Assembly (NCBI GenBank): GCA_016868315.1
Contig: VGHE01000002.1
Span: 124,001 to 188,000, forward strand
Reading direction: 5' to 3'
From: Betaproteobacteria bacterium
GTDB lineage: Bacteria; Bdellovibrionota_B; Oligoflexia; Silvanigrellales; Silvanigrellaceae
DNA: 64,000 nt
Below are positions 1-64,000 of the stretch, in pieces. The notes below the pieces were generated by a model, which saw only the letters and a list, made by a program, of their open reading frames with translations, was not told where the DNA came from and searched no databases. Within the stretch, counting starts at the first letter, position 1. Each line of letters begins with the position of its first letter. A program made the position numbers and the translations under genes.

Positions 1-39
1 TGGCGGGGGTCCCCTGTTCGAATCAGGGCGGGCGCACCA
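1..39 (+). tRNA. tRNA, 3' portion only
   Basis: The window opens inside a tRNA. A perfect T-arm is visible: stem ccctg (12-16), loop ttcgaat (17-23) and stem caggg (24-28). It is followed by the acceptor 3' strand cgggcgc (29-35), discriminator A (36) and an encoded CCA (37-39). The missing 5' strand should read GCGCCCG. Some bacterial tRNA-Arg genes have that acceptor stem, but the anticodon lies outside the window and the identity cannot be fixed. Confidence 0.85.
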
Positions 40-92
40 TTCATCTCCCCGAATTTTCTGCAGATTAACCATTTTTAGTCATGAAAAGTTAA

Positions 93-125
93 AAACCTCC
101 GATAGCGGCCATATTCGGGAGGTTT
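93..125 (+). promoter_or_regulatory. Hairpin that would pair with the ribosome binding site of the 129 gene
   Basis: The left arm AAACCTCCGA (93-102) can pair with TCGGGAGGTTT (115-125) over ten base pairs, with one bulged G. The right arm contains the GGGAGG Shine-Dalgarno (117-122) that sits six bases before the ATG at 129. When folded, the hairpin would hide the ribosome binding site of the first gene of the exported cytochrome operon. There is no T-run after it, so it is not a simple terminator. A regulatory role is inferred from geometry only. Confidence 0.5.
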
Positions 126-128
126 GTC

Positions 129-2420
129 ATGTTGCACAAGGCAAACGCGAAATTATTGATTGCGGTTCTTGCCGGGCACTCACTTGTACTCGCGAGCCTC
201 CTCGCCTCATGTTCAAAGCCCGTAAACAGCAAAGACGTTGTGATCACAAGCACCGTGAACAAGCTTCAGGCGAAAAGCGGCGATTCTAACCCGCCAACGG
301 CCAGCCCGACTCCCTCACCCACACCTGTCATTCCTCTCGACGACAAAACGGTCATGCTTATGCTCCGTGAGAACTGCCATGCGTGCCACGGGATGGGTAA
401 AGATAAGAGCAGTTTTTGGCAGACTCCTGCCGAATTTGAGCATCCCAACGCAGCGGAGTTGGCTCTCCTCAAGGCTCAGGCTGTTGCAGAGAACAAACCA
501 GAGCCGACCGTGGAGTCATTTGAAAAGCTGCTCGAGTCTCAACCCAACATTGATAAAATAATCACACGCATGGAAACCGACCAGTTCTCTGTTGAAGTGT
601 TCCAGACCATCGAAAACAAAATCCTCGTCGATGATGGAAAAATCATGGAGTCGGCCGCAAACCCGAAACCGATGCGCCCCAGCATGGACGACGGCACGCG
701 CGTGCGCTTCGTTGCGTTGATGGATCAGTTGTTGGCGCCAGCGCCAGCAGCGTCTCCCACGGCCGCAGCATCGCCGACACCGACGGCAACTGCGACAGCA
801 GCAGCGAAGGTAACTCCCTTAACACTGACTGAAGCCAAATCCTGGTGTGTTGGATGTCACTCTCCTGGTGGGAGTGCCGCGGCTGTTTGGAGCAAGGCCA
901 ATGGCACCGAGCAAGACTGGCGTGCGTTTGCAGCATCAGCGAAGGACTCAGTACAGGCTAAGCGAATGCCTACAGCAAAGTTGAGTGCACCCGATCGCGA
1001 CAAGTGGCTGCGGATGTTGGTTTTCTTCCAACGCCGTATGCCGAGCGTTGTGATGGAGGCTCGTGGTAAATATCACGGCAACAAGGTCGAACTGGGTGTT
1101 CCCGTTGATGTGAATTACAAGTGCAACACTCTCCGCACGGGGCGCGAGTATCTTAATGAGCTCACGCTCAATGCACTTAACAGGCCGCCCACCTCAGCAG
1201 AGCTAGCTTTGGTTCCCGACGATTCGAAACCCGTGACCCGTGAAGTGCGCCGCCTCTTGGTTGATAGACTCAACAGCCAATGGCGTGAGGAGTTTGTATC
1301 GAACGGCATTCGGAAGTTTGCAGAAAAAGTAAGTTCTGCAGACAAGTCGAAAACTTCAGCGCTCCTGAGCGATCAGGGTTTAAAAAACGATATCGCGGGT
1401 GAATTCTACCAGCAAATTCGTGCTCACGTTGCATCGGGTAAATCGTATAAAGAAGCGCTAACATCGGATAAAGTGTTCGCAACCAAGCGCACGGGTCCTT
1501 TTTATGGAGCGGCCTGCACGACTGCGACGGCTTCCTTAGCTGACGGTCAATATGTTGAGTGCGACATGAAGGCCAATAGTGCGCCGCGCTCAAGCTTTTT
1601 CACGACTCTCGGTTTTCTCTTTTCAAAGTCTTCCTCGGTATTTCAGGAAAACAACAACTACGGCCGCGTGGCTGCTATGAACGAAGTCATTCGCGGTGAG
1701 CCACTCAAAGCCAACACCGCCGGAGAGAAGGGCGAGACAATCAATCCGCTGCCTTCGTGTCTCAAGTCCAAAGACTGGCGCGTGATGCTGCAGGGTGACA
1801 CCCTCGCGCCGAGAGGCACAATGACCGTGCCTGCAAGCGGAAACTTCTGCCAAGGTTGTCACATCCGTCGCAACCTGGCCGCAGGATCCATTGTCTTCCG
1901 TCCGTTTGGGCCTGTGGGTGAAATACTAAACTACAAAGGCATTGACGACCTGCGTGCATTCGCAAACACTTCACCCGGGGAATTGAAAGAGCATGAGTCA
2001 ATTCTCGTGAACCTGATTCGTGACGCGACCGACCCTAGCAAATGGGCAAACCTCCCTCCTGGTGCAGATGCCTCACTGAAAGAAGTTATTGATGTGAACT
2101 ACTTCTCTGGCCTCCTCGCCGTTGGGAAGGGCAGTGGGCAGGAAGTGGGATGTGTTGTCGACCCGATCTCGCGTGAAGTCGTAACGGTCTCAACCGTGGC
2201 AGAGTTGCTCAATCATATGATTGCGGACGAACTTGCGCTTCCTCGCGGACTAGCGCGCATCATTCCGAGAGCGCTGAGCAACCGCAACTCGACCAACCCC
2301 GAAGTGATTGATGCCATAACCGACTCTTGGAAAACCAATAGCGGCCAAATCGTACCTTTGATGCAATCGTACTTCATGACAGACACCTACGCCTGCAAAA
2401 ATGAATCAGGAGGCATGTGA
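129..2420 (+). CDS. Exported lipoprotein with three CxxCH haem-binding motifs
   Basis: This 763-residue protein starts with a lipoprotein signal (lipobox LLASC, Cys28) followed by a Pro/Thr/Ser linker. Three c-type haem motifs are visible: CHACH at 83-87, CVGCH at 240-244 and CQGCH at 574-578. A Pro/Ala/Thr-rich linker (about 200-230) separates the first two regions. It should be a membrane-anchored periplasmic electron carrier or multihaem oxidoreductase. The long stretches between haems are mostly polar and I do not recognise a named catalytic domain. The start has a strong GGGAGG six bases upstream. It is the first gene of a tight operon: the next ATG overlaps its stop as TGATG. Lipoprotein and haem binding are well supported; substrate and partners are unknown. 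Confidence 0.8.
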   Translation: MLHKANAKLLIAVLAGHSLVLASLLASCSKPVNSKDVVITSTVNKLQAKSGDSNPPTASPTPSPTPVIPLDDKTVMLMLRENCHACHGMGKDKSSFWQTPAEFEHPNAAELALLKAQAVAENKPEPTVESFEKLLESQPNIDKIITRMETDQFSVEVFQTIENKILVDDGKIMESAANPKPMRPSMDDGTRVRFVALMDQLLAPAPAASPTAAASPTPTATATAAAKVTPLTLTEAKSWCVGCHSPGGSAAAVWSKANGTEQDWRAFAASAKDSVQAKRMPTAKLSAPDRDKWLRMLVFFQRRMPSVVMEARGKYHGNKVELGVPVDVNYKCNTLRTGREYLNELTLNALNRPPTSAELALVPDDSKPVTREVRRLLVDRLNSQWREEFVSNGIRKFAEKVSSADKSKTSALLSDQGLKNDIAGEFYQQIRAHVASGKSYKEALTSDKVFATKRTGPFYGAACTTATASLADGQYVECDMKANSAPRSSFFTTLGFLFSKSSSVFQENNNYGRVAAMNEVIRGEPLKANTAGEKGETINPLPSCLKSKDWRVMLQGDTLAPRGTMTVPASGNFCQGCHIRRNLAAGSIVFRPFGPVGEILNYKGIDDLRAFANTSPGELKEHESILVNLIRDATDPSKWANLPPGADASLKEVIDVNYFSGLLAVGKGSGQEVGCVVDPISREVVTVSTVAELLNHMIADELALPRGLARIIPRALSNRNSTNPEVIDAITDSWKTNSGQIVPLMQSYFMTDTYACKNESGGM

Positions 2421-3301
2421 TGAGGAAGTTCCCGTTCAATTCCACTCGGCGTCGGGCAGTGCTCGGGCTCTCTTTGCTTCTGGGAGTTGTTGCTGCGTGC
2501 AGTACCGAATCCATAAAGCCGATTGGCTTGCCTGCTGGAAAAGTGATTTTGTCGCAGCCGCCAAACACTCAGACTCAGGGCACTAGCGATCAGACTCCGG
2601 GCAAAATTGAGCCAACAGTCAACGGAACTGTAACAGTGGTGGCATCTGAACCACTGACTTACAACATCGTCGATCTGACTTCATCTGATAGAAAGAGAAA
2701 AACCGCTGAGCAATTTCAAAAATCCATGATTTTGTGTTTGGGCGCAGAGAGTCAGAGTGCACCAGCGGCTGGTGGCTCATCGTCGGCAGCGAACTTTGAT
2801 TCAAATCTCGCTAATCCTGCCATATTGAAGATTTCGGCTGACATGATCATTTCAACCAGCACGACTGCTTTGAGTGAAGGGCGTGTTCGCTTTCTTCTTC
2901 AAGACAGCACGACCAGTAAAGTGGATAAAAATATAATTGATCTTGAACGTGGTTTCCTAGATTCGGCTTCGGTGGCCTCAACCGGTACGTATGCCGACAC
3001 GCTGGAAGATACTGTGTATCTCAACTCGCTCTTGACTATTGCAAGTGTGGCGGCCTTCAACTGTGATGTGCGCGCTGCATCGAACACAAATTGCAACTGT
3101 TCCACGCGTGAGACTGCTTCAGCCATGCTGCAACGCTGTTTGCCGCTGTTTGATCCGTCCACGGATGCCTTCAAAGATGCGCTCGATAAGCTTTCGAGTG
3201 TTGAGAACTGCGGAGCACCAGAGACTGTAGACGGTTTGTTGAAGAGACGGCGTGCGATTGCATCGCTGTTGTCTTCGTATGCTTTTGCGACTGCTAAATA
3301 A
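2420..3301 (+). CDS. Lipoprotein of unknown function, partner of the CxxCH lipoprotein
   Basis: 293 residues. The N-terminus has a basic stretch with consecutive arginines, a hydrophobic core and a lipobox-like VAAC, so it is exported and probably lipidated. The ATG at 2420 is preferred because AGGAGG (2409-2414) lies five bases upstream and the codon overlaps the previous stop. A GTG three bases earlier is a poorer start. The mature part is Ser/Thr/Ala-rich with several cysteines in its second half, including a cluster around CNCS near residue 215, which may form disulfides. No family was recognised. Its position between a three-CxxCH lipoprotein and a Tat-exported protein suggests a structural or assembly role in the same envelope complex; that is inference. 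Confidence 0.7.
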   Translation: MRKFPFNSTRRRAVLGLSLLLGVVAACSTESIKPIGLPAGKVILSQPPNTQTQGTSDQTPGKIEPTVNGTVTVVASEPLTYNIVDLTSSDRKRKTAEQFQKSMILCLGAESQSAPAAGGSSSAANFDSNLANPAILKISADMIISTSTTALSEGRVRFLLQDSTTSKVDKNIIDLERGFLDSASVASTGTYADTLEDTVYLNSLLTIASVAAFNCDVRAASNTNCNCSTRETASAMLQRCLPLFDPSTDAFKDALDKLSSVENCGAPETVDGLLKRRRAIASLLSSYAFATAK

Positions 3302-3326
3302 CTTTCAGGAATCAGGGAGAGCTGAG

Positions 3327-5123
3327 ATGAGTCACCGAGATTGGACACGCCGGGAGTTGCTCAAGTGGGGATTGGGAACCGTAGCAACAACAGCAGCGCT
3401 TGAAGGTTTGGGTAACATTCTTCATGTTCCAGGATGGCACAAGTTGCTGGGCGGCAGTTCGCTGCCCAACCCACATTGGTCAATCAAAGACTCGTTTGAA
3501 TGTACTCGGCATCTTGGTCGGATGGGCAGTGCTGCTCAGTTAGCAGCACTCCTCCAGCTTCAGGAGGCTGCTGCGCAGAGTGAAAATGACCCCTGGGTTC
3601 TGATCACAGTCAAGGTCTTTGATCAGACCCATGCACCTTTGGTTTTTGCGTTGGGTGAACTTGATACAGCGGATCCATTGCGCAACACCAACCAAGAAGG
3701 TCAAGTGAAGACCTCCAATGTTGCAGATGCAAACCACTTTGCAACGCGTATGGCGAGCAATGCCACGCGCCAGCACCTGACCGCACAAGGAATAAAGTCA
3801 CTCAGCCAAAATCCGCGTCTTGCGAAGTTGCGCTTCAATGAGTGGTTTGGCAGCCGGTTGTTGAACGGAACTTACGATGGCGTAGTAACGAAGGCAGCGG
3901 GTAATGTGTTTGGCTACACCAACTACGTCGGTGCATTTCCTGAAGATGTTGCAATTCAGGTGGGCTTGGGTGTTCAGCCCATGGATAATATTCCGGTTCA
4001 CCAGCTGTTCCTGGGGAAGATGCGGCGAGATCTGTGCGACCTCGCGCACTTCGCAGCTCTCAAAGGTTTGGTGAATAGCCCGCTGGGTATCACTGGTTTC
4101 ATGATGGGAGAAAACTACGACTCCAACGGGAGCATGCTCAATAACGTTGTGTTGAGTGGTTTGTCGGCTGCAGACAATGCCAAGTTCGACGTCTCTGGGC
4201 GCAGTCTTTCCCAGATTGTTGCAAACATCGACCAGAGTTTGAATGATGGCTTTGGCGATTATCGCGATAAAAACACATCAAACCTCACTTATCTTTTTGA
4301 CAAGCTGAGTATCAGTAGCCCGCAGCGGCGCAGCGCTCTGCTCGACAATCGTCAAAAGGTTAAAAATTCAATCACCCAGATGAATGCTTTGGGAACACTG
4401 GAACGCACGAGTCACATTGCCTCCCCGGCAGCAGAGATCGCCAACCGGCAGGCATTTTTCGAAAATGGAACCTATGTGGAGCGCGCGGCTCAGCAAGAAT
4501 TCCTCTCTCAATGTGCGTTCGTCGCTGAGACAATGAAGATCGACACTCTGCCCTACCGTAACTTCTCTCTTTTTCTGAACCTCAATGACCTCGATGGCTC
4601 GAACATCGACAACCCAACCAATGGCTCAACCTCCTTTAGGGCGAACTCTCTCAATTACGTTGAGGGTATGCGGCAGTTGGCAATGGGATTGAATATGCTG
4701 GCTCGTTCCATCAGCGGCAAGAATGCTTTGATTGTGGTGGTGACCGACGGTGGACGCTCGGTGAACATGGGCGATGGCAGCGGCCCCGGAATCGCAATGC
4801 TGATGGGACCAAAGAAGGCGGGCTACCTCGACGATGCCCTGCACGGACCAATGGACAGGATAAATGCTCCCGACAACGCTACGAACCGCGACTTCATTGC
4901 GGATCTTGGCAACAAATCGACGGGTTTGCCCTGGACAACAGGAAGCTCCGTGGCCGGTGATATATGGGGGTTGTGCGACAACTTTGGTAGCCGGGTCACG
5001 GGAATGCAGGTCAACATGGGTGATTGGCAGGTCGGTGCGCTCCAATTCATGGCCGAGAAGCAGCGGCGCAATGTGATTGCGCCCGAATTGGGTCGCTACG
5101 TGCGCTTTAAGCGCAGGGCGTAG
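3327..5123 (+). CDS. Tat-exported protein, DUF1501-like
   Basis: 598 residues. The first 30 residues form a twin-arginine signal (TRRELLKWGLG followed by a small-residue hydrophobic stretch), so it probably crosses the membrane folded. Near residues 475-500 a hydrophobic strand ending VVVTDGGR is followed by a Gly-rich run and then AMLMGPKKAG. That resembles the phosphatase-like core of DUF1501 proteins, where an equivalent segment reads close to TEFGR. The start at 3327 has AGGGAG upstream; longer in-frame starts would bury the signal. It ends the first operon, and a terminator follows at 5154. DUF1501 proteins are often encoded beside haem-bearing DUF1592-type proteins, which fits the gene at 129. 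The family call is tentative; Tat export is well supported. Confidence 0.6.
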   Translation: MSHRDWTRRELLKWGLGTVATTAALEGLGNILHVPGWHKLLGGSSLPNPHWSIKDSFECTRHLGRMGSAAQLAALLQLQEAAAQSENDPWVLITVKVFDQTHAPLVFALGELDTADPLRNTNQEGQVKTSNVADANHFATRMASNATRQHLTAQGIKSLSQNPRLAKLRFNEWFGSRLLNGTYDGVVTKAAGNVFGYTNYVGAFPEDVAIQVGLGVQPMDNIPVHQLFLGKMRRDLCDLAHFAALKGLVNSPLGITGFMMGENYDSNGSMLNNVVLSGLSAADNAKFDVSGRSLSQIVANIDQSLNDGFGDYRDKNTSNLTYLFDKLSISSPQRRSALLDNRQKVKNSITQMNALGTLERTSHIASPAAEIANRQAFFENGTYVERAAQQEFLSQCAFVAETMKIDTLPYRNFSLFLNLNDLDGSNIDNPTNGSTSFRANSLNYVEGMRQLAMGLNMLARSISGKNALIVVVTDGGRSVNMGDGSGPGIAMLMGPKKAGYLDDALHGPMDRINAPDNATNRDFIADLGNKSTGLPWTTGSSVAGDIWGLCDNFGSRVTGMQVNMGDWQVGALQFMAEKQRRNVIAPELGRYVRFKRRA

Positions 5124-5153
5124 CGGTTTTTGCTCTGCGTTTGGATGCGTAAA

Positions 5154-5182
5154 GGGTTCCGGGAGACTCGGAGCCCTTTTTT
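5154..5182 (+). terminator. Rho-independent terminator
   Basis: GGGTTCC (5154-5160) and GGAGCCC (5170-5176) form a seven-pair stem with one G-T wobble around a nine-base loop. Six T follow directly (5177-5182). It ends the 129-5123 operon. Confidence 0.8.
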
Positions 5183-5236
5183 AATGCTTCGATACGACAG
5201 GGAAAGTTTGGAGGAAATGGTTTGCCCTAAAGGTGG

Positions 5237-5251
5237 CGGCAGATTCTGCCG
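5237..5251. promoter_or_regulatory. 15-bp palindrome upstream of the second Tat operon
   Basis: CGGCAGATTCTGCCG has perfect 7-bp arms around a single central base. It lies 32 bases before the ATG at 5283 and downstream of the previous terminator, so it sits where an operator would be expected. It could instead be a small leader hairpin. The binding protein is unknown. Confidence 0.4.
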
Positions 5252-5282
5252 ACTCTGACTTTAAGTAGTAGGAGGCACGTCG

Positions 5283-6398
5283 ATGACAGAGAAATCAAAC
5301 GAAACCAGACTCGCGTCCGAGACACAAGTGAGCGAAACCGTTGTTGCTCATCCCCAGGAAGTTCATGCTCCTACGAATGGCTCTCGTCGCTTTGCTTTGA
5401 ATGCCTCTGTGATGGGCGGCCTCGCTGCGCTTCTTGCAGCCTGCGGGAAGTATACGAGCAAGTACGATAAGAGTACGGGTCTTGTGAAGGGTAAAGGCGG
5501 TGAGGGTGACGCAATCACCAAGTCGCCTACTCCCGGCACTCCGAATCCCAACAATCCAGACCCTAATCCCTCACCGACGGCGGCTCCAATCCCTACCGCG
5601 ACGCCCGATGTGCCACCGCCGCTGTGCGTCGATACATCAGGCGCCACTCCAAAGACTCCCACCGAATTGCTCCTGCTGAGCGGTGGACAACCTGTCTTTG
5701 CGCTGTATGGATCCATTTCGAGTGCCCTTTTGGCATTGAAGTTTAAATCATCTGGAACAGACGCGCTGGGAGTGGGCGACAGAGTTCATGTGCTGTCGAA
5801 GAAGATGAATGGGAGCATGATTCTCGGAACGAGAGTAGTCAGTGCGCGAGATTTATTTTCGGTGCCATCGGCGGGCTACGGGCTCGTTTTCGAGTCGCTC
5901 GACTTGAATGGCGCGCAAAAGATTGAAGTTCTTGTGAGTAAGGCCGGAGCAGGAGCAATGGTTCTGAAAATGGAACTTGATTACAATGCCGCCACTTCAT
6001 TCAAGAGGTCTTTGAATACAATGCCGGTCATTGACTTGAGTATCGCGCGCGGCAAGGAGGCTGCCGAAGTCACCTTGCTTTCAGAATTTACATTTGGCCA
6101 AAACGCACCATCCATGGCAGGTACGTCGGACATCGGCAACTCGGCAACTTTGGGAATCATGGACCATGGAGGCGCCTACACGGCAGCAACTCCATTATCA
6201 ACCTGGAGCGCGGGCTCGCTTCTGAATCCTGCGGGGAACGAAGAAGTCATTGTTCAGACTATTTTTGGTGAAACAGTGACACCTGCCAACAATCATTTTC
6301 TTGAGCATCAGTCGGTTGTTGTTTATGCGCGCAGAACACGCTCGATTGCAGGTGCAAATGTCACTGGATACGTACGTTATTTTTTATACGTTGGTTGA
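5283..6398 (+). CDS. Tat-type lipoprotein of unknown function
   Basis: 371 residues. After about 35 polar residues there is a twin-arginine segment (SRRFALNAS) and a hydrophobic stretch ending in lipobox LLAAC (Cys near 55). It should therefore be a Tat-exported lipoprotein. A Pro/Asn/Thr-rich linker (about 85-115) separates the anchor from a C-terminal region rich in short beta-like segments. No motif ties it to a known family. The start has GGAGG seven bases upstream. The next gene begins about 20 bases after its stop and is also Tat-exported, so the two probably work together. A Sox-type sulfur carrier was considered because of the paired Tat proteins, but no SoxY C-terminal GGCGG-like tail is present. 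Confidence 0.65.
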   Translation: MTEKSNETRLASETQVSETVVAHPQEVHAPTNGSRRFALNASVMGGLAALLAACGKYTSKYDKSTGLVKGKGGEGDAITKSPTPGTPNPNNPDPNPSPTAAPIPTATPDVPPPLCVDTSGATPKTPTELLLLSGGQPVFALYGSISSALLALKFKSSGTDALGVGDRVHVLSKKMNGSMILGTRVVSARDLFSVPSAGYGLVFESLDLNGAQKIEVLVSKAGAGAMVLKMELDYNAATSFKRSLNTMPVIDLSIARGKEAAEVTLLSEFTFGQNAPSMAGTSDIGNSATLGIMDHGGAYTAATPLSTWSAGSLLNPAGNEEVIVQTIFGETVTPANNHFLEHQSVVVYARRTRSIAGANVTGYVRYFLYVG

Positions 6399-6418
6399 AG
6401 AAAGACAGGAGAAGAGCA

Positions 6419-7603
6419 ATGACAACAGTCACAACAAAAGTTTATCAGCTCGAGCGCCGCACCTTCTTGAAGCTTTCTGCAGCCGCAGTGATGGCTGGCG
6501 GTATTCTTGATTTGGATGCTGCCTACGCCCAGGGTGTCTGCAAGGTGATTAGTGACCCCATGTCTCCTGTGCAGAAGCCTCTGAGTGGTGCCAATTCAGC
6601 AGCAGACTTTAGGCTGCTGTACTGGATTGATGGACCAATGAACGATGGTCTTCCTGGTTATTCGGGTGGGCTTTTAACACGCGCACGTCTTTCCGTGACC
6701 ATGAAGTCCGACCAGACCGTGAACAACGGTTCGACCGGCGCAGAGTACATCGAGTCGGTGTCTTTGGTTCAAGTTGACGGTGCTCAGAAGAATCTGATGG
6801 CGCAAACGTTTTTTGCAGCCAACACACAGACCGAATCGGGCAAGGCACCCTATGCTGTGTTCGAAAATCTGGATTTGAGCGCAACAGGTATCTATGAAAT
6901 TTACGTGGCACAGGTCGCCAACAACATGACCACGGTGTACAGGCACACTCTCACTAACCCACGCCCCAGCCGCTTTGACTACAACCATGTGATTGGTGGT
7001 GCGGTTCCGGCCGAGTTTGCGCAGAGCTTCATTACTGACCTGGCTGGCGACATTAAGGAGTCGAACCAGTACTACTTCACAGCTCAGGGTACGGTCAACA
7101 ACGGCTACATCAACACACCCTTTGGTGTGTCCATTGGTGGTCCTCACACATGCCGCGCACGCATTCTTGAAGTGAAGACCGATGGTGACTTCCGCATTGA
7201 AGTGGATTTCATGCATGGCGACGCAGATTCTGCGCACTACATGCGCTACTTCCTGGTGCTCGACCCCGTGGGACGTGTGTTGGGAGGTGTGCGCAGAATA
7301 TTTGGTGATGGAGTGAGTGGCAAAGTTGAGGTGCGTCGGGGCTTCTTTACACCCCTTCATCCAACAGCATCAGTGGGTGTTAATCAAGAATACCTCGATG
7401 CGAACAACAAGGGCTATGGTCGGTTGCATGGTCAACGCATCACAAGCCGTGCGAATCCAGCGCTCGTGGCAATCCAGCCTCTCAATGCGGCACAGACTGC
7501 AGATTATATCGGTCGCTTGAGTATTCTCGATTGTCCGCACATTAATATCTACACCGACGACCGCTTCCATGCTGTCGCTCGGGCAAGCATCAAGCTTCGC
7601 TAA
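6419..7603 (+). CDS. Tat-exported protein of unknown function
   Basis: 394 residues. The signal reads ERRTFLKLSAAAVMAGG followed by a cleavable AYA-like site near residue 38, typical of Tat substrates that carry a cofactor or fold in the cytoplasm. The ATG at 6419 is chosen because AGGAGA lies just upstream; an in-frame TTG at 6395 has no such site. The mature protein is rich in aromatic and beta-prone segments and has few cysteines, so a haem or Fe-S role is not supported. It is the last gene of a two-gene operon and is followed by a strong terminator. No family was recognised. Confidence 0.65.
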   Translation: MTTVTTKVYQLERRTFLKLSAAAVMAGGILDLDAAYAQGVCKVISDPMSPVQKPLSGANSAADFRLLYWIDGPMNDGLPGYSGGLLTRARLSVTMKSDQTVNNGSTGAEYIESVSLVQVDGAQKNLMAQTFFAANTQTESGKAPYAVFENLDLSATGIYEIYVAQVANNMTTVYRHTLTNPRPSRFDYNHVIGGAVPAEFAQSFITDLAGDIKESNQYYFTAQGTVNNGYINTPFGVSIGGPHTCRARILEVKTDGDFRIEVDFMHGDADSAHYMRYFLVLDPVGRVLGGVRRIFGDGVSGKVEVRRGFFTPLHPTASVGVNQEYLDANNKGYGRLHGQRITSRANPALVAIQPLNAAQTADYIGRLSILDCPHINIYTDDRFHAVARASIKLR

Positions 7604-7648
7604 GTTTGGAACCATTGCAAAGCAACTGTCATTGCTTACATCCTGTTT

Positions 7649-7678
7649 GAACCGCCTCTCTTCGGGGCGGTTCTTTTT
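7649..7678 (+). terminator. Rho-independent terminator
   Basis: GAACCGCC (7649-7656) pairs perfectly with GGCGGTTC (7666-7673), followed by TTTTT. It closes the 5283-7603 operon. Confidence 0.88.
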
Positions 7679-7790
7679 GTATCTGTGGAGTGGGAAATTT
7701 TCGCCTCATGTCAGCTCCCTCTTCTGTTCCCCGGTGCGGGGTGTTTCTCTCCGGTAGTACTCTGGGAAGAGTTGGCCAAGGAGGGAATGC

Positions 7791-9107
7791 ATGAGCGTTA
7801 TGAATTGTCTGATGAATCGTCGTGTGGGTCTGATGAGCAGTGCCCTTGGGTTTCTCCTCACAATCGCTGTGTCTTGTGCGCGCGATGATTCCAACCTGAA
7901 CTCGAAGCCCACTTCAATTGGTGCAGGTGGGAATGAGGCTGATTTTTTTGGTCTCGAAAAGATCTCATTTGAGCAATGGTGCACACGCTGGGGGCTGATT
8001 TGTCCGAAGCCTGAACCTAAGAGCTTTGCAACGGAAACTCAGACATCGCTGAGCAAAGACGAACAAAAGTGGCGCGCGATTGCAGAACTCACCGACAAGG
8101 CGTTCAAATCTGGCTCGAACTTTACAATTGAGCAGCAAGAGCTCAACTCTGCCCGCATTCGGATTTTCATGAACCAGCTGGGATGGGGTGATGTGCATGG
8201 AGACGTGCTCGACGTGCTCAATAAAAGTGGGCTGAGAAAGCTTGTGCTCGAGCCTACGGGGCAATTGCGCTTCGAGGCGCGTACGACTCTCAATGGTCAA
8301 TCGGGTACAGTGCGGGGCAACAGCGGAATGAAATGGGCATTCGCCAATGAAGGCGAAGTTTCAGTGGGTGCGCTGGGTCAATATATCTTCAAGGGGCTTG
8401 AGTTTTCTGCTGCAACTTCGTTTGAGTCAGATGAATTTGGTCAGCTGCACTTCAACGAATCCGATAAAACTTTGTGGAGCGGAAATGCTCTGGCGGTGAC
8501 TCATATTCCCGATGGCTTCTTCATCAAAGACATTCCTGTGCGTTGGGAGAAATTCAACGATGTGAAGCGGGATGTACTTGTGCGCAATGCGACCGAAGCT
8601 CGCAACATTATTTTCAGCCCCAATCGAATTGTGCGCTTGAATTCATCCTTTTTTGATACGGCTGCAAAACACTCTGAGCTCTTCGTAGAAGATGACAAGA
8701 TTAAGACCGCCGTGCGCCAACTCATCAATGCATTTGGGCAAATGGAAATGAAGGCTCCGAGCACGAGCAATCCTCTTGCTCAAGTTTCTTTGCAACAGGC
8801 TGGGAGTGTTGTGTGCCGCATTGAAATGTCAGGCACCCCTGCAATCGATGTGACACTCGATAAACTCTTTGGCATTCAAAATGTTTTCACCAACGAAAAA
8901 AGGAATGCACAGATCGACCTCTATGGTATCAACATCAAGGCGCGTGTGGGGATTCCTATTTCCTTTAATTTGCGTCGGGTAGATATTGAGCCGACCCGTA
9001 TCGTCATCAAAGGCATTCCTGTGGTTGGCGAAATCTCCATTCCTTTGCCTGGAAGCGACAAGAAGCTAGGTAAGGAGCTCAAGAAGCTCGAGTGCTCGGA
9101 GCGCTGA
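7791..9107 (+). CDS. Lipoprotein of unknown function
   Basis: 438 residues. The N-terminus has a hydrophobic segment ending IAVSC, consistent with a lipobox near residue 30, then a polar linker. The body is mixed alpha/beta with no haem, metal or catalytic motif that I can identify. The start is firm: AAGGAGGGA (7778-7786) lies four to five bases before the ATG. It is transcribed alone, between a terminator upstream and the oppositely oriented SET gene downstream, whose last 29 bases overlap its own. No function can be assigned beyond an envelope location. Confidence 0.7.
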   Translation: MSVMNCLMNRRVGLMSSALGFLLTIAVSCARDDSNLNSKPTSIGAGGNEADFFGLEKISFEQWCTRWGLICPKPEPKSFATETQTSLSKDEQKWRAIAELTDKAFKSGSNFTIEQQELNSARIRIFMNQLGWGDVHGDVLDVLNKSGLRKLVLEPTGQLRFEARTTLNGQSGTVRGNSGMKWAFANEGEVSVGALGQYIFKGLEFSAATSFESDEFGQLHFNESDKTLWSGNALAVTHIPDGFFIKDIPVRWEKFNDVKRDVLVRNATEARNIIFSPNRIVRLNSSFFDTAAKHSELFVEDDKIKTAVRQLINAFGQMEMKAPSTSNPLAQVSLQQAGSVVCRIEMSGTPAIDVTLDKLFGIQNVFTNEKRNAQIDLYGINIKARVGIPISFNLRRVDIEPTRIVIKGIPVVGEISIPLPGSDKKLGKELKKLECSER

Positions 9108-9507
9108 GGATCTGATTTGATGTGGTTTGGGGACTCTCCTCAAACCACATGGCACGCCGACAATCAACGTCGCCGTTGTAGTTTGTCATGATTTCTTCGC
9201 CAGGATGAATATCTCGAGCAGCTATGAAGCGGATGGAATGAGTTTCATAGCGCCGGATGTAATGCGCGTTGGCATGATGTGTTGAGTGGTTGTAAATAGA
9301 TCCGTTCCCCAAACAGATAGCACAAGTCTCCTGTCCTTCGAGTTTCCATCGGAAATAATATTCAAAAAGAACAGTCCCCTTGATAAGAGACATTTGCTCG
9401 GGTGGGATGACGATCACGGGTGCATCTTCGATGATCTGACCCGCAGGAATGAAGCACGTCGCAAACACTCCACGGCCTTTTGAGGTTGTATAATCAATCT
9501 TCAACAT
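9079..9507 (-). CDS. Small SET-domain protein
   Basis: 142 residues, essentially a SET domain alone. Visible landmarks are the N-terminal GRGVFA (about 11-16), the central YNHSTHHANAHY (about 72-83) matching the NHS-x-x-x-N-A core, and the C-terminal GEEIMTNYNGD (about 104-114) holding the usual GEE and Tyr positions. SET proteins transfer a methyl group from S-adenosylmethionine to lysine; in bacteria their targets are usually unknown. The start is taken at the ATG at 9507, with GGAG very close upstream; a TTG at 9555 is possible. It follows the CrtISO-like gene by 13 bases in one operon. The usual post-SET cysteines are absent. Confidence 0.8.
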   Translation of the reverse strand: MLKIDYTTSKGRGVFATCFIPAGQIIEDAPVIVIPPEQMSLIKGTVLFEYYFRWKLEGQETCAICLGNGSIYNHSTHHANAHYIRRYETHSIRFIAARDIHPGEEIMTNYNGDVDCRRAMWFEESPQTTSNQILSAPSTRAS

Positions 9508-9520
9508 GCTCCGGATGATA

Positions 9521-11125
9521 TCAAACCTGCCGGCCTGCTCCGAATTGTTTTGCAAGGAGTGAACGGAATGTCAGATTTGTGGCGCGTTCGAAGGCTATGA
9601 TGCCACTGACCGAGCATGCAACCACACCTTGACCAGGAAAAACCGTGTCACCCATAAGGAGCAACTTGGCCGCTTTCTTGGAGGGATGTTGCACCTGCGA
9701 TGGCGTTGCGAAGAAGAGAAAATTTCGAAGCGACAGACGGTAGCCGCCAACCTGTCCTGCAAGGCGTCCGGTAAAACGCTCAAAAGTTCGAGGCAGGGCA
9801 GTTTCCAGATTTTCCAGTTCGACGCTGAGTGCAGCGCCAATTCGGCTAGCCAGGCGCTCTGTGTAAGTTTGCCGTTGAGCGTCAGTGAGCACGAGGTTTT
9901 CCAGGTGAATGGTGGCCGTCAGCACACGCGAGCCGGGAGGGTTGGCCGGATCGTTGCGCGCAGGAATGGAGACGTAAAGTGAGCTTTGCAGCTGTGCGAT
10001 TTCCTCTGTGGAAGGAAAGATCTGATGAAAATGTGGGGCGTCTGGCCAGTCTGCATGATCAGGGACAGTGGCATACAAAGCAAAAGCACCCCAGCCCTGT
10101 TCGCGCTGTGCCACTTTCTCCCATCGGCGGTAAACACTCGTTTGACGCAGAGCATCTGATTCCGGAATGAGGCCTGAAACCATATCCCAAACAGTCAGAT
10201 TGAGCAGTGCCGATTCGGTTGCAAGATATGAACTCTGCGTTTGAGTTTTGGTATTTAGACTGGTGACAAGAAAGCCATTGGGATGGGTTTCTATGCGGAT
10301 CACTCGTTCATTGGGGTGATAGAGACCACCTCGTTCTTCGAAAGAGGTCAAAGCAGGGCGAAAGTAAGAGCGCATTCCCTTGCGGCAGCGATAAATTCCA
10401 CGGGTGAGGATGGACATTCCCATAGATGCCGCGAGCCAAGGTGACTTCTCTGGACTGGATTGCGTTGTGTCGACCAAAAGACCGCTCAGCACATCGTTGG
10501 CGAGACCTGCATGGCGTACACCTGAAAAACTCATGAATGTGCGAGCGCTGGAAAGAAAGAGAAAGGGAAATAGAATTTTTTTCTGCAATGGGACTTTGAG
10601 AAAAAGCACAAAAGCGCGGCGCAGGTCGGCAAAGCTCTGAGGAGGAAAGCGTGGGATATCATTCAGCAGGTTCCACATCCATGCAGCTTCTTTCTGGCAG
10701 CGCTGCAAGAACTTTTCCAAAGTTGCGAGTTCCTTGTTTTCATCAACAGTCGCGGCTCGAGCTGATTGCCAGGTAACTTTGCCATCACTGTGCAAGACGA
10801 TTGCGATTTTGCGTTCGGGCCAGTGCTGAGTGACGGTGGGAATGGGCTCGAAAATTTGCTCAGCAGATGGCTGATTGGTCGCAGGTGCCAGCGAATAGAG
10901 CCTCTCTTGCAGAGAGCCGGTGGCACATTCTATCAGCTGTGTTGAACCCGCATCGTGAGTGCGTTTGGGTCGCCCTCGCGAAAAATAACCAGCACAGCCG
11001 CCAGGCTCATTGTGTTGCTCAAGCATCAGAGCTTTATTTGCAAGTCCAGCAGCAGCAAAACACTTCGCAGCTGCACAACCTGCGGCTCCAGCACCGACAA
11101 TCAAGTGAGGAATCGATTGGTTCAA
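9521..11125 (-). CDS. FAD-dependent oxidoreductase, phytoene desaturase / carotenoid isomerase-like
   Basis: 534 residues. The N-terminus has a dinucleotide-binding fold, GAGAAG (11-16), with an acidic residue at the end of strand two (LMLEQ, about 36) and the GGCAG segment after it. The C-terminus carries GDTVFPGQGVVACSVSG, the FAD-contacting signature of the CrtI/CrtISO/retinol-saturase group. It probably reduces, desaturates or isomerises a polyene or related lipid. The start appears to be TTG at 11125, with a GGGGG-containing stretch about nine bases upstream. It lies between a HIT-family gene and a SET gene on one transcript. The same operon has a YceI gene, a family known to bind polyisoprenoids, which fits an isoprenoid substrate. 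The exact reaction is uncertain. Confidence 0.75.
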   Translation of the reverse strand: MNQSIPHLIVGAGAAGCAAAKCFAAAGLANKALMLEQHNEPGGCAGYFSRGRPKRTHDAGSTQLIECATGSLQERLYSLAPATNQPSAEQIFEPIPTVTQHWPERKIAIVLHSDGKVTWQSARAATVDENKELATLEKFLQRCQKEAAWMWNLLNDIPRFPPQSFADLRRAFVLFLKVPLQKKILFPFLFLSSARTFMSFSGVRHAGLANDVLSGLLVDTTQSSPEKSPWLAASMGMSILTRGIYRCRKGMRSYFRPALTSFEERGGLYHPNERVIRIETHPNGFLVTSLNTKTQTQSSYLATESALLNLTVWDMVSGLIPESDALRQTSVYRRWEKVAQREQGWGAFALYATVPDHADWPDAPHFHQIFPSTEEIAQLQSSLYVSIPARNDPANPPGSRVLTATIHLENLVLTDAQRQTYTERLASRIGAALSVELENLETALPRTFERFTGRLAGQVGGYRLSLRNFLFFATPSQVQHPSKKAAKLLLMGDTVFPGQGVVACSVSGIIAFERATNLTFRSLLAKQFGAGRQV

Positions 11126-11161
11126 GCCAAGACGCCCCCGCTTAGAGTTTGTTTGTAGGAT

Positions 11162-11506
11162 TTAGCCCGGAGGCCAGCGCAACGGACGTCCACCAAGCAC
11201 ATGGCAATGTAGATAGTCGACCGTTTGCCCGCCATCGTTCCCGTTGTTCATCACAAGTCGATAACCTGAAACATCGATTCCAAGCAACTGAGCCACTTTG
11301 CGTGCGGTCAGCAGCACGTGCCCCAGGATTTCCACATCTGCATCGTCGGACTGCGCGACGTTGACGATCTTTCTTTTGGGGATCACCAGCACATGAACAG
11401 GCGCTTGAGGGGCAATGTCGTGAAACGCCAGAGTGTGGTCGTCTTCCCAGACTTTCTTGCACGGGATCTCACCAGAGAGAATGCGTTCAAAAATTGTTAC
11501 ACTCAT
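11162..11506 (-). CDS. HIT-family (HinT-like) nucleotide hydrolase with an altered histidine triad
   Basis: 114 residues, the usual HinT length. The order of segments is standard: IFERILSGEIPCKKVWED at the start, a DDHTLAFHDIAPQAPVHVLVIPK block, and the C-terminal triad with LGGRPLRWPPG. HinT proteins cleave phosphoramidates of AMP and similar substrates. Here the triad reads Y98-L-H100-C-H102, so the first of the three histidines is tyrosine. The catalytic middle histidine is kept. The gene overlaps the upstream YceI stop by four bases (ATGA), so the two are translationally coupled. Confidence 0.9.
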   Translation of the reverse strand: MSVTIFERILSGEIPCKKVWEDDHTLAFHDIAPQAPVHVLVIPKRKIVNVAQSDDADVEILGHVLLTARKVAQLLGIDVSGYRLVMNNGNDGGQTVDYLHCHVLGGRPLRWPPG

Positions 11507-12273
11507 TTCTTGGTGGCCCTGAAACTCACAAGAACATAAAACCGGTCGTCGTTCCCGAGTGCACCCATCAGAGCCTTGTAGGGTTCGATACCAAAGTCAG
11601 TGAATTTCAAAGAGCCAGCAGCTTCGACCTGAAGTTCCTCTCCTTGCAGGCTGATGTTTGCAGGAAAGTCTCGATTTACAGTTTGGCCGCGGATGGTAAG
11701 TGCCACTGTAGCCTTTTTGCTGAAGCTGCGTTCTCCAATTTTTTCCTGAGCATCAACGATTTTTTCGATTTTGGCAGAGATTTCTGGAAATTTCTCGGCA
11801 TTGAGCTGACCCGAGGCAAGCATGTTTTCGCGGATAGTGTCGCGGTCGGAGTCCTTGAGTGCTTCGAAGGGTTCCTTGAGCCAGCCGAGTGATTGAACGG
11901 TTGGGTACCAACGCTTCTGCAATTCTGCGCGATCGACCTCAAGATCGGTTACGCGGGTTTTGAACGAGAAGGCGCCGCTGGTTGGATTTTTTGAGTCAGC
12001 ACTCAGCTGTGCATCGAAATCACGAGCCACAATAAAATGGTTGTGTGCAAGACGAGCTGCGACCCCTGATTTACGTGTGATGATTGCAAACACGGAATCG
12101 TCTTCACGCACCTTGAAATTCCAGATGGGGCTCGCAGTTGCCGTGGCTGTTGGTGCAACAGAAGCTGCAGCTGGTGAGTTTTTCTTTGAGGATGATGTCG
12201 ACTTTGCCCAGGCGCTGTTGGGGAGCGCAAGGCAAGTGATGGCACAGCTGATGAAGAGAACAGAGGCGTTCAT
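11503..12273 (-). CDS. Secreted YceI-like domain protein
   Basis: 256 residues. A Sec signal peptide (about 1-23, ending SAWA) is followed by a Ser/Ala/Thr linker and then a YceI-like beta-barrel region. Landmarks include VAARLAHNHFIVARDF early on, LTIRGQTVNRDFPANISLQ in the second half, and the late LKFTDFGIEPYKALMG. YceI proteins are periplasmic lipocalin-like carriers of polyisoprenoids or amides. It is longer than typical YceI (about 190) because of the linker and a helical insert (about 130-175). The start has AAGGGG upstream. It leads a four-gene operon: yceI, hit, CrtISO-like, SET. Confidence 0.75.
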   Translation of the reverse strand: MNASVLFISCAITCLALPNSAWAKSTSSSKKNSPAAASVAPTATATASPIWNFKVREDDSVFAIITRKSGVAARLAHNHFIVARDFDAQLSADSKNPTSGAFSFKTRVTDLEVDRAELQKRWYPTVQSLGWLKEPFEALKDSDRDTIRENMLASGQLNAEKFPEISAKIEKIVDAQEKIGERSFSKKATVALTIRGQTVNRDFPANISLQGEELQVEAAGSLKFTDFGIEPYKALMGALGNDDRFYVLVSFRATKK

Positions 12274-12315
12274 TTCGGATTCCCCTTGGCTTTTGAATTG
12301 TGTTGAGATTTTAGC

Positions 12316-12888
12316 TTAAGTGAAAATAAAGATTGCGATTGCAAGCACAACGAAAATCAAACCAAACCAGACAAACCCTGAGCCTTTGGCTGGAGTCGCT
12401 GGCGCCACTTTCCCCTCGAGCAACGATGTTTTTTTCTCCGCAGGTGAGGTCTCAGAGTGTGCGTCTTTGGCGTCGCTGTGCTCATCGCCCTTGTGAGAAG
12501 AGGTTTCTGCGGCAGGTTCGCCGTGTTCTGCTGGAGGTGCTGCATGTGGGTCACTGGTGTGGTTGCTGTCGTGTGCCGCGTTTGCAGGTTTATCGGGAGA
12601 TGTTTTTTCTACTGCGGCTTTTTCAGGTGTAGGCTTCTCTGTTGATTTGTTTTCTGCGGCCACTTTGGGCTTCACAGGAGCCGCTTGCTCAGGCTTGTTG
12701 GATGCACTTGGGGCAACCTTTGTTGCTTTTTTGGGTGCTGGGGTTGGTTCGAAGGTCTCTTCACCGAGGGGGATTTCTGGCTTGGGTTTGCTCGCGGCGT
12801 GGAGAGCTGCAGGAGTCATGCTCAAGAAAGTCGTAGCAAGCAGAGAACTCAATGCAGCAAAAGAGCTTCGTCCTCGTCCTGATCGCAC
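12316..12888 (-). CDS. Secreted Pro/Ala/Lys/Glu-rich protein with C-terminal membrane anchor
   Basis: 190 residues. A signal peptide (about 1-31, ending LHAAS) is followed by about 130 residues made mainly of Pro, Ala, Lys, Glu, Ser and His, and then a single C-terminal transmembrane helix (about 170-189). It looks like a flexible spacer tethered in the inner membrane, perhaps spanning the periplasm as TonB-like proteins do, but no TonB C-terminal domain is present. The start is GTG at 12888, with GAGGGG upstream. The low-complexity body prevents family assignment. Confidence 0.6.
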   Translation of the reverse strand: MRSGRGRSSFAALSSLLATTFLSMTPAALHAASKPKPEIPLGEETFEPTPAPKKATKVAPSASNKPEQAAPVKPKVAAENKSTEKPTPEKAAVEKTSPDKPANAAHDSNHTSDPHAAPPAEHGEPAAETSSHKGDEHSDAKDAHSETSPAEKKTSLLEGKVAPATPAKGSGFVWFGLIFVVLAIAIFIFT

Positions 12889-12924
12889 AGCTCACCCCTC
12901 ACAAGCAGTTTTTCTGATAGTACA

Positions 12925-13341
12925 TCAGGCGGGCAGTTGCGGCCATATGTCAGTGACAAGATTGACCCACGTCGATTGATCGGTGGGCGTCAAGCCTCGG
13001 ACATCGAGGAGCTCAATGTCCAATTCATGATCGGTTGCATTCACGCGCGGTTTGTTGTCGGTGAGCAGTGTGGTGACAAGCTCTTCAGCCCAATTTTCAG
13101 CGGCAGTTTCCTCTGGATTGCTGCTTACAAAAAGTCGTACCTCGGTGCGCACAAGTGCCTTCGCTTTGTCGCCAATCTGTTCAAAGAAGGTGAGCATCTC
13201 GGCTTGGGCTGCAGGAGAGGGTGCTTTCAGACGCAACAACACGCCGTCGCGCCGACACGCAACAGGGAATGCTTCGGCTCCGTAACAAAAAGAGCCGAAT
13301 ATAAACCACAGATCGACTGTGAAATGCGACCGCTTAAGCAT
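12925..13341 (-). CDS. Small exported or envelope protein of unknown function
   Basis: 138 residues from the ATG at 13341, which has GGAAGG upstream and starts eight bases after the UbiB stop. The N-terminal 20 residues are basic then hydrophobic (LWFIFGSFCYGAEA) and could be a signal peptide ending near AEA. The rest is helical and acidic. Longer in-frame starts lie inside the UbiB gene and are less likely. It was probably co-transcribed with the UbiB gene. No family was recognised. Confidence 0.55.
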   Translation of the reverse strand: MLKRSHFTVDLWFIFGSFCYGAEAFPVACRRDGVLLRLKAPSPAAQAEMLTFFEQIGDKAKALVRTEVRLFVSSNPEETAAENWAEELVTTLLTDNKPRVNATDHELDIELLDVRGLTPTDQSTWVNLVTDIWPQLPA

Positions 13342-13349
13342 CAGTCGGG

Positions 13350-15032
13350 TTACCTTCCAGATTTCAGAATGGCCACAATAAGCCACAGCCCAACCAAGGC
13401 TGCAACTCCAAAGCCCAACAACCCAAAAGTTGCTAAAGAATCGAACAAAGGTCCGGTGCGGTTGAAGGTCAGAAGGCTACTCCCGAGAACCAATGCGCCC
13501 AATATAAGAGCAAGGCTGAGCCTCTGGCCGGCCCGCTCGATTTCTGTAGAGAGGCGTTTGACGTCGGGCGATTCCAAAGTCGCAGCGAGGTCACCTTGCT
13601 GCAGACGCTTGGTGAGTATCCTTAGGGTGAAGGGCAATTCACGTATGAGAGCCTGTGAATCGCGCACCATGAGAAGGGAGTCTTGCTGAAAGAGATTGCG
13701 TGCCAGCGCACCCTGCGAAAATGTTTTGGCGTAGTCAGAGGTCTCGCGCAGAACCTCGAAGTCTGGGTCAAGACTTCGGCCGAAACTCTCTAAAGCAATG
13801 AGACCGCGGAAAAAAAGCACGAGGTCTCGACTCACAGGTGCGTTGTGGCTTGCAGCAATACGCGCGATGCGCATCAGCAGTTTGCCCAGTTGCAGTTCCC
13901 GCACGGGAATACTGAAGGCAGCATCGACGTTTTCTCGGACTTGATCTTCGAGGCTTTTGCGGTCGATGTCGCCACGGGCTTCGGTGAGCTCAATGAATAA
14001 CCGTGAGAAAGTTTCAGTGTCTTCGTTGACGAGAGCAACGAAAAGGTAAGTCATGGTGACGCGCATCTCGCGTGTGAGGCGGGCAGTCAAACCGAAATCG
14101 AGAATCGCCAGCTGTCCTGACTCCATCAGGATGAAATTTCCCGGATGGAGGTCGGCATGAAACATTCCATGTTTGAAAGTCATGTCGAGAAAGGCACGCA
14201 CACCGGTTGAAACAAGTCCGTTGTAGCTTTCGCTGCGGTCGAGTCGGGTGAGTTTTTTACCGACGATAGCCTCCATACACAACACGTTGCGCGTGCAGAA
14301 GGTTCGAAGGATTTCGGGAATGTATACTTTGCTGTCATGCTCGAAGAAGGCGCGCATGCGTTCGGTGTTTGCGGCCTCACGGAAGTAATCGAGTTCGGCA
14401 AACAGAGATTTTTTCAACTCCTCAACGACCACACTGGGGCGCAAGAGGCGAATTTCAGGAATGGCACTTTCAAGCACTGAAGCAAGACCAGCAAGAATAG
14501 AGAGGTCGGTTTTGATGATGGATTCGATTTCGGGGCGTTGAATTTTGAGAACGACATCACGACCATCTCGCAGCCGAGCTTTGTGCACTTGGCCAATGCT
14601 GGCAGAACCGATCGGTATGGCCTCGATGAATTCAAAATACTCGTCGGTTTTGCCGTGATACTCTTCGTCGAGAATCTTCTGCACCACGTCCATGGGCACA
14701 GGTTTGGCTCTGTCTTGAAGGCGGCGTAATTGTATGATGACGTCACGCGGCAGAACATCCTCGCGCGAGGCCAGCAGTTGCCCCAGCTTAACGAATGTTG
14801 GTCCCAGTTCCTCAAAGGCAAGCGCCAAGCGGCGTGCTCCCGAGAGTTCGGTGGTGTTCTTCTCGGTGCTTGCTTCGTTTGGGCTTGCATCAGCCTGTGC
14901 GGGGACTTCGGTCACGTATGACGCCAGTTCGGTGTCGCGGAGCTCTTTGCTGAACCCGTACCGGCCGAGAATATTAACGATCTGGCTCAGGCGGCTCACA
15001 TTTCTGAATTTCTGTGCAAAAGTGGTCGCCAT
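13350..15032 (-). CDS. ubiB: ABC1/AarF/UbiB-family atypical kinase
   Basis: 560 residues, the family's usual size. The hallmark KxGQ motif is K82-L-G-Q85. The modified nucleotide loop reads IPIGSASIGQVH (about 139-150), where many members have four alanines. The lysine that binds ATP is in VVLKIQRP (about 163). The catalytic region has HADLHPGN (about 297) and the metal-binding DFG near 312. Two C-terminal membrane helices (about 510-557) anchor it in the inner membrane. UbiB proteins help ubiquinone synthesis or lipid-quinone handling through ATPase activity. It lies after the CheY-like gene in the same direction. Whether this cell uses it for ubiquinone or another lipid cannot be seen here. 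Confidence 0.92.
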   Translation of the reverse strand: MATTFAQKFRNVSRLSQIVNILGRYGFSKELRDTELASYVTEVPAQADASPNEASTEKNTTELSGARRLALAFEELGPTFVKLGQLLASREDVLPRDVIIQLRRLQDRAKPVPMDVVQKILDEEYHGKTDEYFEFIEAIPIGSASIGQVHKARLRDGRDVVLKIQRPEIESIIKTDLSILAGLASVLESAIPEIRLLRPSVVVEELKKSLFAELDYFREAANTERMRAFFEHDSKVYIPEILRTFCTRNVLCMEAIVGKKLTRLDRSESYNGLVSTGVRAFLDMTFKHGMFHADLHPGNFILMESGQLAILDFGLTARLTREMRVTMTYLFVALVNEDTETFSRLFIELTEARGDIDRKSLEDQVRENVDAAFSIPVRELQLGKLLMRIARIAASHNAPVSRDLVLFFRGLIALESFGRSLDPDFEVLRETSDYAKTFSQGALARNLFQQDSLLMVRDSQALIRELPFTLRILTKRLQQGDLAATLESPDVKRLSTEIERAGQRLSLALILGALVLGSSLLTFNRTGPLFDSLATFGLLGFGVAALVGLWLIVAILKSGR

Positions 15033-15098
15033 AGATGATGTTCCGATACAACAAAGGGTACCGCTCGGGCCCCATCATAACAGCGTGTGGTTGTTTCG

Positions 15099-15467
15099 TT
15101 ATCCACCCACAACACGGTGAACGGCGGCCAGAAGTTTTTCTGGCACGAACGGCTTCACAATCCAAGCCATGATCCCGATTTCTTTGCCTTGCAAGGTCAT
15201 TTCCTGGCTCGACTCGGTTGTCATCATGAAAATTGGAATATGCTTCAGGCGTTCATTACTCTTGATGCTGCGACACATGTCGAGGCCGTTCATGTTTGGC
15301 ATGTTGAGGTCGGAGATAATGAGGTCAACCGCATTTTTCTCGAGCGCTTTGAGGCCTTGTACGCCATCCTCAGCTTCGATGATGTTGTACCCGCCTTTGC
15401 TGAGAGCAAAACGGGTCAGGTGCCGAACAGTTTGTGCATCATCGACAATCAGAATCGTCTTTGCCAT
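15099..15467 (-). CDS. Single-domain CheY-like response regulator
   Basis: 122 residues, a receiver domain alone. The acidic pocket is D9-D10, the phosphoacceptor is D53 (ISDLNMP), the switch threonine is around 83-84 (MMTTES) and the conserved lysine is K105 before PF. The ATG at 15467 is preferred, with GAGAGGG upstream; a TTG at 15482 is less likely. With no output domain it must act by protein contact, for instance on a flagellar motor, a kinase or a phosphorelay. No chemotaxis genes are in the window. It lies between comM and ubiB on the same strand. Confidence 0.92.
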   Translation of the reverse strand: MAKTILIVDDAQTVRHLTRFALSKGGYNIIEAEDGVQGLKALEKNAVDLIISDLNMPNMNGLDMCRSIKSNERLKHIPIFMMTTESSQEMTLQGKEIGIMAWIVKPFVPEKLLAAVHRVVGG

Positions 15468-15495
15468 AGGAAGCCCTCTCAAACTCTGCTGAGCA

Positions 15496-17244
15496 TCACA
15501 CGATGCCTCTGCTTGTGGAGCTATCGTGACGTTGGAGGTTCTTCTTGAGGAGTGGAAGCGGGTGTCCAGGTGTCAATAAATAAACCCCTTGCTGGAGGGT
15601 GGTTTCAAGTGTTCGAAGTTCTTCGACAAGGTTGAGAAGTTCGTAAAAGTTCAAATTCAAACTAAATGAACCCGTGAAGAGGCTGAGACAGGTTGAGAAG
15701 ACTTCGGTGATGCGCAATCGTTTGCGCGTGCTCCAGTTGTAACGGCTCGATCGCTCCAAGATGAGCTCCTGCATTTCGCTCGATAACGTAACAGGCTTTG
15801 CTTTTTGCCACAGTGTGGTTTGCACAGCAATGAAATGCTCCGCCCAGGCTTCGGGCTGATTTCTGACCGCGGCAGACCATTCTTCACTCACTCTCCTCAT
15901 GATGTGCTGATTTTCCTCGTCAGCCTCTGCCCCAACTCCGCTGTGATGATGCAAGAGGGAGTCCATGAGGAGGAGAACCGAGAACCGTTCGAGCAAAGGA
16001 CCACTCAATTTCTGCTGGTATTTAAGAGGTGCCCCGACCTGGCAGCGGCACTGTACCGTGCGGGAAAAGACATATCCGCAGGCGCAGGGATTCGTTGCCG
16101 CCAGGAGCAGGAAGTTTGCTGGCAGCTCCACTCGGCCGCGTGCGCGCGAGAGCGATATTTTACGTTCATCGAGAGGCTCGCGCAGTGCCTCAAGCGTAGG
16201 ACGCGGGAATTCAGCAAACTCATCGAGGAAAAGTACACCATGATGTGCGAGAGAAACCTCCCCCGGCTGCAATAAGGAGCCTCCCAGCAGTGCAGCACTT
16301 GATGCGCTGTGATGGGGAGTACGGAACGAGCGCTCGCGGATTTCGTTGGGTTCCCGGTTTTGAATGAGTGCTGTTTCGATTTTCTCTTGAGGTGAGAGCG
16401 GAGGCAGCAGGTTTTTGAGGTGGCGCAGAGAAAATGTTTTTCCGCACCCGGGTGAGCCCGCAAGTAAAATATGATGGCGTCCAGCAGCAGCAATGGAAAG
16501 TGCCAGTGCGACACTCGGAGTTTGTTCGAACTTAGACAGTGTGGAAATGATGCGCTCAGCTTGAGAGGGCTGAGTTTCGGCTGTTGAAGCACTTTCTCGT
16601 GCGGGGAGGGTTCGATCCGCTTCACTGAGCGCTTTTACTTCAGTGAGTTTTTCATGGGTCGATGAGTTGAGGTGTGGATACATCAGGAGTTTCAAGCACT
16701 CCTGCAGGGATGCGACCTGATGAAATTGTGCAGCAGCGTGGGATGTGGTTTTTTCGGCTCGCATGCGACACCAAAATGCAGCACGCTTTTCTTGATTTTG
16801 CAGAGCGAGAATCTCAAACGGCAGAGAACTTTCAAGAGGAAGGAGCTCGCCCGAGAGAGTCAATTGACCTGCAAAGTACAACTGCTGCCGCGAAATCTGT
16901 TGTGAAAGAAGGCGGAGTGAACCGGAGGTCAGGCGGGGTGGGTGTTGCTGGTCTGCAAGGGCAACGAGAATGGCCAGAGCACAGGGAAGGTCGAGATGTT
17001 CCAGACCTGCTTTAAATTGTTTTAAGGTTTCGCTGGGGCGGACAGAGACCAGCAGACGCCGCGCTGGCAGCGGGATGCCGAGGCTCTCGAGCGAAGCGCG
17101 AATACGCTCTTTAGCATCCCGTGCATAGTCGTTGGGAAGGCCAAGAAATTGGAGTCCGGAAAAGCCTGCGCCGATTGCGGCTTCGATGGTTACTGGAACG
17201 ACCTGCAGCCCAAGAGTTATGGCAGAATGGATGATGACGCTCAT
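15496..17244 (-). CDS. comM: ComM/YifB-family Mg-chelatase-like AAA+ ATPase
   Basis: 582 residues, longer than the usual 500-510. The N-terminal Lon-like part keeps the VPVTIEAAIGAGFSGLQFLGLP segment. The AAA+ core has Walker A AGSPGCGKT (about 262-270), the GVLFLDEFAEF Walker B and ATNPCACGY sensor. The extra length comes mainly from an insert around residues 110-240. ComM is a branch-migration helicase that aids integration of DNA taken up by transformation. The ATG at 17244 is chosen; its AGGGGG ribosome site lies inside the terminator hairpin of secA. A GTG at 17256 is too close to that site. Confidence 0.9.
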   Translation of the reverse strand: MSVIIHSAITLGLQVVPVTIEAAIGAGFSGLQFLGLPNDYARDAKERIRASLESLGIPLPARRLLVSVRPSETLKQFKAGLEHLDLPCALAILVALADQQHPPRLTSGSLRLLSQQISRQQLYFAGQLTLSGELLPLESSLPFEILALQNQEKRAAFWCRMRAEKTTSHAAAQFHQVASLQECLKLLMYPHLNSSTHEKLTEVKALSEADRTLPARESASTAETQPSQAERIISTLSKFEQTPSVALALSIAAAGRHHILLAGSPGCGKTFSLRHLKNLLPPLSPQEKIETALIQNREPNEIRERSFRTPHHSASSAALLGGSLLQPGEVSLAHHGVLFLDEFAEFPRPTLEALREPLDERKISLSRARGRVELPANFLLLAATNPCACGYVFSRTVQCRCQVGAPLKYQQKLSGPLLERFSVLLLMDSLLHHHSGVGAEADEENQHIMRRVSEEWSAAVRNQPEAWAEHFIAVQTTLWQKAKPVTLSSEMQELILERSSRYNWSTRKRLRITEVFSTCLSLFTGSFSLNLNFYELLNLVEELRTLETTLQQGVYLLTPGHPLPLLKKNLQRHDSSTSRGIV

Positions 17245-17245
17245 G

Positions 17246-17278
17246 AAAAAAAACACCCCCTGAATGCAGGAGGTGTTT
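17246..17278 (-). terminator. Terminator after secA, overlapping the comM ribosome binding site
   Basis: On the minus strand AAACACCTCCTG pairs over twelve bases with CAGGGGGTGTTT (one G-T wobble) around loop CATT, followed by a run of T. It is one of the strongest terminators in the window. Its right arm contains the AGGGGG that serves comM, and the comM ATG begins directly after the T-run. Confidence 0.88.
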
Positions 17279-17336
17279 ATCGAATTTATATTGGACTGCG
17301 AGTGGCAGATCGAAAAGCGATCAGATCAACTCAAAA

Positions 17337-19856
17337 TCAGACACGTGCCGCGGGCTGAGGGTTTTGCGCAGGCGCAACGTCTTCCCGGGGAAGATTGCTG
17401 AGGTCAGCTTCTGCATGGAGCGCAGCAGCACCCGAAAGTTCACGCTGTGCACGCTCTTGAGCTTCACGCTCCGCCTCGGCAGCAAAACGTTCGGCGAGGT
17501 TGGGCTGCAGCCGGAAGAGGGTCTCGAGGGTGTCGGTTTTGATTGCTGCAATCAGACGCTTGAACAGTTCAAACGCCTCACGCTTGTATTCTTGCAAAGG
17601 ATCTTTTTGGCCGTAGCCGCGCAAGCCAATACCGTCGCGGAGGTGGTCGAGACTCAGCAAGTGGTCTTTCCAGTATTGGTCGATGGTCTGCAGCATGACC
17701 CAGCGTTCAACTTCACGCATCTGATCTTCGCCAAACAGCGTCTCCCGTTGCTGATACGCTGCCTCCAGCTTGCTTAGCAGCAAGTTGGTGAAGTCCAGAC
17801 GGGTCAACTCGGAGTTTTGGCGTTCCTCGGCGGTGAAATTGAAAACCGTGTTCAGGCGCTGAAACAGCGCTCGTTCGAGACGCGGAAACTCGATTTTAAC
17901 GAGCTCTCCGGGAACACCCGTTGCGGGTGAGTAATCTTCGGCGATGGCGCGGCTGAGCTCCTCGAGGGTTTCATCGAGAAGCATGCTGCGCACATTGCTT
18001 TTGGCAAGTATCTGGTTGCGGGCTGCATAAACAGTTTTGCGCTGGCGGTTGAGCACGTCGTCGTATTCGAGCAGGTGCTTGCGTAGGTCGTAGTTGTAGC
18101 CTTCAACGCGTTTCTGAACATTGGCAATCACTCGGGTGAGCATTGGGTCGGCGAGAGCTTCGTCGCCCATGGTGCGCTCCATGAGGAACTGGTTTGCTTT
18201 GTTATTAAAGCGGCGCATGAGGTCGTCTTCCCAGGAGAGGAAAAAGCGGCTCTTGCCCGGGTCACCCTGGCGTCCCGCACGACCACGCAGCTGGTTGTCG
18301 ATTCGGCGGCTCTCGTGACGCTCGGTACCAATCACATAAAGCCCACCAAGATCCGCAACACCCGATCCGAGGATGATGTCGGTTCCGCGACCTGCCATGT
18401 TGGTTGAAATTGTGACTCGTGCGCGTTGGCCAGCTTGAGCGATGATCTGTGCTTCCTGTTCGTGGTGCTTCGCGTTCAGCACGCTGTGCTCAATGCCACG
18501 CTGTTTCAGGAGGTCGCTCAAGAGTTCGCTCTTCTCGATGCTCACCGTTCCGACCAGCACAGGTTGGCCGGCTTTGTACGCCTGTGCGATTTCATCGGCG
18601 ACGGCTTTGAATTTGGCACTTTGGCGCAAATACAGAACGTCGTCTTGGTCGTTACGAACCATGGGGCGGTTGGTGGGGATCACCACAACTTCAAGCTTGT
18701 AGATTTTGTGAAACTCGACCGCTTCGGTGTCGGCAGTACCGGTCATTCCGGCGAGTTTGTCGTACATGCGGAAGAAGTTCTGCAGGGTGACTGTAGCAAG
18801 GGTTTGGTTTTCCTGCTGGATAGGCACATTTTCCTTGGCTTCGAGTGCTTGATGCAGGCCATCCGAATAGCGTCGACCATGCATAAGGCGTCCGGTGAAT
18901 TCATCAACGATGATGATTTGGCCATCACGCACGATATAGTGGTCGTCTTTACGGAACGCGACGTGTGCCTTGAGCGCCTGGTTAACGCAGTGCACAAGCT
19001 CCATGTGTTCTGGGTCGTACAGGTTGGACAGACCAAGGCGTTTCTCGATCTTTTGGATGCCCTCTTCGGAGAGTGCACAGCTGCGCGATTTTTCATCGAC
19101 CGTGTAATCGATTTCGCGACGCAGACCGCGCACGGCGTCATTGGCCGTGAGGTATTTGTCGGACGTTTGGTCGGAGGGGCCGCTGATGATGAGTGGGGTT
19201 CGTGCTTCGTCGATCAAGATGGAGTCAACTTCATCGACAATCGCAAAGTGGTGTCCGCGTTGTACGAAGTCTTCGAGGCGCACTTTCATGTTGTCACGGA
19301 GATAGTCGAAACCAAACTCATTGTTGGTGCCGTATGTGATGTCGCAGGCATAGGCATCTTGCCGCTCGCGATCTGAAAGGCCGCTGGTAATGACTCCAAC
19401 GCTCATTCCAAGGGCGTTGTAAACGCGTCCCATTTCCTCGGCCTGGCTACCGGCCAGATATTCGTTGACGGTCACAAGGTGGGCGCCCCGACCCGTGAGG
19501 GCGTTCAAATAGAGCGGAGCCGTTGCGGTGAGTGTTTTTCCTTCACCAGTGCGCATTTCGGCAATCTTGCCTTCGTGCAGAACCATTCCGCCAAGAAGCT
19601 GAACGTCGAAGTGTCTTTTGTTGAGGACTCGGCGCGAAGCTTCGCGGACAGTTGCGAATGCTTCAGGAAGGAGCGAATCGAGTGATTCACCCTTCTGCAG
19701 CCTGTTGCGATATTCAGCCGTTTTGCCGCGCAGCGCTTCGTCAGACAGTGCTTGCAGCTGGGGTTCCATCATGTTGATCCGACGCAAGATGGGCTCCAGT
19801 CGGCGCAGCTCTCGGTCGTTCTTGGTGCCAAAAAATTTCTTGAAGATATCGAGCAT
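17337..19856 (-). CDS. secA: Protein translocase ATPase SecA
   Basis: 839 residues from the ATG at 19856, with AAGGGG upstream; longer starts add an unrelated basic leader. SecA drives Sec-dependent export through SecYEG using ATP. Walker A is TGEGKT at 103-108, nearly the same position as in Escherichia coli. Walker B is VDEVDSILIDEARTP, and motif TNMAGRGTDI marks the second nucleotide-binding domain. The helical scaffold and wing regions are complete. The C-terminus ends in a Pro/Ala-rich tail and lacks the CxCxS...CH zinc-binding SEC-C motif that normally contacts SecB. It is transcribed alone and ends at the terminator at 17246. Confidence 0.97.
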   Translation of the reverse strand: MLDIFKKFFGTKNDRELRRLEPILRRINMMEPQLQALSDEALRGKTAEYRNRLQKGESLDSLLPEAFATVREASRRVLNKRHFDVQLLGGMVLHEGKIAEMRTGEGKTLTATAPLYLNALTGRGAHLVTVNEYLAGSQAEEMGRVYNALGMSVGVITSGLSDRERQDAYACDITYGTNNEFGFDYLRDNMKVRLEDFVQRGHHFAIVDEVDSILIDEARTPLIISGPSDQTSDKYLTANDAVRGLRREIDYTVDEKSRSCALSEEGIQKIEKRLGLSNLYDPEHMELVHCVNQALKAHVAFRKDDHYIVRDGQIIIVDEFTGRLMHGRRYSDGLHQALEAKENVPIQQENQTLATVTLQNFFRMYDKLAGMTGTADTEAVEFHKIYKLEVVVIPTNRPMVRNDQDDVLYLRQSAKFKAVADEIAQAYKAGQPVLVGTVSIEKSELLSDLLKQRGIEHSVLNAKHHEQEAQIIAQAGQRARVTISTNMAGRGTDIILGSGVADLGGLYVIGTERHESRRIDNQLRGRAGRQGDPGKSRFFLSWEDDLMRRFNNKANQFLMERTMGDEALADPMLTRVIANVQKRVEGYNYDLRKHLLEYDDVLNRQRKTVYAARNQILAKSNVRSMLLDETLEELSRAIAEDYSPATGVPGELVKIEFPRLERALFQRLNTVFNFTAEERQNSELTRLDFTNLLLSKLEAAYQQRETLFGEDQMREVERWVMLQTIDQYWKDHLLSLDHLRDGIGLRGYGQKDPLQEYKREAFELFKRLIAAIKTDTLETLFRLQPNLAERFAAEAEREAQERAQRELSGAAALHAEADLSNLPREDVAPAQNPQPAARV

Positions 19857-19990
19857 GACGAAAAAACCCCTTTTTGCACAGACTCCGCGGGAGACCCGCT
19901 TGAATAGCACAGGTTTGCACTGATGCCAATTTGACCACACGCAGCAGAAGTCGTCCTCAGGCAGCAGGGAGGCAGGCCGATACCTCCGGC

Positions 19991-20017
19991 ATGGAACGCA
20001 GGATGGTTTGGTTCCAT
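19991..20017 (+). promoter_or_regulatory. Inverted repeat just before the 20034 gene
   Basis: ATGGAAC (19991-19997) and GTTCCAT (20011-20017) are perfect 7-bp arms around a 13-base loop, 17 bases before the ATG at 20034. CTCC at 19985-19988 could extend the fold by pairing with the GGAG ribosome site at 20024-20027. It may be an operator or a leader hairpin. Confidence 0.45.
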
Positions 20018-20033
20018 CGTTTTGGAGTATGCA

Positions 20034-20399
20034 ATGAAGAACGACTATCGCGGATTGTCACTGGAAGTGGGTCAGGAAGACGCGGGTGATGAAGTCGTGA
20101 TCAGCACCGAAAGCCAATTTAAACTGGCGGACGATGCATTTCTAGATCCGCACCTCGAGAGGCAGATTGGCAATCTTCTCGAGAGCATCACGCGGATTGG
20201 TGGCGAGGTGTGCCGACTTAGAGCTGAAGTGGATGGATTGCTGGAGCAGAATCAGGGCTTGACGACATCTTTCGACCGATTGCGTGAAGTGATTACGGAA
20301 AAGGGTCACCTGAATCTCGATGAATTTGATTTAGCCTGTGATGTGGTGCAGGCGACCATGAACGACTCGCATTCTTACCAGAAAAAAATGTCGAACTGA
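20034..20399 (+). CDS. Small acidic coiled-coil protein of unknown function
   Basis: 121 residues. The start is the ATG at 20034, with GGAG six bases upstream; an in-frame TTG at 20022 overlaps that site. The middle (about 45-90) has heptad-like spacing of Leu/Ile with charged residues (RQIGNLLESITRIGGEVCRL), suggesting a coiled coil. There is no signal peptide and no catalytic motif. It is divergent from secA and convergent with the ABC transporter operon, so it is a single-gene unit. No family was recognised. Confidence 0.6.
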   Translation: MKNDYRGLSLEVGQEDAGDEVVISTESQFKLADDAFLDPHLERQIGNLLESITRIGGEVCRLRAEVDGLLEQNQGLTTSFDRLREVITEKGHLNLDEFDLACDVVQATMNDSHSYQKKMSN

Positions 20400-20410
20400 T
20401 TTTGGATGTG

Positions 20411-20464
20411 AATGAAAAGACTGTGTCCGGGCGGGGAAGTCTCGCTCCGGGCGTTTCATTTTTT
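20411..20464 (+). terminator. Probable terminator after the 20034 gene
   Basis: AATGAAA (20411-20417) pairs with TTTCATT (20454-20460), and an inner GC-rich part (CCGGGCG with CGCTCCGG, one bulge) extends the stem. A T-run follows to 20464. It overlaps the 3' end of the convergent ABC ATPase gene. Confidence 0.5.
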
Positions 20465-21211
20465 CTCGAGCGCTCTGCGGATGTGTTGTTCGAGAGCACC
20501 GGCCTCAGCGCTGAAGATCCACTCAGGGTTGCGGCGTATGCTGCGTGCAGGCGTGTTGAATCGAGTGCGCACAGTGGCTGGCTTACCATTGAGAACAACC
20601 ACCTCATCTGCCAGCAAAATAGCTTCGCGAGGGTCGTGCGTCACCAAGACGGCTGATTGTCGCAGGCCATCGACCAGATCGAGCATCCAGCGCTGAAGGT
20701 TGAAACGGGTTGTTGCGTCGATGGCAGCGAAGGGTTCGTCGAGCACCAGAACTTTGCTTTTGAGCATCATAGTGCGTGCTAATGAAATGCGCGCAGCCAT
20801 ACCTTGGCTCAGCTGCCATGGAAAAAGTCTTTCTGAGCCAGACAATTCGACACGTTCAAGCAATTCGAGCGCGCGTTTGTGCGCGGCACTGCGAGGCTCA
20901 TCTGCGGGAGCAGCAAGAAGAATATTTTCAAGAGCATTCTTCCAAGGTAACATCAACGGGGACTGTGGGACGAGAGAAAAGATGCTCTGTGACGTATTCC
21001 ACTCCTTGAGAGAGATTCCGGGTTGGTTGTCTTGCTTGAGCTCTCCTTCCGAGCACGGCAGAACTCCAATCAATCCCTTAAGCAGTGTCGATTTCCCGCA
21101 GCCAGAGGGTCCCATTACGGCCACCAGAGTTGCCTCCGGAAGACCGAACGAGATGTTCTGCAGAATTGGGGTTTGGCCAAGGCTGAGACCCAAACGCGAT
21201 ATTTCTATCAT
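20456..21211 (-). CDS. ABC transporter ATP-binding protein, ThiZ/SsuB-like
   Basis: 251 residues. It has Walker A GPSGCGKST (about 33-41), a signature read as WQLSQGMAARISLARTM (LSQGM in place of the common LSGGM), Walker B VLVLDEPFAAID and the switch histidine in VLVTHDPREA. It powers the import of a small substrate with the two genes upstream. It overlaps the binding-protein gene by ATGA. Sequence type and operon order match hydroxymethylpyrimidine (thiamine precursor) importers ThiXYZ, but sulfonate importers look similar. Confidence 0.88.
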   Translation of the reverse strand: MIEISRLGLSLGQTPILQNISFGLPEATLVAVMGPSGCGKSTLLKGLIGVLPCSEGELKQDNQPGISLKEWNTSQSIFSLVPQSPLMLPWKNALENILLAAPADEPRSAAHKRALELLERVELSGSERLFPWQLSQGMAARISLARTMMLKSKVLVLDEPFAAIDATTRFNLQRWMLDLVDGLRQSAVLVTHDPREAILLADEVVVLNGKPATVRTRFNTPARSIRRNPEWIFSAEAGALEQHIRRALEKK

Positions 21212-22155
21212 TTGTTCAGTCCAGATGTTGGGTTGGTCGGCAAGAAGGCGTTGCTCACAAAAAGCTGAGCATCTTCATTCAGGGAGTGAATTTTTTGCTG
21301 ATTCGCCCAAATTCTGTAGGCATCGAATTTCTTCGTATCTTGATAGCCCCAATATGGGATTTTTTTTGTATATTCTTTCGCAAGATATGCTGCTGAGGCT
21401 TTGACGAGTCGGGCATCGGACTCCGGCACTTGCTGCATAAAGAGTTTGGCCGCAGCTTCAGGATTCTGCACTGCAAAACGGTAACCCTCACTGGCAGCGC
21501 TCAGGAATGCTTTGATGAGCTCAGGCTTCTCTTTGCTCAGTTTGTTTGAGGTTATAATCAGTGGTGATGGATGGTTGAAAATGGGGTCAATGTCACGCAA
21601 GCAGAGTGTTTTGAAGTCGACGTTTTCGAGCCGTGCGCGCATGCCATCCCAGCCCATGTAGATCCACATGAAGTCCGCGTTGCGCGCCGTTGTAGGAAGG
21701 AAGTCACTGACTCCTGTGGTCACCATTTTGAGTTTTTTAAAATCAGCACCTGCTTTTCGCATTATGAAACGCAGAGTCGCCTCTTCTTCGGGTGAGCCCC
21801 AGCCGCCATAGCGTTTTCCTTCAAAGTCGATGATAGAGGCGATGGGTGTTGTACTGCGCCAGGCAAAACAACTGGTGTTTTCGGGGATGATTCCTGCAAC
21901 CGACATTACGGGGATTTTTTGAAAGCGTGCATGAAGCACATCTGAAACAAAGCTGATGCCGAACTCCGCTTTGCCTGCGCCAACGATTTGCGTTGTGCTG
22001 GTCTGCTTCATTTGCACCAACCGCACATCGAGATTGTGTTTTTTGAAGAGGCCGTTGGCCTTTGCGACGTACAAGCCAAGATGGTTTGTGTTTGGTGTCC
22101 AGTCGAGAGCCACAGTCACCGGTATCAGTGAGGCAGCGAGTGCTACATTAAACAT
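21208..22155 (-). CDS. ABC transporter substrate-binding protein, NMT1/THI5 (ThiY)-like
   Basis: 315 residues from the ATG at 22155, which has AAGGTGG upstream and overlaps the permease stop by eight bases. A short signal peptide (about 1-16) precedes LDWTPNTNHLGLYVAKA, the hallmark of NMT1/THI5-type proteins that bind hydroxymethylpyrimidine. GWGSPEEEATLRF near residue 125 matches the second typical segment. It should capture a thiamine precursor in the periplasm and deliver it to the permease. No lipobox is seen. No TPP riboswitch motif was found in the leader, so control is unclear. Substrate is inferred from family resemblance. Confidence 0.82.
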   Translation of the reverse strand: MFNVALAASLIPVTVALDWTPNTNHLGLYVAKANGLFKKHNLDVRLVQMKQTSTTQIVGAGKAEFGISFVSDVLHARFQKIPVMSVAGIIPENTSCFAWRSTTPIASIIDFEGKRYGGWGSPEEEATLRFIMRKAGADFKKLKMVTTGVSDFLPTTARNADFMWIYMGWDGMRARLENVDFKTLCLRDIDPIFNHPSPLIITSNKLSKEKPELIKAFLSAASEGYRFAVQNPEAAAKLFMQQVPESDARLVKASAAYLAKEYTKKIPYWGYQDTKKFDAYRIWANQQKIHSLNEDAQLFVSNAFLPTNPTSGLNK

Positions 22156-22924
22156 TCTTTTCCACCTTCCAATAAAGAGCCTTTCGGGCAATTCTATTCA
22201 CTAACCAGATGCAGAACAAGCTAAAGAAAACAATGACGATAACGACGGCCATCACCCTGTCGGTGCGATAAGCTGACTGGGCGCGGGAAAGATAGACTCC
22301 CAAACCCGCTTCGCTGCCGATGAGCTCCGCAAGCACAGAACTGACAAAGGCATAAGTTACCGCAATTTTCAAACCCTCGAAGAATTGCGGGAGTGCTGCA
22401 GGTGCATAAATTCTTTTGAGTGCTTTGTTTTTGTTGAGTCGCAGCACTGCAGCTAGAATGCCGAATTCCAGTTGAGCGTTGCGCAGACCGTTGAGTGTCA
22501 GCTGTGTGATAGGAAATGTGCAGGTCAATAAAATGAGGATAATTTTGGGTGCTGCACCGAGACCAAACCAAAGTAACAGCAACGGGGCAAGAGTGAGGTA
22601 GGGGATGCTTTGGCTGACGACAAGGGTGCGGTTCAGGAGTTTTTCGAAAGACAGGCTTTCAAATGCCAACCAGCTAAGTGCGAGAGCGACAAAGGTCGAC
22701 AGTGTCAAACCCAGAGACCATTCAAACAGCGTCTCTTGGGCGTGGAACCAAAGGATACCTCTGTCCTCGAGGAGAGTTTTGAGAACGGCTCCGGGGGAGG
22801 GGAGGATATAGGTAGGAATTTCACCCAAAGTCGTGATCATGTGCCACAGCATGGCTACACCGGCGAGCCATACCAAGCGTTTGATTCCTTGAACCAGTGG
22901 AGATTGTGAAGCACTCACCTTCAT
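22148..22924 (-). CDS. ABC transporter permease, ThiX-like (BPD_transp_1)
   Basis: 258 residues with about six membrane helices. The cytoplasmic EAA loop appears as GLRNAQLEFGILAAVLRLNKNKA (about 150-172) in degenerate form. The N-terminal PTYILPSPGAVLKTL segment is typical of NitT/TauT-type permeases. It forms the channel for the ThiY-like binding protein and the ATPase downstream. The start is ATG at 22924 with GAGGAAG upstream, and the gene is first in the operon, divergent from the lytic transglycosylase gene. Confidence 0.88.
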   Translation of the reverse strand: MKVSASQSPLVQGIKRLVWLAGVAMLWHMITTLGEIPTYILPSPGAVLKTLLEDRGILWFHAQETLFEWSLGLTLSTFVALALSWLAFESLSFEKLLNRTLVVSQSIPYLTLAPLLLLWFGLGAAPKIILILLTCTFPITQLTLNGLRNAQLEFGILAAVLRLNKNKALKRIYAPAALPQFFEGLKIAVTYAFVSSVLAELIGSEAGLGVYLSRAQSAYRTDRVMAVVIVIVFFSLFCIWLVNRIARKALYWKVEKNV

Positions 22925-23042
22925 TCTTCCTCGTCGTTGAGCCTGTCAAAAATCAAGCCTGCAAAATTTCACGTCCTGCCCCGAGCGTCGCTGATAAACA
23001 ATAGCGATGTCTGGAAGATAGTAAATACGCATAGGGGGTGAA

Positions 23043-24362
23043 ATGGGCTTCTTTGCCGACACAGCGGGAGCGAGGCGATGGCTTCTGAAAAGTGGGTTGT
23101 CGTTTGTTTCGATGTGGACATTGCAAGCACAGGCAATCGATTTCAAAGTCGAATTTCCACCTCAGGAGGGAGTCCTTTCGCCCGAGGACTCAATGTTCTT
23201 CGATGATGCTTTGGCGGTCTCCGAATCCCAATCGGATTCCCCCTATTTGCGCGGAGACAAGCGCATGAACCCGGAGTTGCCCAGTCTGGAGCCTCAAAAG
23301 AAGGCCGGCGGTACGGCAGTCCAGAATCGAGTTCCTCCACCCAAGCTCCCGGAGGCTGAGAAGGAACAAGCTCTGCAGAGAGTTGTGGCTGAACCTGTTG
23401 GAGCCTCTGCGCGAGGTTTCGAACAAACGAAGGCAAACGGAACATCAACGATAGCCCTGACCGCACGCGGAGCTTTTCCTAACTTGAGTTGTCTCAACGA
23501 CAACGTCAGCTTTTGGAAGAGGGTCTATGCAGAGGTGGATACCCATGAAGCGCTCATTCACGATCGCGATGAACTCGACAAAGTTTACGCCTCAGTGCGA
23601 TTGGGCGGTTCCGAACGTCAGCGTCAGCAGTCGATCCGCATGCTCAAAGAGCATTATCAGACATCGATAAGAAGCCTTGCTGAAAAAGTCTCTGCTCCCA
23701 AATCCTGGAATCCGACTGAACGAACCATTGCCAAGATCTTCAAACCTTCAGAGCTGACCCGTTCGAGACTGTTGCGCGCAGCGGACAACGTGCGTCTGCA
23801 GCAGGGGCTTAAGTCGCGCTTCAATTCGGGTGTGCAGCGATCTTTGCAATACCTTCCCACCATAAAAACTATCATTCGCCAGCAGCGCCTTCCGCTCGAC
23901 ATTGCCTATCTTCCACACGTGGAGAGTAGCTTTGTGAACCATGCCAAGTCGAAGGTTGGCGCAGTTGGGTTGTGGCAAATCATGCCCTCAACAATGCAGC
24001 TGTTGATGGGTAAAAATGCAGTCAGTAAACGTACCGAACCCCAAACAGCGACCCAAGCCGCAACAAAGTTACTCAAACAGAATTACCAAGCTACTGGTTC
24101 ATGGCCCCTGGCACTCACCGCCTACAATCACGGATTAGGTGGCGTATTACGTGCGATACGACACACGGGTAGCAATGACCTGTGCAAAATAATCGAGCGC
24201 TACAACTCACCTTCGTTTCGATTTGCCTCAAGCAACTTCTACGCTCAATTTCTTGCGGCGCGGCAGATTGCATTGCAGCGCTACGCCGAACTGTCTAAGA
24301 ATAGGGAGGTGGGGCCGATCGTTGCCCCGTTGCTGGCCAGTCGTGACAAGGGAGCTCTATGA
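23043..24362 (+). CDS. Lytic transglycosylase, MltD-like
   Basis: 439 residues. A signal peptide (about 1-30) is followed by a long polar region and a C-terminal SLT (family 1) lysozyme-like domain (about 275-425). The catalytic glutamate is E294 in LPHVESSF. AVGLWQIMPSTMQ and LTAYNHG supply the other conserved blocks. The enzyme cleaves peptidoglycan glycan strands to anhydro-muropeptides during wall growth or insertion of envelope machines. No LysM repeats are present, unlike E. coli MltD. Its stop overlaps the next start by ATGA, so it is co-translated with the aminopeptidase gene. Confidence 0.9.
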   Translation: MGFFADTAGARRWLLKSGLSFVSMWTLQAQAIDFKVEFPPQEGVLSPEDSMFFDDALAVSESQSDSPYLRGDKRMNPELPSLEPQKKAGGTAVQNRVPPPKLPEAEKEQALQRVVAEPVGASARGFEQTKANGTSTIALTARGAFPNLSCLNDNVSFWKRVYAEVDTHEALIHDRDELDKVYASVRLGGSERQRQQSIRMLKEHYQTSIRSLAEKVSAPKSWNPTERTIAKIFKPSELTRSRLLRAADNVRLQQGLKSRFNSGVQRSLQYLPTIKTIIRQQRLPLDIAYLPHVESSFVNHAKSKVGAVGLWQIMPSTMQLLMGKNAVSKRTEPQTATQAATKLLKQNYQATGSWPLALTAYNHGLGGVLRAIRHTGSNDLCKIIERYNSPSFRFASSNFYAQFLAARQIALQRYAELSKNREVGPIVAPLLASRDKGAL

Positions 24363-25906
24363 CGTCCCCATCGCCTTCCGCGTATTTGCTCAAAAGAAAA
24401 GTTGTGTTGTTGAATCGTGCTCCCGCGGATCTCTCCTCGGCCGCCATCGTTCGCGTGATTGTTGATGCAGAGTCCGATCCCAATGCACAGCCCCTGATTG
24501 AGCGTGCACGCGCCTTGCATGGCGATTTGAAACCCAAACAGCTGTACGCTTTACCTGCCACCGACTCCGATTCACCGCGCTATTTGGCCGTTTTATCCAA
24601 AGAGCCCGCCAAACGCCTTGCTGGAAATCCTCCTGGTGCTGCCCATCAGGCCACTGTGTGGGGTGCTCAACTCGGTGCTTTATTGCTTTCGCAGTCTGCA
24701 CTTGCCGAATTTCCCTCCGTCTTTGTGGATGCTTCCGCGACACTCGTGGCTCGCTTAGAGGGGCAGCAGCAACATTTTGTTGTGGGTCTTCTCGAGCGCT
24801 CAACTTCCCTCAAAATCAAAGAAGCAACTGCGTTTGAAACGCTCGAACGCAAACCACTGAAGATTTGGTGCGAACATATCGGTGAGGAATCACGCATCAC
24901 TGGCGAGAAAATTGCAGGCGCAATGCTCATGACACGCAGTCTCGTGAACATGCCGCCTAATATTCTCAATCCTGAAAGTTTTGAGATGTTCGCGCGTGAA
25001 CTTGTGCGGCGCGAATGTGACCTAGAAAACGATCCCAACAAAATTGCTGTTGAAGTTTTTCAGCGCGATAAGCTCTTGGCAGAAGGATGCGGGCTCATCA
25101 ATGCGGTTGGCCAGGGGAGTGATGTGCCCCCGCGCCTCATACGCTTGACTTACTTTCCGCGCTCATCTGGTAAGCCGTTGAAGCACGTCTCACTCGTTGG
25201 CAAGGGAATTACCTTTGACTCCGGTGGCTTGGACATCAAAGGCTCGTCCTTTATGCGCAATATGAAGAAGGACATGGGTGGCTCTGCCGCCGCTCTTGGA
25301 GTCTTTATGGCTTTGGCGAGGCTCGGCGCACCTGTGCGAGTGACCTGTTACCTTGCGCTGGCCGAGAACATGATCTCCGGTCGCAGTATGCGTCCAGGCG
25401 ATGTCTACAAAGCAAAAAACGGATTGACGGTAGAAATCGACAACACAGATGCTGAAGGACGTTTGGTTCTCGCCGATGCACTTTGCTATGCGGCAGCGGA
25501 AAAACCTGATTGGTTAATTGATTTGGCAACCCTCACTGGTGCGGCGCGGGTTGCACTTGGTCCGTACGTTGATTCGCTCTTTTGTTCGAACGGTGAGATT
25601 GAGAAACTTCTTGTAGAGACGGGACTGCAGCTTGGTGATTGGGTCTGGCCGCTCCCACTTGTTGAAGATTACGAGACTTGGCTCGACTCAACCGTGGCAG
25701 ATGTTGTCAATTCAGCCAGTTCAGGTCATGGCGGCGCGATAACGGCTGCCACGTTTTTGAAAAAGTTTGTCGGGCAGACCAACTGGACACACATCGACAC
25801 GTACATGTGGAGCGATAAAGTCACAGAGCTGAATCACGAATCTGGCGCAACTGCAAAATGTGTCCGGTTGCTGACGCATGCCATTGGACTTTGGGCCAAT
25901 CAATGA
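24359..25906 (+). CDS. pepA: Leucyl aminopeptidase (M17 family, PepA-like)
   Basis: 515 residues, the normal size. The catalytic C-terminal domain has KGITFDSGGLDIKG starting at K282 and the signature NTDAEGRL near 362-369, which bind two metal ions and hold the catalytic Lys and Arg. It removes N-terminal residues from peptides in the cytoplasm. There is no signal peptide. It overlaps the lytic transglycosylase gene by four bases, and may recycle wall or other peptides, though that link is inference. Confidence 0.95.
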   Translation: MTSPSPSAYLLKRKVVLLNRAPADLSSAAIVRVIVDAESDPNAQPLIERARALHGDLKPKQLYALPATDSDSPRYLAVLSKEPAKRLAGNPPGAAHQATVWGAQLGALLLSQSALAEFPSVFVDASATLVARLEGQQQHFVVGLLERSTSLKIKEATAFETLERKPLKIWCEHIGEESRITGEKIAGAMLMTRSLVNMPPNILNPESFEMFARELVRRECDLENDPNKIAVEVFQRDKLLAEGCGLINAVGQGSDVPPRLIRLTYFPRSSGKPLKHVSLVGKGITFDSGGLDIKGSSFMRNMKKDMGGSAAALGVFMALARLGAPVRVTCYLALAENMISGRSMRPGDVYKAKNGLTVEIDNTDAEGRLVLADALCYAAAEKPDWLIDLATLTGAARVALGPYVDSLFCSNGEIEKLLVETGLQLGDWVWPLPLVEDYETWLDSTVADVVNSASSGHGGAITAATFLKKFVGQTNWTHIDTYMWSDKVTELNHESGATAKCVRLLTHAIGLWANQ

Positions 25907-25963
25907 TGATTCTTCAAGAGTCGCAGAGCTTCAATCAGGCTCCGCGCGTTCTGGAGAATCCAC

Positions 25964-26278
25964 ATGACCCAAGAATCACGTGAAGCCGTCGGTCAAATCA
26001 GCATCAGACTTCGTGAGTGGATTCATGAGGTAAACAATGCGCTGTTCATCACAAAGGGCTTCCTTGAAGAAATTGAAGCAGACGCAAAGACTCGTGCCTA
26101 TCTTAAGCCCCACTTCGATCACGATAATTTTAACGAAATGATTGAAACGGTTGTGCGCAGTGTCGATAGACTCGATCGCAGTGTTCAGAAGCTGCGGCGC
26201 TACGCTAAAGAGGAAGTCTTTAGGGAAACCGGGGTTGAGTTACCCCTGCGTCGTGGAGAAACCACGCTGGGGTCCTGA
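25964..26278 (+). CDS. Stand-alone histidine-kinase dimerisation-like protein
   Basis: 104 residues, all helical. Near the N-terminus H21-E-V-N-N-A-L-F-I-T-K-G-F-L-E-E-I resembles the HisKA phosphoacceptor helix, in which a histidine is followed by E and then N. A second helix (about 55-80, MIETVVRSVDRLDRSVQKLRRY) fits the partner helix of a DHp hairpin. No ATP-binding domain follows. It could be a phosphotransfer protein, a phosphatase like Spo0B or CheZ, or a decoy for a response regulator. It is the last gene after pepA, 57 bases downstream. Phosphorylation is unproven. Confidence 0.6.
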   Translation: MTQESREAVGQISIRLREWIHEVNNALFITKGFLEEIEADAKTRAYLKPHFDHDNFNEMIETVVRSVDRLDRSVQKLRRYAKEEVFRETGVELPLRRGETTLGS

Positions 26279-26283
26279 ATCAT

Positions 26284-26328
26284 AAAAAAAAAGAATGAAC
26301 CGGCGGTCTGTTCGGTGGCCGCCGGTTC
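26284..26328 (-). terminator. Strong rho-independent terminator (minus strand)
   Basis: GAACCGGCGG (26297-26306) and CCGCCGGTTC (26319-26328) form a perfect ten-pair stem. On the minus strand it is followed by ATTC and nine T (complement of 26284-26292). On the plus strand there is no T-run, so it serves minus-strand transcripts coming from the LysM gene or the small RNA described here. Confidence 0.88.
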
Positions 26329-26530
26329 GGTCGTCCCTCGGAGGAGGGAAAGTGATTGGAATTGTATTGTGGGGATACTTTTAGAGGCTGGAGTTCATTG
26401 GGTAGGAACTAACAGTTTGGGAAGGCGTAGACAGCATCCGAACGATGCAGTCTCCGGGGAATCCGTTTGTTAGGGATATTCCTGTCTGGGGCTGTAACAT
26501 GCAGGGGTGCCCCCTGCAAGAGATTTTCTG
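26284..26530 (-). ncRNA. Putative small RNA between the DHp-like gene and the LysM gene
   Basis: This gene-free stretch of about 314 bp holds, on the minus strand, a promoter-like pair, a folded region and a strong terminator, with no convincing reading frame. In transcript order it shows a hairpin TGCAGGGG-GCA-CCCCTGCA (26518-26500), then a long hairpin in which GGAA and CTAACA (26482-26468) pair with TGTTAG and TTCC (26414-26405). That hairpin encloses an internal bubble of about 14 bases per side and an apical stem AGACTGCATC/GATGCTGTCT (26453-26429). A C/U-rich unpaired stretch with CCCTCCTCC follows (about 26403-26340). The rod with a central bubble recalls 6S RNA and the C/U-rich part recalls small RNAs that target ribosome sites. 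It could instead be the 3' UTR of the LysM gene. Confidence 0.45.
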
Positions 26531-26536
26531 CATGAA

Positions 26537-26566
26537 TTTATAGGGTTAATTTAGCTGGTCAGCCAA
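26537..26566 (-). promoter_or_regulatory. Sigma-70-like promoter reading into the putative small RNA
   Basis: On the minus strand TTGGCT (26566-26561) and TATAAA (26542-26537) are separated by 18 bases. This places a transcription start near 26530, about 60 bases downstream of the LysM stop codon. The -10 box matches five of six consensus bases and the -35 box four of six. Confidence 0.45.
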
Positions 26567-26592
26567 AAGCCAGTGAGCTGTTCGGATGACAC

Positions 26593-28386
26593 TCAGGGGA
26601 TTAAATCCGGCCGCGTGCTCGCCCCGCTCGAAACTTCACGGGAAGCCCGAATGATCACTCCCACCGCAGAATCCGAATTGGCATCGACAATCCGAGCCAC
26701 TGCGACGCTTTCACGATCCATGAATTCGTCCGAGTATCCGAAAGTTCCAGCCAAAGGCATGAAAAGTTCAACGTCATCACCCACTGCGAAGGGGTTGTTG
26801 CTGTTGATGCCCTGCAGGAACACCGCCATGCCCGGACCCGCGTGAATTGCATTTCCTTGCTCGCTGGCCAAAACAAAAGCTGGGGCATTGTTGGGACGCC
26901 CAGGAGCGCCAGGTTCAATGGCCACGAGTAGGCTCTTGTTCAAAGGCAAAAGCAGATCATTGGGAGAAACGAAAGAGTTCGGGTCTTCGGCGACTAACAC
27001 CGCATTTCCATCTGCACCGGCTCGTGCCACGCCAAGAACACCCGTGTAGTTATAGAGGTCCATTGTTGAATACTTGCTATCCATTTCTTTCAGCACAGTT
27101 GAGTGTCGTACGGCCACAAAGCGTTCCCCAGGGCTTGGTGAACGGCCGTTGAATGAAGCAATGATTCTTTGTCCTTGACCAGCAATCAGGGGCGAGTTGG
27201 GTGTCGAGAGAATCTCGCCCACGGAGTCGATTTCCGCGTTGGTCAAGAAACCTGGCAGTTGGAACAGATAGGTCGCGGTGGCTCCTTGCTCGCCTGAGGT
27301 CAGAAGATTTTGGTCTCCCGGTATTGAAGAGATTTCCATGATTTCGCCATTTTTACCCGTCCAGCGCTCGGCCTTCAGGCTAAACGTTTGCAGGGTTGCC
27401 GGATTAATTCGGGGTTCGCCAAAGGGGTTGAATTGTTCTTTGATCACGAGCTCTGGCGCTTTACCCGCATCGCTCGGGTAGAAGAGCAGTTTGAGACCCG
27501 GTTCGAGTTTGTCTGGGTCTGTCACCTCAGGATTGAGAACCCAGAGCCTTGGCCACCACATCGGGTCGTCGAGAAGCTGGTCGCTGATATCCCAAAGGGT
27601 GTCTCCCGGCTGGACTACATACTCCGGAGGCCCTTCGCCCGGACGCAGTGCTGGGATGGCTTCGGCGAGCTTGCGTGCGACATCGAGTTTTTGCTGTCGT
27701 CGTTCCTCTCGGCTTAACTTTTTGGGACGCTCGCTTTCTGCGGGTGGCGTTTCCGTCGGCTCCTCCGGAGCAGCACCGGCTGTTCCATCAGGTGACGGTG
27801 GAAGAGCTGGAGCATCATCTTCGCCGGGTGGCTCTGCTGCATTCGGGGGGAGTGCAGCATCCGGTGGAGGAGTGGCTGTGGTTCCATTGGTTGCTTTGTT
27901 GCCACCATTGGTGAGGGGGAGGGGGGTTGCCGTTCCGGTGTTTTTTCCGGTCACGTTCCCAGGTGCGCTCGGTACGCCTGGCAGAGAGGGGGTCGAGAAA
28001 TTGTTGCGGCCTCCACCATTGTTCAAACCCACATTTCCATCTCCACTAGAGTTCAGTGGAAGAGAATTGTTTGGGTTGCCGTTGCCATTTATTCCTGAGT
28101 TGTTGCCTGTGTTGCCGTTGGTACCCATCGCGTTATTGAGGTTGGAGACATTTCCACCCCCATTTGAATTCACACCAGGATTGGAATTGTTCCCGAGGCC
28201 ATTGGAATTCATGTTGTTTGAATTTGAATTAAGTTCCTCGTTGTCGAGAACCTCATTCGAGTTGTCCTCGATTCCGTTTGCAGCGTTGATGTTTCCGAGC
28301 TCGTCGGCATTGTTCTGAGCACTTGCTGCCGTGGTCACACAGCAAGCGACCACGGCGAGAAGCGCGACCCCCGCTCTGCTCATCAT
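26593..28386 (-). CDS. Secreted LysM protein with an Asn-rich N-terminal region
   Basis: 597 residues. A signal peptide (about 1-23) leads into about 110 residues dominated by Asn, Gly and Ser, then a Pro/Ala/Thr/Glu-rich linker to about residue 215. A LysM domain follows (about 254-302, VVQPGDTLWDISDQLLDD with WWPRLW), and then about 290 residues of beta-rich sequence without a known family. LysM binds peptidoglycan glycan chains, so the protein is held at the wall. Its start overlaps the stop of the TPR lipoprotein gene by ATGA. The sRNA candidate lies directly downstream. The C-terminal half may be a surface or regulatory domain; no enzyme motif is visible. Confidence 0.8.
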   Translation of the reverse strand: MMSRAGVALLAVVACCVTTAASAQNNADELGNINAANGIEDNSNEVLDNEELNSNSNNMNSNGLGNNSNPGVNSNGGGNVSNLNNAMGTNGNTGNNSGINGNGNPNNSLPLNSSGDGNVGLNNGGGRNNFSTPSLPGVPSAPGNVTGKNTGTATPLPLTNGGNKATNGTTATPPPDAALPPNAAEPPGEDDAPALPPSPDGTAGAAPEEPTETPPAESERPKKLSREERRQQKLDVARKLAEAIPALRPGEGPPEYVVQPGDTLWDISDQLLDDPMWWPRLWVLNPEVTDPDKLEPGLKLLFYPSDAGKAPELVIKEQFNPFGEPRINPATLQTFSLKAERWTGKNGEIMEISSIPGDQNLLTSGEQGATATYLFQLPGFLTNAEIDSVGEILSTPNSPLIAGQGQRIIASFNGRSPSPGERFVAVRHSTVLKEMDSKYSTMDLYNYTGVLGVARAGADGNAVLVAEDPNSFVSPNDLLLPLNKSLLVAIEPGAPGRPNNAPAFVLASEQGNAIHAGPGMAVFLQGINSNNPFAVGDDVELFMPLAGTFGYSDEFMDRESVAVARIVDANSDSAVGVIIRASREVSSGASTRPDLIP

Positions 28387-29366
28387 TGCATTGTGCCTCC
28401 GTTGATTCTTTCAAGCGCAGCGCGCGCGCGCAGCGCCGCATCCGACTGCGGTGAAAGAGCAATCACTTCGCGGTAAAGTTGTGCTGCTTTCTGGGGTGCC
28501 TGGAGCTGTTCCTGCAAGCGCGCTTCGAGCCACTTTGCACGATACATTTGCACGTCGTTCGGGTGTTGGAGGTAGAATGTGCGCAGGTGAGGCAACGCTT
28601 GTTGTGGACTTTTCAGTTCAACATAAGCTTCTGCTAAGGCGAGCTCCACAGAGTTGCTCAGAGGGTGGCTCGGAAAACGCTGCTGAAACCCCTCAAGTGA
28701 CTGCGCAACTCGGGCAAAATCACCTTGTGCAAGATCGCTCAGAGCACGATCTACGAGCTTCTGTGCGCTCTCAGTCGTTAAGGCTTTCTCGTGTCCGCTT
28801 CTTTCAAAGTCAGTCTCGAACCGATCGAGAGGTCCAGCGCTGCCGAGCGGCGGAACAAAATTCTTTTTCGGCTCTGCATTTTTAACAGCAGCTTGAATGC
28901 TATCGATGTTTTCCGCTTCATAGAGTCCTGACCGTTGTGCTTTCAAGACCAACTCGAGCTTTCTTTGGACGCTCGCCATTTTTTCTTTGAGCGACATGAT
29001 CTCTATGCGCATCAGTGCCAATTCAGAGTCGCTTGCGTTCTGTTTTGCTTGAGCCATTGCCGCACCCTTCTCCGGGGATGCCGGCACAGGTGCTGAGCTC
29101 AAGTCTGTCACTTGGGGAGTAACGGCCGGTGCGTTTGTTGGCGCCTGTTGCGTGGGAGCTTGAACACCCGTAACTGCTGCTGCTGGGCTGCTGACAGTTG
29201 GGTTGGACTGGGCAGGAACTGCAGTGGCTGGAGTGGCTGCGGCCGTATCTGGCGACCGGGTTGAAGCGCAGGCCGAGAGCAGTGCCAGAGCAAAGAGACC
29301 AGCACAGGAGCCAATGAATGGCGTTTTTGCTGGGATAATCACTGATTTTGAGCTGTCTGTTTTCAT
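28383..29366 (-). CDS. TPR-containing lipoprotein, CpoB/YbgF-like
   Basis: 327 residues from the ATG at 29366, which has GAGGAG upstream. A lipoprotein signal ends in LLSAC (about Cys33) and is followed by a Pro/Ala/Thr linker. A short coiled coil (about 115-145, MRIEIMSLKEKMASVQRKL) precedes a C-terminal array of tetratricopeptide-like repeats (about 200-320). This architecture matches CpoB/YbgF proteins, which coordinate peptidoglycan synthesis with outer-membrane constriction, although no Tol-Pal genes are in the window. It is co-transcribed with the LysM protein, so the pair probably acts at the cell wall. Confidence 0.72.
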   Translation of the reverse strand: MKTDSSKSVIIPAKTPFIGSCAGLFALALLSACASTRSPDTAAATPATAVPAQSNPTVSSPAAAVTGVQAPTQQAPTNAPAVTPQVTDLSSAPVPASPEKGAAMAQAKQNASDSELALMRIEIMSLKEKMASVQRKLELVLKAQRSGLYEAENIDSIQAAVKNAEPKKNFVPPLGSAGPLDRFETDFERSGHEKALTTESAQKLVDRALSDLAQGDFARVAQSLEGFQQRFPSHPLSNSVELALAEAYVELKSPQQALPHLRTFYLQHPNDVQMYRAKWLEARLQEQLQAPQKAAQLYREVIALSPQSDAALRARAALERINGGTMQ

Positions 29367-29501
29367 GCGCTTCTCCTCAGACATCTGGGTCTCAGGTCAG
29401 ATTTTAGTGGAGAACATCGGCCTACAAGATGGACTTCTTTGCCCCGTTGTCATTTCCTATTTGATTTGTCAGCATTTGCGGGTTCAGGGGAGGCAGAGTT
29501 G

Positions 29502-30308
29502 ATGCACGATCAAGAAAAAAACTGGATTTTGATGACTGGCGTAACGCGTGGCATCGGCAGAAGTCTTGCCGAAATCCTCCGCCAGCGAGGAATTTCTGTG
29601 TGTGGTCTCGTACGTCCGGCCAAGGTGCAGCAGGTGAGTGGATGGCTAGATGCTGTTGTGCCTTGGGAATTGGAGCTGCCCTGGGCAGAGAACTCTGCAG
29701 AAACTCTCTTCAGCACGTTGTCGGGAAAAAGGGTCATAGGATTTGTTCATGCGGCAGGTGTTCTTGGTCCGATGGACGACGTACCCGATGCTGGCAACGT
29801 GCAGGCCTGGGTGCGGTGGTGGAGTGCCTCGGCAGCTGCACATCGTGTGAATCACGCCTCTGGAATGGAGATTCTCACAGCCGTTCTTCCAAAGCTGTCT
29901 GCCTGGAAAAATACAACTGGCAAGCGTTCATCTTTTGTGGCGCATTTGTCGAGTGGTGCGGCGTTGAAGCCATACGTGGGATGGAACGCATACTGTGCTA
30001 GCAAGGCTGCTATCTTAATGGACTTCAAATGTCTTGCGGCGAAGATTGCTGCTGGGCAAACAACCGTTTTGTCGGTGGCTCCAGGCACTGTCATGACGGA
30101 CATGATGAAGCAGGTGCTGGCTTCAGATCCTTCTGCGTTTCCAGCGCTACCGAAATTCAAATCGCTCGAGCAGTCGGGAGGTTTGGTGGCACCCGAAGTT
30201 CCCGCTGGACAGATTATCACCTGGATGTTGGATTCGTCACAACAACAGATTGAAGCGTGGCATGGCGAATTTTATGATGTGCGTACCAATAATTCATTGA
30301 CCAAGTGA
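29502..30308 (+). CDS. Short-chain dehydrogenase/reductase
   Basis: 268 residues from the ATG at 29502, which has GGGGAGG about nine bases upstream. It has the SDR cofactor motif TGVTRGIG (about 12-19), an active-site YCASK (about 168-172) with the preceding SS, and the PGTVMTDM segment after the active site. It should reduce or oxidise a small carbonyl or alcohol with NAD(P)H. The C-terminal half is near those of sepiapterin-reductase-like SDRs (VAPGTVMTDMM), but the substrate is not determinable. Its last 37 bases overlap the 3' end of the convergent prenyl synthase gene. Confidence 0.88.
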   Translation: MHDQEKNWILMTGVTRGIGRSLAEILRQRGISVCGLVRPAKVQQVSGWLDAVVPWELELPWAENSAETLFSTLSGKRVIGFVHAAGVLGPMDDVPDAGNVQAWVRWWSASAAAHRVNHASGMEILTAVLPKLSAWKNTTGKRSSFVAHLSSGAALKPYVGWNAYCASKAAILMDFKCLAAKIAAGQTTVLSVAPGTVMTDMMKQVLASDPSAFPALPKFKSLEQSGGLVAPEVPAGQIITWMLDSSQQQIEAWHGEFYDVRTNNSLTK

Positions 30309-31270
30309 TTCAAGTTCTTGAAATTATGAGAGCCCAGTTTTTGGCCTGAATACTGTGTCAAGAGCTCTTGTAGGCTGTGTAGCTCGTGCTGACAGTCCTG
30401 CGTGAGTGACTCTGCGGTTGAGCGTGCGCGTTCCAGACCAAGCAGGCTGACTGCAGTGAGTTTGTTTTGGTGTTGATCTTTTCCTGCTGTTTTTCCAAGC
30501 TGTGCTGAGCTCTGCGAAGCATCCAAGATGTCGTCAACGATCTGGAAAGCGAGCCCCAATTTCATTCCAATTCTTTCCGCAGTTTCACAAATTCGGTCGA
30601 GTTGTTCTTGATTTAATTCCTGTAACTCAGGCTCGCGTGAGAGTGCGCAACCGAGCAGTGCTCCAAGAACGAATGAAGCCGCCAGCAGTGCGCCCGTTTT
30701 TAAATTGTGAATGCTGACAAGGGTGTTGAGGTCTGCTGTTTGAGTTGATTTCTCGAATGCGAGATCAAGCCACTGGCCTGCGATCATTCCCTGAGCACCT
30801 GATTTTTGCGCAAGCACGGCAGCACAGCGCAATGCAATAGCGGGCTTGATGCCAGCGTCGGGCAAGGTTGCGAGCAGAAAAAACGCATGAGTCAGAAGCG
30901 CATCGCCGACGAGAAGTGCATTTGCCTCACCAAAAACCTTGTGGGTGGTGGGTTGTCCGCGACGAAAATCGTCGTTGTCCATGCAGGGGAGATCATCGTG
31001 GACGAGCGAGTAGGTGTGCACAAACTCCAGCGCCGCCGCCGCCTTGATAATGGCCTTGTGTTTGGGATCTGCTCCACAAGCCTCTGCCATGCGCGAAACA
31101 ATGACAGGCCGAACCCGTTTTCCTCCCGCCTCAATCGGATAGGTCAAAGCGCTACAGATGTTTTTCCACAGAGCGTGGAGATTAGGATTGCTTGCAGTCA
31201 AGCGCTGTTGGAGCGCTTCGAAGCAGCGCAACATTTCTGTCTCGAGGTCTGCTTTGAAATCCGGGCTCAT
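30272..31270 (-). CDS. ispA: Polyprenyl diphosphate synthase, farnesyl/geranylgeranyl type (IspA-like)
   Basis: 332 residues. The first aspartate-rich motif is D92-D-L-P-C-M-D98 (DDx4D, the bacterial FPP-type form) with VHDD before it. The second is DDILDA (DDxxD). GGKRVRP near residue 49 binds the diphosphate of isopentenyl diphosphate. It condenses isoprenoid units to farnesyl or similar diphosphates, feeding quinones, undecaprenol and any carotenoid-like product of the 9521-11125 flavoenzyme. It lies downstream of marC in the same direction. Confidence 0.93.
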   Translation of the reverse strand: MSPDFKADLETEMLRCFEALQQRLTASNPNLHALWKNICSALTYPIEAGGKRVRPVIVSRMAEACGADPKHKAIIKAAAALEFVHTYSLVHDDLPCMDNDDFRRGQPTTHKVFGEANALLVGDALLTHAFFLLATLPDAGIKPAIALRCAAVLAQKSGAQGMIAGQWLDLAFEKSTQTADLNTLVSIHNLKTGALLAASFVLGALLGCALSREPELQELNQEQLDRICETAERIGMKLGLAFQIVDDILDASQSSAQLGKTAGKDQHQNKLTAVSLLGLERARSTAESLTQDCQHELHSLQELLTQYSGQKLGSHNFKNLNHLVNELLVRTS

Positions 31271-31303
31271 GCGGGTCTCCTCAATTCTGTTCGAGGAATT
31301 CTT

Positions 31304-31945
31304 TTAACCCATATTTTTGCTGAGTTCATTCACCACGCTGGTCAGGCCGTTGAGAACGAATTGAACCGAGACTGCAGCTAGAATGAGTCCCATCAGGCGC
31401 GTGAGGAGGTTCAAGCCTGTTTTTCCGATGACTTTATAGAGCAGCGGACCGAGTTTGAGCACTAGATTGCAGAGTGCAACAGCCGCAACAATCGCCACAA
31501 TTAACATCAAGAGGCTGGGTGTCGACTTTGCCTTTGAGGACTGAAGCACGACAGTTGAGATGGCTCCAGGGCCTGCCAAGAGTGGCGTAGCGAGTGGGAA
31601 GATGGAGATATCATCGCGGTTCAAACTCTCGTCGCGTTCCTCATCCTTGACCCGGGTTCGATTTGCCCCCAACTGCTCGAGAGCAAGTTTAAAAAGCAGC
31701 AGCCCCCCTGCAATTTGAAACGCCGGCAGCGTGGTTCCAAAAAAACTGAAAACAGAAATACCGGTCAGTGCAAATAGACTCAGAATCGCGCAAGCAACGA
31801 TGGTGGCCTTGCGACGAATCTTGCGCAGCACCTCCTCGGAGTAACGGTCTGTTAAGCCGAGATACACAGGAATGACAGCAAAAGGGTCGACGATAACGAA
31901 GATCGAAATAAAGGAATTCAAGGCATCAGTAATCAGTGCGCTCAT
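31304..31945 (-). CDS. MarC-family integral membrane protein
   Basis: 213 residues with about six membrane helices. The N-terminus (ISIFVIVDPFAVIPVYLGLT) and the central PLATPLLAGPGAISTVVL block are the family signature. MarC proteins are inner-membrane proteins whose substrate is still unknown; a link to antibiotic resistance was proposed but is not supported. The start overlaps the stop of the transglutaminase-like gene by ATGA, so the two are co-translated. Confidence 0.92.
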   Translation of the reverse strand: MSALITDALNSFISIFVIVDPFAVIPVYLGLTDRYSEEVLRKIRRKATIVACAILSLFALTGISVFSFFGTTLPAFQIAGGLLLFKLALEQLGANRTRVKDEERDESLNRDDISIFPLATPLLAGPGAISTVVLQSSKAKSTPSLLMLIVAIVAAVALCNLVLKLGPLLYKVIGKTGLNLLTRLMGLILAAVSVQFVLNGLTSVVNELSKNMG

Positions 31946-33147
31946 CTCAGGCTCAACAAGTCGGTCGCAGGATTTGAACGCATGGAGGCCGCGTAGAGGT
32001 CTCCGAGCTTACTAAAGTACTGTTTGAAATCGCCCGCAGGTGGTTGTGTCCAGAGAAAGTCGGGATGCAGTGGCGTAATCCATTCTCCACCAATGATTTC
32101 ACCCGCGGCGTTGAGTTCGAGCGCATATTGGTAGCTGATTCTGTGGTCACCCACATCCTGCTGGCCCGTTTCGTTGAAGTTGTGCACATTGGGTGGGTCA
32201 ATTTCAATCTTGAGACGAACGTCTGTTTGGATTTTGATTTCGCGCACAGTGCCTGGAGCAGCTGTTGCGGGTGTTGGAGGTTGTTCTCCGAGAATATACG
32301 ACCTGTATTCGTAGACCGGATAATTCCAGACCTCGGCACCGTTCACTAAATCACCGACCACTGATTGTCCCCATTCACCGATGTAGTTGGCGAGTAGGAG
32401 GTGGAATGAACCTGGATTGACATCCTGGCATTCGCTGAGTCCACGCGGAAATCCGGTATCACCAGTTGTTTCCCAGCCCGCTTTTGCTGTTGCGTTGCAG
32501 CGCGCACCGACAAGGCGAACCCCGCCGTCGGCGAACTGCGCCATGTAGATAGCCAGTAGAGCTTTGATGTCGGAGGCACCGAAAGGAATTTGAATCCCAT
32601 CGGCACTCGTCATCACAACGGGTCGCGGTTCTTTATAGTGAGCCGCTGCAGCAGCCCAGCCGTTACAGAGTCCCCGCCATTTTTCGTCGCTAGGATTGTT
32701 GCGTTTGCGTTCATAATCAGTGAGCGGGAATGTCCAGTTGCCTGTGAGGATGTCATATTTCTCTGCAGGCGAGAGTTCGAGGCGTTGCCGCATCGACATC
32801 TTTGCCACTTGTTCCTTCGTGGGAAGCGCAGAGTTCTTAAAGTCACCCGGGTTGCTGCTATTCCAGCGCCAGGCAAGTCCGCCGCGGTAGTTGGGCCAGT
32901 AGCTGTCAGACCAAGGCAGTTTATCATTCGGGACAACGGCAGCCATTTTGAGCCTGTCGAAACGCCGCTCCAGAAACGAATTGCGTGGCAGGATGTTGTT
33001 GGGGTTGTTGGCTGCATCCCAACCTTGTTGCGGTGCATTTACATTGTTGGAATCGTCGATCAGTTTCTTGCACGCCGTAGGCAAAGCTGCGCCCACTATT
33101 GCGAGAGTGCTGCAGAACACTTTCATTCGCGAAAATGCAGTTTTCAT
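31942..33147 (-). CDS. Transglutaminase-elicitor-like lipoprotein
   Basis: 401 residues from the ATG at 33147. A lipoprotein signal ends LPTAC (Cys26). The segment LPWSDSYWPNYRGGLAWRW (about 77-95) and the block WRGLCNGWAAAA (Cys161) resemble transglutaminase-elicitor proteins, first known from Phytophthora, where a similar W-G-x-C-x-x-W-A stretch holds the catalytic cysteine. FHLLLANYIG about 80 residues later could provide the histidine. Such enzymes cross-link proteins by joining Gln to Lys. The residue after the cysteine differs from the usual H, so activity is uncertain. It is co-transcribed with marC. Confidence 0.6.
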   Translation of the reverse strand: MKTAFSRMKVFCSTLAIVGAALPTACKKLIDDSNNVNAPQQGWDAANNPNNILPRNSFLERRFDRLKMAAVVPNDKLPWSDSYWPNYRGGLAWRWNSSNPGDFKNSALPTKEQVAKMSMRQRLELSPAEKYDILTGNWTFPLTDYERKRNNPSDEKWRGLCNGWAAAAAHYKEPRPVVMTSADGIQIPFGASDIKALLAIYMAQFADGGVRLVGARCNATAKAGWETTGDTGFPRGLSECQDVNPGSFHLLLANYIGEWGQSVVGDLVNGAEVWNYPVYEYRSYILGEQPPTPATAAPGTVREIKIQTDVRLKIEIDPPNVHNFNETGQQDVGDHRISYQYALELNAAGEIIGGEWITPLHPDFLWTQPPAGDFKQYFSKLGDLYAASMRSNPATDLLSLR

Positions 33148-33241
33148 TTTCCAAACCACTCCCGCCAGAAGACGAATTTCTATTCACCTCCAGTGTGCGG
33201 GGGGGAGAGTTTGGGCGGAAGTGCCCTACTGGTGTGGGGCG

Positions 33242-35026
33242 TCACATCCTCGACGGTGCAGGAATTCCCAAGAGTCCGAGTCCCTGCTTCATGACACGGG
33301 CGGCTGTCTGAACAAGCTGCAATCTGGAGTTGCGCAGAGCGCCTTCACTGGAGCGGATGGGGCAAGCTTCGTAGAAGCGGTTGAATGCCTTGGCGAGGTC
33401 ATAAAGATAACCCGCCACCAAGCTGGGGCGGTGCTGAGCCGCTGCCATCTGCGCAAAGTCGTTGAAGCGGCTCAGGTGAAAGAGCAGTTCACGTTCCTCT
33501 TGAGCTTCCAATTGTACTACGCCACTGTATTCAGGATGCCCCTGTTTTTCGAGGATATTGCAGCAGCGCGCGTGCATATATTGAAGATAGGGGCCTGTAT
33601 CGCCATCGAGTCGGAGCCAATCTTCCAGCACGAAAGTGACTTGGGTTGAGTTGTCGACACGCAGCATGCCGTACTTCAATGCTCCAATAGTCACATCTTC
33701 CGCGGTTTTCTGGATATCTGTGTCGCTCCATGCACCACGGTAGCGCTCAAGGTAATCTTGAGTCACCTTTTGCTCCATGGCTCTGCGCAAATCCAGAAGA
33801 CGCAAGCCCGTCATGGAGCGTGAACTGAAGGGCTTGCCGTCGGCCGTGTTGACGGTTTCATAGAGAAGTGTGGATGATTTACTGGCTTGTGGATAGCCCA
33901 TCAGTTCGGCGGTTTTGTAAAGTTGCTGAAAATGAAGTTTCTGGCGTTGGTCAACAACTACAATGCTCGAGGTGACTTTGGGATCGGCAAACTTGCGACG
34001 CAGGAGTTCGAGGTCTTTTGTGATGTAAAGACCATTGCCGTCGGATTTCAAGAACATCGCAAAGCCGAGCTTCCATGGGCTGAGGTCGATGCCAATGGCG
34101 CCCTGATCCTGAATGAAGAACCCCTCCTCAAATTTCTTGCGCACGAGTGCACGGGAGGGTTCGTCGCATTCGCTCTCATAGAGCCATTCATCGAAATGTA
34201 CACCGAGCCAGGAATAAATGGCGCGCATTTGCTCCAAACTCCACTCGCGCGACTCAAGCCAGAGGTCGTAAGCGGAACCGTTTTTGTTTTGCAGCTGGCG
34301 AAGGATGTCGGCAATCTGTGTGCGGTTTTGCGCTTCTTTTTCCGTGCCTGTGTCTTGTTTGATGGCGTCATCCGCCTGAGCGTAGATGTCACCCAGCCAG
34401 TCGGCTCGACCCGTTTCGGGAGTTGTTCCGGTGTAGCGGTTTTGTAAGTACCACAATGTTTTCGCAATGTGCGCACCCAGGTCGCCGGGATAGGTTGCCT
34501 TGACGACATCGTGACCAGCATAGTGCAGGACTCGGCACACAGCATCACCGAGCACGAGACAGCGCAAATGTCCCACGTGCATTGCTTTGTGGGTATTAGG
34601 CTGCGAGTACTCGACCACAATTTTCTCTTTGGCTGAGTCGGGAATCTTCTCTTGCTTGAAATAACTTGCAGAGTGCACGCGTGCGAACAGTGACGCAGCG
34701 ACTGCAGGTGCTGACTGGTGAAAATTCAGATACCCCTGCACAGCATCCACTTTCTCGATAGCAGAGCGTGTGCGCTTCATGATGCGCGTGGCAAGTTCCT
34801 GCGCGATAAGCGGAGGGGCTTTGCGCAGTGACTTGGCGAAGCTGAAGCAGGGAAAGGCAGCTTGTCCGAGATTAAAATCAGGTGGAATTGTCAGGAGCGC
34901 GGCAATCTGTTGCGTTTGCAGAGTCTGCTCACTGCCCCATTCGCGCCCAAGCTCTTCGAAAGTTTCAGCGACGAGAGTCACAATTTCTTTGCGGAATGGG
35001 TCGTGGCTCCAAAGGCCTTCGGACAT
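33242..35026 (-). CDS. argS: Arginyl-tRNA synthetase
   Basis: 594 residues. It is a class I synthetase: the HIGH motif appears as HVGH (about 154-157, within EYSQPNTHKAMHVGHLR) and the KMSKS-equivalent loop as SSRSMTG. The N-terminal Add1 domain and the C-terminal DALR-type anticodon-binding domain are present. It charges tRNA-Arg and is essential. The start ATG at 35026 has AGGAGA upstream. It is a single-gene unit between the aldehyde dehydrogenase and the transglutaminase-like gene, all on the minus strand. Confidence 0.97.
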   Translation of the reverse strand: MSEGLWSHDPFRKEIVTLVAETFEELGREWGSEQTLQTQQIAALLTIPPDFNLGQAAFPCFSFAKSLRKAPPLIAQELATRIMKRTRSAIEKVDAVQGYLNFHQSAPAVAASLFARVHSASYFKQEKIPDSAKEKIVVEYSQPNTHKAMHVGHLRCLVLGDAVCRVLHYAGHDVVKATYPGDLGAHIAKTLWYLQNRYTGTTPETGRADWLGDIYAQADDAIKQDTGTEKEAQNRTQIADILRQLQNKNGSAYDLWLESREWSLEQMRAIYSWLGVHFDEWLYESECDEPSRALVRKKFEEGFFIQDQGAIGIDLSPWKLGFAMFLKSDGNGLYITKDLELLRRKFADPKVTSSIVVVDQRQKLHFQQLYKTAELMGYPQASKSSTLLYETVNTADGKPFSSRSMTGLRLLDLRRAMEQKVTQDYLERYRGAWSDTDIQKTAEDVTIGALKYGMLRVDNSTQVTFVLEDWLRLDGDTGPYLQYMHARCCNILEKQGHPEYSGVVQLEAQEERELLFHLSRFNDFAQMAAAQHRPSLVAGYLYDLAKAFNRFYEACPIRSSEGALRNSRLQLVQTAARVMKQGLGLLGIPAPSRM

Positions 35027-35080
35027 GGGAGAATCTCCTGATTCATCAGCGCATACGTACAGCGAGGTTTGAGAGTTTTG

Positions 35081-36508
35081 TCACGGCAAAACGAAAAGGC
35101 GTTCGACCGTGAGTTCAAGCATCGTCTGGTAAGGACCTTCATCACCCAGAAGTCCTGCATTTTGCAAGCGGCCATCGTTCCAGCTCAGGCTCAGGCCGCC
35201 ATAAGGCATTTCGTCGGCACGCCAGCTCGGAATTTCATTCCAAAGGACGGTTCGACAGGGCAGGCTTTCATAGATTTGGCGCGCTCTTTTGCTCTGGTAG
35301 GTAAACACCGAAGCGTGAATGTTGGAATCGAAGCGTTGGACGATATCCTGGACTTTGTCTTGGGCGGTGTTGGGTGGAACGCGGTGCACACACAGGATGG
35401 GTGCGAAGGCCTCTTCGCGGGTGAGGCGGATTTGATCGAGGGTGCGCGCTTGGGTGTTGGGGTAAACAACCAGCGTCGGTGCAAGGTGATGCTCCACGGG
35501 GTTGTGTTCGCCAGCGCTCCACACCTGAGCCCCGCATTCGAGAGCTTGATTGAGAAGATTCAGTGACTTGTCGAACGCAGCGCGCCCAACCAATGGCCCC
35601 ACAATTGTCTCTGCGGACTTGGGATCCCGCGCACGGCTGAAATTGGAAGCTGTGTGCTTTAAATGCGCGATAAAGTCGTCGCAAACCTCGTTTTCCAGGA
35701 CAAGATGCTGCAGTGAAACGCACGATTGTCCTGAATTGCCGAACGCACTCCGTGCCAGGTCTTGGCTGAGGCGCTCGAGCTCCCATTTGGGAACGTCTTG
35801 GCACACGATAGCCGTTGCGGTTGAGCCGAGCTCGAGAATAAGACGCCTGTCCCAATACTTTTGCTTGAGCTGGAAGCCGACTTGGCGGCTCCCTGTGAAG
35901 CTGATGAGTGGTGCAGGAAGCCTATCGAGTGCGCGGCTGACGGCTTCATTGGAGGCAAAATAGAAAGCAAATGAGTCGCTCTCAAGACCACATTCAACAA
36001 GCCAATCGTTGATTAGGATGAAAAGCTCAAGGCTTTGAAGTGGCGGTTTGCAAACGAAAGGCAAACCAAGAGCAATGGCTGGAGCGATTTTGTGGAGCGT
36101 CAGGTTGAGTGGGAAATTGAAGGGCGTGATGGCAAACAGGGGTGCGAACGTAAAACGTTGCGACATGGAGGTGTGACCTCCCTGGATGGCATCAGAGAAG
36201 TCGTACGCCCTCGGTTCGCAAAGTTTATGGGCTGCGTCGCGCGCCTTCTCCAGGGTCTGAATACTGCGCCGTATCTCGACCAGACAACTACTTAAGGGGC
36301 GATGGGTCTGCTCGACCATCATTTGAGCGAGCTGATTTTCATGAGCCTTAATTTTTTGAGCGAGTCCCTCGAGAACGGCGGAGTTGCGCGCGACCCGCTG
36401 CGACGTTACAGGTTGGTTACAAGGACGTGCCAGGACACCACGCAGGATATCCATTGTTTTCTGGAAGAGCTTTTCATCGTCAGTCTGATTTAGGCCATTC
36501 AAAATCAT
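35081..36508 (-). CDS. Aldehyde dehydrogenase family protein
   Basis: 475 residues. The catalytic set is intact: N131 in TPFNFPLN, lysine 154 in CKPP, glutamate E226 in LELGS and nucleophile C263 in NSGQSCVS. It oxidises an aldehyde with NAD(P)+; substrate cannot be read from the sequence. The GG of the common ELGG is changed to GS, as in some acyl or glycolaldehyde-type members. It is divergent from the 36546 gene with only 37 bases between them, so their promoters must overlap or lie within coding sequence. Confidence 0.93.
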   Translation of the reverse strand: MILNGLNQTDDEKLFQKTMDILRGVLARPCNQPVTSQRVARNSAVLEGLAQKIKAHENQLAQMMVEQTHRPLSSCLVEIRRSIQTLEKARDAAHKLCEPRAYDFSDAIQGGHTSMSQRFTFAPLFAITPFNFPLNLTLHKIAPAIALGLPFVCKPPLQSLELFILINDWLVECGLESDSFAFYFASNEAVSRALDRLPAPLISFTGSRQVGFQLKQKYWDRRLILELGSTATAIVCQDVPKWELERLSQDLARSAFGNSGQSCVSLQHLVLENEVCDDFIAHLKHTASNFSRARDPKSAETIVGPLVGRAAFDKSLNLLNQALECGAQVWSAGEHNPVEHHLAPTLVVYPNTQARTLDQIRLTREEAFAPILCVHRVPPNTAQDKVQDIVQRFDSNIHASVFTYQSKRARQIYESLPCRTVLWNEIPSWRADEMPYGGLSLSWNDGRLQNAGLLGDEGPYQTMLELTVERLFVLP

Positions 36509-36545
36509 ATGTACATCCTGCGCTACCGGGAGGGACGCGAAAACA

Positions 36546-37118
36546 ATGGCAGAAAAACCTTCATTAAAGCAGATCTTGGAGCTTTACTATGCCCTGAGAG
36601 CTCAGGGTGTGCAACGCTTTCCGCAGCCGCGCACACCTGGTGGTGCTCAGTCGGATCGCACATTGCGCTGCCTTTTTTTGCTCGACTTTAATGCGCAGGG
36701 CTCGCCTTCATCTGTGGTTGGAGGCGATTCAGTGCTTCCTGCCTTGCTCAAAAGATTGTTAGACAGGCTTCCCTGGCGTGATTTTGTGGATCTGCATGTG
36801 GTGTTCGATGCCCCGCCCAAGTCACCGCAGTTGCACCCTCTCGATGAAAAAACTCTGGCTCCTGTCATGACTGCTCTGGCCTCTGAGAGGGTGGGGCGGT
36901 GCGTGTGTTTCGGCTGGCGTGCAGCTCAGGTTTGTGCTGTTGCTTTGGGCATTCCTTTCGCCCTGCCGCCTGAGGCTTTTGAGCCCGTGCAGGTCACGCT
37001 GGAGGGAGACAAAGCGATGGAGATTCTGATTTTACCAGATGTGCGTGAACTTGAGGCATTTCCTGAGTGGCGCGCAAAGGTGTGGGAGAGTCTGCAGACC
37101 TTCGGTGCCGCGCGTTGA
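36546..37118 (+). CDS. Hypothetical protein, possibly uracil-DNA glycosylase-like
   Basis: 190 residues with no signal peptide or membrane segment. The middle shows alternating hydrophobic strands and helices: LFLLDFNAQGSPSSVVGGD, then LLKRLLDRLPWRDF, then VGRCVCFGWRAAQVCAVALG. The pattern loosely recalls the uracil-DNA glycosylase fold, where a similar late strand is followed by G-x-x-A. The catalytic residues of that family are not clear here, so this is a weak idea. It is divergent from the aldehyde dehydrogenase gene. Function should be treated as unknown. Confidence 0.55.
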   Translation: MAEKPSLKQILELYYALRAQGVQRFPQPRTPGGAQSDRTLRCLFLLDFNAQGSPSSVVGGDSVLPALLKRLLDRLPWRDFVDLHVVFDAPPKSPQLHPLDEKTLAPVMTALASERVGRCVCFGWRAAQVCAVALGIPFALPPEAFEPVQVTLEGDKAMEILILPDVRELEAFPEWRAKVWESLQTFGAAR

Positions 37119-37225
37119 CCTGAGGTTACAAGCTGGTTTAAGCAGAAGACTTTGACCCTTGGAGAATGCGCGTCGCAGGCGCGGCTCTGTTGGCCTTATT
37201 AATTGTATGAAGTGAGAGAATAGCC

Positions 37226-38506
37226 ATGACCACAGCTCAAATCGAAGAAGTCAATAGCACGCGCCGCAAGTTTCGCATTGAAGTCGCCTCCAACACCATC
37301 AAGACGGCTTTTGAATCAGCTGTGAATGAAATCCAGCAGACAGCCGAAATCAAAGGCTTCCGCAAAGGCAAAGTACCACCTGCGCTGGTGAAGAAGTTTT
37401 TTGCGCAGGATGTGGTGAAGAAGGCCTATGAACGCGCAGTAAACGATTCATACGGTGAAGCTATTAAAGGCGTTGATTTCCAAATCGTCAGCTTTCCTTC
37501 AATCGACGTTGAAGGTCAGTTTGAAGAAGGCAAACAGTTCACCTACACGGCCACTGTAGACATCAACCCGAAGGTGGACATTCAAGGTTACAAAGACCTC
37601 GTCCTCAAAACCACCGAACCAGAGCCTAACGTTGATGACCAGGTTGCACGCACGTTGCGTCAGCTGGCATCTGATGCCGACGCTCTGACTGCAGAAACTT
37701 CTGGTCGCTCGGCTGCGAAGCAAGACGCAGTGAAGGTGGACTACAGCATTTCACTCGACGGTAAAGAACTCACCGAACGCTCGGCAAAGGGCATTACCCT
37801 GCACCTCGACGGCAGTACTCTTCCCGAACTCGAAGCGGGAATCTTGGGTATGAAGACGGGTGATTCCAAGAAAATCAAAGTGACCTACCCAGAGACTATC
37901 GGTGATGTTTCTTTGAAAGGTAAAACTGCCGAGTTCAATCTGACTTTGAATTCAATTCATGTTCTTGACGTCTCAACCCTGACGGATGACTTCGCCAAGA
38001 AGTTTGGTGCAGAGAACCTCGATGCTCTGCGTACGAATATGAAGAATTCAATCGTCAACATGAACGACCGCAACAAGGTTGCCAAGTTCAAAGATCAAAT
38101 CATCAAGTCCATTCTCGACAAAAACAAGTTCGATGTTCCTGAGAGCCTCGTTGAGGGCACAATCGACCGCGCTGTGGCCGATGCCAACAGCCGTCGTGAG
38201 AAGGGTAACCAGCTCGACTCCAACGATGAGAAAGTGCGGAGTGAGTATCGCGAGTGGGCGCTCAATGAGGTCAAAGGCGTTCTTGCGCTTGGACACATTG
38301 CACGCCAGGAAGGCCTGACTGTGGACGATCAGGAAGTCGGTCAGGAGATCACCAGCTTTGCGATGCAGACCGGTATGCGTCCTCAAGACATTATCCGCAA
38401 CTACGGTCAGCAGGTCATCGAAGAGTTCCGTGGCAAGGTTCTGGTGGACAAGGTTTTGAAGCACCTTTTGGGTCTGTCGAAGATCGAAACCGAAGCAAAG
38501 GCCTAA
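37226..38506 (+). CDS. tig: Trigger factor, ribosome-associated chaperone
   Basis: 426 residues, the usual length. The ribosome-binding tail is recognised by GFRKGKVP (about 46-53). The middle holds the FKBP-like prolyl isomerase domain (about 165-245, with SKKIKVTYPE), and the C-terminal arms are long and helical. It binds nascent chains at the exit tunnel and assists folding. It is a single-gene unit here: in many bacteria clpP and clpX follow, but in this window an Ala/Lys-rich secreted protein gene comes next. Confidence 0.96.
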   Translation: MTTAQIEEVNSTRRKFRIEVASNTIKTAFESAVNEIQQTAEIKGFRKGKVPPALVKKFFAQDVVKKAYERAVNDSYGEAIKGVDFQIVSFPSIDVEGQFEEGKQFTYTATVDINPKVDIQGYKDLVLKTTEPEPNVDDQVARTLRQLASDADALTAETSGRSAAKQDAVKVDYSISLDGKELTERSAKGITLHLDGSTLPELEAGILGMKTGDSKKIKVTYPETIGDVSLKGKTAEFNLTLNSIHVLDVSTLTDDFAKKFGAENLDALRTNMKNSIVNMNDRNKVAKFKDQIIKSILDKNKFDVPESLVEGTIDRAVADANSRREKGNQLDSNDEKVRSEYREWALNEVKGVLALGHIARQEGLTVDDQEVGQEITSFAMQTGMRPQDIIRNYGQQVIEEFRGKVLVDKVLKHLLGLSKIETEAKA

Positions 38507-38556
38507 AGCGCTGGAACGGTGGTGGGTAAATTTTGCAACTTCCCACCGTCCAAATA

Positions 38557-38585
38557 TTGCAAAATAATTTCGAGTGCGGAATAAA
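38557..38585 (+). promoter_or_regulatory. Possible sigma-70 promoter for the Ala/Lys-rich protein
   Basis: TTGCAA (38557-38562) is followed after 17 bases by AATAAA (38580-38585) within an A/T-rich run, about 100 bases before the ATG at 38689. The match to the -10 consensus is only fair. Confidence 0.35.
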
Positions 38586-38688
38586 TATATGCGTCGGGTC
38601 GTATTCCCCGCAGAAGTTGACCAAGGGGTCTTTAGGCATGGCGTCGAAGTCTCGTTCAACTTTGAACAATTGTTCATTGGAGGTTCTC

Positions 38689-38976
38689 ATGAAGCTCGCT
38701 CTTGTCGCTCTCGCATCCGTGTTCGCATTCTCAACCGCTCTGGCTAACGAAGCTGCTGCTCCTGCAGCTGAAGCTCCTGCTGCTGCTCCTGCAACCGACG
38801 CTGCTGCTCCAGCTGCTGAAGCTGCTCCTGCAGACAAGAAGGCTGCTAAGAAGGCTAAGAAGACAGCTAAGAAGGCTAAGAAGAAGGCTAAGAAGGCTGC
38901 TGCTCCTGCAACTGACGCAGCTCCAGCTGCTGCTCCTGCAATGGACGCTGCCCCTGCAGCTGCTCCTGCTCAGTAA
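38689..38976 (+). CDS. Small secreted Ala/Pro/Lys-rich repeat protein
   Basis: 95 residues from the ATG at 38689, with TTGGAGG upstream. A clean signal peptide (MKLALVALASVFAFSTALA) is followed by Ala/Pro-rich blocks of the type AAPAAEAPAA and a strongly basic centre (about 51-69) made of KKAKK units, then more Ala/Pro. The DNA is built from gctgctcctgca-like units, so it evolves by slippage. A basic secreted protein of this kind could bind DNA, lipopolysaccharide or peptidoglycan; the sequence does not say which. It is a single gene with its own promoter candidate and terminator, as expected of a highly expressed protein. Confidence 0.75.
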   Translation: MKLALVALASVFAFSTALANEAAAPAAEAPAAAPATDAAAPAAEAAPADKKAAKKAKKTAKKAKKKAKKAAAPATDAAPAAAPAMDAAPAAAPAQ

Positions 38977-39024
38977 TTTGGGCAAAGCTTGCTCCGCCAC
39001 TCTGTGTCGGAGCACAGTTGAAAG

Positions 39025-39053
39025 AGAGTCGGGTTCATCCCGGCTCTTTTTTT
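39025..39053 (+). terminator. Rho-independent terminator
   Basis: AGAGTCGGG (39025-39033) pairs with CCCGGCTCT (39039-39047), with one G-T wobble and a five-base loop, followed by a T-rich run. It ends the Ala/Lys-rich protein gene. Confidence 0.85.
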
Positions 39054-39107
39054 GTTTTTTCTTGAAATGCAAGCCGTGCTGGTGGGCATCGTATGTCCCA
39101 GACAACT

Positions 39108-39944
39108 TTACGCCTCTGGAACTAACTTGCGCACGGCCAGAGTCCGCTCTCGTTTTCCGGCAAACCCGCTCACCTTCTCCAAGATGAACCCCTGATTTTT
39201 CAAAATCCTCTTCAAACCTGTGCGGCTCGCATAGCTGGCAAAGACACAATCGCTCGCGCAGAGCCTTGCGACTATTTGTTGGAGCAGTTCCTCGTCCCAA
39301 AGGTCGGGGCTCGAATCGGGGCTGAATGCATCAAAAAGGACGCAGTGACAGCGCTCTGGTGGGAGTGAAAGATTCTCGAGGGAAACAGTCTCGAGAGCGC
39401 CCGTCATCTGAAAATTTTGACAGCAGAAAACATCATCCAAGTAGTGCTGAAGCGTACTGCTGGGCAGAGAGAATTGGGCGCTGATCTGATTCAGAATGTT
39501 GTCATAAGCTGCGTTCAGGGCAGGCGGCAAAAGAGTGGTGTTGTTGTGGCGAAACTTCATTTCGAATGCAGAGCGGAGCTCAGGTTGGCTTTCAAAAGAC
39601 ACAATGAAAATATCCTCAGGTCTGCGCCCCAGGCGGAGGGACATGGCCACGCTCAGAAGCTCGTTGTAACCGAGGCCTAAGCCGATGGAGGCAATTGAAA
39701 TGGTGTGGCCTGGGGGCAGGTGTTCAAATGCCCGAGCCAGAGCGGGCTCATACACATGCAGCGTTTCCGACCAGGCACCTTTGGAGCTGTGCATGGGCTC
39801 GGTCCAATGAGCAGAGGTGCAGCTGCGGTACCTGAGAGATGGGCTACCATCAGCTGTGCGGATCAGGTTGCACTCGAGATGGTCGAGAGCAAACCGAGCC
39901 TCGGGAACTCCAAGGTGTGAGGGGGGAACCTCAATCTTCGACAT
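39108..39944 (-). CDS. MnmC-like SAM-dependent methyltransferase (N-terminal domain only)
   Basis: 278 residues from the ATG at 39944. The order of motifs matches the methyltransferase half of MnmC: SSKGAWSETLHVYEPA, then a SAM-binding GLGLGYNELL, then FDAFSPDSSPDLWDEE, and finally the C-terminal AGKRERTLAV. MnmC methylates aminomethyl-uridine at the tRNA wobble position. The C-terminal FAD oxidase domain is absent, as in many bacteria where another pathway supplies the substrate. Its start overlaps the end of the desulfurase fusion gene by 14 bases, so the two form one operon. Confidence 0.8.
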   Translation of the reverse strand: MSKIEVPPSHLGVPEARFALDHLECNLIRTADGSPSLRYRSCTSAHWTEPMHSSKGAWSETLHVYEPALARAFEHLPPGHTISIASIGLGLGYNELLSVAMSLRLGRRPEDIFIVSFESQPELRSAFEMKFRHNNTTLLPPALNAAYDNILNQISAQFSLPSSTLQHYLDDVFCCQNFQMTGALETVSLENLSLPPERCHCVLFDAFSPDSSPDLWDEELLQQIVARLCASDCVFASYASRTGLKRILKNQGFILEKVSGFAGKRERTLAVRKLVPEA

Positions 39945-42165
39945 GGGGATGTGCTGAGTTTTTCCGCGGTGCCAGCGAGACAGCCGGAGCAAGAAGAGCT
40001 GCGAGGCCTCCCTTGAGGCTAAAGGCCTTGCAGGGGGTGAGGCGGCGCAAAAGCTCGGCTGCTTGCAGACTGCGCTGTCCACTGCGGCAAACACAAAGAA
40101 TGTCGAATGCAGCCTTCTTTTCAGAACACTCCACAAGAAATTGCGGCAACCGCGACAAAGGCACCACATCGAAATCGACGTGAGATTTTCTTTTCTCTGC
40201 AATTTTGCGTGTGGTCTTGCTGCTCAACAACTCGATAAGAATTTCGTCGAGGTGACTGGTTGCTGATTCAAAGGGCTCTCGGACATCAAGCACCAAGAAT
40301 TTCTTGTGGCGAAGTTGCGCCATGAGTTCTTCGCGGGTGCATTCGATGCGTACTTCAGAGCTAGATTGCTGCTGAGTGGGTGCAGGGAGCGAAGTTGCTC
40401 TTTCGCTGCTTGGAGTGCCAGCGGTTGCTCCGGGCTCGTTTAGTGCAAAGGTCAGCAATTCGTAGGCAGATAGAGGCGTAGCTTCGTCAGCAAAACAGGC
40501 CAAGGTGGTGCGAGAGTGAAGTAAAGAGTTGACCTCGGCTGTCCGCCTGACCGCATCGAGACAGGAGCGTGATGCGCAGAAAAGCAGGGGCGTCTTGGTG
40601 GAGTTGGAATCGGCAAAAAGAAGTGCTTGCCCTGACTCGCTTTTGATTGCGAGCCAGCCATCGGGTAGCGGTTGTGAATGTGCACTGTGGTCGAGTACCA
40701 GCACTTTGCTGCGTTGCAGGCCGCGGCAGGCCAATTTGTTTTGCAGCTCAATGAGCGCTTTGTCGCAGTCGGCAATCAAGTAGCTGTCGGTTGTTTGAGG
40801 GTTTTCTGGGCTAATGAGCCACGCGCGCGTGCCTTGTGAGGATCGCAGCTCTGAAATTCCAGGCCCCATGTTCTGAATATTCTGCAGTGCTTGCTCTGCG
40901 CGGGCTGGGAGATTGGGAATCATGCAGCTTGCGCGCAGAGCCTCTCCAGCGGATTTGATCGCTTCACAGGCCTCATCTATTTCCTCAACACTGTTTCCTG
41001 GACCAAAGGAAAGGCGGATGGCATTTTGGGCACGCCAAGAATGCAGGTGCATGGCCTTGAGGACGTGACTCTCAGAGACTTTCCCTGAACTGCATGCAGA
41101 ACCTCCGGAGACGCGCACACCGGCAGCATCGAAGGCATTCATGAGCTCGCGGCTCGAAACACCTTCAACAGAAAAATTCAGCGTTGTGGGCACGCAGAGG
41201 TTCAAATCCACGTTCCAAACCAAAGTCGGAAAGCAACCTCGCAAAGTTTGAATGAGTTTCGTTTGGCAGTCGACCAGCTCTGAGTGTTTGAGGAAAACGC
41301 CAGGTTTCTCTTCATTGAGTGCCTGAAGGATTTTTCCGAAGGCTGCAGCTCCGGGTAGGTTTTCGGTGCCCGAACGCATGCCACGCTCTTGGCCACCGCC
41401 CACAATTAAGGGTGTGTAAGGAACTCCGGTGCGCACATAAAGAAACCCGATACCCTTGGGTGCGTGGAGTTTATGTCCGGAAAAACAGGCGTAGTGAGCT
41501 CCGAGAGAATGGAGTTGGAGTTGCATCTTGCCCAGAGCCTGAACTCCATCGACGAACCACAGACAGCCACGTCCCGCGTGAGTTTTGAGGAGCTCAGCCA
41601 GAGGGTTGAGTGGCTGTATCACTCCTGTTTCGTTGTTCACAGCCATGGTGCACAGCAGCGCGGTTTCATGCAGACGTGCTGAAATGAAATCGAGATCGAG
41701 CAGTCCTTGTGCATCAACCGGAATAGCCTCGATGCTCACGGGCGCGTTCAGAATTTGCGCCCAGTGCTGCAGTGATGCGGGAACCGCCTTGTGTTCGGTT
41801 GAGCCGTAGAGCATGCGAAAGCGACGCTGACCCGAATTGCCTTTATCACGTTCTGTTTGAATCAAATGATGCAAAACCGAGAATACTGCAGACTGAATCC
41901 CCTCGGTGGCACCACTGTTGAAGATAATTTCCTCGCTCGAGGTTGCACCAACTGAAGTCATGGCGGCATCGCGGGCACTTTCCAGAAAGGATTTGGCATG
42001 GAGCCCAGTGATGTGTGTCGAGCTTGGGTTTCCGTAGCAAAGCTCCATAGCCTCGCGTGCGGCCTTAAGTGCGAGCGGATGAGTGAGTGTGGTGGCGTTG
42101 CAGTCAAGATAAACCGTTCGTTGGTGCTTGCGGTGGCCTGAGGTGCTGCGGTCGGACAATGTCAT
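39931..42165 (-). CDS. Cysteine desulfurase fused to a rhodanese domain
   Basis: 744 residues. Residues about 15-415 are a NifS/IscS-type cysteine desulfurase: PLP lysine K232 in FSGHK and catalytic cysteine C358 in GSACSSGK, with ERGMRSGTEN nearby. Residues about 605-730 are a rhodanese with active loop C693-RSGQRS. The middle 450-600 has no firm match; LDHSAHS there recalls a broken metallo-beta-lactamase HxHxD motif. The natural reading is that sulfur passes from cysteine to C358 and then to the rhodanese cysteine, which hands it on, for example to tRNA thiolation with the neighbouring MnmC-like protein. ATG at 42165 has a modest GGAAG upstream; a TTG at 42237 is possible. Confidence 0.85.
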   Translation of the reverse strand: MTLSDRSTSGHRKHQRTVYLDCNATTLTHPLALKAAREAMELCYGNPSSTHITGLHAKSFLESARDAAMTSVGATSSEEIIFNSGATEGIQSAVFSVLHHLIQTERDKGNSGQRRFRMLYGSTEHKAVPASLQHWAQILNAPVSIEAIPVDAQGLLDLDFISARLHETALLCTMAVNNETGVIQPLNPLAELLKTHAGRGCLWFVDGVQALGKMQLQLHSLGAHYACFSGHKLHAPKGIGFLYVRTGVPYTPLIVGGGQERGMRSGTENLPGAAAFGKILQALNEEKPGVFLKHSELVDCQTKLIQTLRGCFPTLVWNVDLNLCVPTTLNFSVEGVSSRELMNAFDAAGVRVSGGSACSSGKVSESHVLKAMHLHSWRAQNAIRLSFGPGNSVEEIDEACEAIKSAGEALRASCMIPNLPARAEQALQNIQNMGPGISELRSSQGTRAWLISPENPQTTDSYLIADCDKALIELQNKLACRGLQRSKVLVLDHSAHSQPLPDGWLAIKSESGQALLFADSNSTKTPLLFCASRSCLDAVRRTAEVNSLLHSRTTLACFADEATPLSAYELLTFALNEPGATAGTPSSERATSLPAPTQQQSSSEVRIECTREELMAQLRHKKFLVLDVREPFESATSHLDEILIELLSSKTTRKIAEKRKSHVDFDVVPLSRLPQFLVECSEKKAAFDILCVCRSGQRSLQAAELLRRLTPCKAFSLKGGLAALLAPAVSLAPRKNSAHPHVED

Positions 42166-42380
42166 TGTAGCTTCCGGCGTTGGAAAGTCTGAAAGGATCT
42201 CGGGCAACAGAAATGGCTGCTGTTCGACTGACAGCAAATTCGCCCAGGCAGGGGGTGTGTGTCAATTCTCCAACCTCCGGAATCCGAGCGTTCCGCTGAG
42301 CGGTGGCCGGGATCGACGCAAACATGGCAATATCTCTGAATAAGCTGTTGCAACCGACAAGCATCGAGAAGGAGCTTCTG

Positions 42381-44141
42381 GTGGTAAGGAACAATTTGCC
42401 GATGTGCCCGTCCGGTCTTTTTTCCTGTGCGCTGTTTGCTCTCGTTCCGTCGGTGTTGCTGCCTCTGGCTGCCTCTGCTGGGACGTATAACCGTTGCGAG
42501 CAAGATAATTCCGTGGCTATCGATTGTTTGCCAGGAAGCGGTGAAGTGAAGCTCACCGATTCATTTAAGATAAGTATCGATGCGAATGCCACAGTGTCCG
42601 AATCGGTGTTCAATTGGAAGGTCAAGAATTGTAAAGCTCGGACAGGCTTCCTGCGCGGCAAATTGGCCTTGATTCTCGACAACTCTTCCAGTGCAACTGC
42701 AACCGATCCCGACGCAACGCGTTCGGGTGTGCTGAATTCTTTCATGCAGAATTTTGTCCGCAATTCCTTCAGCTCGGGTGTGCCGACAAATGATCCGGGC
42801 TATCCACAGCTCGCGCTGGTCAACTACAACGGCCGCGCTGGGGTGGTCTCTACCTCCAGCCGGGTGGACGACTACAATGCAACGTTCACACCGAGCTTCT
42901 GTGCGAATGCGTCACCGGCCTTTCCAGCACCTGCGGCATTTACCCGTTGGAATGAAACGAGTGGGAGCGGAAAACTCTCCATTTGTGAATTTCTTCCGTT
43001 GCGAGCAACCACAGATTACAACACCGTTTCTGAGCTGCAGCAGTTCTCAACTTTTGCTGCGGCTGAACCCCGCGGTGAAACTGACTTCACTTATTTTTTC
43101 AAGGCGGGCGGTTCGATCTTTCCAGCAAACGATACGAGCACTATTGGAAGGCATGTTTTGTTGATTACGGATGGTCTGCCCAACGTTCCCAAGAATGTGG
43201 CTGAGTCAATCTGCAAATCAACACCACGCTTAAGCCAAGAGAAAACTGTCTCCGGTTCGCTTTTCGGAGTGCAGCGTAACTACTGCATCGACCGTCAGGC
43301 TGTGCAGGAAGTTGCGCGCGCGAACACAGAGGCAATTAAGTCAGATTACAGCAAAATCAATTTTCATCATGTGCTCTATACTTCCGGTCAACGTGCCTAC
43401 TTTGATTACGACGACAATGGTGCGCTCAAGCTGAGCCCAGCTGATTTTTTGATCGAGAACAGCGCCCGTACAGGTAATGGCAAAGTTAAATTCTCGTATG
43501 CTAAAGAGGAAAGCACCCTCGAAGCAGAGCTGAACCAAGTTCTGGAGATGATGGATGCGAATGCTCTTCAGTATGTGGATGTGCGGGTGCAGCCTGCAGG
43601 CGGCGGTGCTCCTCTGAATTATCGGGCTGTTTCACCGGGCGCGCCTCAGCAGGATTTCTCTATTAAGTTTGTTGGGCTGAAAGTGGGAACAAACACAGTG
43701 ACCATCACTCCGGTTTATCAAGATGGCACTCAGAGCAGCAAGACCTTCACCGTGGTTGCCGAGGCAGCTGCGGCAGGTGCAGTGAATTGTTCACTGGCAG
43801 GTGATGATAAGACCGTCGACGGAGATCCGATTGGTTCTAAGACCCCCAAGGGAGACGGCTTCTACAACAAACCCACCAATGGTGGCGACTTCCGTGACTA
43901 CCGCAATGCAGACCCTGCAAATAATCTTGCCGAGCGCGAGTTTGCAAGTGTTTCGGATGCGCAAAACTCTGCACGCCTCACCAAACTGCGTTTACAAGGT
44001 GGCACCGGAAATTGTGGTGTTGTTGCTGCGGTTCAAGGAGCGCACAGCCCGTCTCGCTCGCTTTGGAGTCTTCTGCTGTTGTTGATGGCTCCGCTGGTTG
44101 TTTTGGGTTGGAGCAGACGCCGCTCGAGAGGAGCTCTTTGA
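42381..44141 (+). CDS. Secreted von Willebrand factor A-like protein with C-terminal anchor
   Basis: 586 residues from GTG at 42381, chosen because AAGGAG lies six bases upstream and the product then begins with a proper Sec signal peptide (about 1-33, ending ASA). A vWFA-like domain follows: metal site D100-N-S-S-S104 in LILDNSSS and D264 in LLITDGLP. Several cysteine pairs suggest disulfides. The C-terminus has a hydrophobic helix followed by basic SRRRSRG, like the recognition tails of CTERM sorting systems or a simple membrane anchor. It should bind a ligand at the cell surface through a metal ion. An ATG at 42324 or 42402 is less well supported. Confidence 0.75.
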   Translation: MVRNNLPMCPSGLFSCALFALVPSVLLPLAASAGTYNRCEQDNSVAIDCLPGSGEVKLTDSFKISIDANATVSESVFNWKVKNCKARTGFLRGKLALILDNSSSATATDPDATRSGVLNSFMQNFVRNSFSSGVPTNDPGYPQLALVNYNGRAGVVSTSSRVDDYNATFTPSFCANASPAFPAPAAFTRWNETSGSGKLSICEFLPLRATTDYNTVSELQQFSTFAAAEPRGETDFTYFFKAGGSIFPANDTSTIGRHVLLITDGLPNVPKNVAESICKSTPRLSQEKTVSGSLFGVQRNYCIDRQAVQEVARANTEAIKSDYSKINFHHVLYTSGQRAYFDYDDNGALKLSPADFLIENSARTGNGKVKFSYAKEESTLEAELNQVLEMMDANALQYVDVRVQPAGGGAPLNYRAVSPGAPQQDFSIKFVGLKVGTNTVTITPVYQDGTQSSKTFTVVAEAAAAGAVNCSLAGDDKTVDGDPIGSKTPKGDGFYNKPTNGGDFRDYRNADPANNLAEREFASVSDAQNSARLTKLRLQGGTGNCGVVAAVQGAHSPSRSLWSLLLLLMAPLVVLGWSRRRSRGAL

Positions 44142-44199
44142 GATGAATAGCAACTCACCCTCAAACATGAATTTTCTGTTCCCTTTCGGGAGAGCTGCA

Positions 44200-45753
44200 A
44201 TGAAGACTGGTCGAATCATGCGTGCCTGCATTTGTTTGAGTACGTTGCTTGGCCTTATGAGCAAGCAAACAACAGCGACAGCAGGCCTCAATGCCGAAAA
44301 TTATTCTCCGAGCGCGAACGGCGATTCTCCGCTCTTTCATGACACACCACACCCTCTCAATGAACAATCTTGGATGCTTGGTCTGACCAGCGACTACGCC
44401 TTGCGTCCGGTTGAGCTCGGCGATGGAAGTGAAAAGCGCGAGGAGGTTTTGGATCACCTCTGGATGACGCACTTATCTGCGGGCTATGGCTTGTTTGGAC
44501 GCATGGATGTCAACGCTGTTCTGCCTTTTGCGTTGGTCAACTCGCTCCGCAATCCTGAAGGTTATCTCCTGCAGGTGGGGGCTGGGCGCAGTTACTTTCT
44601 TCTTTCAGATATGCGCCTTGGTGCGAAATATAAGTTTTTGGAGTGGGGCACGGCCTTTGCAGGAACTCATGCGCTTGCCGTTGACTTCCGTGTGCCCACA
44701 GGCAATGTCGAGGCAATGCTTTCCGATGACTCCTTGCGCACCAAGTTCTCCCTCCCGAGTTCCCTTTTTTCGACAGCCGGCGACTGGGAAATTAGCTTGA
44801 ATCCAGGGGTCATTATTTGGGGAACGCGTGAGCGCGTGGTGGGTGACACACAGTTCGCTGGTGGACGGCGAACGCTTTTAGCACGCTCTTGGGCAGCAAG
44901 TTGGGATAGTAGTGTGCGTTGGACTTTGCTCGGAACTGCGCGCCAGGCAGGGCACGTTGCGCTTGAGGCGGGCGTGCGCACGGAGTTCACCCAGGGCTTT
45001 ATTGCGTTCAACAGTGGGGGCAACCCTTGGGAGTGGGCTGCAGGTGCACGTCTGCAACTGACAGACGATTTGAGTGTGCATGGCTCTGCCGGTACGGGAT
45101 TTGGACGGGGCGTTGGTGCTCCCTTAATGCGTCTGATGGCTGGCGTGCGTTGGTCGGGCGGTGGTCAGCAAGAAGTACGCACCGAGGAGACGATTGATCT
45201 GCGCGAGGCTGGCAAGGATTACAGCGATGTTGAGCTCGACAGAATTCTGGGTGAGAGCCGAGCCGAAGATCAGCCGCGCCAACTTGCGAGCGACGAGAGT
45301 TTGCTGCGCTTGATGGTGGAAGGCCAGGTTGTAGATATTGGCTATGTGCGCTTCAAGTTTAACAGTGCAGAACTGACACCTGAGGCTAATAAGGTTATCG
45401 AAGATCTGTTTCAGCGGCTTCTTGTTGAGAAGCCAAGGCAAATTCAAATTGAGGGTCACACCGACTCGGTCGGCTCGATGGATTACAACCGCGCTTTGTC
45501 GAAGCGTCGCGCAGATGCAGTCAAAAAAGCTCTACTGACCAAAGGTATCGAGAGCAATATCATTACAACCTCGGGTGCAGCATTCCGCTTCCCAGTTGCA
45601 AGCAACGCAACCAAGCAGGGGCGTGCGGCAAACCGTCGTATCGAGGTTTCACTCGACGGTTCTGTATTCAGAAAGTCAACGTTCACTCCCGATGAATTGA
45701 AGAAAATGCAGGAGTGGATTGCTCCTGGCGGACGGCGTCCTAAGCGCGATTGA
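44200..45753 (+). CDS. OmpA-family outer-membrane protein
   Basis: 517 residues from the ATG at 44200, which has GGGAG upstream and gives a signal peptide (about 1-28, ending TATA). An ATG at 44143, one base after the previous stop, is an alternative. The first 300 residues are rich in beta-strand patterns with DFRVPTGN, typical of outer-membrane barrels. A linker leads to a C-terminal OmpA domain (about 385-505) with VRFKFNSAELTPEA and IEGHTDSVG, ending in KRRADAVKKAL and NRRIEVSL, which bind peptidoglycan. It lies directly downstream of the vWFA gene, so the two probably form a surface assembly. Confidence 0.88.
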   Translation: MKTGRIMRACICLSTLLGLMSKQTTATAGLNAENYSPSANGDSPLFHDTPHPLNEQSWMLGLTSDYALRPVELGDGSEKREEVLDHLWMTHLSAGYGLFGRMDVNAVLPFALVNSLRNPEGYLLQVGAGRSYFLLSDMRLGAKYKFLEWGTAFAGTHALAVDFRVPTGNVEAMLSDDSLRTKFSLPSSLFSTAGDWEISLNPGVIIWGTRERVVGDTQFAGGRRTLLARSWAASWDSSVRWTLLGTARQAGHVALEAGVRTEFTQGFIAFNSGGNPWEWAAGARLQLTDDLSVHGSAGTGFGRGVGAPLMRLMAGVRWSGGGQQEVRTEETIDLREAGKDYSDVELDRILGESRAEDQPRQLASDESLLRLMVEGQVVDIGYVRFKFNSAELTPEANKVIEDLFQRLLVEKPRQIQIEGHTDSVGSMDYNRALSKRRADAVKKALLTKGIESNIITTSGAAFRFPVASNATKQGRAANRRIEVSLDGSVFRKSTFTPDELKKMQEWIAPGGRRPKRD

Positions 45754-45806
45754 TTGAAGGACGTGAATGGGTAGGGCTCTGGTCGAACGAGTTTGAGGCT
45801 GCGTTA

Positions 45807-46589
45807 ATGATGCTGACCAATGCACTAAGGACATGGATGGAGCAACGCGAGGCGGCATTGCAAAAGAGCCGCTTCTCCAGACTGGCGTGGCCGCATTTGT
45901 CGCTGATTCTGCTCACACTCACGGGTTGTCAAAATCGTTTGAAAATCGGCACAGGAAACGTTGAGGTTCGCCGTGCCCCAGAACGCGCCGCTGCACCCGT
46001 CCAGGCTCCTCCGACCAGCATCAATTTTGACCTGCTCGAGGCGCTGCGGACGCCCAAATCGGTTTTGATTCTGGCTATCGGCCATGCGGAGGGAACCATT
46101 AATGTCGATGGAAGCCCAACAAAAGCATATTATGGTCATGGCGATTCGGGTTTTCGCAATGTGGGTGTTTTTAGCTGTATTGCATGTGGAAATCGTGCTC
46201 CAGAAGAGGCGGATGTTTATTATCTGGAGAACAAAATTAAGCCCATGCGCATGCGATTTGAAGCTGCGGCACGCGGAGCTCTTTTGCCTGCAAACCATCC
46301 GATGCTTGCAGCAGCTTTCTTCACCTTGTTAACCCAAAGTCCGCAAGCAGCCACAGATCGCAAGGGTTTTCTCGAACGCATGGCATCATTGAAAATACTG
46401 GGCATCAGCCTCGATAATTTGACCCAGGTTTCCGTCGACTCATACCGCGATCCTGATTCCAACCGATTTGAAGATGTAGCGCGTTTCGACAACGATGAAG
46501 CGCGCATCCGTGCCGACCAAAAACGTCGGCTGACCAAGGTTGAGGCGTTTCTCCGTGGTCGTGGGATCGAACTGTACCCCCGTTACTAG
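45807..46589 (+). CDS. Lipoprotein with an AEGT...YYGH motif, unknown function
   Basis: 260 residues from the ATG at 45807 (GAGG eight bases upstream); ATG 45837 is an alternative. After a basic leader a hydrophobic segment ends LTGC (Cys41). Residues about 85-125 contain AIGHAEGT, then TKAYYGHGDSG and VGVFSCIACG. I recall a similar AEGT...YYGHTDPG pattern in cyanobacterial secreted proteins of unknown role, but cannot verify it here. A Glu in AEGT is the obvious catalytic candidate if it is a hydrolase. It is the third gene of the vWFA-OmpA module. Its stop shares the CTAG sequence with the stop of the convergent regulator gene. Confidence 0.65.
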   Translation: MMLTNALRTWMEQREAALQKSRFSRLAWPHLSLILLTLTGCQNRLKIGTGNVEVRRAPERAAAPVQAPPTSINFDLLEALRTPKSVLILAIGHAEGTINVDGSPTKAYYGHGDSGFRNVGVFSCIACGNRAPEEADVYYLENKIKPMRMRFEAAARGALLPANHPMLAAAFFTLLTQSPQAATDRKGFLERMASLKILGISLDNLTQVSVDSYRDPDSNRFEDVARFDNDEARIRADQKRRLTKVEAFLRGRGIELYPRY

Positions 46590-48043
46590 CAGCGCTGTTC
46601 GCTGCGCGAGAGGCGTTGGCTAGCCTCATGGCGCGTTATGTTGAACATCTGTGCCACTGTTCTTTGGCTTGGGTTTTGATCGCCACTTTGGATGCGCAGG
46701 ACTTGAAGCAGGTGCTCAAAGACGCTGTCGATGATATTTTCGAAATTCAATGGAAAGCTGGGTGTGCACAACTGTTGCAGCGTTGGTGGGAGTAATGCGC
46801 TTTGTGGCGTGGAGTGTGCGTTCTCAGGTGTGGGCACACTCGCTTTTGCGGTCGTCGATTCAGCACTGCGGAGAAGACGCTGCGGCAAAAATTCGAGCGA
46901 GATAACGCCATCGGTCGCATCGACGCTCATAGCCTGAAGTGTCTGCCAGAGCTCACGAACATTGCCTTGCTCCCAAGATAGATCTGTCAGAACCGACAGG
47001 CAGCTGCTTGTGAGCCGATACTCTTGTCCATCGACAGGGACTGTGGAATTGAGTCGACCAAGCAGTGCCTCGATGATCTCCTGACGCTCGATCTTGCTTC
47101 GAATGCGCAGGGGAGGCAGCGTGATTTCGTAACCTCGCAGTCGCGAGAGCAGGTCGGCACGGAACTCACCACGCTCAACCATCTGCTCAAGAGGTTCGTT
47201 GGTTGCAGCGATCACCTTGACGTTGACGTGCCGCAAACGGCTGCCACCCACCGGACGCACTTCACCATTTTCGAGCGCACGCAGCAATGCTGCTTGTGCA
47301 GCCAAGCTCAGCCGAGCAACCTCATCGAGAAAAATCCAGCCTCCATCGGCGGCCTCATACAAACCGATTTTCGAGTGATTTGCCCCTGTAAAAGCGCCTT
47401 TTTCATGACCGAAAATCTCTGATTCAATCAGATTGGATGCGAGAGATGCACAGTTGACTGCAATGAATGCTGTGCCGACGGAGAGCTGGGCATGCAGCAT
47501 GTCTGCAACCATCTCTTTCCCAGTGCCACTCTCGCCGGACACCAGCACAGAGCGTAGAGATGAATTCAAGACCCGCGAAAGCCGTTGCTGTACTTCGCGC
47601 ATTGATTTTCCAGTGATGTGTCCGGGCAGATGGCGCGGTGCATTGGTTTGCTGAGTTTGTAGTCCTTTTCCTTGAATGAGCCGAGCCAAGCGGAATGAGA
47701 GTTCGCCCTCATCAGTGTTTTTCGAAAGAAAATCATTCGCACCAGCGCGCATGCAATCGAGAATGGTCTCGGAATTGCTGAGCGCAGACATCATCATTAC
47801 AGGTCCACGATATCCGCCGTCTCTGAGCGCGCGCAGAACCTCGAGGCCGCGGTGTGTGGCTCCTCCAAAACTCAAATCAAGCATCACTGCATCGGGATGC
47901 AACACGTCGAATTTGTTTTTGAACTCATCGCTCGAGCTCGCGTGATGATAGTTGATGTGAGCAACGAGCGGAGAATTGCGGAATGAGAGGGCGCAGCGGT
48001 GAAGAAAAAGGGCGTCATCATCAAGATGGAGAACTTGGATCAT
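46586..48043 (-). CDS. Sigma-54-dependent NtrC-family response regulator
   Basis: 485 residues. An N-terminal receiver (about 1-120) has the acidic pair D8-D10, phosphoacceptor D56 in LDLSF and lysine K108. The AAA+ domain has Walker A GESGTGKE (about 170-177), the sigma-54 contact motif GAFTGA (216-221) and Walker B FLDE (238-241). A C-terminal Fis-like helix-turn-helix region ends the protein. It should activate sigma-54 promoters when phosphorylated. Its start overlaps the stop of the mini DHp-like gene by ATGA. The genes it controls are not evident; no clear -24/-12 element was seen in the window's intergenic gaps. Confidence 0.93.
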   Translation of the reverse strand: MIQVLHLDDDALFLHRCALSFRNSPLVAHINYHHASSSDEFKNKFDVLHPDAVMLDLSFGGATHRGLEVLRALRDGGYRGPVMMMSALSNSETILDCMRAGANDFLSKNTDEGELSFRLARLIQGKGLQTQQTNAPRHLPGHITGKSMREVQQRLSRVLNSSLRSVLVSGESGTGKEMVADMLHAQLSVGTAFIAVNCASLASNLIESEIFGHEKGAFTGANHSKIGLYEAADGGWIFLDEVARLSLAAQAALLRALENGEVRPVGGSRLRHVNVKVIAATNEPLEQMVERGEFRADLLSRLRGYEITLPPLRIRSKIERQEIIEALLGRLNSTVPVDGQEYRLTSSCLSVLTDLSWEQGNVRELWQTLQAMSVDATDGVISLEFLPQRLLRSAESTTAKASVPTPENAHSTPQSALLPPTLQQLCTPSFPLNFENIIDSVFEHLLQVLRIQSGDQNPSQRTVAQMFNITRHEASQRLSRSEQRC

Positions 48044-48285
48044 GGGGTGTGGGCTCCATCGGCAGACGCAAGAAAAGGTTCGATGAATATCGAAAGGTTT
48101 GCATAGCTCGCACGCAGCTGTGCTGCGATAAGCGCGCAAGGCGGCTCGGAGCCATCGATGGGTTCGAGGAGTTCGGATGCCCACTTGATGGAGAGCAGAG
48201 CGGCCTTTAAATCATGCTTTTGTGCTTCACTCATTGGAACAGAGGTCTGCGAATTATTGTCGTGCTGATCGGAACTGCTGGGCAT
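48040..48285 (-). CDS. Very small DHp-like protein coupled to the NtrC-type regulator
   Basis: 81 residues from the ATG at 48285, which has GAGGAAG nine bases upstream. The segment H24-D-L-K-A-A-L-L-S-I-K-W-A-S-E-L-L resembles the phosphoacceptor helix of histidine kinases, with aspartate after the histidine as in HDLRN-type members. A second helix follows (about 53-75). No ATP-binding domain exists. It overlaps the CxxCH lipoprotein gene by 32 bases upstream and the regulator start by four bases downstream, so all three are translated together. It may be a phosphotransfer or phosphatase partner of the regulator. Confidence 0.6.
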   Translation of the reverse strand: MPSSSDQHDNNSQTSVPMSEAQKHDLKAALLSIKWASELLEPIDGSEPPCALIAAQLRASYANLSIFIEPFLASADGAHTP

Positions 48286-49744
48286 TTTGATTTTCTTCCT
48301 CGAAGCGGGCGGCATCGGACTCTGCACTTCGCACAGAGCGCACATTCACAATAGGCTTGCCATCTGGATTCACGCCCGACAAAGTCAGCTGCAACGGCGA
48401 AATTCCCCGCTGTGTAACAGGTCGGCCCTCACGCGCAAAGGTCTGTGCATCATCGAGACCGTGACAACTCACACAGCGAGTTGTGTGCACAGAAGTTCGC
48501 TCTTGATCGACCACTTTCTCATTCAATGAAGCCAAATCTTGGAGAGCGATGTCATTGGCCAAAGGAGTTGCTTCGAGGTCAACATCGCGCAGCAAAATGC
48601 GTGTTTCTTCATTGATTGGTTGTTCGCTGCCAACCCGTGCAGTTAGCGCTGGGTTCAACAGCAATGGTTTGAGAGTCACCGTATTTGCGGTGCGATCCCA
48701 CTGCAGCGATGAAGTCTGCAGAGCAACCCGTGAAAGCTTTCCAGATTGACGTTCCCAACGGTAGAAATGATGCGCAGTGCCGACCCCCTCGGTGACGTGA
48801 GCACGAATGCGCATCAGATTCTTCTCAGAGACATTTTTTGCAAAGAACGCATTCAATGCTGCAGGTTGACTCTGCAGTGTTGGATGTGTTGCTGGAGTGT
48901 TGCTGGCGTTTTTGAGAACGCGGCTTGTGTTGAGTGTTTGCTTCAGAGTGTTCCATTGTGCATCTGGAAATTTCTGTTGCTGGAAAAGCTCCTGAGTGTT
49001 GAGAGCATTGTTCCAGGCTCCAACGATAGCCGAGCGTCCTGCCTGCGATGCGTTGAGGTCAAGCAGAGCTCGCGCGTAGGGAAGAACTCGGCTATCCGTC
49101 TTCACAATCGAGACCGGTTCAACACGGCTTCTCAGCGAAAGCTCTTCAATAAAATTCTGATTCTGTTTCGAAAGGAATGGCCAGCTGAGGTCAAACGTCA
49201 ATTGGAATGCATGGTCGAGTGAATGAACAAAATCATCTCGACCGAGTCGTTCGCTTAAGCACCAGGGTTGCAAAACAACATGGAGCTGCACTCGTTGCGC
49301 AAGATCGGTTTCACGTTGCAACGCAAGAGTCTGCCACGCAGTAACATTGCCCGGTAAATCGACTTCATAGAGTGACAAACGTGCCGTCGTGACGCGCCAC
49401 GCATCTACCGCGCGGGCACATTGAGGACTTGAAAGAGTCAGGATCCGGCCATTCTCACTGTCGTTGAATGCCTCAGTAAGAATGGATTGCCAAAAGCGGG
49501 TTGAAACACCGAGGCTGCCCAAGGATGGGAGTTGGGCGACATCAGCGGCTGTTTTTGGGAGGGGCCAATAGGGCATCAGTGCAGCTGCCTGTGCTTCTGT
49601 TGACTTGCGCAGACCACCTGCATTCGAGGAAGTCTGTGCATCGTTGAATGCGCGTGGCTTGCACGAGATGAGCCCAACGGTCGCAAGAAGTGGAAGAACC
49701 AACAATGGAGTTGGCAAACGCTTAGCCAAACGACGATTGTTCAT
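48254..49744 (-). CDS. Lipoprotein with one C-terminal CxxCH haem motif
   Basis: 496 residues from the ATG at 49744. The lipoprotein signal ends LISC. Most of the body has no recognised domain; it contains long polar and Gln/Leu-rich stretches. Near the C-terminus a haem c-type motif C424-V-S-C427-H428-G is followed by about 68 residues, which is short for a full cytochrome c domain. It should be exported and carry one haem c. It shares the operon with the mini DHp-like protein and the NtrC regulator, raising the idea that a haem-bound signal is sensed; that is inference. Confidence 0.7.
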   Translation of the reverse strand: MNNRRLAKRLPTPLLVLPLLATVGLISCKPRAFNDAQTSSNAGGLRKSTEAQAAALMPYWPLPKTAADVAQLPSLGSLGVSTRFWQSILTEAFNDSENGRILTLSSPQCARAVDAWRVTTARLSLYEVDLPGNVTAWQTLALQRETDLAQRVQLHVVLQPWCLSERLGRDDFVHSLDHAFQLTFDLSWPFLSKQNQNFIEELSLRSRVEPVSIVKTDSRVLPYARALLDLNASQAGRSAIVGAWNNALNTQELFQQQKFPDAQWNTLKQTLNTSRVLKNASNTPATHPTLQSQPAALNAFFAKNVSEKNLMRIRAHVTEGVGTAHHFYRWERQSGKLSRVALQTSSLQWDRTANTVTLKPLLLNPALTARVGSEQPINEETRILLRDVDLEATPLANDIALQDLASLNEKVVDQERTSVHTTRCVSCHGLDDAQTFAREGRPVTQRGISPLQLTLSGVNPDGKPIVNVRSVRSAESDAARFEEENQNAQQFRSARQ

Positions 49745-49801
49745 GGTCGACCTGTCCCCAGAGATAAAAGCTGATTCCAAGCCTTTATTTTGCGATGAGA
49801 G

Positions 49802-51457
49802 TCAGCTCAATGCAACGCGCCAAAAGCGACGGGGTTGGTGGAAGTCCGGTTTGACATCGGGTTTATGTTGTGTGTCCCAGCACTCAGGACTCCCCGATTC
49901 TGCCCAATGCGGTGCAAGCAACCAGCTTTGATTGCCGAGGCTAAGACACGGCTGAACCAGGAGTGCGCCATCGTGGATGAGCGGAGCGAGACGTGAGTAG
50001 CTGAAGTTTATAGAGAAATACTGCCCATGTTGTTCGAATTGAAAATCAGGCCAAAGTTCTCCCGTAGGATGTAAGTGCTCGGTTTTGCGTGCGCGTGGTG
50101 CATTGAAAGCAAGAGCGATCCAGTGCCCCTGGGGTGTGCATTCGTACTCGAGATAATCGGTTGCTCCAGGTTTTGCGCTCGCAATAAAAAGCTCGGAGAC
50201 ACTGCTGTTCCAAAGTTCGTCGACAAAGCCCACGGGTACTTGCGGTTGGATAGGAAAAAGCTCACTCCAACTTTGATTCGGATTTTTCTTGTGGGTTTCC
50301 CAGCGCAGAAAGGGTGCGTCTGGGTTGCGTGCTGCATCTGCGCACGATTGGAGTTGCACGAGGCGCACGGAAAGTTCGGGTTGCCCCCGGCCGGGTGTGC
50401 GGAAATAGTCTTGGAAAGGGGCAGCAAGGAGAATCTTCTCGCAGGCTAAAGAATTTTTGTGGTGGTTTGCCACCGTGGGATGCCAGTGCAAACCGACCCA
50501 ATGGGCAGATCCCTCGGGAATCAAGGGGCCAAGCCGCTCGAGCGCACAGCGCTCGACAACTTCGTTCGGAAAAAGACCGATAGGTTGAACCTCAAGTTCA
50601 AGATCCGCTTGTTTTAATGTTTGAGCGCGCTCCCGCATGTGCCCAGCCAGGCCGAGCATGTCGGCTGCAGTAGCACCGCCCAGGTTCCAAACAAAATTGG
50701 CATGGAACTGGCTCACCTCTGATTGTCCGATGCGCGTACCTTTGAGGCCACACTCATCGAAAACCTGTCCGCTCGGACGGCCAACAGCATAATTGTTCTT
50801 GAAGGTTGAACCACAACTGGGGTGTTCGAAATGGTGCTTGCGGTGCCTGTCCGATTCACATGTTTCCATGATGTTCAGAAGTTCATCACGGGGCGCAGCG
50901 TGCGGAAGGTAAAGCCGTGCAGCCACGACCACCTCAGGTGAATCCATCAGTAGGGTTTTCTTGTAGCCGTGGAAAACCTCTTGGCCGGAGTGGATTTTGA
51001 GTTGTCCTGTCATGTTCATGGTGAATATTTCCGTTGCAATCTGGGATATTTCACCTCCATAACAGCGGGCATTCATACGAATCGTTGCACCGAGTTGGCC
51101 GGGCATACGGTACATCCAAGCAGCACCGGCACGACCCGCGTCGAGGCAGATTTCTGCCAGTTCGGTGTTTGTAATTCCGGCCTCTGCATAGAGAGTTGTC
51201 TCGGTTTCCCAGTAGCTCGTTGTGAGTTCGGCGAGAGTGATGATGACACCCGCGAACGTGTCATCTGCCATCAGTGCGTTGCTTCCGCTACCGAAGATAC
51301 CAATGGGCAGTGGCTTTGCCTGTGCCCAGCGGAGGCACTCGGCAAGTTCTTTAAGTCCACGTGGACGTGCATAGAACGCCGCGTTTCCACCAATTCCATA
51401 ATAGGTGGTCAAGCCAATGTTTTGGTTGGCTGTGATGCACGCAGGAGCGTGATTCAT
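49802..51457 (-). CDS. murB: MurB fused to a C-terminal DOMON-like domain
   Basis: 551 residues, against about 300-340 for normal MurB. Residues 1-295 are UDP-N-acetylenolpyruvoylglucosamine reductase: FAD segment FGSGSNALM (55-63), RMPGQLGATIRMNA (117-130), the proton donor S217 in CGSTFKN and the late glutamate in LELEV (about 287-289). It makes UDP-MurNAc for peptidoglycan. Residues about 310-551 are a beta-rich domain with DELWNSSVSELF and LEYECTPQGHWIALAF, like the CBM9/DOMON-like type described attached to some MurB proteins. The added domain may bind sugar. The start overlaps the 119-residue gene upstream by ATGA. Confidence 0.88.
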   Translation of the reverse strand: MNHAPACITANQNIGLTTYYGIGGNAAFYARPRGLKELAECLRWAQAKPLPIGIFGSGSNALMADDTFAGVIITLAELTTSYWETETTLYAEAGITNTELAEICLDAGRAGAAWMYRMPGQLGATIRMNARCYGGEISQIATEIFTMNMTGQLKIHSGQEVFHGYKKTLLMDSPEVVVAARLYLPHAAPRDELLNIMETCESDRHRKHHFEHPSCGSTFKNNYAVGRPSGQVFDECGLKGTRIGQSEVSQFHANFVWNLGGATAADMLGLAGHMRERAQTLKQADLELEVQPIGLFPNEVVERCALERLGPLIPEGSAHWVGLHWHPTVANHHKNSLACEKILLAAPFQDYFRTPGRGQPELSVRLVQLQSCADAARNPDAPFLRWETHKKNPNQSWSELFPIQPQVPVGFVDELWNSSVSELFIASAKPGATDYLEYECTPQGHWIALAFNAPRARKTEHLHPTGELWPDFQFEQHGQYFSINFSYSRLAPLIHDGALLVQPCLSLGNQSWLLAPHWAESGSPECWDTQHKPDVKPDFHQPRRFWRVALS

Positions 51458-51813
51458 GATCCGAGAACCTCAGCAACCTCATCTTCGTTGCAGTACTTGG
51501 GACCGCCTGCGTAGCACACGATGATGTTGATGGCTTGAACAATCTCCGGGAGTGCCCAGCCGCAGTCGTGCAGCTCACCTGCGATTTCACGAAACAGTGT
51601 TTCCGTGCGTTGTTCCATGAACGAAACGTGACTCATCTGACTTGGATCGGTGAACCGTTTGTGCAGGTCAGTCACTGCAAAGGTCTCCGTTGGCAAATGT
51701 CCCAAACGCGTTTCAATTTCACGCAGCTCGAGGATTTTGGCATGAACAGATTCGGGAACGGTTTTGTCACCAACCACGGCGGGTGCGGGGACTGAATTGT
51801 TTGATGCGTTCAT
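51454..51813 (-). CDS. Hypothetical protein between hflX and murB
   Basis: 119 residues, no signal peptide. The sequence is mostly helical and acidic at its end; a short hydrophobic stretch (AINIIVCYAGG, about 93-103) is too short to be a firm membrane helix. Both ends overlap neighbours by four bases (ATGA), with hflX upstream and murB downstream, so it is certainly translated as part of this operon. No family was recognised. Confidence 0.65.
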   Translation of the reverse strand: MNASNNSVPAPAVVGDKTVPESVHAKILELREIETRLGHLPTETFAVTDLHKRFTDPSQMSHVSFMEQRTETLFREIAGELHDCGWALPEIVQAINIIVCYAGGPKYCNEDEVAEVLGS

Positions 51814-53276
51814 GGACGTTGATTCTCCGTATTCGGCGTAAGGTGTTCTTCCTCTTCATCGAGAGTTAACCCGAGCGAGGCGCGCTCTTCCTGCGAGAGC
51901 AGCTGTGCAAAATATCGACGCGCAGCCGCGCGCGAAACGCGGATTTTAAAATGTGCGTTTTCATCGGTCCACTCTGTAGAAAGAATGCGGGAGTGGGCAT
52001 AGATCGCCGCCATGAGCACGGCATTGTCGTAAGCGACCTGAAGTGAGAGTTCCAACATGTTTTTGCTGAAATGTTGAAACAGGGCTTCCCGTAACTTGCG
52101 GATGTCGTCGGGCTGCTGTGCACTCAAACACACCGCATTTTTGTAGGCACGCGCGAGAATTTTTCCGAGCCGCGGTTCGCCTTTAAGGGAGTCGATTTTA
52201 TTGAAGACATACATGCGATCCACATCACCTGCTCCGACTTCTTTGAGGACATCGTCTGTGATGCGGATGTGGTCTTTGTAGCGAGGATGGCTCACATCGA
52301 CCACATGAACGAGAAGGTCGGCGCGTGCAGCTTCTTGCAAGGTTGAGCGGAAGCTTGCCACAAGGCCATGCGGAATGCTGCGAATAAAGCCGACTGTATC
52401 GGTCACGAGAACCTTCGGGTTGTGTGCTCCTTTCAGAGTGCGGACGGCGGAGTCGAGGGTTTCAAACAGTGCATCCTTGGCCGAGAGTTGGCTGTCTGTT
52501 AGGGCATTCATCAGGGTGGTTTTGCCAGCATTGGTGTAGCCCACAAGCACAACATTGAACTCCTCGGAGCGGAGCTTACGCTGCGTGCTGCGTTCTGTCT
52601 GGATGCGTTCGAGTTCCTTGCGCAAAGAGATGATTTTCTCGCGGATGCGGCGTTTGTCGAGCTCGAGTTGAGTTTCACCTGCACCTTTGAGGCGAGTGCC
52701 ACCCGAGCCACCGCCGCGCTGACGTTCGAATGCGATCCAGGAGTTTGAAATTCGTGGTGCGAGATATTCGAGGTGCGCAATTTCCACTTGGGTTTTCGCT
52801 TCGCGGGTTTTCGCATTTTTGCGAAAAATCTGCAGAATAACGCCAGCACGATCGAGAACAGGGCGTTCGATAATTGTCTCCAGGTTGCGCACCTGTGAGG
52901 GAGAAAGCTCTTGGTCGAATACAACGTAATCGATTTTTAATTCCTGCGCTGAAGTGCGCAATTCCTCAGCTTTACCGGTTCCAATGAGTGTTGCAGGCAC
53001 GATGCGCGATCGCTTTTGCACGGTGACACCGACGGGCTCATCGCCCAAGGAACGCACCAGGCTGCCCAGCTCCACGAGGCTCTCCTGAACTTCTTGTGGG
53101 TCATCTTCAACGAGTTCAAGGCTTACAAGGTATGCGTTCATTCCCCCTTGGGCACGTTGCTCGAGTTGAAGACGCGCTTGCTCAAGCGCTAAAGACCGTT
53201 CGACCTCAGACAGTTGGCTCATGTCGTCGGTGCGAAAGTTGATAGACTTGGCGTCGGGGACGAGTTTGTGGCTCAA
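51810..53276 (-). CDS. hflX: GTPase HflX
   Basis: 488 residues. The N-terminal HflX domain (about 45-235) precedes the Gly-rich GGGSGGTRLKGAGETQLELD segment typical of the family. The G domain has GYTNAGKTTL (about 246-255), a DTVGF G3 motif and NKID G4. HflX binds the large ribosomal subunit and splits or rescues stalled ribosomes. It is longer at both ends than the 426-residue E. coli form. It overlaps the esterase gene upstream and the 119-residue gene downstream by four bases each, forming one operon. Confidence 0.95.
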   Translation of the reverse strand: MSHKLVPDAKSINFRTDDMSQLSEVERSLALEQARLQLEQRAQGGMNAYLVSLELVEDDPQEVQESLVELGSLVRSLGDEPVGVTVQKRSRIVPATLIGTGKAEELRTSAQELKIDYVVFDQELSPSQVRNLETIIERPVLDRAGVILQIFRKNAKTREAKTQVEIAHLEYLAPRISNSWIAFERQRGGGSGGTRLKGAGETQLELDKRRIREKIISLRKELERIQTERSTQRKLRSEEFNVVLVGYTNAGKTTLMNALTDSQLSAKDALFETLDSAVRTLKGAHNPKVLVTDTVGFIRSIPHGLVASFRSTLQEAARADLLVHVVDVSHPRYKDHIRITDDVLKEVGAGDVDRMYVFNKIDSLKGEPRLGKILARAYKNAVCLSAQQPDDIRKLREALFQHFSKNMLELSLQVAYDNAVLMAAIYAHSRILSTEWTDENAHFKIRVSRAAARRYFAQLLSQEERASLGLTLDEEEEHLTPNTENQRP

Positions 53277-53968
53277 GGCAAACCCTCAATGAAGGTGCGG
53301 ATGTCAAACAGCTCTTCAGCGCAAAGCGAATGCGCAACGCCTTTGTAGGCTTTGGCTGTGACTTGAGTGAAACCGAGGTGGTTGAGAATATCGAGCGTCT
53401 CAAAATGCTGTGCCGGAAAGACAACCTGATCGTGCAGGCCGTGTGCTAGAAAAATAGGCAGCTGTTTGCGCTGTGGTTCGGGAAGTGTGATGCGGTGTGC
53501 TTGAGCAAGGTAGCCGCTCAGGGCAACAACGCCACCGAGCTGCTGGGGAAACTCCAGAGCCGAAAGGAGCGAAACAAAAGCTCCTTGAGAAAAACCAAAA
53601 AGAAAAATCCGGCTCCAGTCGAGCTTCAATTCTTTTTGAACAATGCTCAGAGCTGTTTTGACTTTCTCGAGCGATGAGCGCAGTTGGGTATGAGGTTGGC
53701 CAAAAAGTTCATACCACTGGCCACCATCTCCGGGGAAGGGGAGCATTTCAGGAGCTTGGAGGTTGACCCACAGTGTGTTCTTGAGTCCCAGTTCGTTCGC
53801 CACGGATGAAAAGTTTCGCGCGCTGTCGCCGTAGCCGTGCAGAGCAATCATGAGACGTTCAATGCGAGTACCAATTTGGACAACACAACACTCGAGTGGA
53901 AGCTCTACCGAGTGTCTAACCTCACCCGAGCTCCAATTCATGGTTTTTGAGATATTTGCGTGCAGCAC
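53273..53968 (-). CDS. Alpha/beta hydrolase, phospholipase/carboxylesterase family
   Basis: 231 residues from GTG at 53968, which has AGGGG seven bases upstream; an ATG at 53941 has no such site. The nucleophile elbow is GFSQGA, the acid residue is in HGLHDQVV and the histidine in GVAHSL. HGYGDSARNFSS near the start forms the oxyanion hole. These enzymes hydrolyse ester bonds of lipids or acyl-protein thioesters in the cytoplasm; substrate is not known. It leads the operon that continues with hflX, the 119-residue protein and murB. Confidence 0.88.
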   Translation of the reverse strand: MLHANISKTMNWSSGEVRHSVELPLECCVVQIGTRIERLMIALHGYGDSARNFSSVANELGLKNTLWVNLQAPEMLPFPGDGGQWYELFGQPHTQLRSSLEKVKTALSIVQKELKLDWSRIFLFGFSQGAFVSLLSALEFPQQLGGVVALSGYLAQAHRITLPEPQRKQLPIFLAHGLHDQVVFPAQHFETLDILNHLGFTQVTAKAYKGVAHSLCAEELFDIRTFIEGLP

Positions 53969-54087
53969 AGCCAATCCCCTGACAGAGGCCGGGCGGGCAT
54001 CGAAACGGTGTCGCCTTTGACAGCATCCGCCTGCTCAGCCTGGGTATCTTACGCTAAATTCAGAGGAGAACAAAACCTGGAGATTCC

Positions 54088-55527
54088 ATGCTGAGAGTTT
54101 TGGCCAAGGCCCTGAGTCGCATATTCTTTCGCAGAATCTCAGTTTCTGGCACCCCCTATGTTGGCCCGCATGCCATCTGGGCAGCGAATCATCCGAGCGG
54201 AATCGTTGATCCAGCCATTATGATGGCTCTCGCACCGATTCCCTTGCGCCCGATTTCCAAGCACACCCTTTGGAGCCATCCGGTGATGCGCCCTTTGCTC
54301 CAACTGGCTCATGCCATCCCGGTGCGCCGAACACAGGACATGATGATTGATGCGCAGGCTTACAAGCAGGCCATTGCGGGTGGTAGCTCAGAGAAAGAGT
54401 GGCGCGTGACCGCAAACTCGGAGGCATTTCAGGCTGTCTCAGAGGCACTCATAGCTGGCGACCGCATTCTGATATTTCCAGAAGGCGTGAGTCATGACCT
54501 ACCATACTTGCAAAAATTCAAAACGGGTATTGCGCGGATGGCTTTGCAAGCGATGGCGCACTCGAAGAACGAGAATTTCTCTCTCGTGCTGCAGCCTGTT
54601 GCTATCGATTACTTTGAGAAGGATGAATATCGGTCAGACATTGCGCTGCACTTCTGCGAGCCAATTGCGGTCACGAGCAGCGAGCTATCGGTCGATGATT
54701 TGATGTCTTCGCTGCGCAACTCATTGCTCGATGCTCTGGCGCAATTTTCAACCTGGGATGAAAAAAGAAATTGGCTTTTCATCTTCGAAATTGCATATGG
54801 ACGCCCCCCTCAAAGTGCGCGAGAGTTTCGAGTTTTCGTCGATACCTATCGCCCCGAGTTCGACAAAGACCCGGTTTTTCTTGCGCGCGTTCAGACCATG
54901 CGGCGCATGCTTCTGGCAATGAACATCAGCCCGGCACAAATCATCTGGGGCGAGTCGCACGAACAGAAGCGGTCATTCTTCAAACTGATCCTCACTCAGG
55001 GAATGTTCTATTTTCTTATCGCTGGTCCGGTTGAGTATTTGAGTTTTGTGGTGTGGTTCATCCCGCAGCGCATTGCAGGTGTCTTGGGTGAGCTCAGCAC
55101 GCGTGACCGCGACGTTCTCGCAACTATGAAAATCGCACACGGATTCTATGTTTTTGCAGCCTGGATCGCCCTGGGAAGTTTGAGTGTCAGAGCTATTCTT
55201 TTGTCTCTGTGGCCGGAGCTCGACAGCGTACTTGCCTTCCTCATTGGTTTAGCTTCAGGTCCGTTGATTCTGTTTATGGGATTGTGGTCGACCGAGCGAC
55301 ATGACCATTTCCCTGCCTATTGGCGCCTTGCGAAATTGCGTCTGCTGTTTCCGCGTGGATGGCGAGAGGTTATTTCGGAGTGGCGCGGTATGAGCGAGGC
55401 CGTTGTTCAGAAAATTGATTCAGTTAACCAAAGAAAAATTGCAGATGAACGTCAGCTGCGGATGCGACTTGGTGCCCTGGCTGGCACACAGCAGAATGCA
55501 GTTGGTGGCAGCTACGAGCAGGGGTAA
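54088..55527 (+). CDS. PlsC-like acyltransferase with C-terminal membrane helices
   Basis: 479 residues. The acyltransferase domain (about 1-220) has ANHPSGIVDP with the catalytic His-Asp pair spaced by five residues, a basic PVRR block and FPEGVSHD. That spacing matches the lysophosphatidic acid-type branch seen in glycerolipid acyltransferases rather than classic PlsC. The C-terminal half has about three or four membrane helices (about 300-400) followed by a helical tail. It should acylate a lysophospholipid or related lipid. The start has TGGAG seven bases upstream. It is co-transcribed with the small membrane protein gene that follows six bases later. Confidence 0.82.
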   Translation: MLRVLAKALSRIFFRRISVSGTPYVGPHAIWAANHPSGIVDPAIMMALAPIPLRPISKHTLWSHPVMRPLLQLAHAIPVRRTQDMMIDAQAYKQAIAGGSSEKEWRVTANSEAFQAVSEALIAGDRILIFPEGVSHDLPYLQKFKTGIARMALQAMAHSKNENFSLVLQPVAIDYFEKDEYRSDIALHFCEPIAVTSSELSVDDLMSSLRNSLLDALAQFSTWDEKRNWLFIFEIAYGRPPQSAREFRVFVDTYRPEFDKDPVFLARVQTMRRMLLAMNISPAQIIWGESHEQKRSFFKLILTQGMFYFLIAGPVEYLSFVVWFIPQRIAGVLGELSTRDRDVLATMKIAHGFYVFAAWIALGSLSVRAILLSLWPELDSVLAFLIGLASGPLILFMGLWSTERHDHFPAYWRLAKLRLLFPRGWREVISEWRGMSEAVVQKIDSVNQRKIADERQLRMRLGALAGTQQNAVGGSYEQG

Positions 55528-55533
55528 ACAAAC

Positions 55534-56064
55534 ATGGCTCAGCAAAAGAATTCACAGTCTCGGGACGATAGCAATCTTCCGAGTTCAGCAGTTCATTCGA
55601 AGCGTTCTTCGCGACTGCGCAGCAGAGCTGTACCCGAGTCTGCTTTCAATCGTTATATGAAATCCCATTATGCGGAGCATTTTCGGCGTATATCTTCCTG
55701 GCGGCGTGCAGCTAAATGGTCTTTGTTTACCTACCCCGTTGCATCCGCCCTGGCATTGGCAACACCGTGTGCTGGTTTGTATGCTGGTGTCCAGCAACTC
55801 TATCGTTTGCAGCCAGGGTGGTTCAGTAATTTTCTCTCGCCAGAAACACAATCATTTGTTCTTCCAGGATTGTTAATTCTCTGTGGAGTTGCTCTGTTCT
55901 TTGGATTAATTCTCGGTATCGGTTTTGGTATCTCGCGCGCTCGAATGTTGAACTTTGAAGCGGAGAGAACTGAGCTGAATGTGCGCCACAGCTATTTTCT
56001 TCGTCGCATTGCCCGCTCCAAAAAAACAGCAGCGCGCCACATGGCTCACCATCAAAACTTCTGA
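55534..56064 (+). CDS. Small membrane protein of unknown function
   Basis: 176 residues. A basic, Ser/Arg-rich N-terminus (about 1-60) is followed by two membrane helices (about 62-87 and 108-135) and a charged C-terminal tail. No enzyme motif is visible. It begins six bases after the acyltransferase stop, so it probably serves the same lipid-modifying step or anchors it. No family was recognised. Confidence 0.65.
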   Translation: MAQQKNSQSRDDSNLPSSAVHSKRSSRLRSRAVPESAFNRYMKSHYAEHFRRISSWRRAAKWSLFTYPVASALALATPCAGLYAGVQQLYRLQPGWFSNFLSPETQSFVLPGLLILCGVALFFGLILGIGFGISRARMLNFEAERTELNVRHSYFLRRIARSKKTAARHMAHHQNF

Positions 56065-56160
56065 GCAGCAGATTTTTACTTTTTTTTGATGAATTGCTTC
56101 TTGTCAGCCAGATCTCCTGAGCCTATTCTCCGCCCGTTCAAACTTCAGGAGATCAAAATC

Positions 56161-57237
56161 ATGAGGCCGTTCATGTGTGTTCCTCGTTCGTTGTCATTTT
56201 TTGTTGCGTTTTTTTCAATTTCGCTGGCCGCGGCAGCAACAGCTCCTGCCACTCCCGCGGCATCTGTTGAGGCAGATTCTCTTTTCACAATTGAAGGAAA
56301 AGGTTATCGCGTTGGCGATCTGAGCCCCGCCGAGCAGATGCGCATTCATGAACTAGAATTGAGTCGCTTCCGAGCTATTGAGTCCTTGGCTCGTCAACGT
56401 TTTGTGGATGATAAAACCAAACCTTTTGAGTCATTGAAAAATGCAGATAAGCCATTTGCAGCGGAAGAAAAATGGCTCAATCAGAGTTTCGAGCCGAGTG
56501 CAAAAGAAATCGACGCAGCACTCGAAAACTTCAAAAATGAAAAGCAGTTCCAGGCTTTGCCGGTCGAGGAGCGTGGCAAGGTTATCCGCCGTTATCTTGG
56601 TCAACAAAAACGAATCAAGGCTCTGACGGATGCAACAGACAAGGCTCTGCAGAAAGGTGAAATCAAACTCGCGCTGCGTGAGCCCAAGGCGCCTGTGATT
56701 ACCTTCACCAAGAGCACCCAAGCATCGCTTGGTGACGCCAAGGCTCCCGTTCGTGTGGTTGAATTCACTGACTTCCAATGTCCTTACTGTAAAAAGTTTG
56801 CTGCCGTGAGCCAGGAAGTGCTGAGCAAACATGGCAAGAAAATTCATTGGGAGGTGCGCCATTTTCCATTGAGTTTTCACAAGCAGGCACGTGCAGCGGC
56901 CACTGCGGTTTACTGTGCAGCAGCGCAGGGTAAGCTCGCAGATGCAAAAAAGTGGATTTTCGATGCGCAAGACAAACTCACCCAAGAAAATATTTACAAA
57001 GACCTAAGCAAGTCTCTCAAAATCAAGTCAGATGTCTTTGATAAATGCCTGAGTTCCGAAGCAACAGAGAAAGCTATTCAGGCAGATATCAGTGAGGGTG
57101 AGCGGGTTGGCGTGCAGGGAACTCCGACCGTTTTTGTGAACGGGCGGAAATTCGAGGGAGATGTGCAATCGTTGGAATCTTGGGACAAACTCATTCAAGA
57201 GCTCGTCAAGGACTCACAGAGTTCAAAGACACTGTGA
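56161..57237 (+). CDS. Secreted DsbA-like thiol-disulfide oxidoreductase
   Basis: 358 residues from the ATG at 56161, which has GGAG nine bases upstream. A signal peptide (about 1-27) is followed by a helical N-terminal region (about 40-170) that recalls a peptidyl-prolyl isomerase-like or scaffold segment. A DsbA/thioredoxin-like domain occupies about 175-350, with active site C207-P-Y-C210 and the cis-proline segment GTPTVFVNG. It should form or isomerise disulfides in the periplasm, relevant to the many cysteine-containing exported proteins here. Its last 32 bases overlap the convergent sensor-like gene. Confidence 0.85.
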   Translation: MRPFMCVPRSLSFFVAFFSISLAAAATAPATPAASVEADSLFTIEGKGYRVGDLSPAEQMRIHELELSRFRAIESLARQRFVDDKTKPFESLKNADKPFAAEEKWLNQSFEPSAKEIDAALENFKNEKQFQALPVEERGKVIRRYLGQQKRIKALTDATDKALQKGEIKLALREPKAPVITFTKSTQASLGDAKAPVRVVEFTDFQCPYCKKFAAVSQEVLSKHGKKIHWEVRHFPLSFHKQARAAATAVYCAAAQGKLADAKKWIFDAQDKLTQENIYKDLSKSLKIKSDVFDKCLSSEATEKAIQADISEGERVGVQGTPTVFVNGRKFEGDVQSLESWDKLIQELVKDSQSSKTL

Positions 57238-58024
57238 AGAAATCAATGGGCTCTTCATGCCCGGGCTGGAAGGTGGGGAGCCTGAGTGTGATGCGGTAGC
57301 ATTGCTCAGGAGAGCCTCCGGTCAACTGCACATTCACAAGCGCATTGTTTGCTTCGAGAAGGCGGCGGAAACAAAACCACTCCGCGTGACTCATGTTGTG
57401 GTTGGCGTTGCTGCTGTCTGGGTTAGCTGTGTTGTCGAGATAGCTTGGGTCGAGAGCAATCACTGCTGGAATGCAGATATCCACGAAACCCTCCGCAATC
57501 TCCAATTCTAAGCGTATCTTTCCTTCAGCTTCGGGATGCTGCTTAGCCGGAGCGCGGTGCAGAGAATGCGCTTGGGCGCGGGCAGTATCGCGCAGCAGCA
57601 AGAAAAGGGCGTATGCGATTTCCCAAGGGTTTCCTCCCACGAAGAGATCCCGCGGAGCGGTGTCGCTCACAAGTTCGATGTTGAACTCAGAAAGGCGATT
57701 TCGTGCTGCAATCAGGCATAAGTCCAAAATGGAATGGAGCGATGCGGGTTCCTGCGAGGCTGTCGCTCTCTGACTCTGGTTGATGGACGTTCCCGTTGCT
57801 GAGCGCTTCAAAAGGCCAGCTGAGCGAATGAGATCTTCGGCAGAGAGGGACATATTCAGCGCGAGTCGACGCAGATGAGTGACATTCAGTTGAGGGTTCT
57901 TGAGTGATTCGAGGATATCTAAACTTCGGGCACGAAGAACCTCTGTGAGCATCAAGAAGGCGATGTTTTCTTCGGAGCACAAATCACCTGTCAGGTGATT
58001 GCTTGACTGCAGCGGTGAGTTCAT
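57206..58024 (-). CDS. Degenerate histidine-kinase-like protein
   Basis: 272 residues from the ATG at 58024, with GGAG six bases upstream. The middle has H50-L-R-R-L-A-L-N-M-S-L-S-A-E-D-L, a possible DHp helix, and later GNPWEIAYALFLLLRDTARA (about 150-170), which follows the pattern of the kinase N box but has Arg where the key Asn should be. No G box with GxGxG is visible. It is probably a non-catalytic relative or a partner of a response regulator. It lies 185 bases downstream of sucA on the same strand. Confidence in coding is good, in function low. Confidence 0.55.
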   Translation of the reverse strand: MNSPLQSSNHLTGDLCSEENIAFLMLTEVLRARSLDILESLKNPQLNVTHLRRLALNMSLSAEDLIRSAGLLKRSATGTSINQSQRATASQEPASLHSILDLCLIAARNRLSEFNIELVSDTAPRDLFVGGNPWEIAYALFLLLRDTARAQAHSLHRAPAKQHPEAEGKIRLELEIAEGFVDICIPAVIALDPSYLDNTANPDSSNANHNMSHAEWFCFRRLLEANNALVNVQLTGGSPEQCYRITLRLPTFQPGHEEPIDFFTVSLNSVSP

Positions 58025-58134
58025 CTTCTTCTCCGTCAGAATGACTTGAAAAACTGAGCTTTGGTCTGTTGTGTTCTGATGACGCATTTCGCAGACGATT
58101 GACTGACCGGCAAGTTGCCTGGCCAAATCTTCCG

Positions 58135-58176
58135 AAGAAGAAAGAAAGCCCCTCCGAGGCGCGGCCAGGGGAGGGC
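58135..58176 (-). terminator. Possible terminator after sucA
   Basis: On the minus strand GCCCTCCCC and GGAGGGGC can form an imperfect GC-rich stem around a 12-base loop, followed by TTTCTTTCTTCTT. The stem has a mismatch and the tail is interrupted by C, so the call is tentative. Confidence 0.4.
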
Positions 58177-58208
58177 ATTTGAGCTGCAATTTTAAACCGC
58201 TACAGTTT

Positions 58209-61052
58209 TTAAACTTCCAAGGATTCCTTGCCATTCCAAGCAGCTGAGACAATTTTCTCCTGTTCTTTGAGGTGCTGCTTCTCGAGTCCCACGGCTGGGC
58301 TGGCTCGTCTGCTGCGGCCAACATATTCGAGCTGAGACTTGCCGGCGTGCAGCGCAGCAATGAGCTTTTCAATTCTGGGCATGATGAAGGTGGCAGCCCC
58401 CATGTTGCGGGGTTCTTCCTGAACCCAAACCAAGCTTTTAGCTTTGGGGTAGGCCTTCAAAACGGCTTCGAGTTGCAGCTCAGGGAAAGGATAAAGCTGT
58501 TCGATGCGCACAACAGCTGTGGTTGCGGCACTGTTTTTGTTTTCTGGTTTTTCGGCGGCATCAAGTACATCGTGTGCCATTTTTCCTGTGCACATCACAA
58601 CCCGTGTCACCTTTCCAGCCTCGAGTTCGGCACGTGGGTCTGCCAGAACCTCCTCAAAGAAGCCCTCTGCAAGATCCGCGAAGGTTGTGGTTGCGCGCGG
58701 ATGACGCAAGAAGCTCTTGGGTGTCATGACTACGAGAGGTTTGCGGAAATCGCGCAGTACCTGGCGGCGTAGAGCATGATAGAGCTGCTTGGCATTGGTG
58801 AAATAACAAACTTGAATATTGCCTTGTGCGGCCAATTGCAGAAAGCGTTCCAGACGAGCGCTGGAGTGTTCTGGACCTTGCCCCTCATATCCGTGCGGCA
58901 ACAGCAGAACCAGGCCTTGTGACTGCCCCCACTTGCTTTCCCCTGAAACCAGGAACTGGTCGATGATGACTTGCGCGCCGTTGGCGAAGTCACCGAATTG
59001 TGCTTCCCAGAGCACCAGAGCTTTATCGTGCTGTGTGGCATAGCCGTACTCGAACGCCATCGCGGCTGTTTCAGATAAAAGGCTATCCCAAATTTCAACC
59101 TGTGAGCCTTTGTCTGCGCATTGACTCAGCGATGTAAAATGGCGAGCAGTTTCCGCATCTGTGAGTGTGCCATGGCGGTGGCTGAATGTGCCACGGCGTG
59201 CGTCTTGACCGGCGAGGCGCACACTGTATCCATCTCTAAGAAGAGTTGCGTATGCCAGCAGCTCGCCCATGCCCCAGTCAATGCGTTTCTTTTCATCGAC
59301 CATGTCGCGTCTCTCGCCGAGAATAATACGCGCTAATTTTGCGTTTGGAGTAAAGCCTTCAGGAACCTCAACGAGTTTGCTTCCAAGCTCTTTGAGAGTC
59401 TCCAGGGAGACTTTGCTTTTGAAGGGTTTGAGCATCTCTGCGCTACTGACATGGCGACGCAGTGAATCGAAGCCGCGATGGGGCTGGGTGCTCTCAAGTT
59501 TAATGTGCTCGTTCTTCACTTCATCATATATGGCATTCATTGCGGTTTTGAGTGACGCATGAATCTCAATGAGTGCTTCGGTCGTAAAGCGCGCATCGAG
59601 ACCCTGCTGCGATAAAAATTGAGCATAGGCCTCGTAGGGCGATGCTTTTGCGTCGACGCGTTTGTAAAGCACAGGCTGGGTGAAGCGTGGTTCATCGGTT
59701 TCATTGTGGCCATGACGGCGGAAGCAGATGATTTCAATGATCACATCTTTTCCGAAGCGTTGGCGATACTCGGTTGCGATCTTCATCACACCGTGAACTT
59801 TCTCAACATCATCAGAATTTACGTGAAAAATGGGAGACTGCACGGTCTTGCCGATGTCGGCAACGGTGAGTCCGGAGCGTCCGTCTTTGGGGTTGGTGGT
59901 AAAGCCCACCTGGTTGTTCGCAATGATGTGAATGGTGCCCCCGACACCGTAGCCGTCGAGATTCATCATCTGCAGGGTTTCATAGACCACGCCCTGGCCA
60001 GCAAACGCGGCATCGCCATGCAGGACGACAGGTAGAACAGCTTTTTTGTCGCCGCCGTGATGGAGAACTTGTTTGGCGCGGGCTTCGCCCATAACAATGC
60101 CGTCTACGAATTCGAGATGGCTTGGGTTAAAGCACAGCGAAACGCGAATGGGTTTGCCGTCGCGCGTCGTGCGTGCGCTCTCGTATCCACCGTGGTATTT
60201 AACGTCGCCGTCACCCTGTAGACCATCGTGCGGGTAGCCCTCGAATTCAGCGAAGAGTTGTTCAAGTGGTTTGTGAATACAGTTGACAAGAATATTAAGA
60301 CGACCCCGGTGCGCCATTGCGACAGGAAATTCCTTCGCTCCGAGAGCTGCACCCGTCTGAAAAACAGTTTCGAGCGCCGGGATTTGAGTGTCCGCTCCTT
60401 CAATCGAAAAGCGCTTCTTGCCGATAAATTTGGTAGCGATGGTTTTCTCGAGTGAATCGGCTTTGGCTAGCTCTGTGAAGAGCGCCAGACGTGTGTCCGA
60501 ATCGACGCGTTGGCTGAGCCCCGCAAGTGATTCGTAAAGGAACTTGCGTTCCCCGGGATGAGCGATGTGCTCGAATTCAACGCCGACAGTGGAACAAAAG
60601 CGGCGGGTGAGTTCGGCGAGCAATTCTCCCAGCGAAAGCGGAGCGAGCCCAAGCCTGTTGCCTGCTGCAGTGATGCGGTTGAGATCGTTGTGCGAAAATC
60701 CATAATTTTCGAGCGCGAGGGCAGGGTGCGCGGCGGGTTCGAGTCCGAGTGGGTTGAGGTTTGCTTGGAGGTGACCGAAGCTGCAATACGCCTGAACAAG
60801 TTCAGCACAACGCTGTTCAAAAACCATTTGTCCGGGTGAAGCAACCTGCTCAGACGTTCCATTCAGGGCGTGGCCATTGCCATTGTGCTCTTCGGGTTTG
60901 AGCCGCACGGCAGTTTCAAAGCCTTCGTGGAAACCTTCAAAATAGGCGCGCCAACCCTCGCTGACAGACATCGGGTTTTCGCGGTATTTGAGGAACATCT
61001 CCTCAACGAATGCCGCGTTCGCTTGAAAGATGGTTGAGAAGTTTTCGTTCAC
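58209..61052 (-). CDS. sucA: 2-oxoglutarate dehydrogenase E1 component
   Basis: 947 residues from GTG at 61052, which has GGAGGT seven bases upstream; a TTG ten codons earlier is weaker. The N-terminal small-chain segment, the thiamine-diphosphate-binding core with AMAHRGRLN, HGDAAFAGQG and NNQVGFTT, and the C-terminal transketolase domain with RGTFSHRH are all present. It decarboxylates 2-oxoglutarate and passes the succinyl group to the E2 lipoyl enzyme. No sucB or lpd gene is nearby in the window. It is transcribed after the NitT/TauT-type ABC genes but is probably a separate unit. Confidence 0.96.
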   Translation of the reverse strand: MNENFSTIFQANAAFVEEMFLKYRENPMSVSEGWRAYFEGFHEGFETAVRLKPEEHNGNGHALNGTSEQVASPGQMVFEQRCAELVQAYCSFGHLQANLNPLGLEPAAHPALALENYGFSHNDLNRITAAGNRLGLAPLSLGELLAELTRRFCSTVGVEFEHIAHPGERKFLYESLAGLSQRVDSDTRLALFTELAKADSLEKTIATKFIGKKRFSIEGADTQIPALETVFQTGAALGAKEFPVAMAHRGRLNILVNCIHKPLEQLFAEFEGYPHDGLQGDGDVKYHGGYESARTTRDGKPIRVSLCFNPSHLEFVDGIVMGEARAKQVLHHGGDKKAVLPVVLHGDAAFAGQGVVYETLQMMNLDGYGVGGTIHIIANNQVGFTTNPKDGRSGLTVADIGKTVQSPIFHVNSDDVEKVHGVMKIATEYRQRFGKDVIIEIICFRRHGHNETDEPRFTQPVLYKRVDAKASPYEAYAQFLSQQGLDARFTTEALIEIHASLKTAMNAIYDEVKNEHIKLESTQPHRGFDSLRRHVSSAEMLKPFKSKVSLETLKELGSKLVEVPEGFTPNAKLARIILGERRDMVDEKKRIDWGMGELLAYATLLRDGYSVRLAGQDARRGTFSHRHGTLTDAETARHFTSLSQCADKGSQVEIWDSLLSETAAMAFEYGYATQHDKALVLWEAQFGDFANGAQVIIDQFLVSGESKWGQSQGLVLLLPHGYEGQGPEHSSARLERFLQLAAQGNIQVCYFTNAKQLYHALRRQVLRDFRKPLVVMTPKSFLRHPRATTTFADLAEGFFEEVLADPRAELEAGKVTRVVMCTGKMAHDVLDAAEKPENKNSAATTAVVRIEQLYPFPELQLEAVLKAYPKAKSLVWVQEEPRNMGAATFIMPRIEKLIAALHAGKSQLEYVGRSRRASPAVGLEKQHLKEQEKIVSAAWNGKESLEV

Positions 61053-61154
61053 CGTCTTTACCTCCGCACATATCCCGCCCAAGGGTGTGGCTCTTACTCT
61101 GTTCTTTTTGCCCAGCCGGAGCTCTCGTAGAGCTTCCGTTCCAATTACATTGCG

Positions 61155-62579
61155 TCAGTCTTCCGCGTATAAGGTTGCTGTCAATGCATCGTAGCTCATC
61201 AAGTTCACGTGTCTGCACCATTTCAGCAGAGCCTCGAACTGGACGTCAGGATCTTCAAACGGAAGCATCATGACAATCTGTTCAAGCGCTATAGCCTTTT
61301 CAAGACCTTCGCTCTGCTTTCCTTTAACAAGCTCGTAGATGGACGCAACCAGTGGAAGATTCAAACATGAGTCGCGTAGAATTGCTCGTCGAAGGAGCGG
61401 ATCTTGTTCCTCGGCAAAGGAGCGACCGCGCTCGGTCAAAACAAGGCGAGTTCCCGGGGTGAATAGCAACCCGAGCAGTTCGCCAGATGCCACAGCAGGC
61501 AGAACGAGGTCGACACTCTGTCCCATGTCGTCCGCAAGGTCATAAAGATCCATGCCGATTTCCTCTTCTGCGAGTCGGGTCAGCAGACCTTCCACAAGCA
61601 CGAGGCTTGTGTTGATGAGTGGTTTTGTGCGGCGCGGGCGCTCGGTCTGAGGAGCCGCAGGGGCACCCGAAACAGGGCGTGCTGATTTTTGTTGCGGTTC
61701 TTTACTGTCCTGTGGAGCAGCGCTGATGGGTGGATGATGGTGTTCCTCTTCGTGGTCGGAAAGCATCCGCCCCAACTGCAATTCACCGAAGAGCCGTGCC
61801 AGATCATCCTCGAGTTTACGAAACTCGGGTGAGTTTGAGTTGCGCGGTCGCGGCAGTGGGATCTCAAAGGTTCGATAGATCATTCCTGGGTTGGCCTGAA
61901 GAATGACGACACGGTCGGCGAGCTGCATGGCCTCGTCGAGATTATGTGTCACGAACACGGCCGCGCGAATATTGCGGTCGGGTTGCATCCAGAGTCGGCC
62001 GATTTCGGCGCGCAGTGATTCACTGGTGAGTGGGTCGAGGGCGCTGAAGGGTTCGTCGAGATACAAGACCATGGGTTCGCCCACCATGGCTCGCGAGAGC
62101 GACACCCGCTGTTTCATTCCTCCGCTCAGTTCACGCGGAAAAACATCTTCGTAGCTGGCAAGGCCAACGAGCTCTAGAATGCTGTCGACACGGGCAGTGC
62201 GCTCGTGTTTGGGAAGATGCCTCACCGCGATTTCGACATTTTCACGCACGGTCATCCATGGAAACAGCGAAAAATTCTGAAAGACAAAAGAGACCAGTGG
62301 GTCTTCGGGTTTCTCGGGCTGTGCGTAAGTGACGCCGCCGCGTGTTGGTTTGAGCAAGCCGGCCATACACTTTAGCAATGTGGACTTTCCGGATCCCGAT
62401 GTCCCGAGGATGGCCAAGAACTCTCCGTCGTAGACGTCGAGGTTCATACCTTCGAGAACGGTAACCACGTTGCCGTTGGGGCGGACAAAATCTTTGCACA
62501 GCGAACGGACAGAGACGACAGTCTTGCGCGTCTCTTTTGCGGGTTGCACAAACTGTATGTTTTGCGCAGGTCTAATCAT
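61155..62579 (-). CDS. NitT/TauT-type ABC ATPase with AAA-associated C-terminal domain
   Basis: 474 residues. Residues about 20-270 form the ATPase: Walker A GTSGSGKST (about 59-67), signature LSGGMKQR, Walker B MVLYLDEPFSALD and the switch histidine in VTHNLDEA. A His/Glu-rich linker (HEEEHHHPP) and Pro/Ala stretch lead to a C-terminal helical domain (about 330-470) of the AAA-associated type found in nitrate/sulfonate-like ABC ATPases, often with a substrate-sensing role. It pairs with the fused permease gene 30 bases upstream. Substrate unknown. Confidence 0.88.
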   Translation of the reverse strand: MIRPAQNIQFVQPAKETRKTVVSVRSLCKDFVRPNGNVVTVLEGMNLDVYDGEFLAILGTSGSGKSTLLKCMAGLLKPTRGGVTYAQPEKPEDPLVSFVFQNFSLFPWMTVRENVEIAVRHLPKHERTARVDSILELVGLASYEDVFPRELSGGMKQRVSLSRAMVGEPMVLYLDEPFSALDPLTSESLRAEIGRLWMQPDRNIRAAVFVTHNLDEAMQLADRVVILQANPGMIYRTFEIPLPRPRNSNSPEFRKLEDDLARLFGELQLGRMLSDHEEEHHHPPISAAPQDSKEPQQKSARPVSGAPAAPQTERPRRTKPLINTSLVLVEGLLTRLAEEEIGMDLYDLADDMGQSVDLVLPAVASGELLGLLFTPGTRLVLTERGRSFAEEQDPLLRRAILRDSCLNLPLVASIYELVKGKQSEGLEKAIALEQIVMMLPFEDPDVQFEALLKWCRHVNLMSYDALTATLYAED

Positions 62580-62609
62580 GCGAGTTCCTGTTTTGTCTGT
62601 CGCAGTTCA

Positions 62610-64000
62610 TCATGGTTTGAGCTCCTCAACGTATTGATGCAGAGAGCGCCAGACAGTTCTGTTCAAAATAATCAGCGCGATAGTGATAACAATGATGGCT
62701 GCGACTAGGCGCTGATAATTCCCATGTGTTGTGGCCTGAGTGATTTCTGCGCCAATTCCTGTCGAGTGCAAGCGTCCATCGGGGAATTCCACGATTTCTG
62801 CCACGATGCTGGCGTTCCATGCGCCTCCGGCAGCCGTAATCCAGCCTGTCAGCAGCGAAGGGAAAATCGCGGGGAAATAGAGTTTCGTGAAACGATCTTT
62901 GAGCGAGAAACCATAAACTTGAGCAACAATCTGCAGGTCTTGAGGAATTCGGCTGGCTCCGGAAATGATATTGAAGAGCAGATACCATTGGTTTCCTATG
63001 GTCATCAGCAGCGTTGCTGCAAGCAAAGGATTCATGTTCGATTGAGCCATGCTCATGGCAATCAATGGAAAGAGTACGGGGGCGGGGAACGCCGCCAGAT
63101 TCTGGATCACAGGTGCGACGCGGCGGCTGATTTTTGGTGACATGCCAATCCACAACCCCGCAGGAATTGTCCAGAGCGAAGCGAGAAAGATTACCCCCAA
63201 GACCTTGAGGAAGGTCAGTGCCAGCGCATTGATGAGCTCAAGCCAGTCGGAACGTGTCACTTGTGCCATGCTCATGGCCAGATTTGGAATTGCTGGCAAA
63301 AGAAGGAACGCAACAATGCCTAACAAGAATCCAGAGAGCCATCGCGCAAGGGCGATAAACTGCGCGCGTGCCTTTGTTTCCAGAAGTTGATTTGGCTTGA
63401 CCACCTGCCGCCAGCGTCCCAGCGCTCCTGCCTTTTGTTCTGGGTTAAGCGTGGGCAGGGATTCTTTTAGTTTTTTCCGCTTACGGAATTCTCTCAGGTT
63501 GCTCATCGCTCTGCCGAGCAACTCGGAGAGATTCTGCGTTATGCGAGAACGGCGTAAAAGATCGAGAAAGACCGAGCGTGCTCCGGAAGGATCAACTTCT
63601 GAGGATTCGCGATAGCGCATACTCCAAGCTATCAGTGGGCGCCACAGCAGAAAGTCCACACCCCAGACCATGGCTATCAAACAGGCAAGTCCCGCAACGA
63701 ATGAACCATACTCTTGGTTTTCAAAGGTAACACTGAGAAAGCTACCGAGTCCGGGAAGCCGATAGCTTTTGTCGCCAAGAACGAAGCCTTCGCATAACGT
63801 GAGGAAAAACCATCCGCCGGCCATGGACATCATGCCGTTGTAAACTAATGGACCAAGCCCGCTGGGCAGATCGAGACGCGTCAGTCGTTCTAAGGGCGAG
63901 AGCCGCAACAGCTTGGCGTAGTCTTTGAGCTCAGCATTTTGCCCACGCTGACTTTCGTAGTAAGCAAAAACGAGATTCCACACCTGACCGGTGACAATCA
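62610..64000 (-). CDS. ABC permease with two fused permease domains (5' end outside window)
   Basis: At least 463 residues are encoded here and the reading frame continues past the right edge, so the N-terminus is missing. Two copies of the NitT/TauT permease core are seen: an N-terminal one with GQVWNLVFAYYESQRGQN and a C-terminal one with GNQWYLLFNIISGASRIPQ, the latter followed by AAGGAWNASIVAEIV. A basic cytoplasmic region (about residues 140-205 of the visible part) links them. A single chain thus supplies both halves of the channel for the ATPase downstream. The substrate-binding protein is not in the window. Confidence 0.88.
   Translation of the reverse strand, partial: IVTGQVWNLVFAYYESQRGQNAELKDYAKLLRLSPLERLTRLDLPSGLGPLVYNGMMSMAGGWFFLTLCEGFVLGDKSYRLPGLGSFLSVTFENQEYGSFVAGLACLIAMVWGVDFLLWRPLIAWSMRYRESSEVDPSGARSVFLDLLRRSRITQNLSELLGRAMSNLREFRKRKKLKESLPTLNPEQKAGALGRWRQVVKPNQLLETKARAQFIALARWLSGFLLGIVAFLLLPAIPNLAMSMAQVTRSDWLELINALALTFLKVLGVIFLASLWTIPAGLWIGMSPKISRRVAPVIQNLAAFPAPVLFPLIAMSMAQSNMNPLLAATLLMTIGNQWYLLFNIISGASRIPQDLQIVAQVYGFSLKDRFTKLYFPAIFPSLLTGWITAAGGAWNASIVAEIVEFPDGRLHSTGIGAEITQATTHGNYQRLVAAIIVITIALIILNRTVWRSLHQYVEELKP

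Follow-up and report, generated by a model that had tools for sequence, protein, structure and literature searches.

The window, a 64,000-nt stretch of contig, contains on its minus strand a gene for a small RNA of about 200 nt that belongs to a previously undescribed family. A covariance search against the same intergenic region in related genomes, as proposed by an earlier sequence-only reading of this DNA, recovered homologs with many compensatory changes; the gene is real. By comparing sequences we could establish the gene, its conservation, three helices and a paralog, and we infer that the RNA is expressed.

26284..26483, minus strand: small RNA of about 200 nt, delimited by covariance model matches and alignments

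The covariance model match itself spans 26287-26483. The sequence-only reading had already suggested an independent gene with its own promoter and terminator, and the homologs, the conserved promoter and the covariation strongly support this view of a stand-alone gene for a structured non-coding RNA. No reading frame is open across all family members, and the fold of a 250-nt stretch beats 200 dinucleotide shuffles (z = -3.8).

Nine relatives from the same family have matching DNA, with the best agreement in the 3' half, and the homologs occupy one and the same locus in five genera. These loci have a small HisKA-like gene on one side, with an M17 aminopeptidase gene beyond it in most of them; on the other side lies a LysM gene in genera g1-g4 and a TPR-protein gene in genus g5. 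By exact-pattern search, the carriers are Silvanigrellales, including Fluviispira multicolorata, Spirobacillus cienkowskii and uncultured Silvanigrella. Covariance models matched Silvanigrellales genomes with E-values from 1e-61 to 2e-10, which are rough, coming from models built here. With the first model, every own-family genome searched (own genome included) had a match except G001 and G013, where the neighbouring gene was likewise not found, so that loss, divergence and missing assembly would fit alike. A match (E 2e-10) was also obtained in one genome from another family within the order, and its RNA (L046) is found downstream of a LysM gene, the arrangement also seen in the window. Among 58 genomes of the class, the first model gave no convincing match in other orders. 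The weak matches of the second model were not convincing either: weak model matches outside the order (L047, L074-L078) lacked the paired loops or the terminator, or fell in coding sequence, and were rejected. In the genomes searched, the family was found only in Silvanigrellales. These are aquatic bacteria, relatives of Bdellovibrio, and include the Daphnia pathogen Spirobacillus.

In genus g5, every member with a match carries a second, diverged copy (75-97 bits); in those loci that were read, it lies downstream of a gene for an HflX-like GTPase. In E. coli, hflX neighbours hfq.

HflX-like GTPase genes by the paralog: L050 2042-3175; L053 2038-3174; L051 3-1130; L048 2028-3194; L049 1-1170

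In the window, the gene that adjoins the RNA in relatives (25964-26278, plus strand) encodes a protein of 104 aa, in which a HisKA-like (phospho-acceptor) segment stands alone and scores below the Pfam cut-off. The LysM protein used as query gave no match in a first scan of the genome collection.

The upstream region, aligned among homologs, shows a conserved promoter.

26514..26519, minus strand: -35 element TTGCAG, present as TTGCA(G/A/C) in nearly all type A homologs
26491..26499, minus strand: extended -10 element, TGTTACAGC, with ATG.TA kept in most type A homologs

It consists of TTGCAG (26519-26514), a 17-nt spacer and TG.TACAGC (26499-26491); the -35 element reads TTGCGG in L012, and TTGCAA or TTGCAT at the same place in paralogs. 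About 7 nt past the -10 hexamer there is an AGGA, invariant in the alignment. From this promoter and the AGGA spacing we place the RNA start at 26483, which gives a length of about 200 nt and replaces the previous figure of about 245 nt. The pattern TTGCA[AGC]-N13-15-TGNTA has six occurrences in 464 kb of the own genome, window included, among them sites before tRNA-Ser, tRNA-Arg, the small RNA and an ORF that begins MKRTY and looks like rpmH, while several other tRNA promoters in the same 464 kb are of the CTTGAC/weak -10 type. The assignment TTGCAG-17-TG(N)TA, apparently a type used for tRNA and ribosomal-protein genes, is well supported. The promoter proposed previously, TTGGCT-18-TATAAA, is indeed present (26567-26538, minus strand), but its TATAAA is not conserved in homologs. 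Likewise, the hairpin reported at 26500-26518 exists, with 8 bp at about 26499-26518, but it covers the -35 element and the spacer, upstream of the start, and so does not form part of the RNA.

The TTGGCT of that proposal is part of a near-palindrome, TTGGCTGACCAGCTAA (26552-26567, minus strand), which lies some 70 bp ahead of the RNA start; L005 retains it as TTGGCTGACCGGTTAA, L012 as TTGGCCGACCGGCTAA. It may be an operator, or else what is left of the LysM terminator.

The conserved promoter bears on the main alternative of the sequence-only reading, an RNA derived from the 3' UTR of the LysM gene through processing or read-through. The RNA lies on the same strand as this gene, 109 bp downstream of its stop, and a LysM gene is found upstream in the other family too. 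This origin is nevertheless weakened by a promoter conserved at the right distance, by the paralog adjoining hflX and by the TPR gene being the upstream neighbour in g5; from this last exchange we conclude that the RNA is independent of LysM. We consider a 3' UTR origin very unlikely.

The structure was addressed by RNAalifold on nine homologs, a run in which the covariance model was not used. The consensus consists of three hairpins with 12 pairs changed on both sides; a U-tract comes after the last of them.

26426..26456, minus strand: hairpin H1 (RNAalifold), with a 5-nt loop GUUCG; 10 of 13 pairs changed on both sides
26334..26349, minus strand: hairpin H2, UCCCUC-CUCC-GAGGGA; compensatory changes in 4 of 6 pairs when L044, L045 and L046 are counted
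26297..26328, minus strand: hairpin H3, the terminator stem of 10 bp; compensatory changes in 4 pairs
26284..26292, minus strand: U-tract of the terminator, T9 here and T-rich in homologs

Together with a helix between two of the loops, described below, this structure outscores 500 of 500 shuffles both for covariation and for percentage paired. In an extended alignment, to which more members of g5 and the other family were added (L044, L045 and L046 among them), 18 of 29 pairs have compensatory changes and 90.9% of cells pair, counts that lean towards the structure, as this alignment was fitted to the covariance model. None of 500 shuffles does as well, and pairing falls to 39-49% when the partners are slid. 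Covariation supports the three hairpins. In the paralogs, H2 takes the form UCUUC/GAAGA.

Several structural claims made from the single sequence could be located. The perfect 10-bp terminator with nine T is there (stem 26328-26319/26306-26297, then T9 at 26292-26284), and so is the C/U-rich stretch with CCCTCCTCC (26348-26340). An apical stem had been given garbled coordinates that overlap themselves, but the hairpin exists, at 26456-26426. The outer rod stems (26482-26468/26414-26405) fared differently: they pair in full only in the window's sequence, and for this reason the central bubble between them is not conserved either.

This bubble was the basis for the comparison with 6S RNA, which we abandon. 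A second 6S-type RNA, trapping RNA polymerase by means of a rod with a central bubble, would agree with the length of about 200 nt and with the rod-like fold that can be drawn for the window's one sequence. However, a conserved bubble and conserved outer stems are missing, RF00013 gave no match at E <= 10 in the stretch and none here when the genome was searched, and the own genome has its 6S gene at another place (RF00013 match of 52.4 bits, L002 1501-1689). Matches to 6S were obtained in 12 of 13 genomes searched, 10 of them above the cut-off. A 6S-type role is therefore highly improbable. Since the own gene scores no more than 52.4 bits and the matches of two relatives miss the Rfam cut-off, 6S RNA itself is diverged in this order.

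The wider covariance check against Rfam 15, also proposed beforehand, brought no family to its threshold in the window, and five homologous loci had no Rfam match up to E = 1. One plus-strand match, to the DnaX frameshift element, scored 21.7 bits (E = 0.018), where the gathering score is 35, and was discarded; it rests on an A-run and the terminator stem at the gene end, and relatives show no match to the element.

We also considered a feature of the opposite strand, such as a small protein gene or an RNA that acts as a CsrA sponge through GGA motifs. The plus strand does have many GGA/GGNNGG motifs, but the GGA is not kept (GGCGGG in L012, GGTGGG in L013), members share no open frame, and it is on the minus strand that the promoter lies and that a T-tract follows the terminator stem. 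This explanation is extremely improbable.

The loops of H1 and of the terminator hairpin match each other over 6-8 bp.

26438..26443, minus strand: GUUCGG, loop side of H1, pairing with CCGAAC in 98.8% of cells
26310..26315, minus strand: CCGAAC, within the terminator loop, which pairs with GUUCGG

GUUCGG/CCGAAC is present in almost every member, including paralogs in which the H1 stem was rebuilt. L046, which belongs to another family, has GCUCAG/CUGAGC instead, with eight contiguous Watson-Crick pairs; when the L046 loops are shuffled, about 1% of trials give six pairs or more. The two loop-loop pairs with compensatory (double) changes both come from L046. The evidence for this helix is good, not conclusive, because it amounts to one independent event plus one wobble change. 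Pairing within one molecule and between two would both fit. If formed within one molecule, the helix between the 5' hairpin and the terminator hairpin would close the RNA into a ring, which in the cell would shield both ends and present a single-stranded arc of about 80 nt, rich in C and poor in G.

26350..26425, minus strand: C-rich, G-poor, mostly unpaired central region, defined by composition, unpaired probability and invariant C

Between H1 and H2, the start of H2 included, this arc measures 75-86 nt in all members, with 29-43% C and 4-10% G. It belongs to the top 0.03% of the window's 80-nt stretches for C over G, and the unpaired probabilities indicate that it is mostly single-stranded. 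CC dinucleotides recur about every 11-15 nt at conserved positions, and the bases that separate them vary (CCNNCC). The invariant columns are enriched for C (16 of 27, against 12 of 50 for the others; p = 0.003), although non-C words, TTGAWCTC and GCATTRTCC, are conserved too.

We suggest that the RNA acts in trans, independently of Hfq, by pairing with mRNAs, a function to which we give an even chance. The arc would pair without Hfq to G-rich mRNA sites, chiefly ribosome binding sites, and the translation of several targets would go up or down as a result. Hfq-dependent small RNAs belong to organisms with Hfq, and Hfq, the usual RNA chaperone, had no match in 13 of 13 family genomes searched, while it was found in five control genomes. 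Pairing with mRNAs, the mode of action of most small RNAs with such a shape, is for this reason ranked first, and the action as a protein decoy second.

The C/U-rich stretch may pair with ribosome binding sites, as suggested by the sequence-only reading, but it does so no better than its own shuffles. In a hybridisation test that covered 464 kb of the own genome and used a simple rule to call starts, the arc does prefer translation starts, a preference that composition alone explains, as 45 of 60 mononucleotide shuffles performed at least as well. This shuffle comparison showed no anti-Shine-Dalgarno tuning of the arc beyond composition. Across eight genomes, perfect partners of the longest conserved unpaired motif did not recur elsewhere more than chance would allow; in G008, G010 and G011 it was matched by the RNA gene itself only. 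Two features speak against mRNA pairing: the CCNNCC pattern with its variable bases, unlike a contiguous seed, and the loss of the H2 motif CCCUCCUCC in paralogs.

Among the closest known systems is NfeR1/alpha-r14 (cuckoo RNA, alphaproteobacteria), whose C-rich anti-Shine-Dalgarno small RNAs silence mRNAs at the start site (PMC10746234). The two families share three hairpins, C-rich anti-Shine-Dalgarno-like words and an intergenic position, and our RNA would act in trans as alpha-r14 does (PMC10746234). In alpha-r14, the ultraconserved CCUCCUCCC occurs in unpaired parts of all three hairpins (PMC10746234), whereas our RNA has one similar word, partly in the H2 stem and lost in paralogs and L046. 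Our family also differs by end loops that pair with each other and by the lack of an Rfam match. PmaR of Agrobacterium uses an accessible C-rich single-stranded region for pairing (PMC6234868), a region comparable to the arc by description only, and unlike our RNA it is one long stem with a C-rich loop. We found no small RNA described from Silvanigrellales in the literature. With its covarying helices, its compensated loop-loop helix and its paralog, the family offers a concrete entry to RNA regulation in this order.

The protein decoy or scaffold is the second explanation, unlikely in our opinion. The CC-stepped arc would titrate a protein that reads C dinucleotides, for example the termination factor Rho. 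Its length, its excess of C over G, the regular CC steps with variable bases between them and the enrichment of invariant columns for C agree with such a role; on the other hand, the conserved words TTGAWCTC and GCATTRTCC exceed a composition signal, and a literature search turned up no known natural Rho-titrating small RNA. Rho-utilisation (rut) sites are about 80 nt long, C-rich, G-poor and mostly unpaired (PMC12691595), and the arc has this rut-like character in length, composition and predicted lack of structure. In contrast to rut sites, which act in the nascent mRNA being terminated, the arc is part of a short RNA that ends at an intrinsic terminator of its own. Whether they mask ribosome binding sites or titrate a protein, C-rich RNAs would find a test case in this family. 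A more specific proposal, which we regard as quite unlikely, is that the ring closed by the loop-loop helix is itself a natural decoy, offering its CC-stepped arc of about 80 nt to a C-reading ring protein such as Rho; if true, the RNA would set the level of transcription termination in a lineage with no detectable Hfq.
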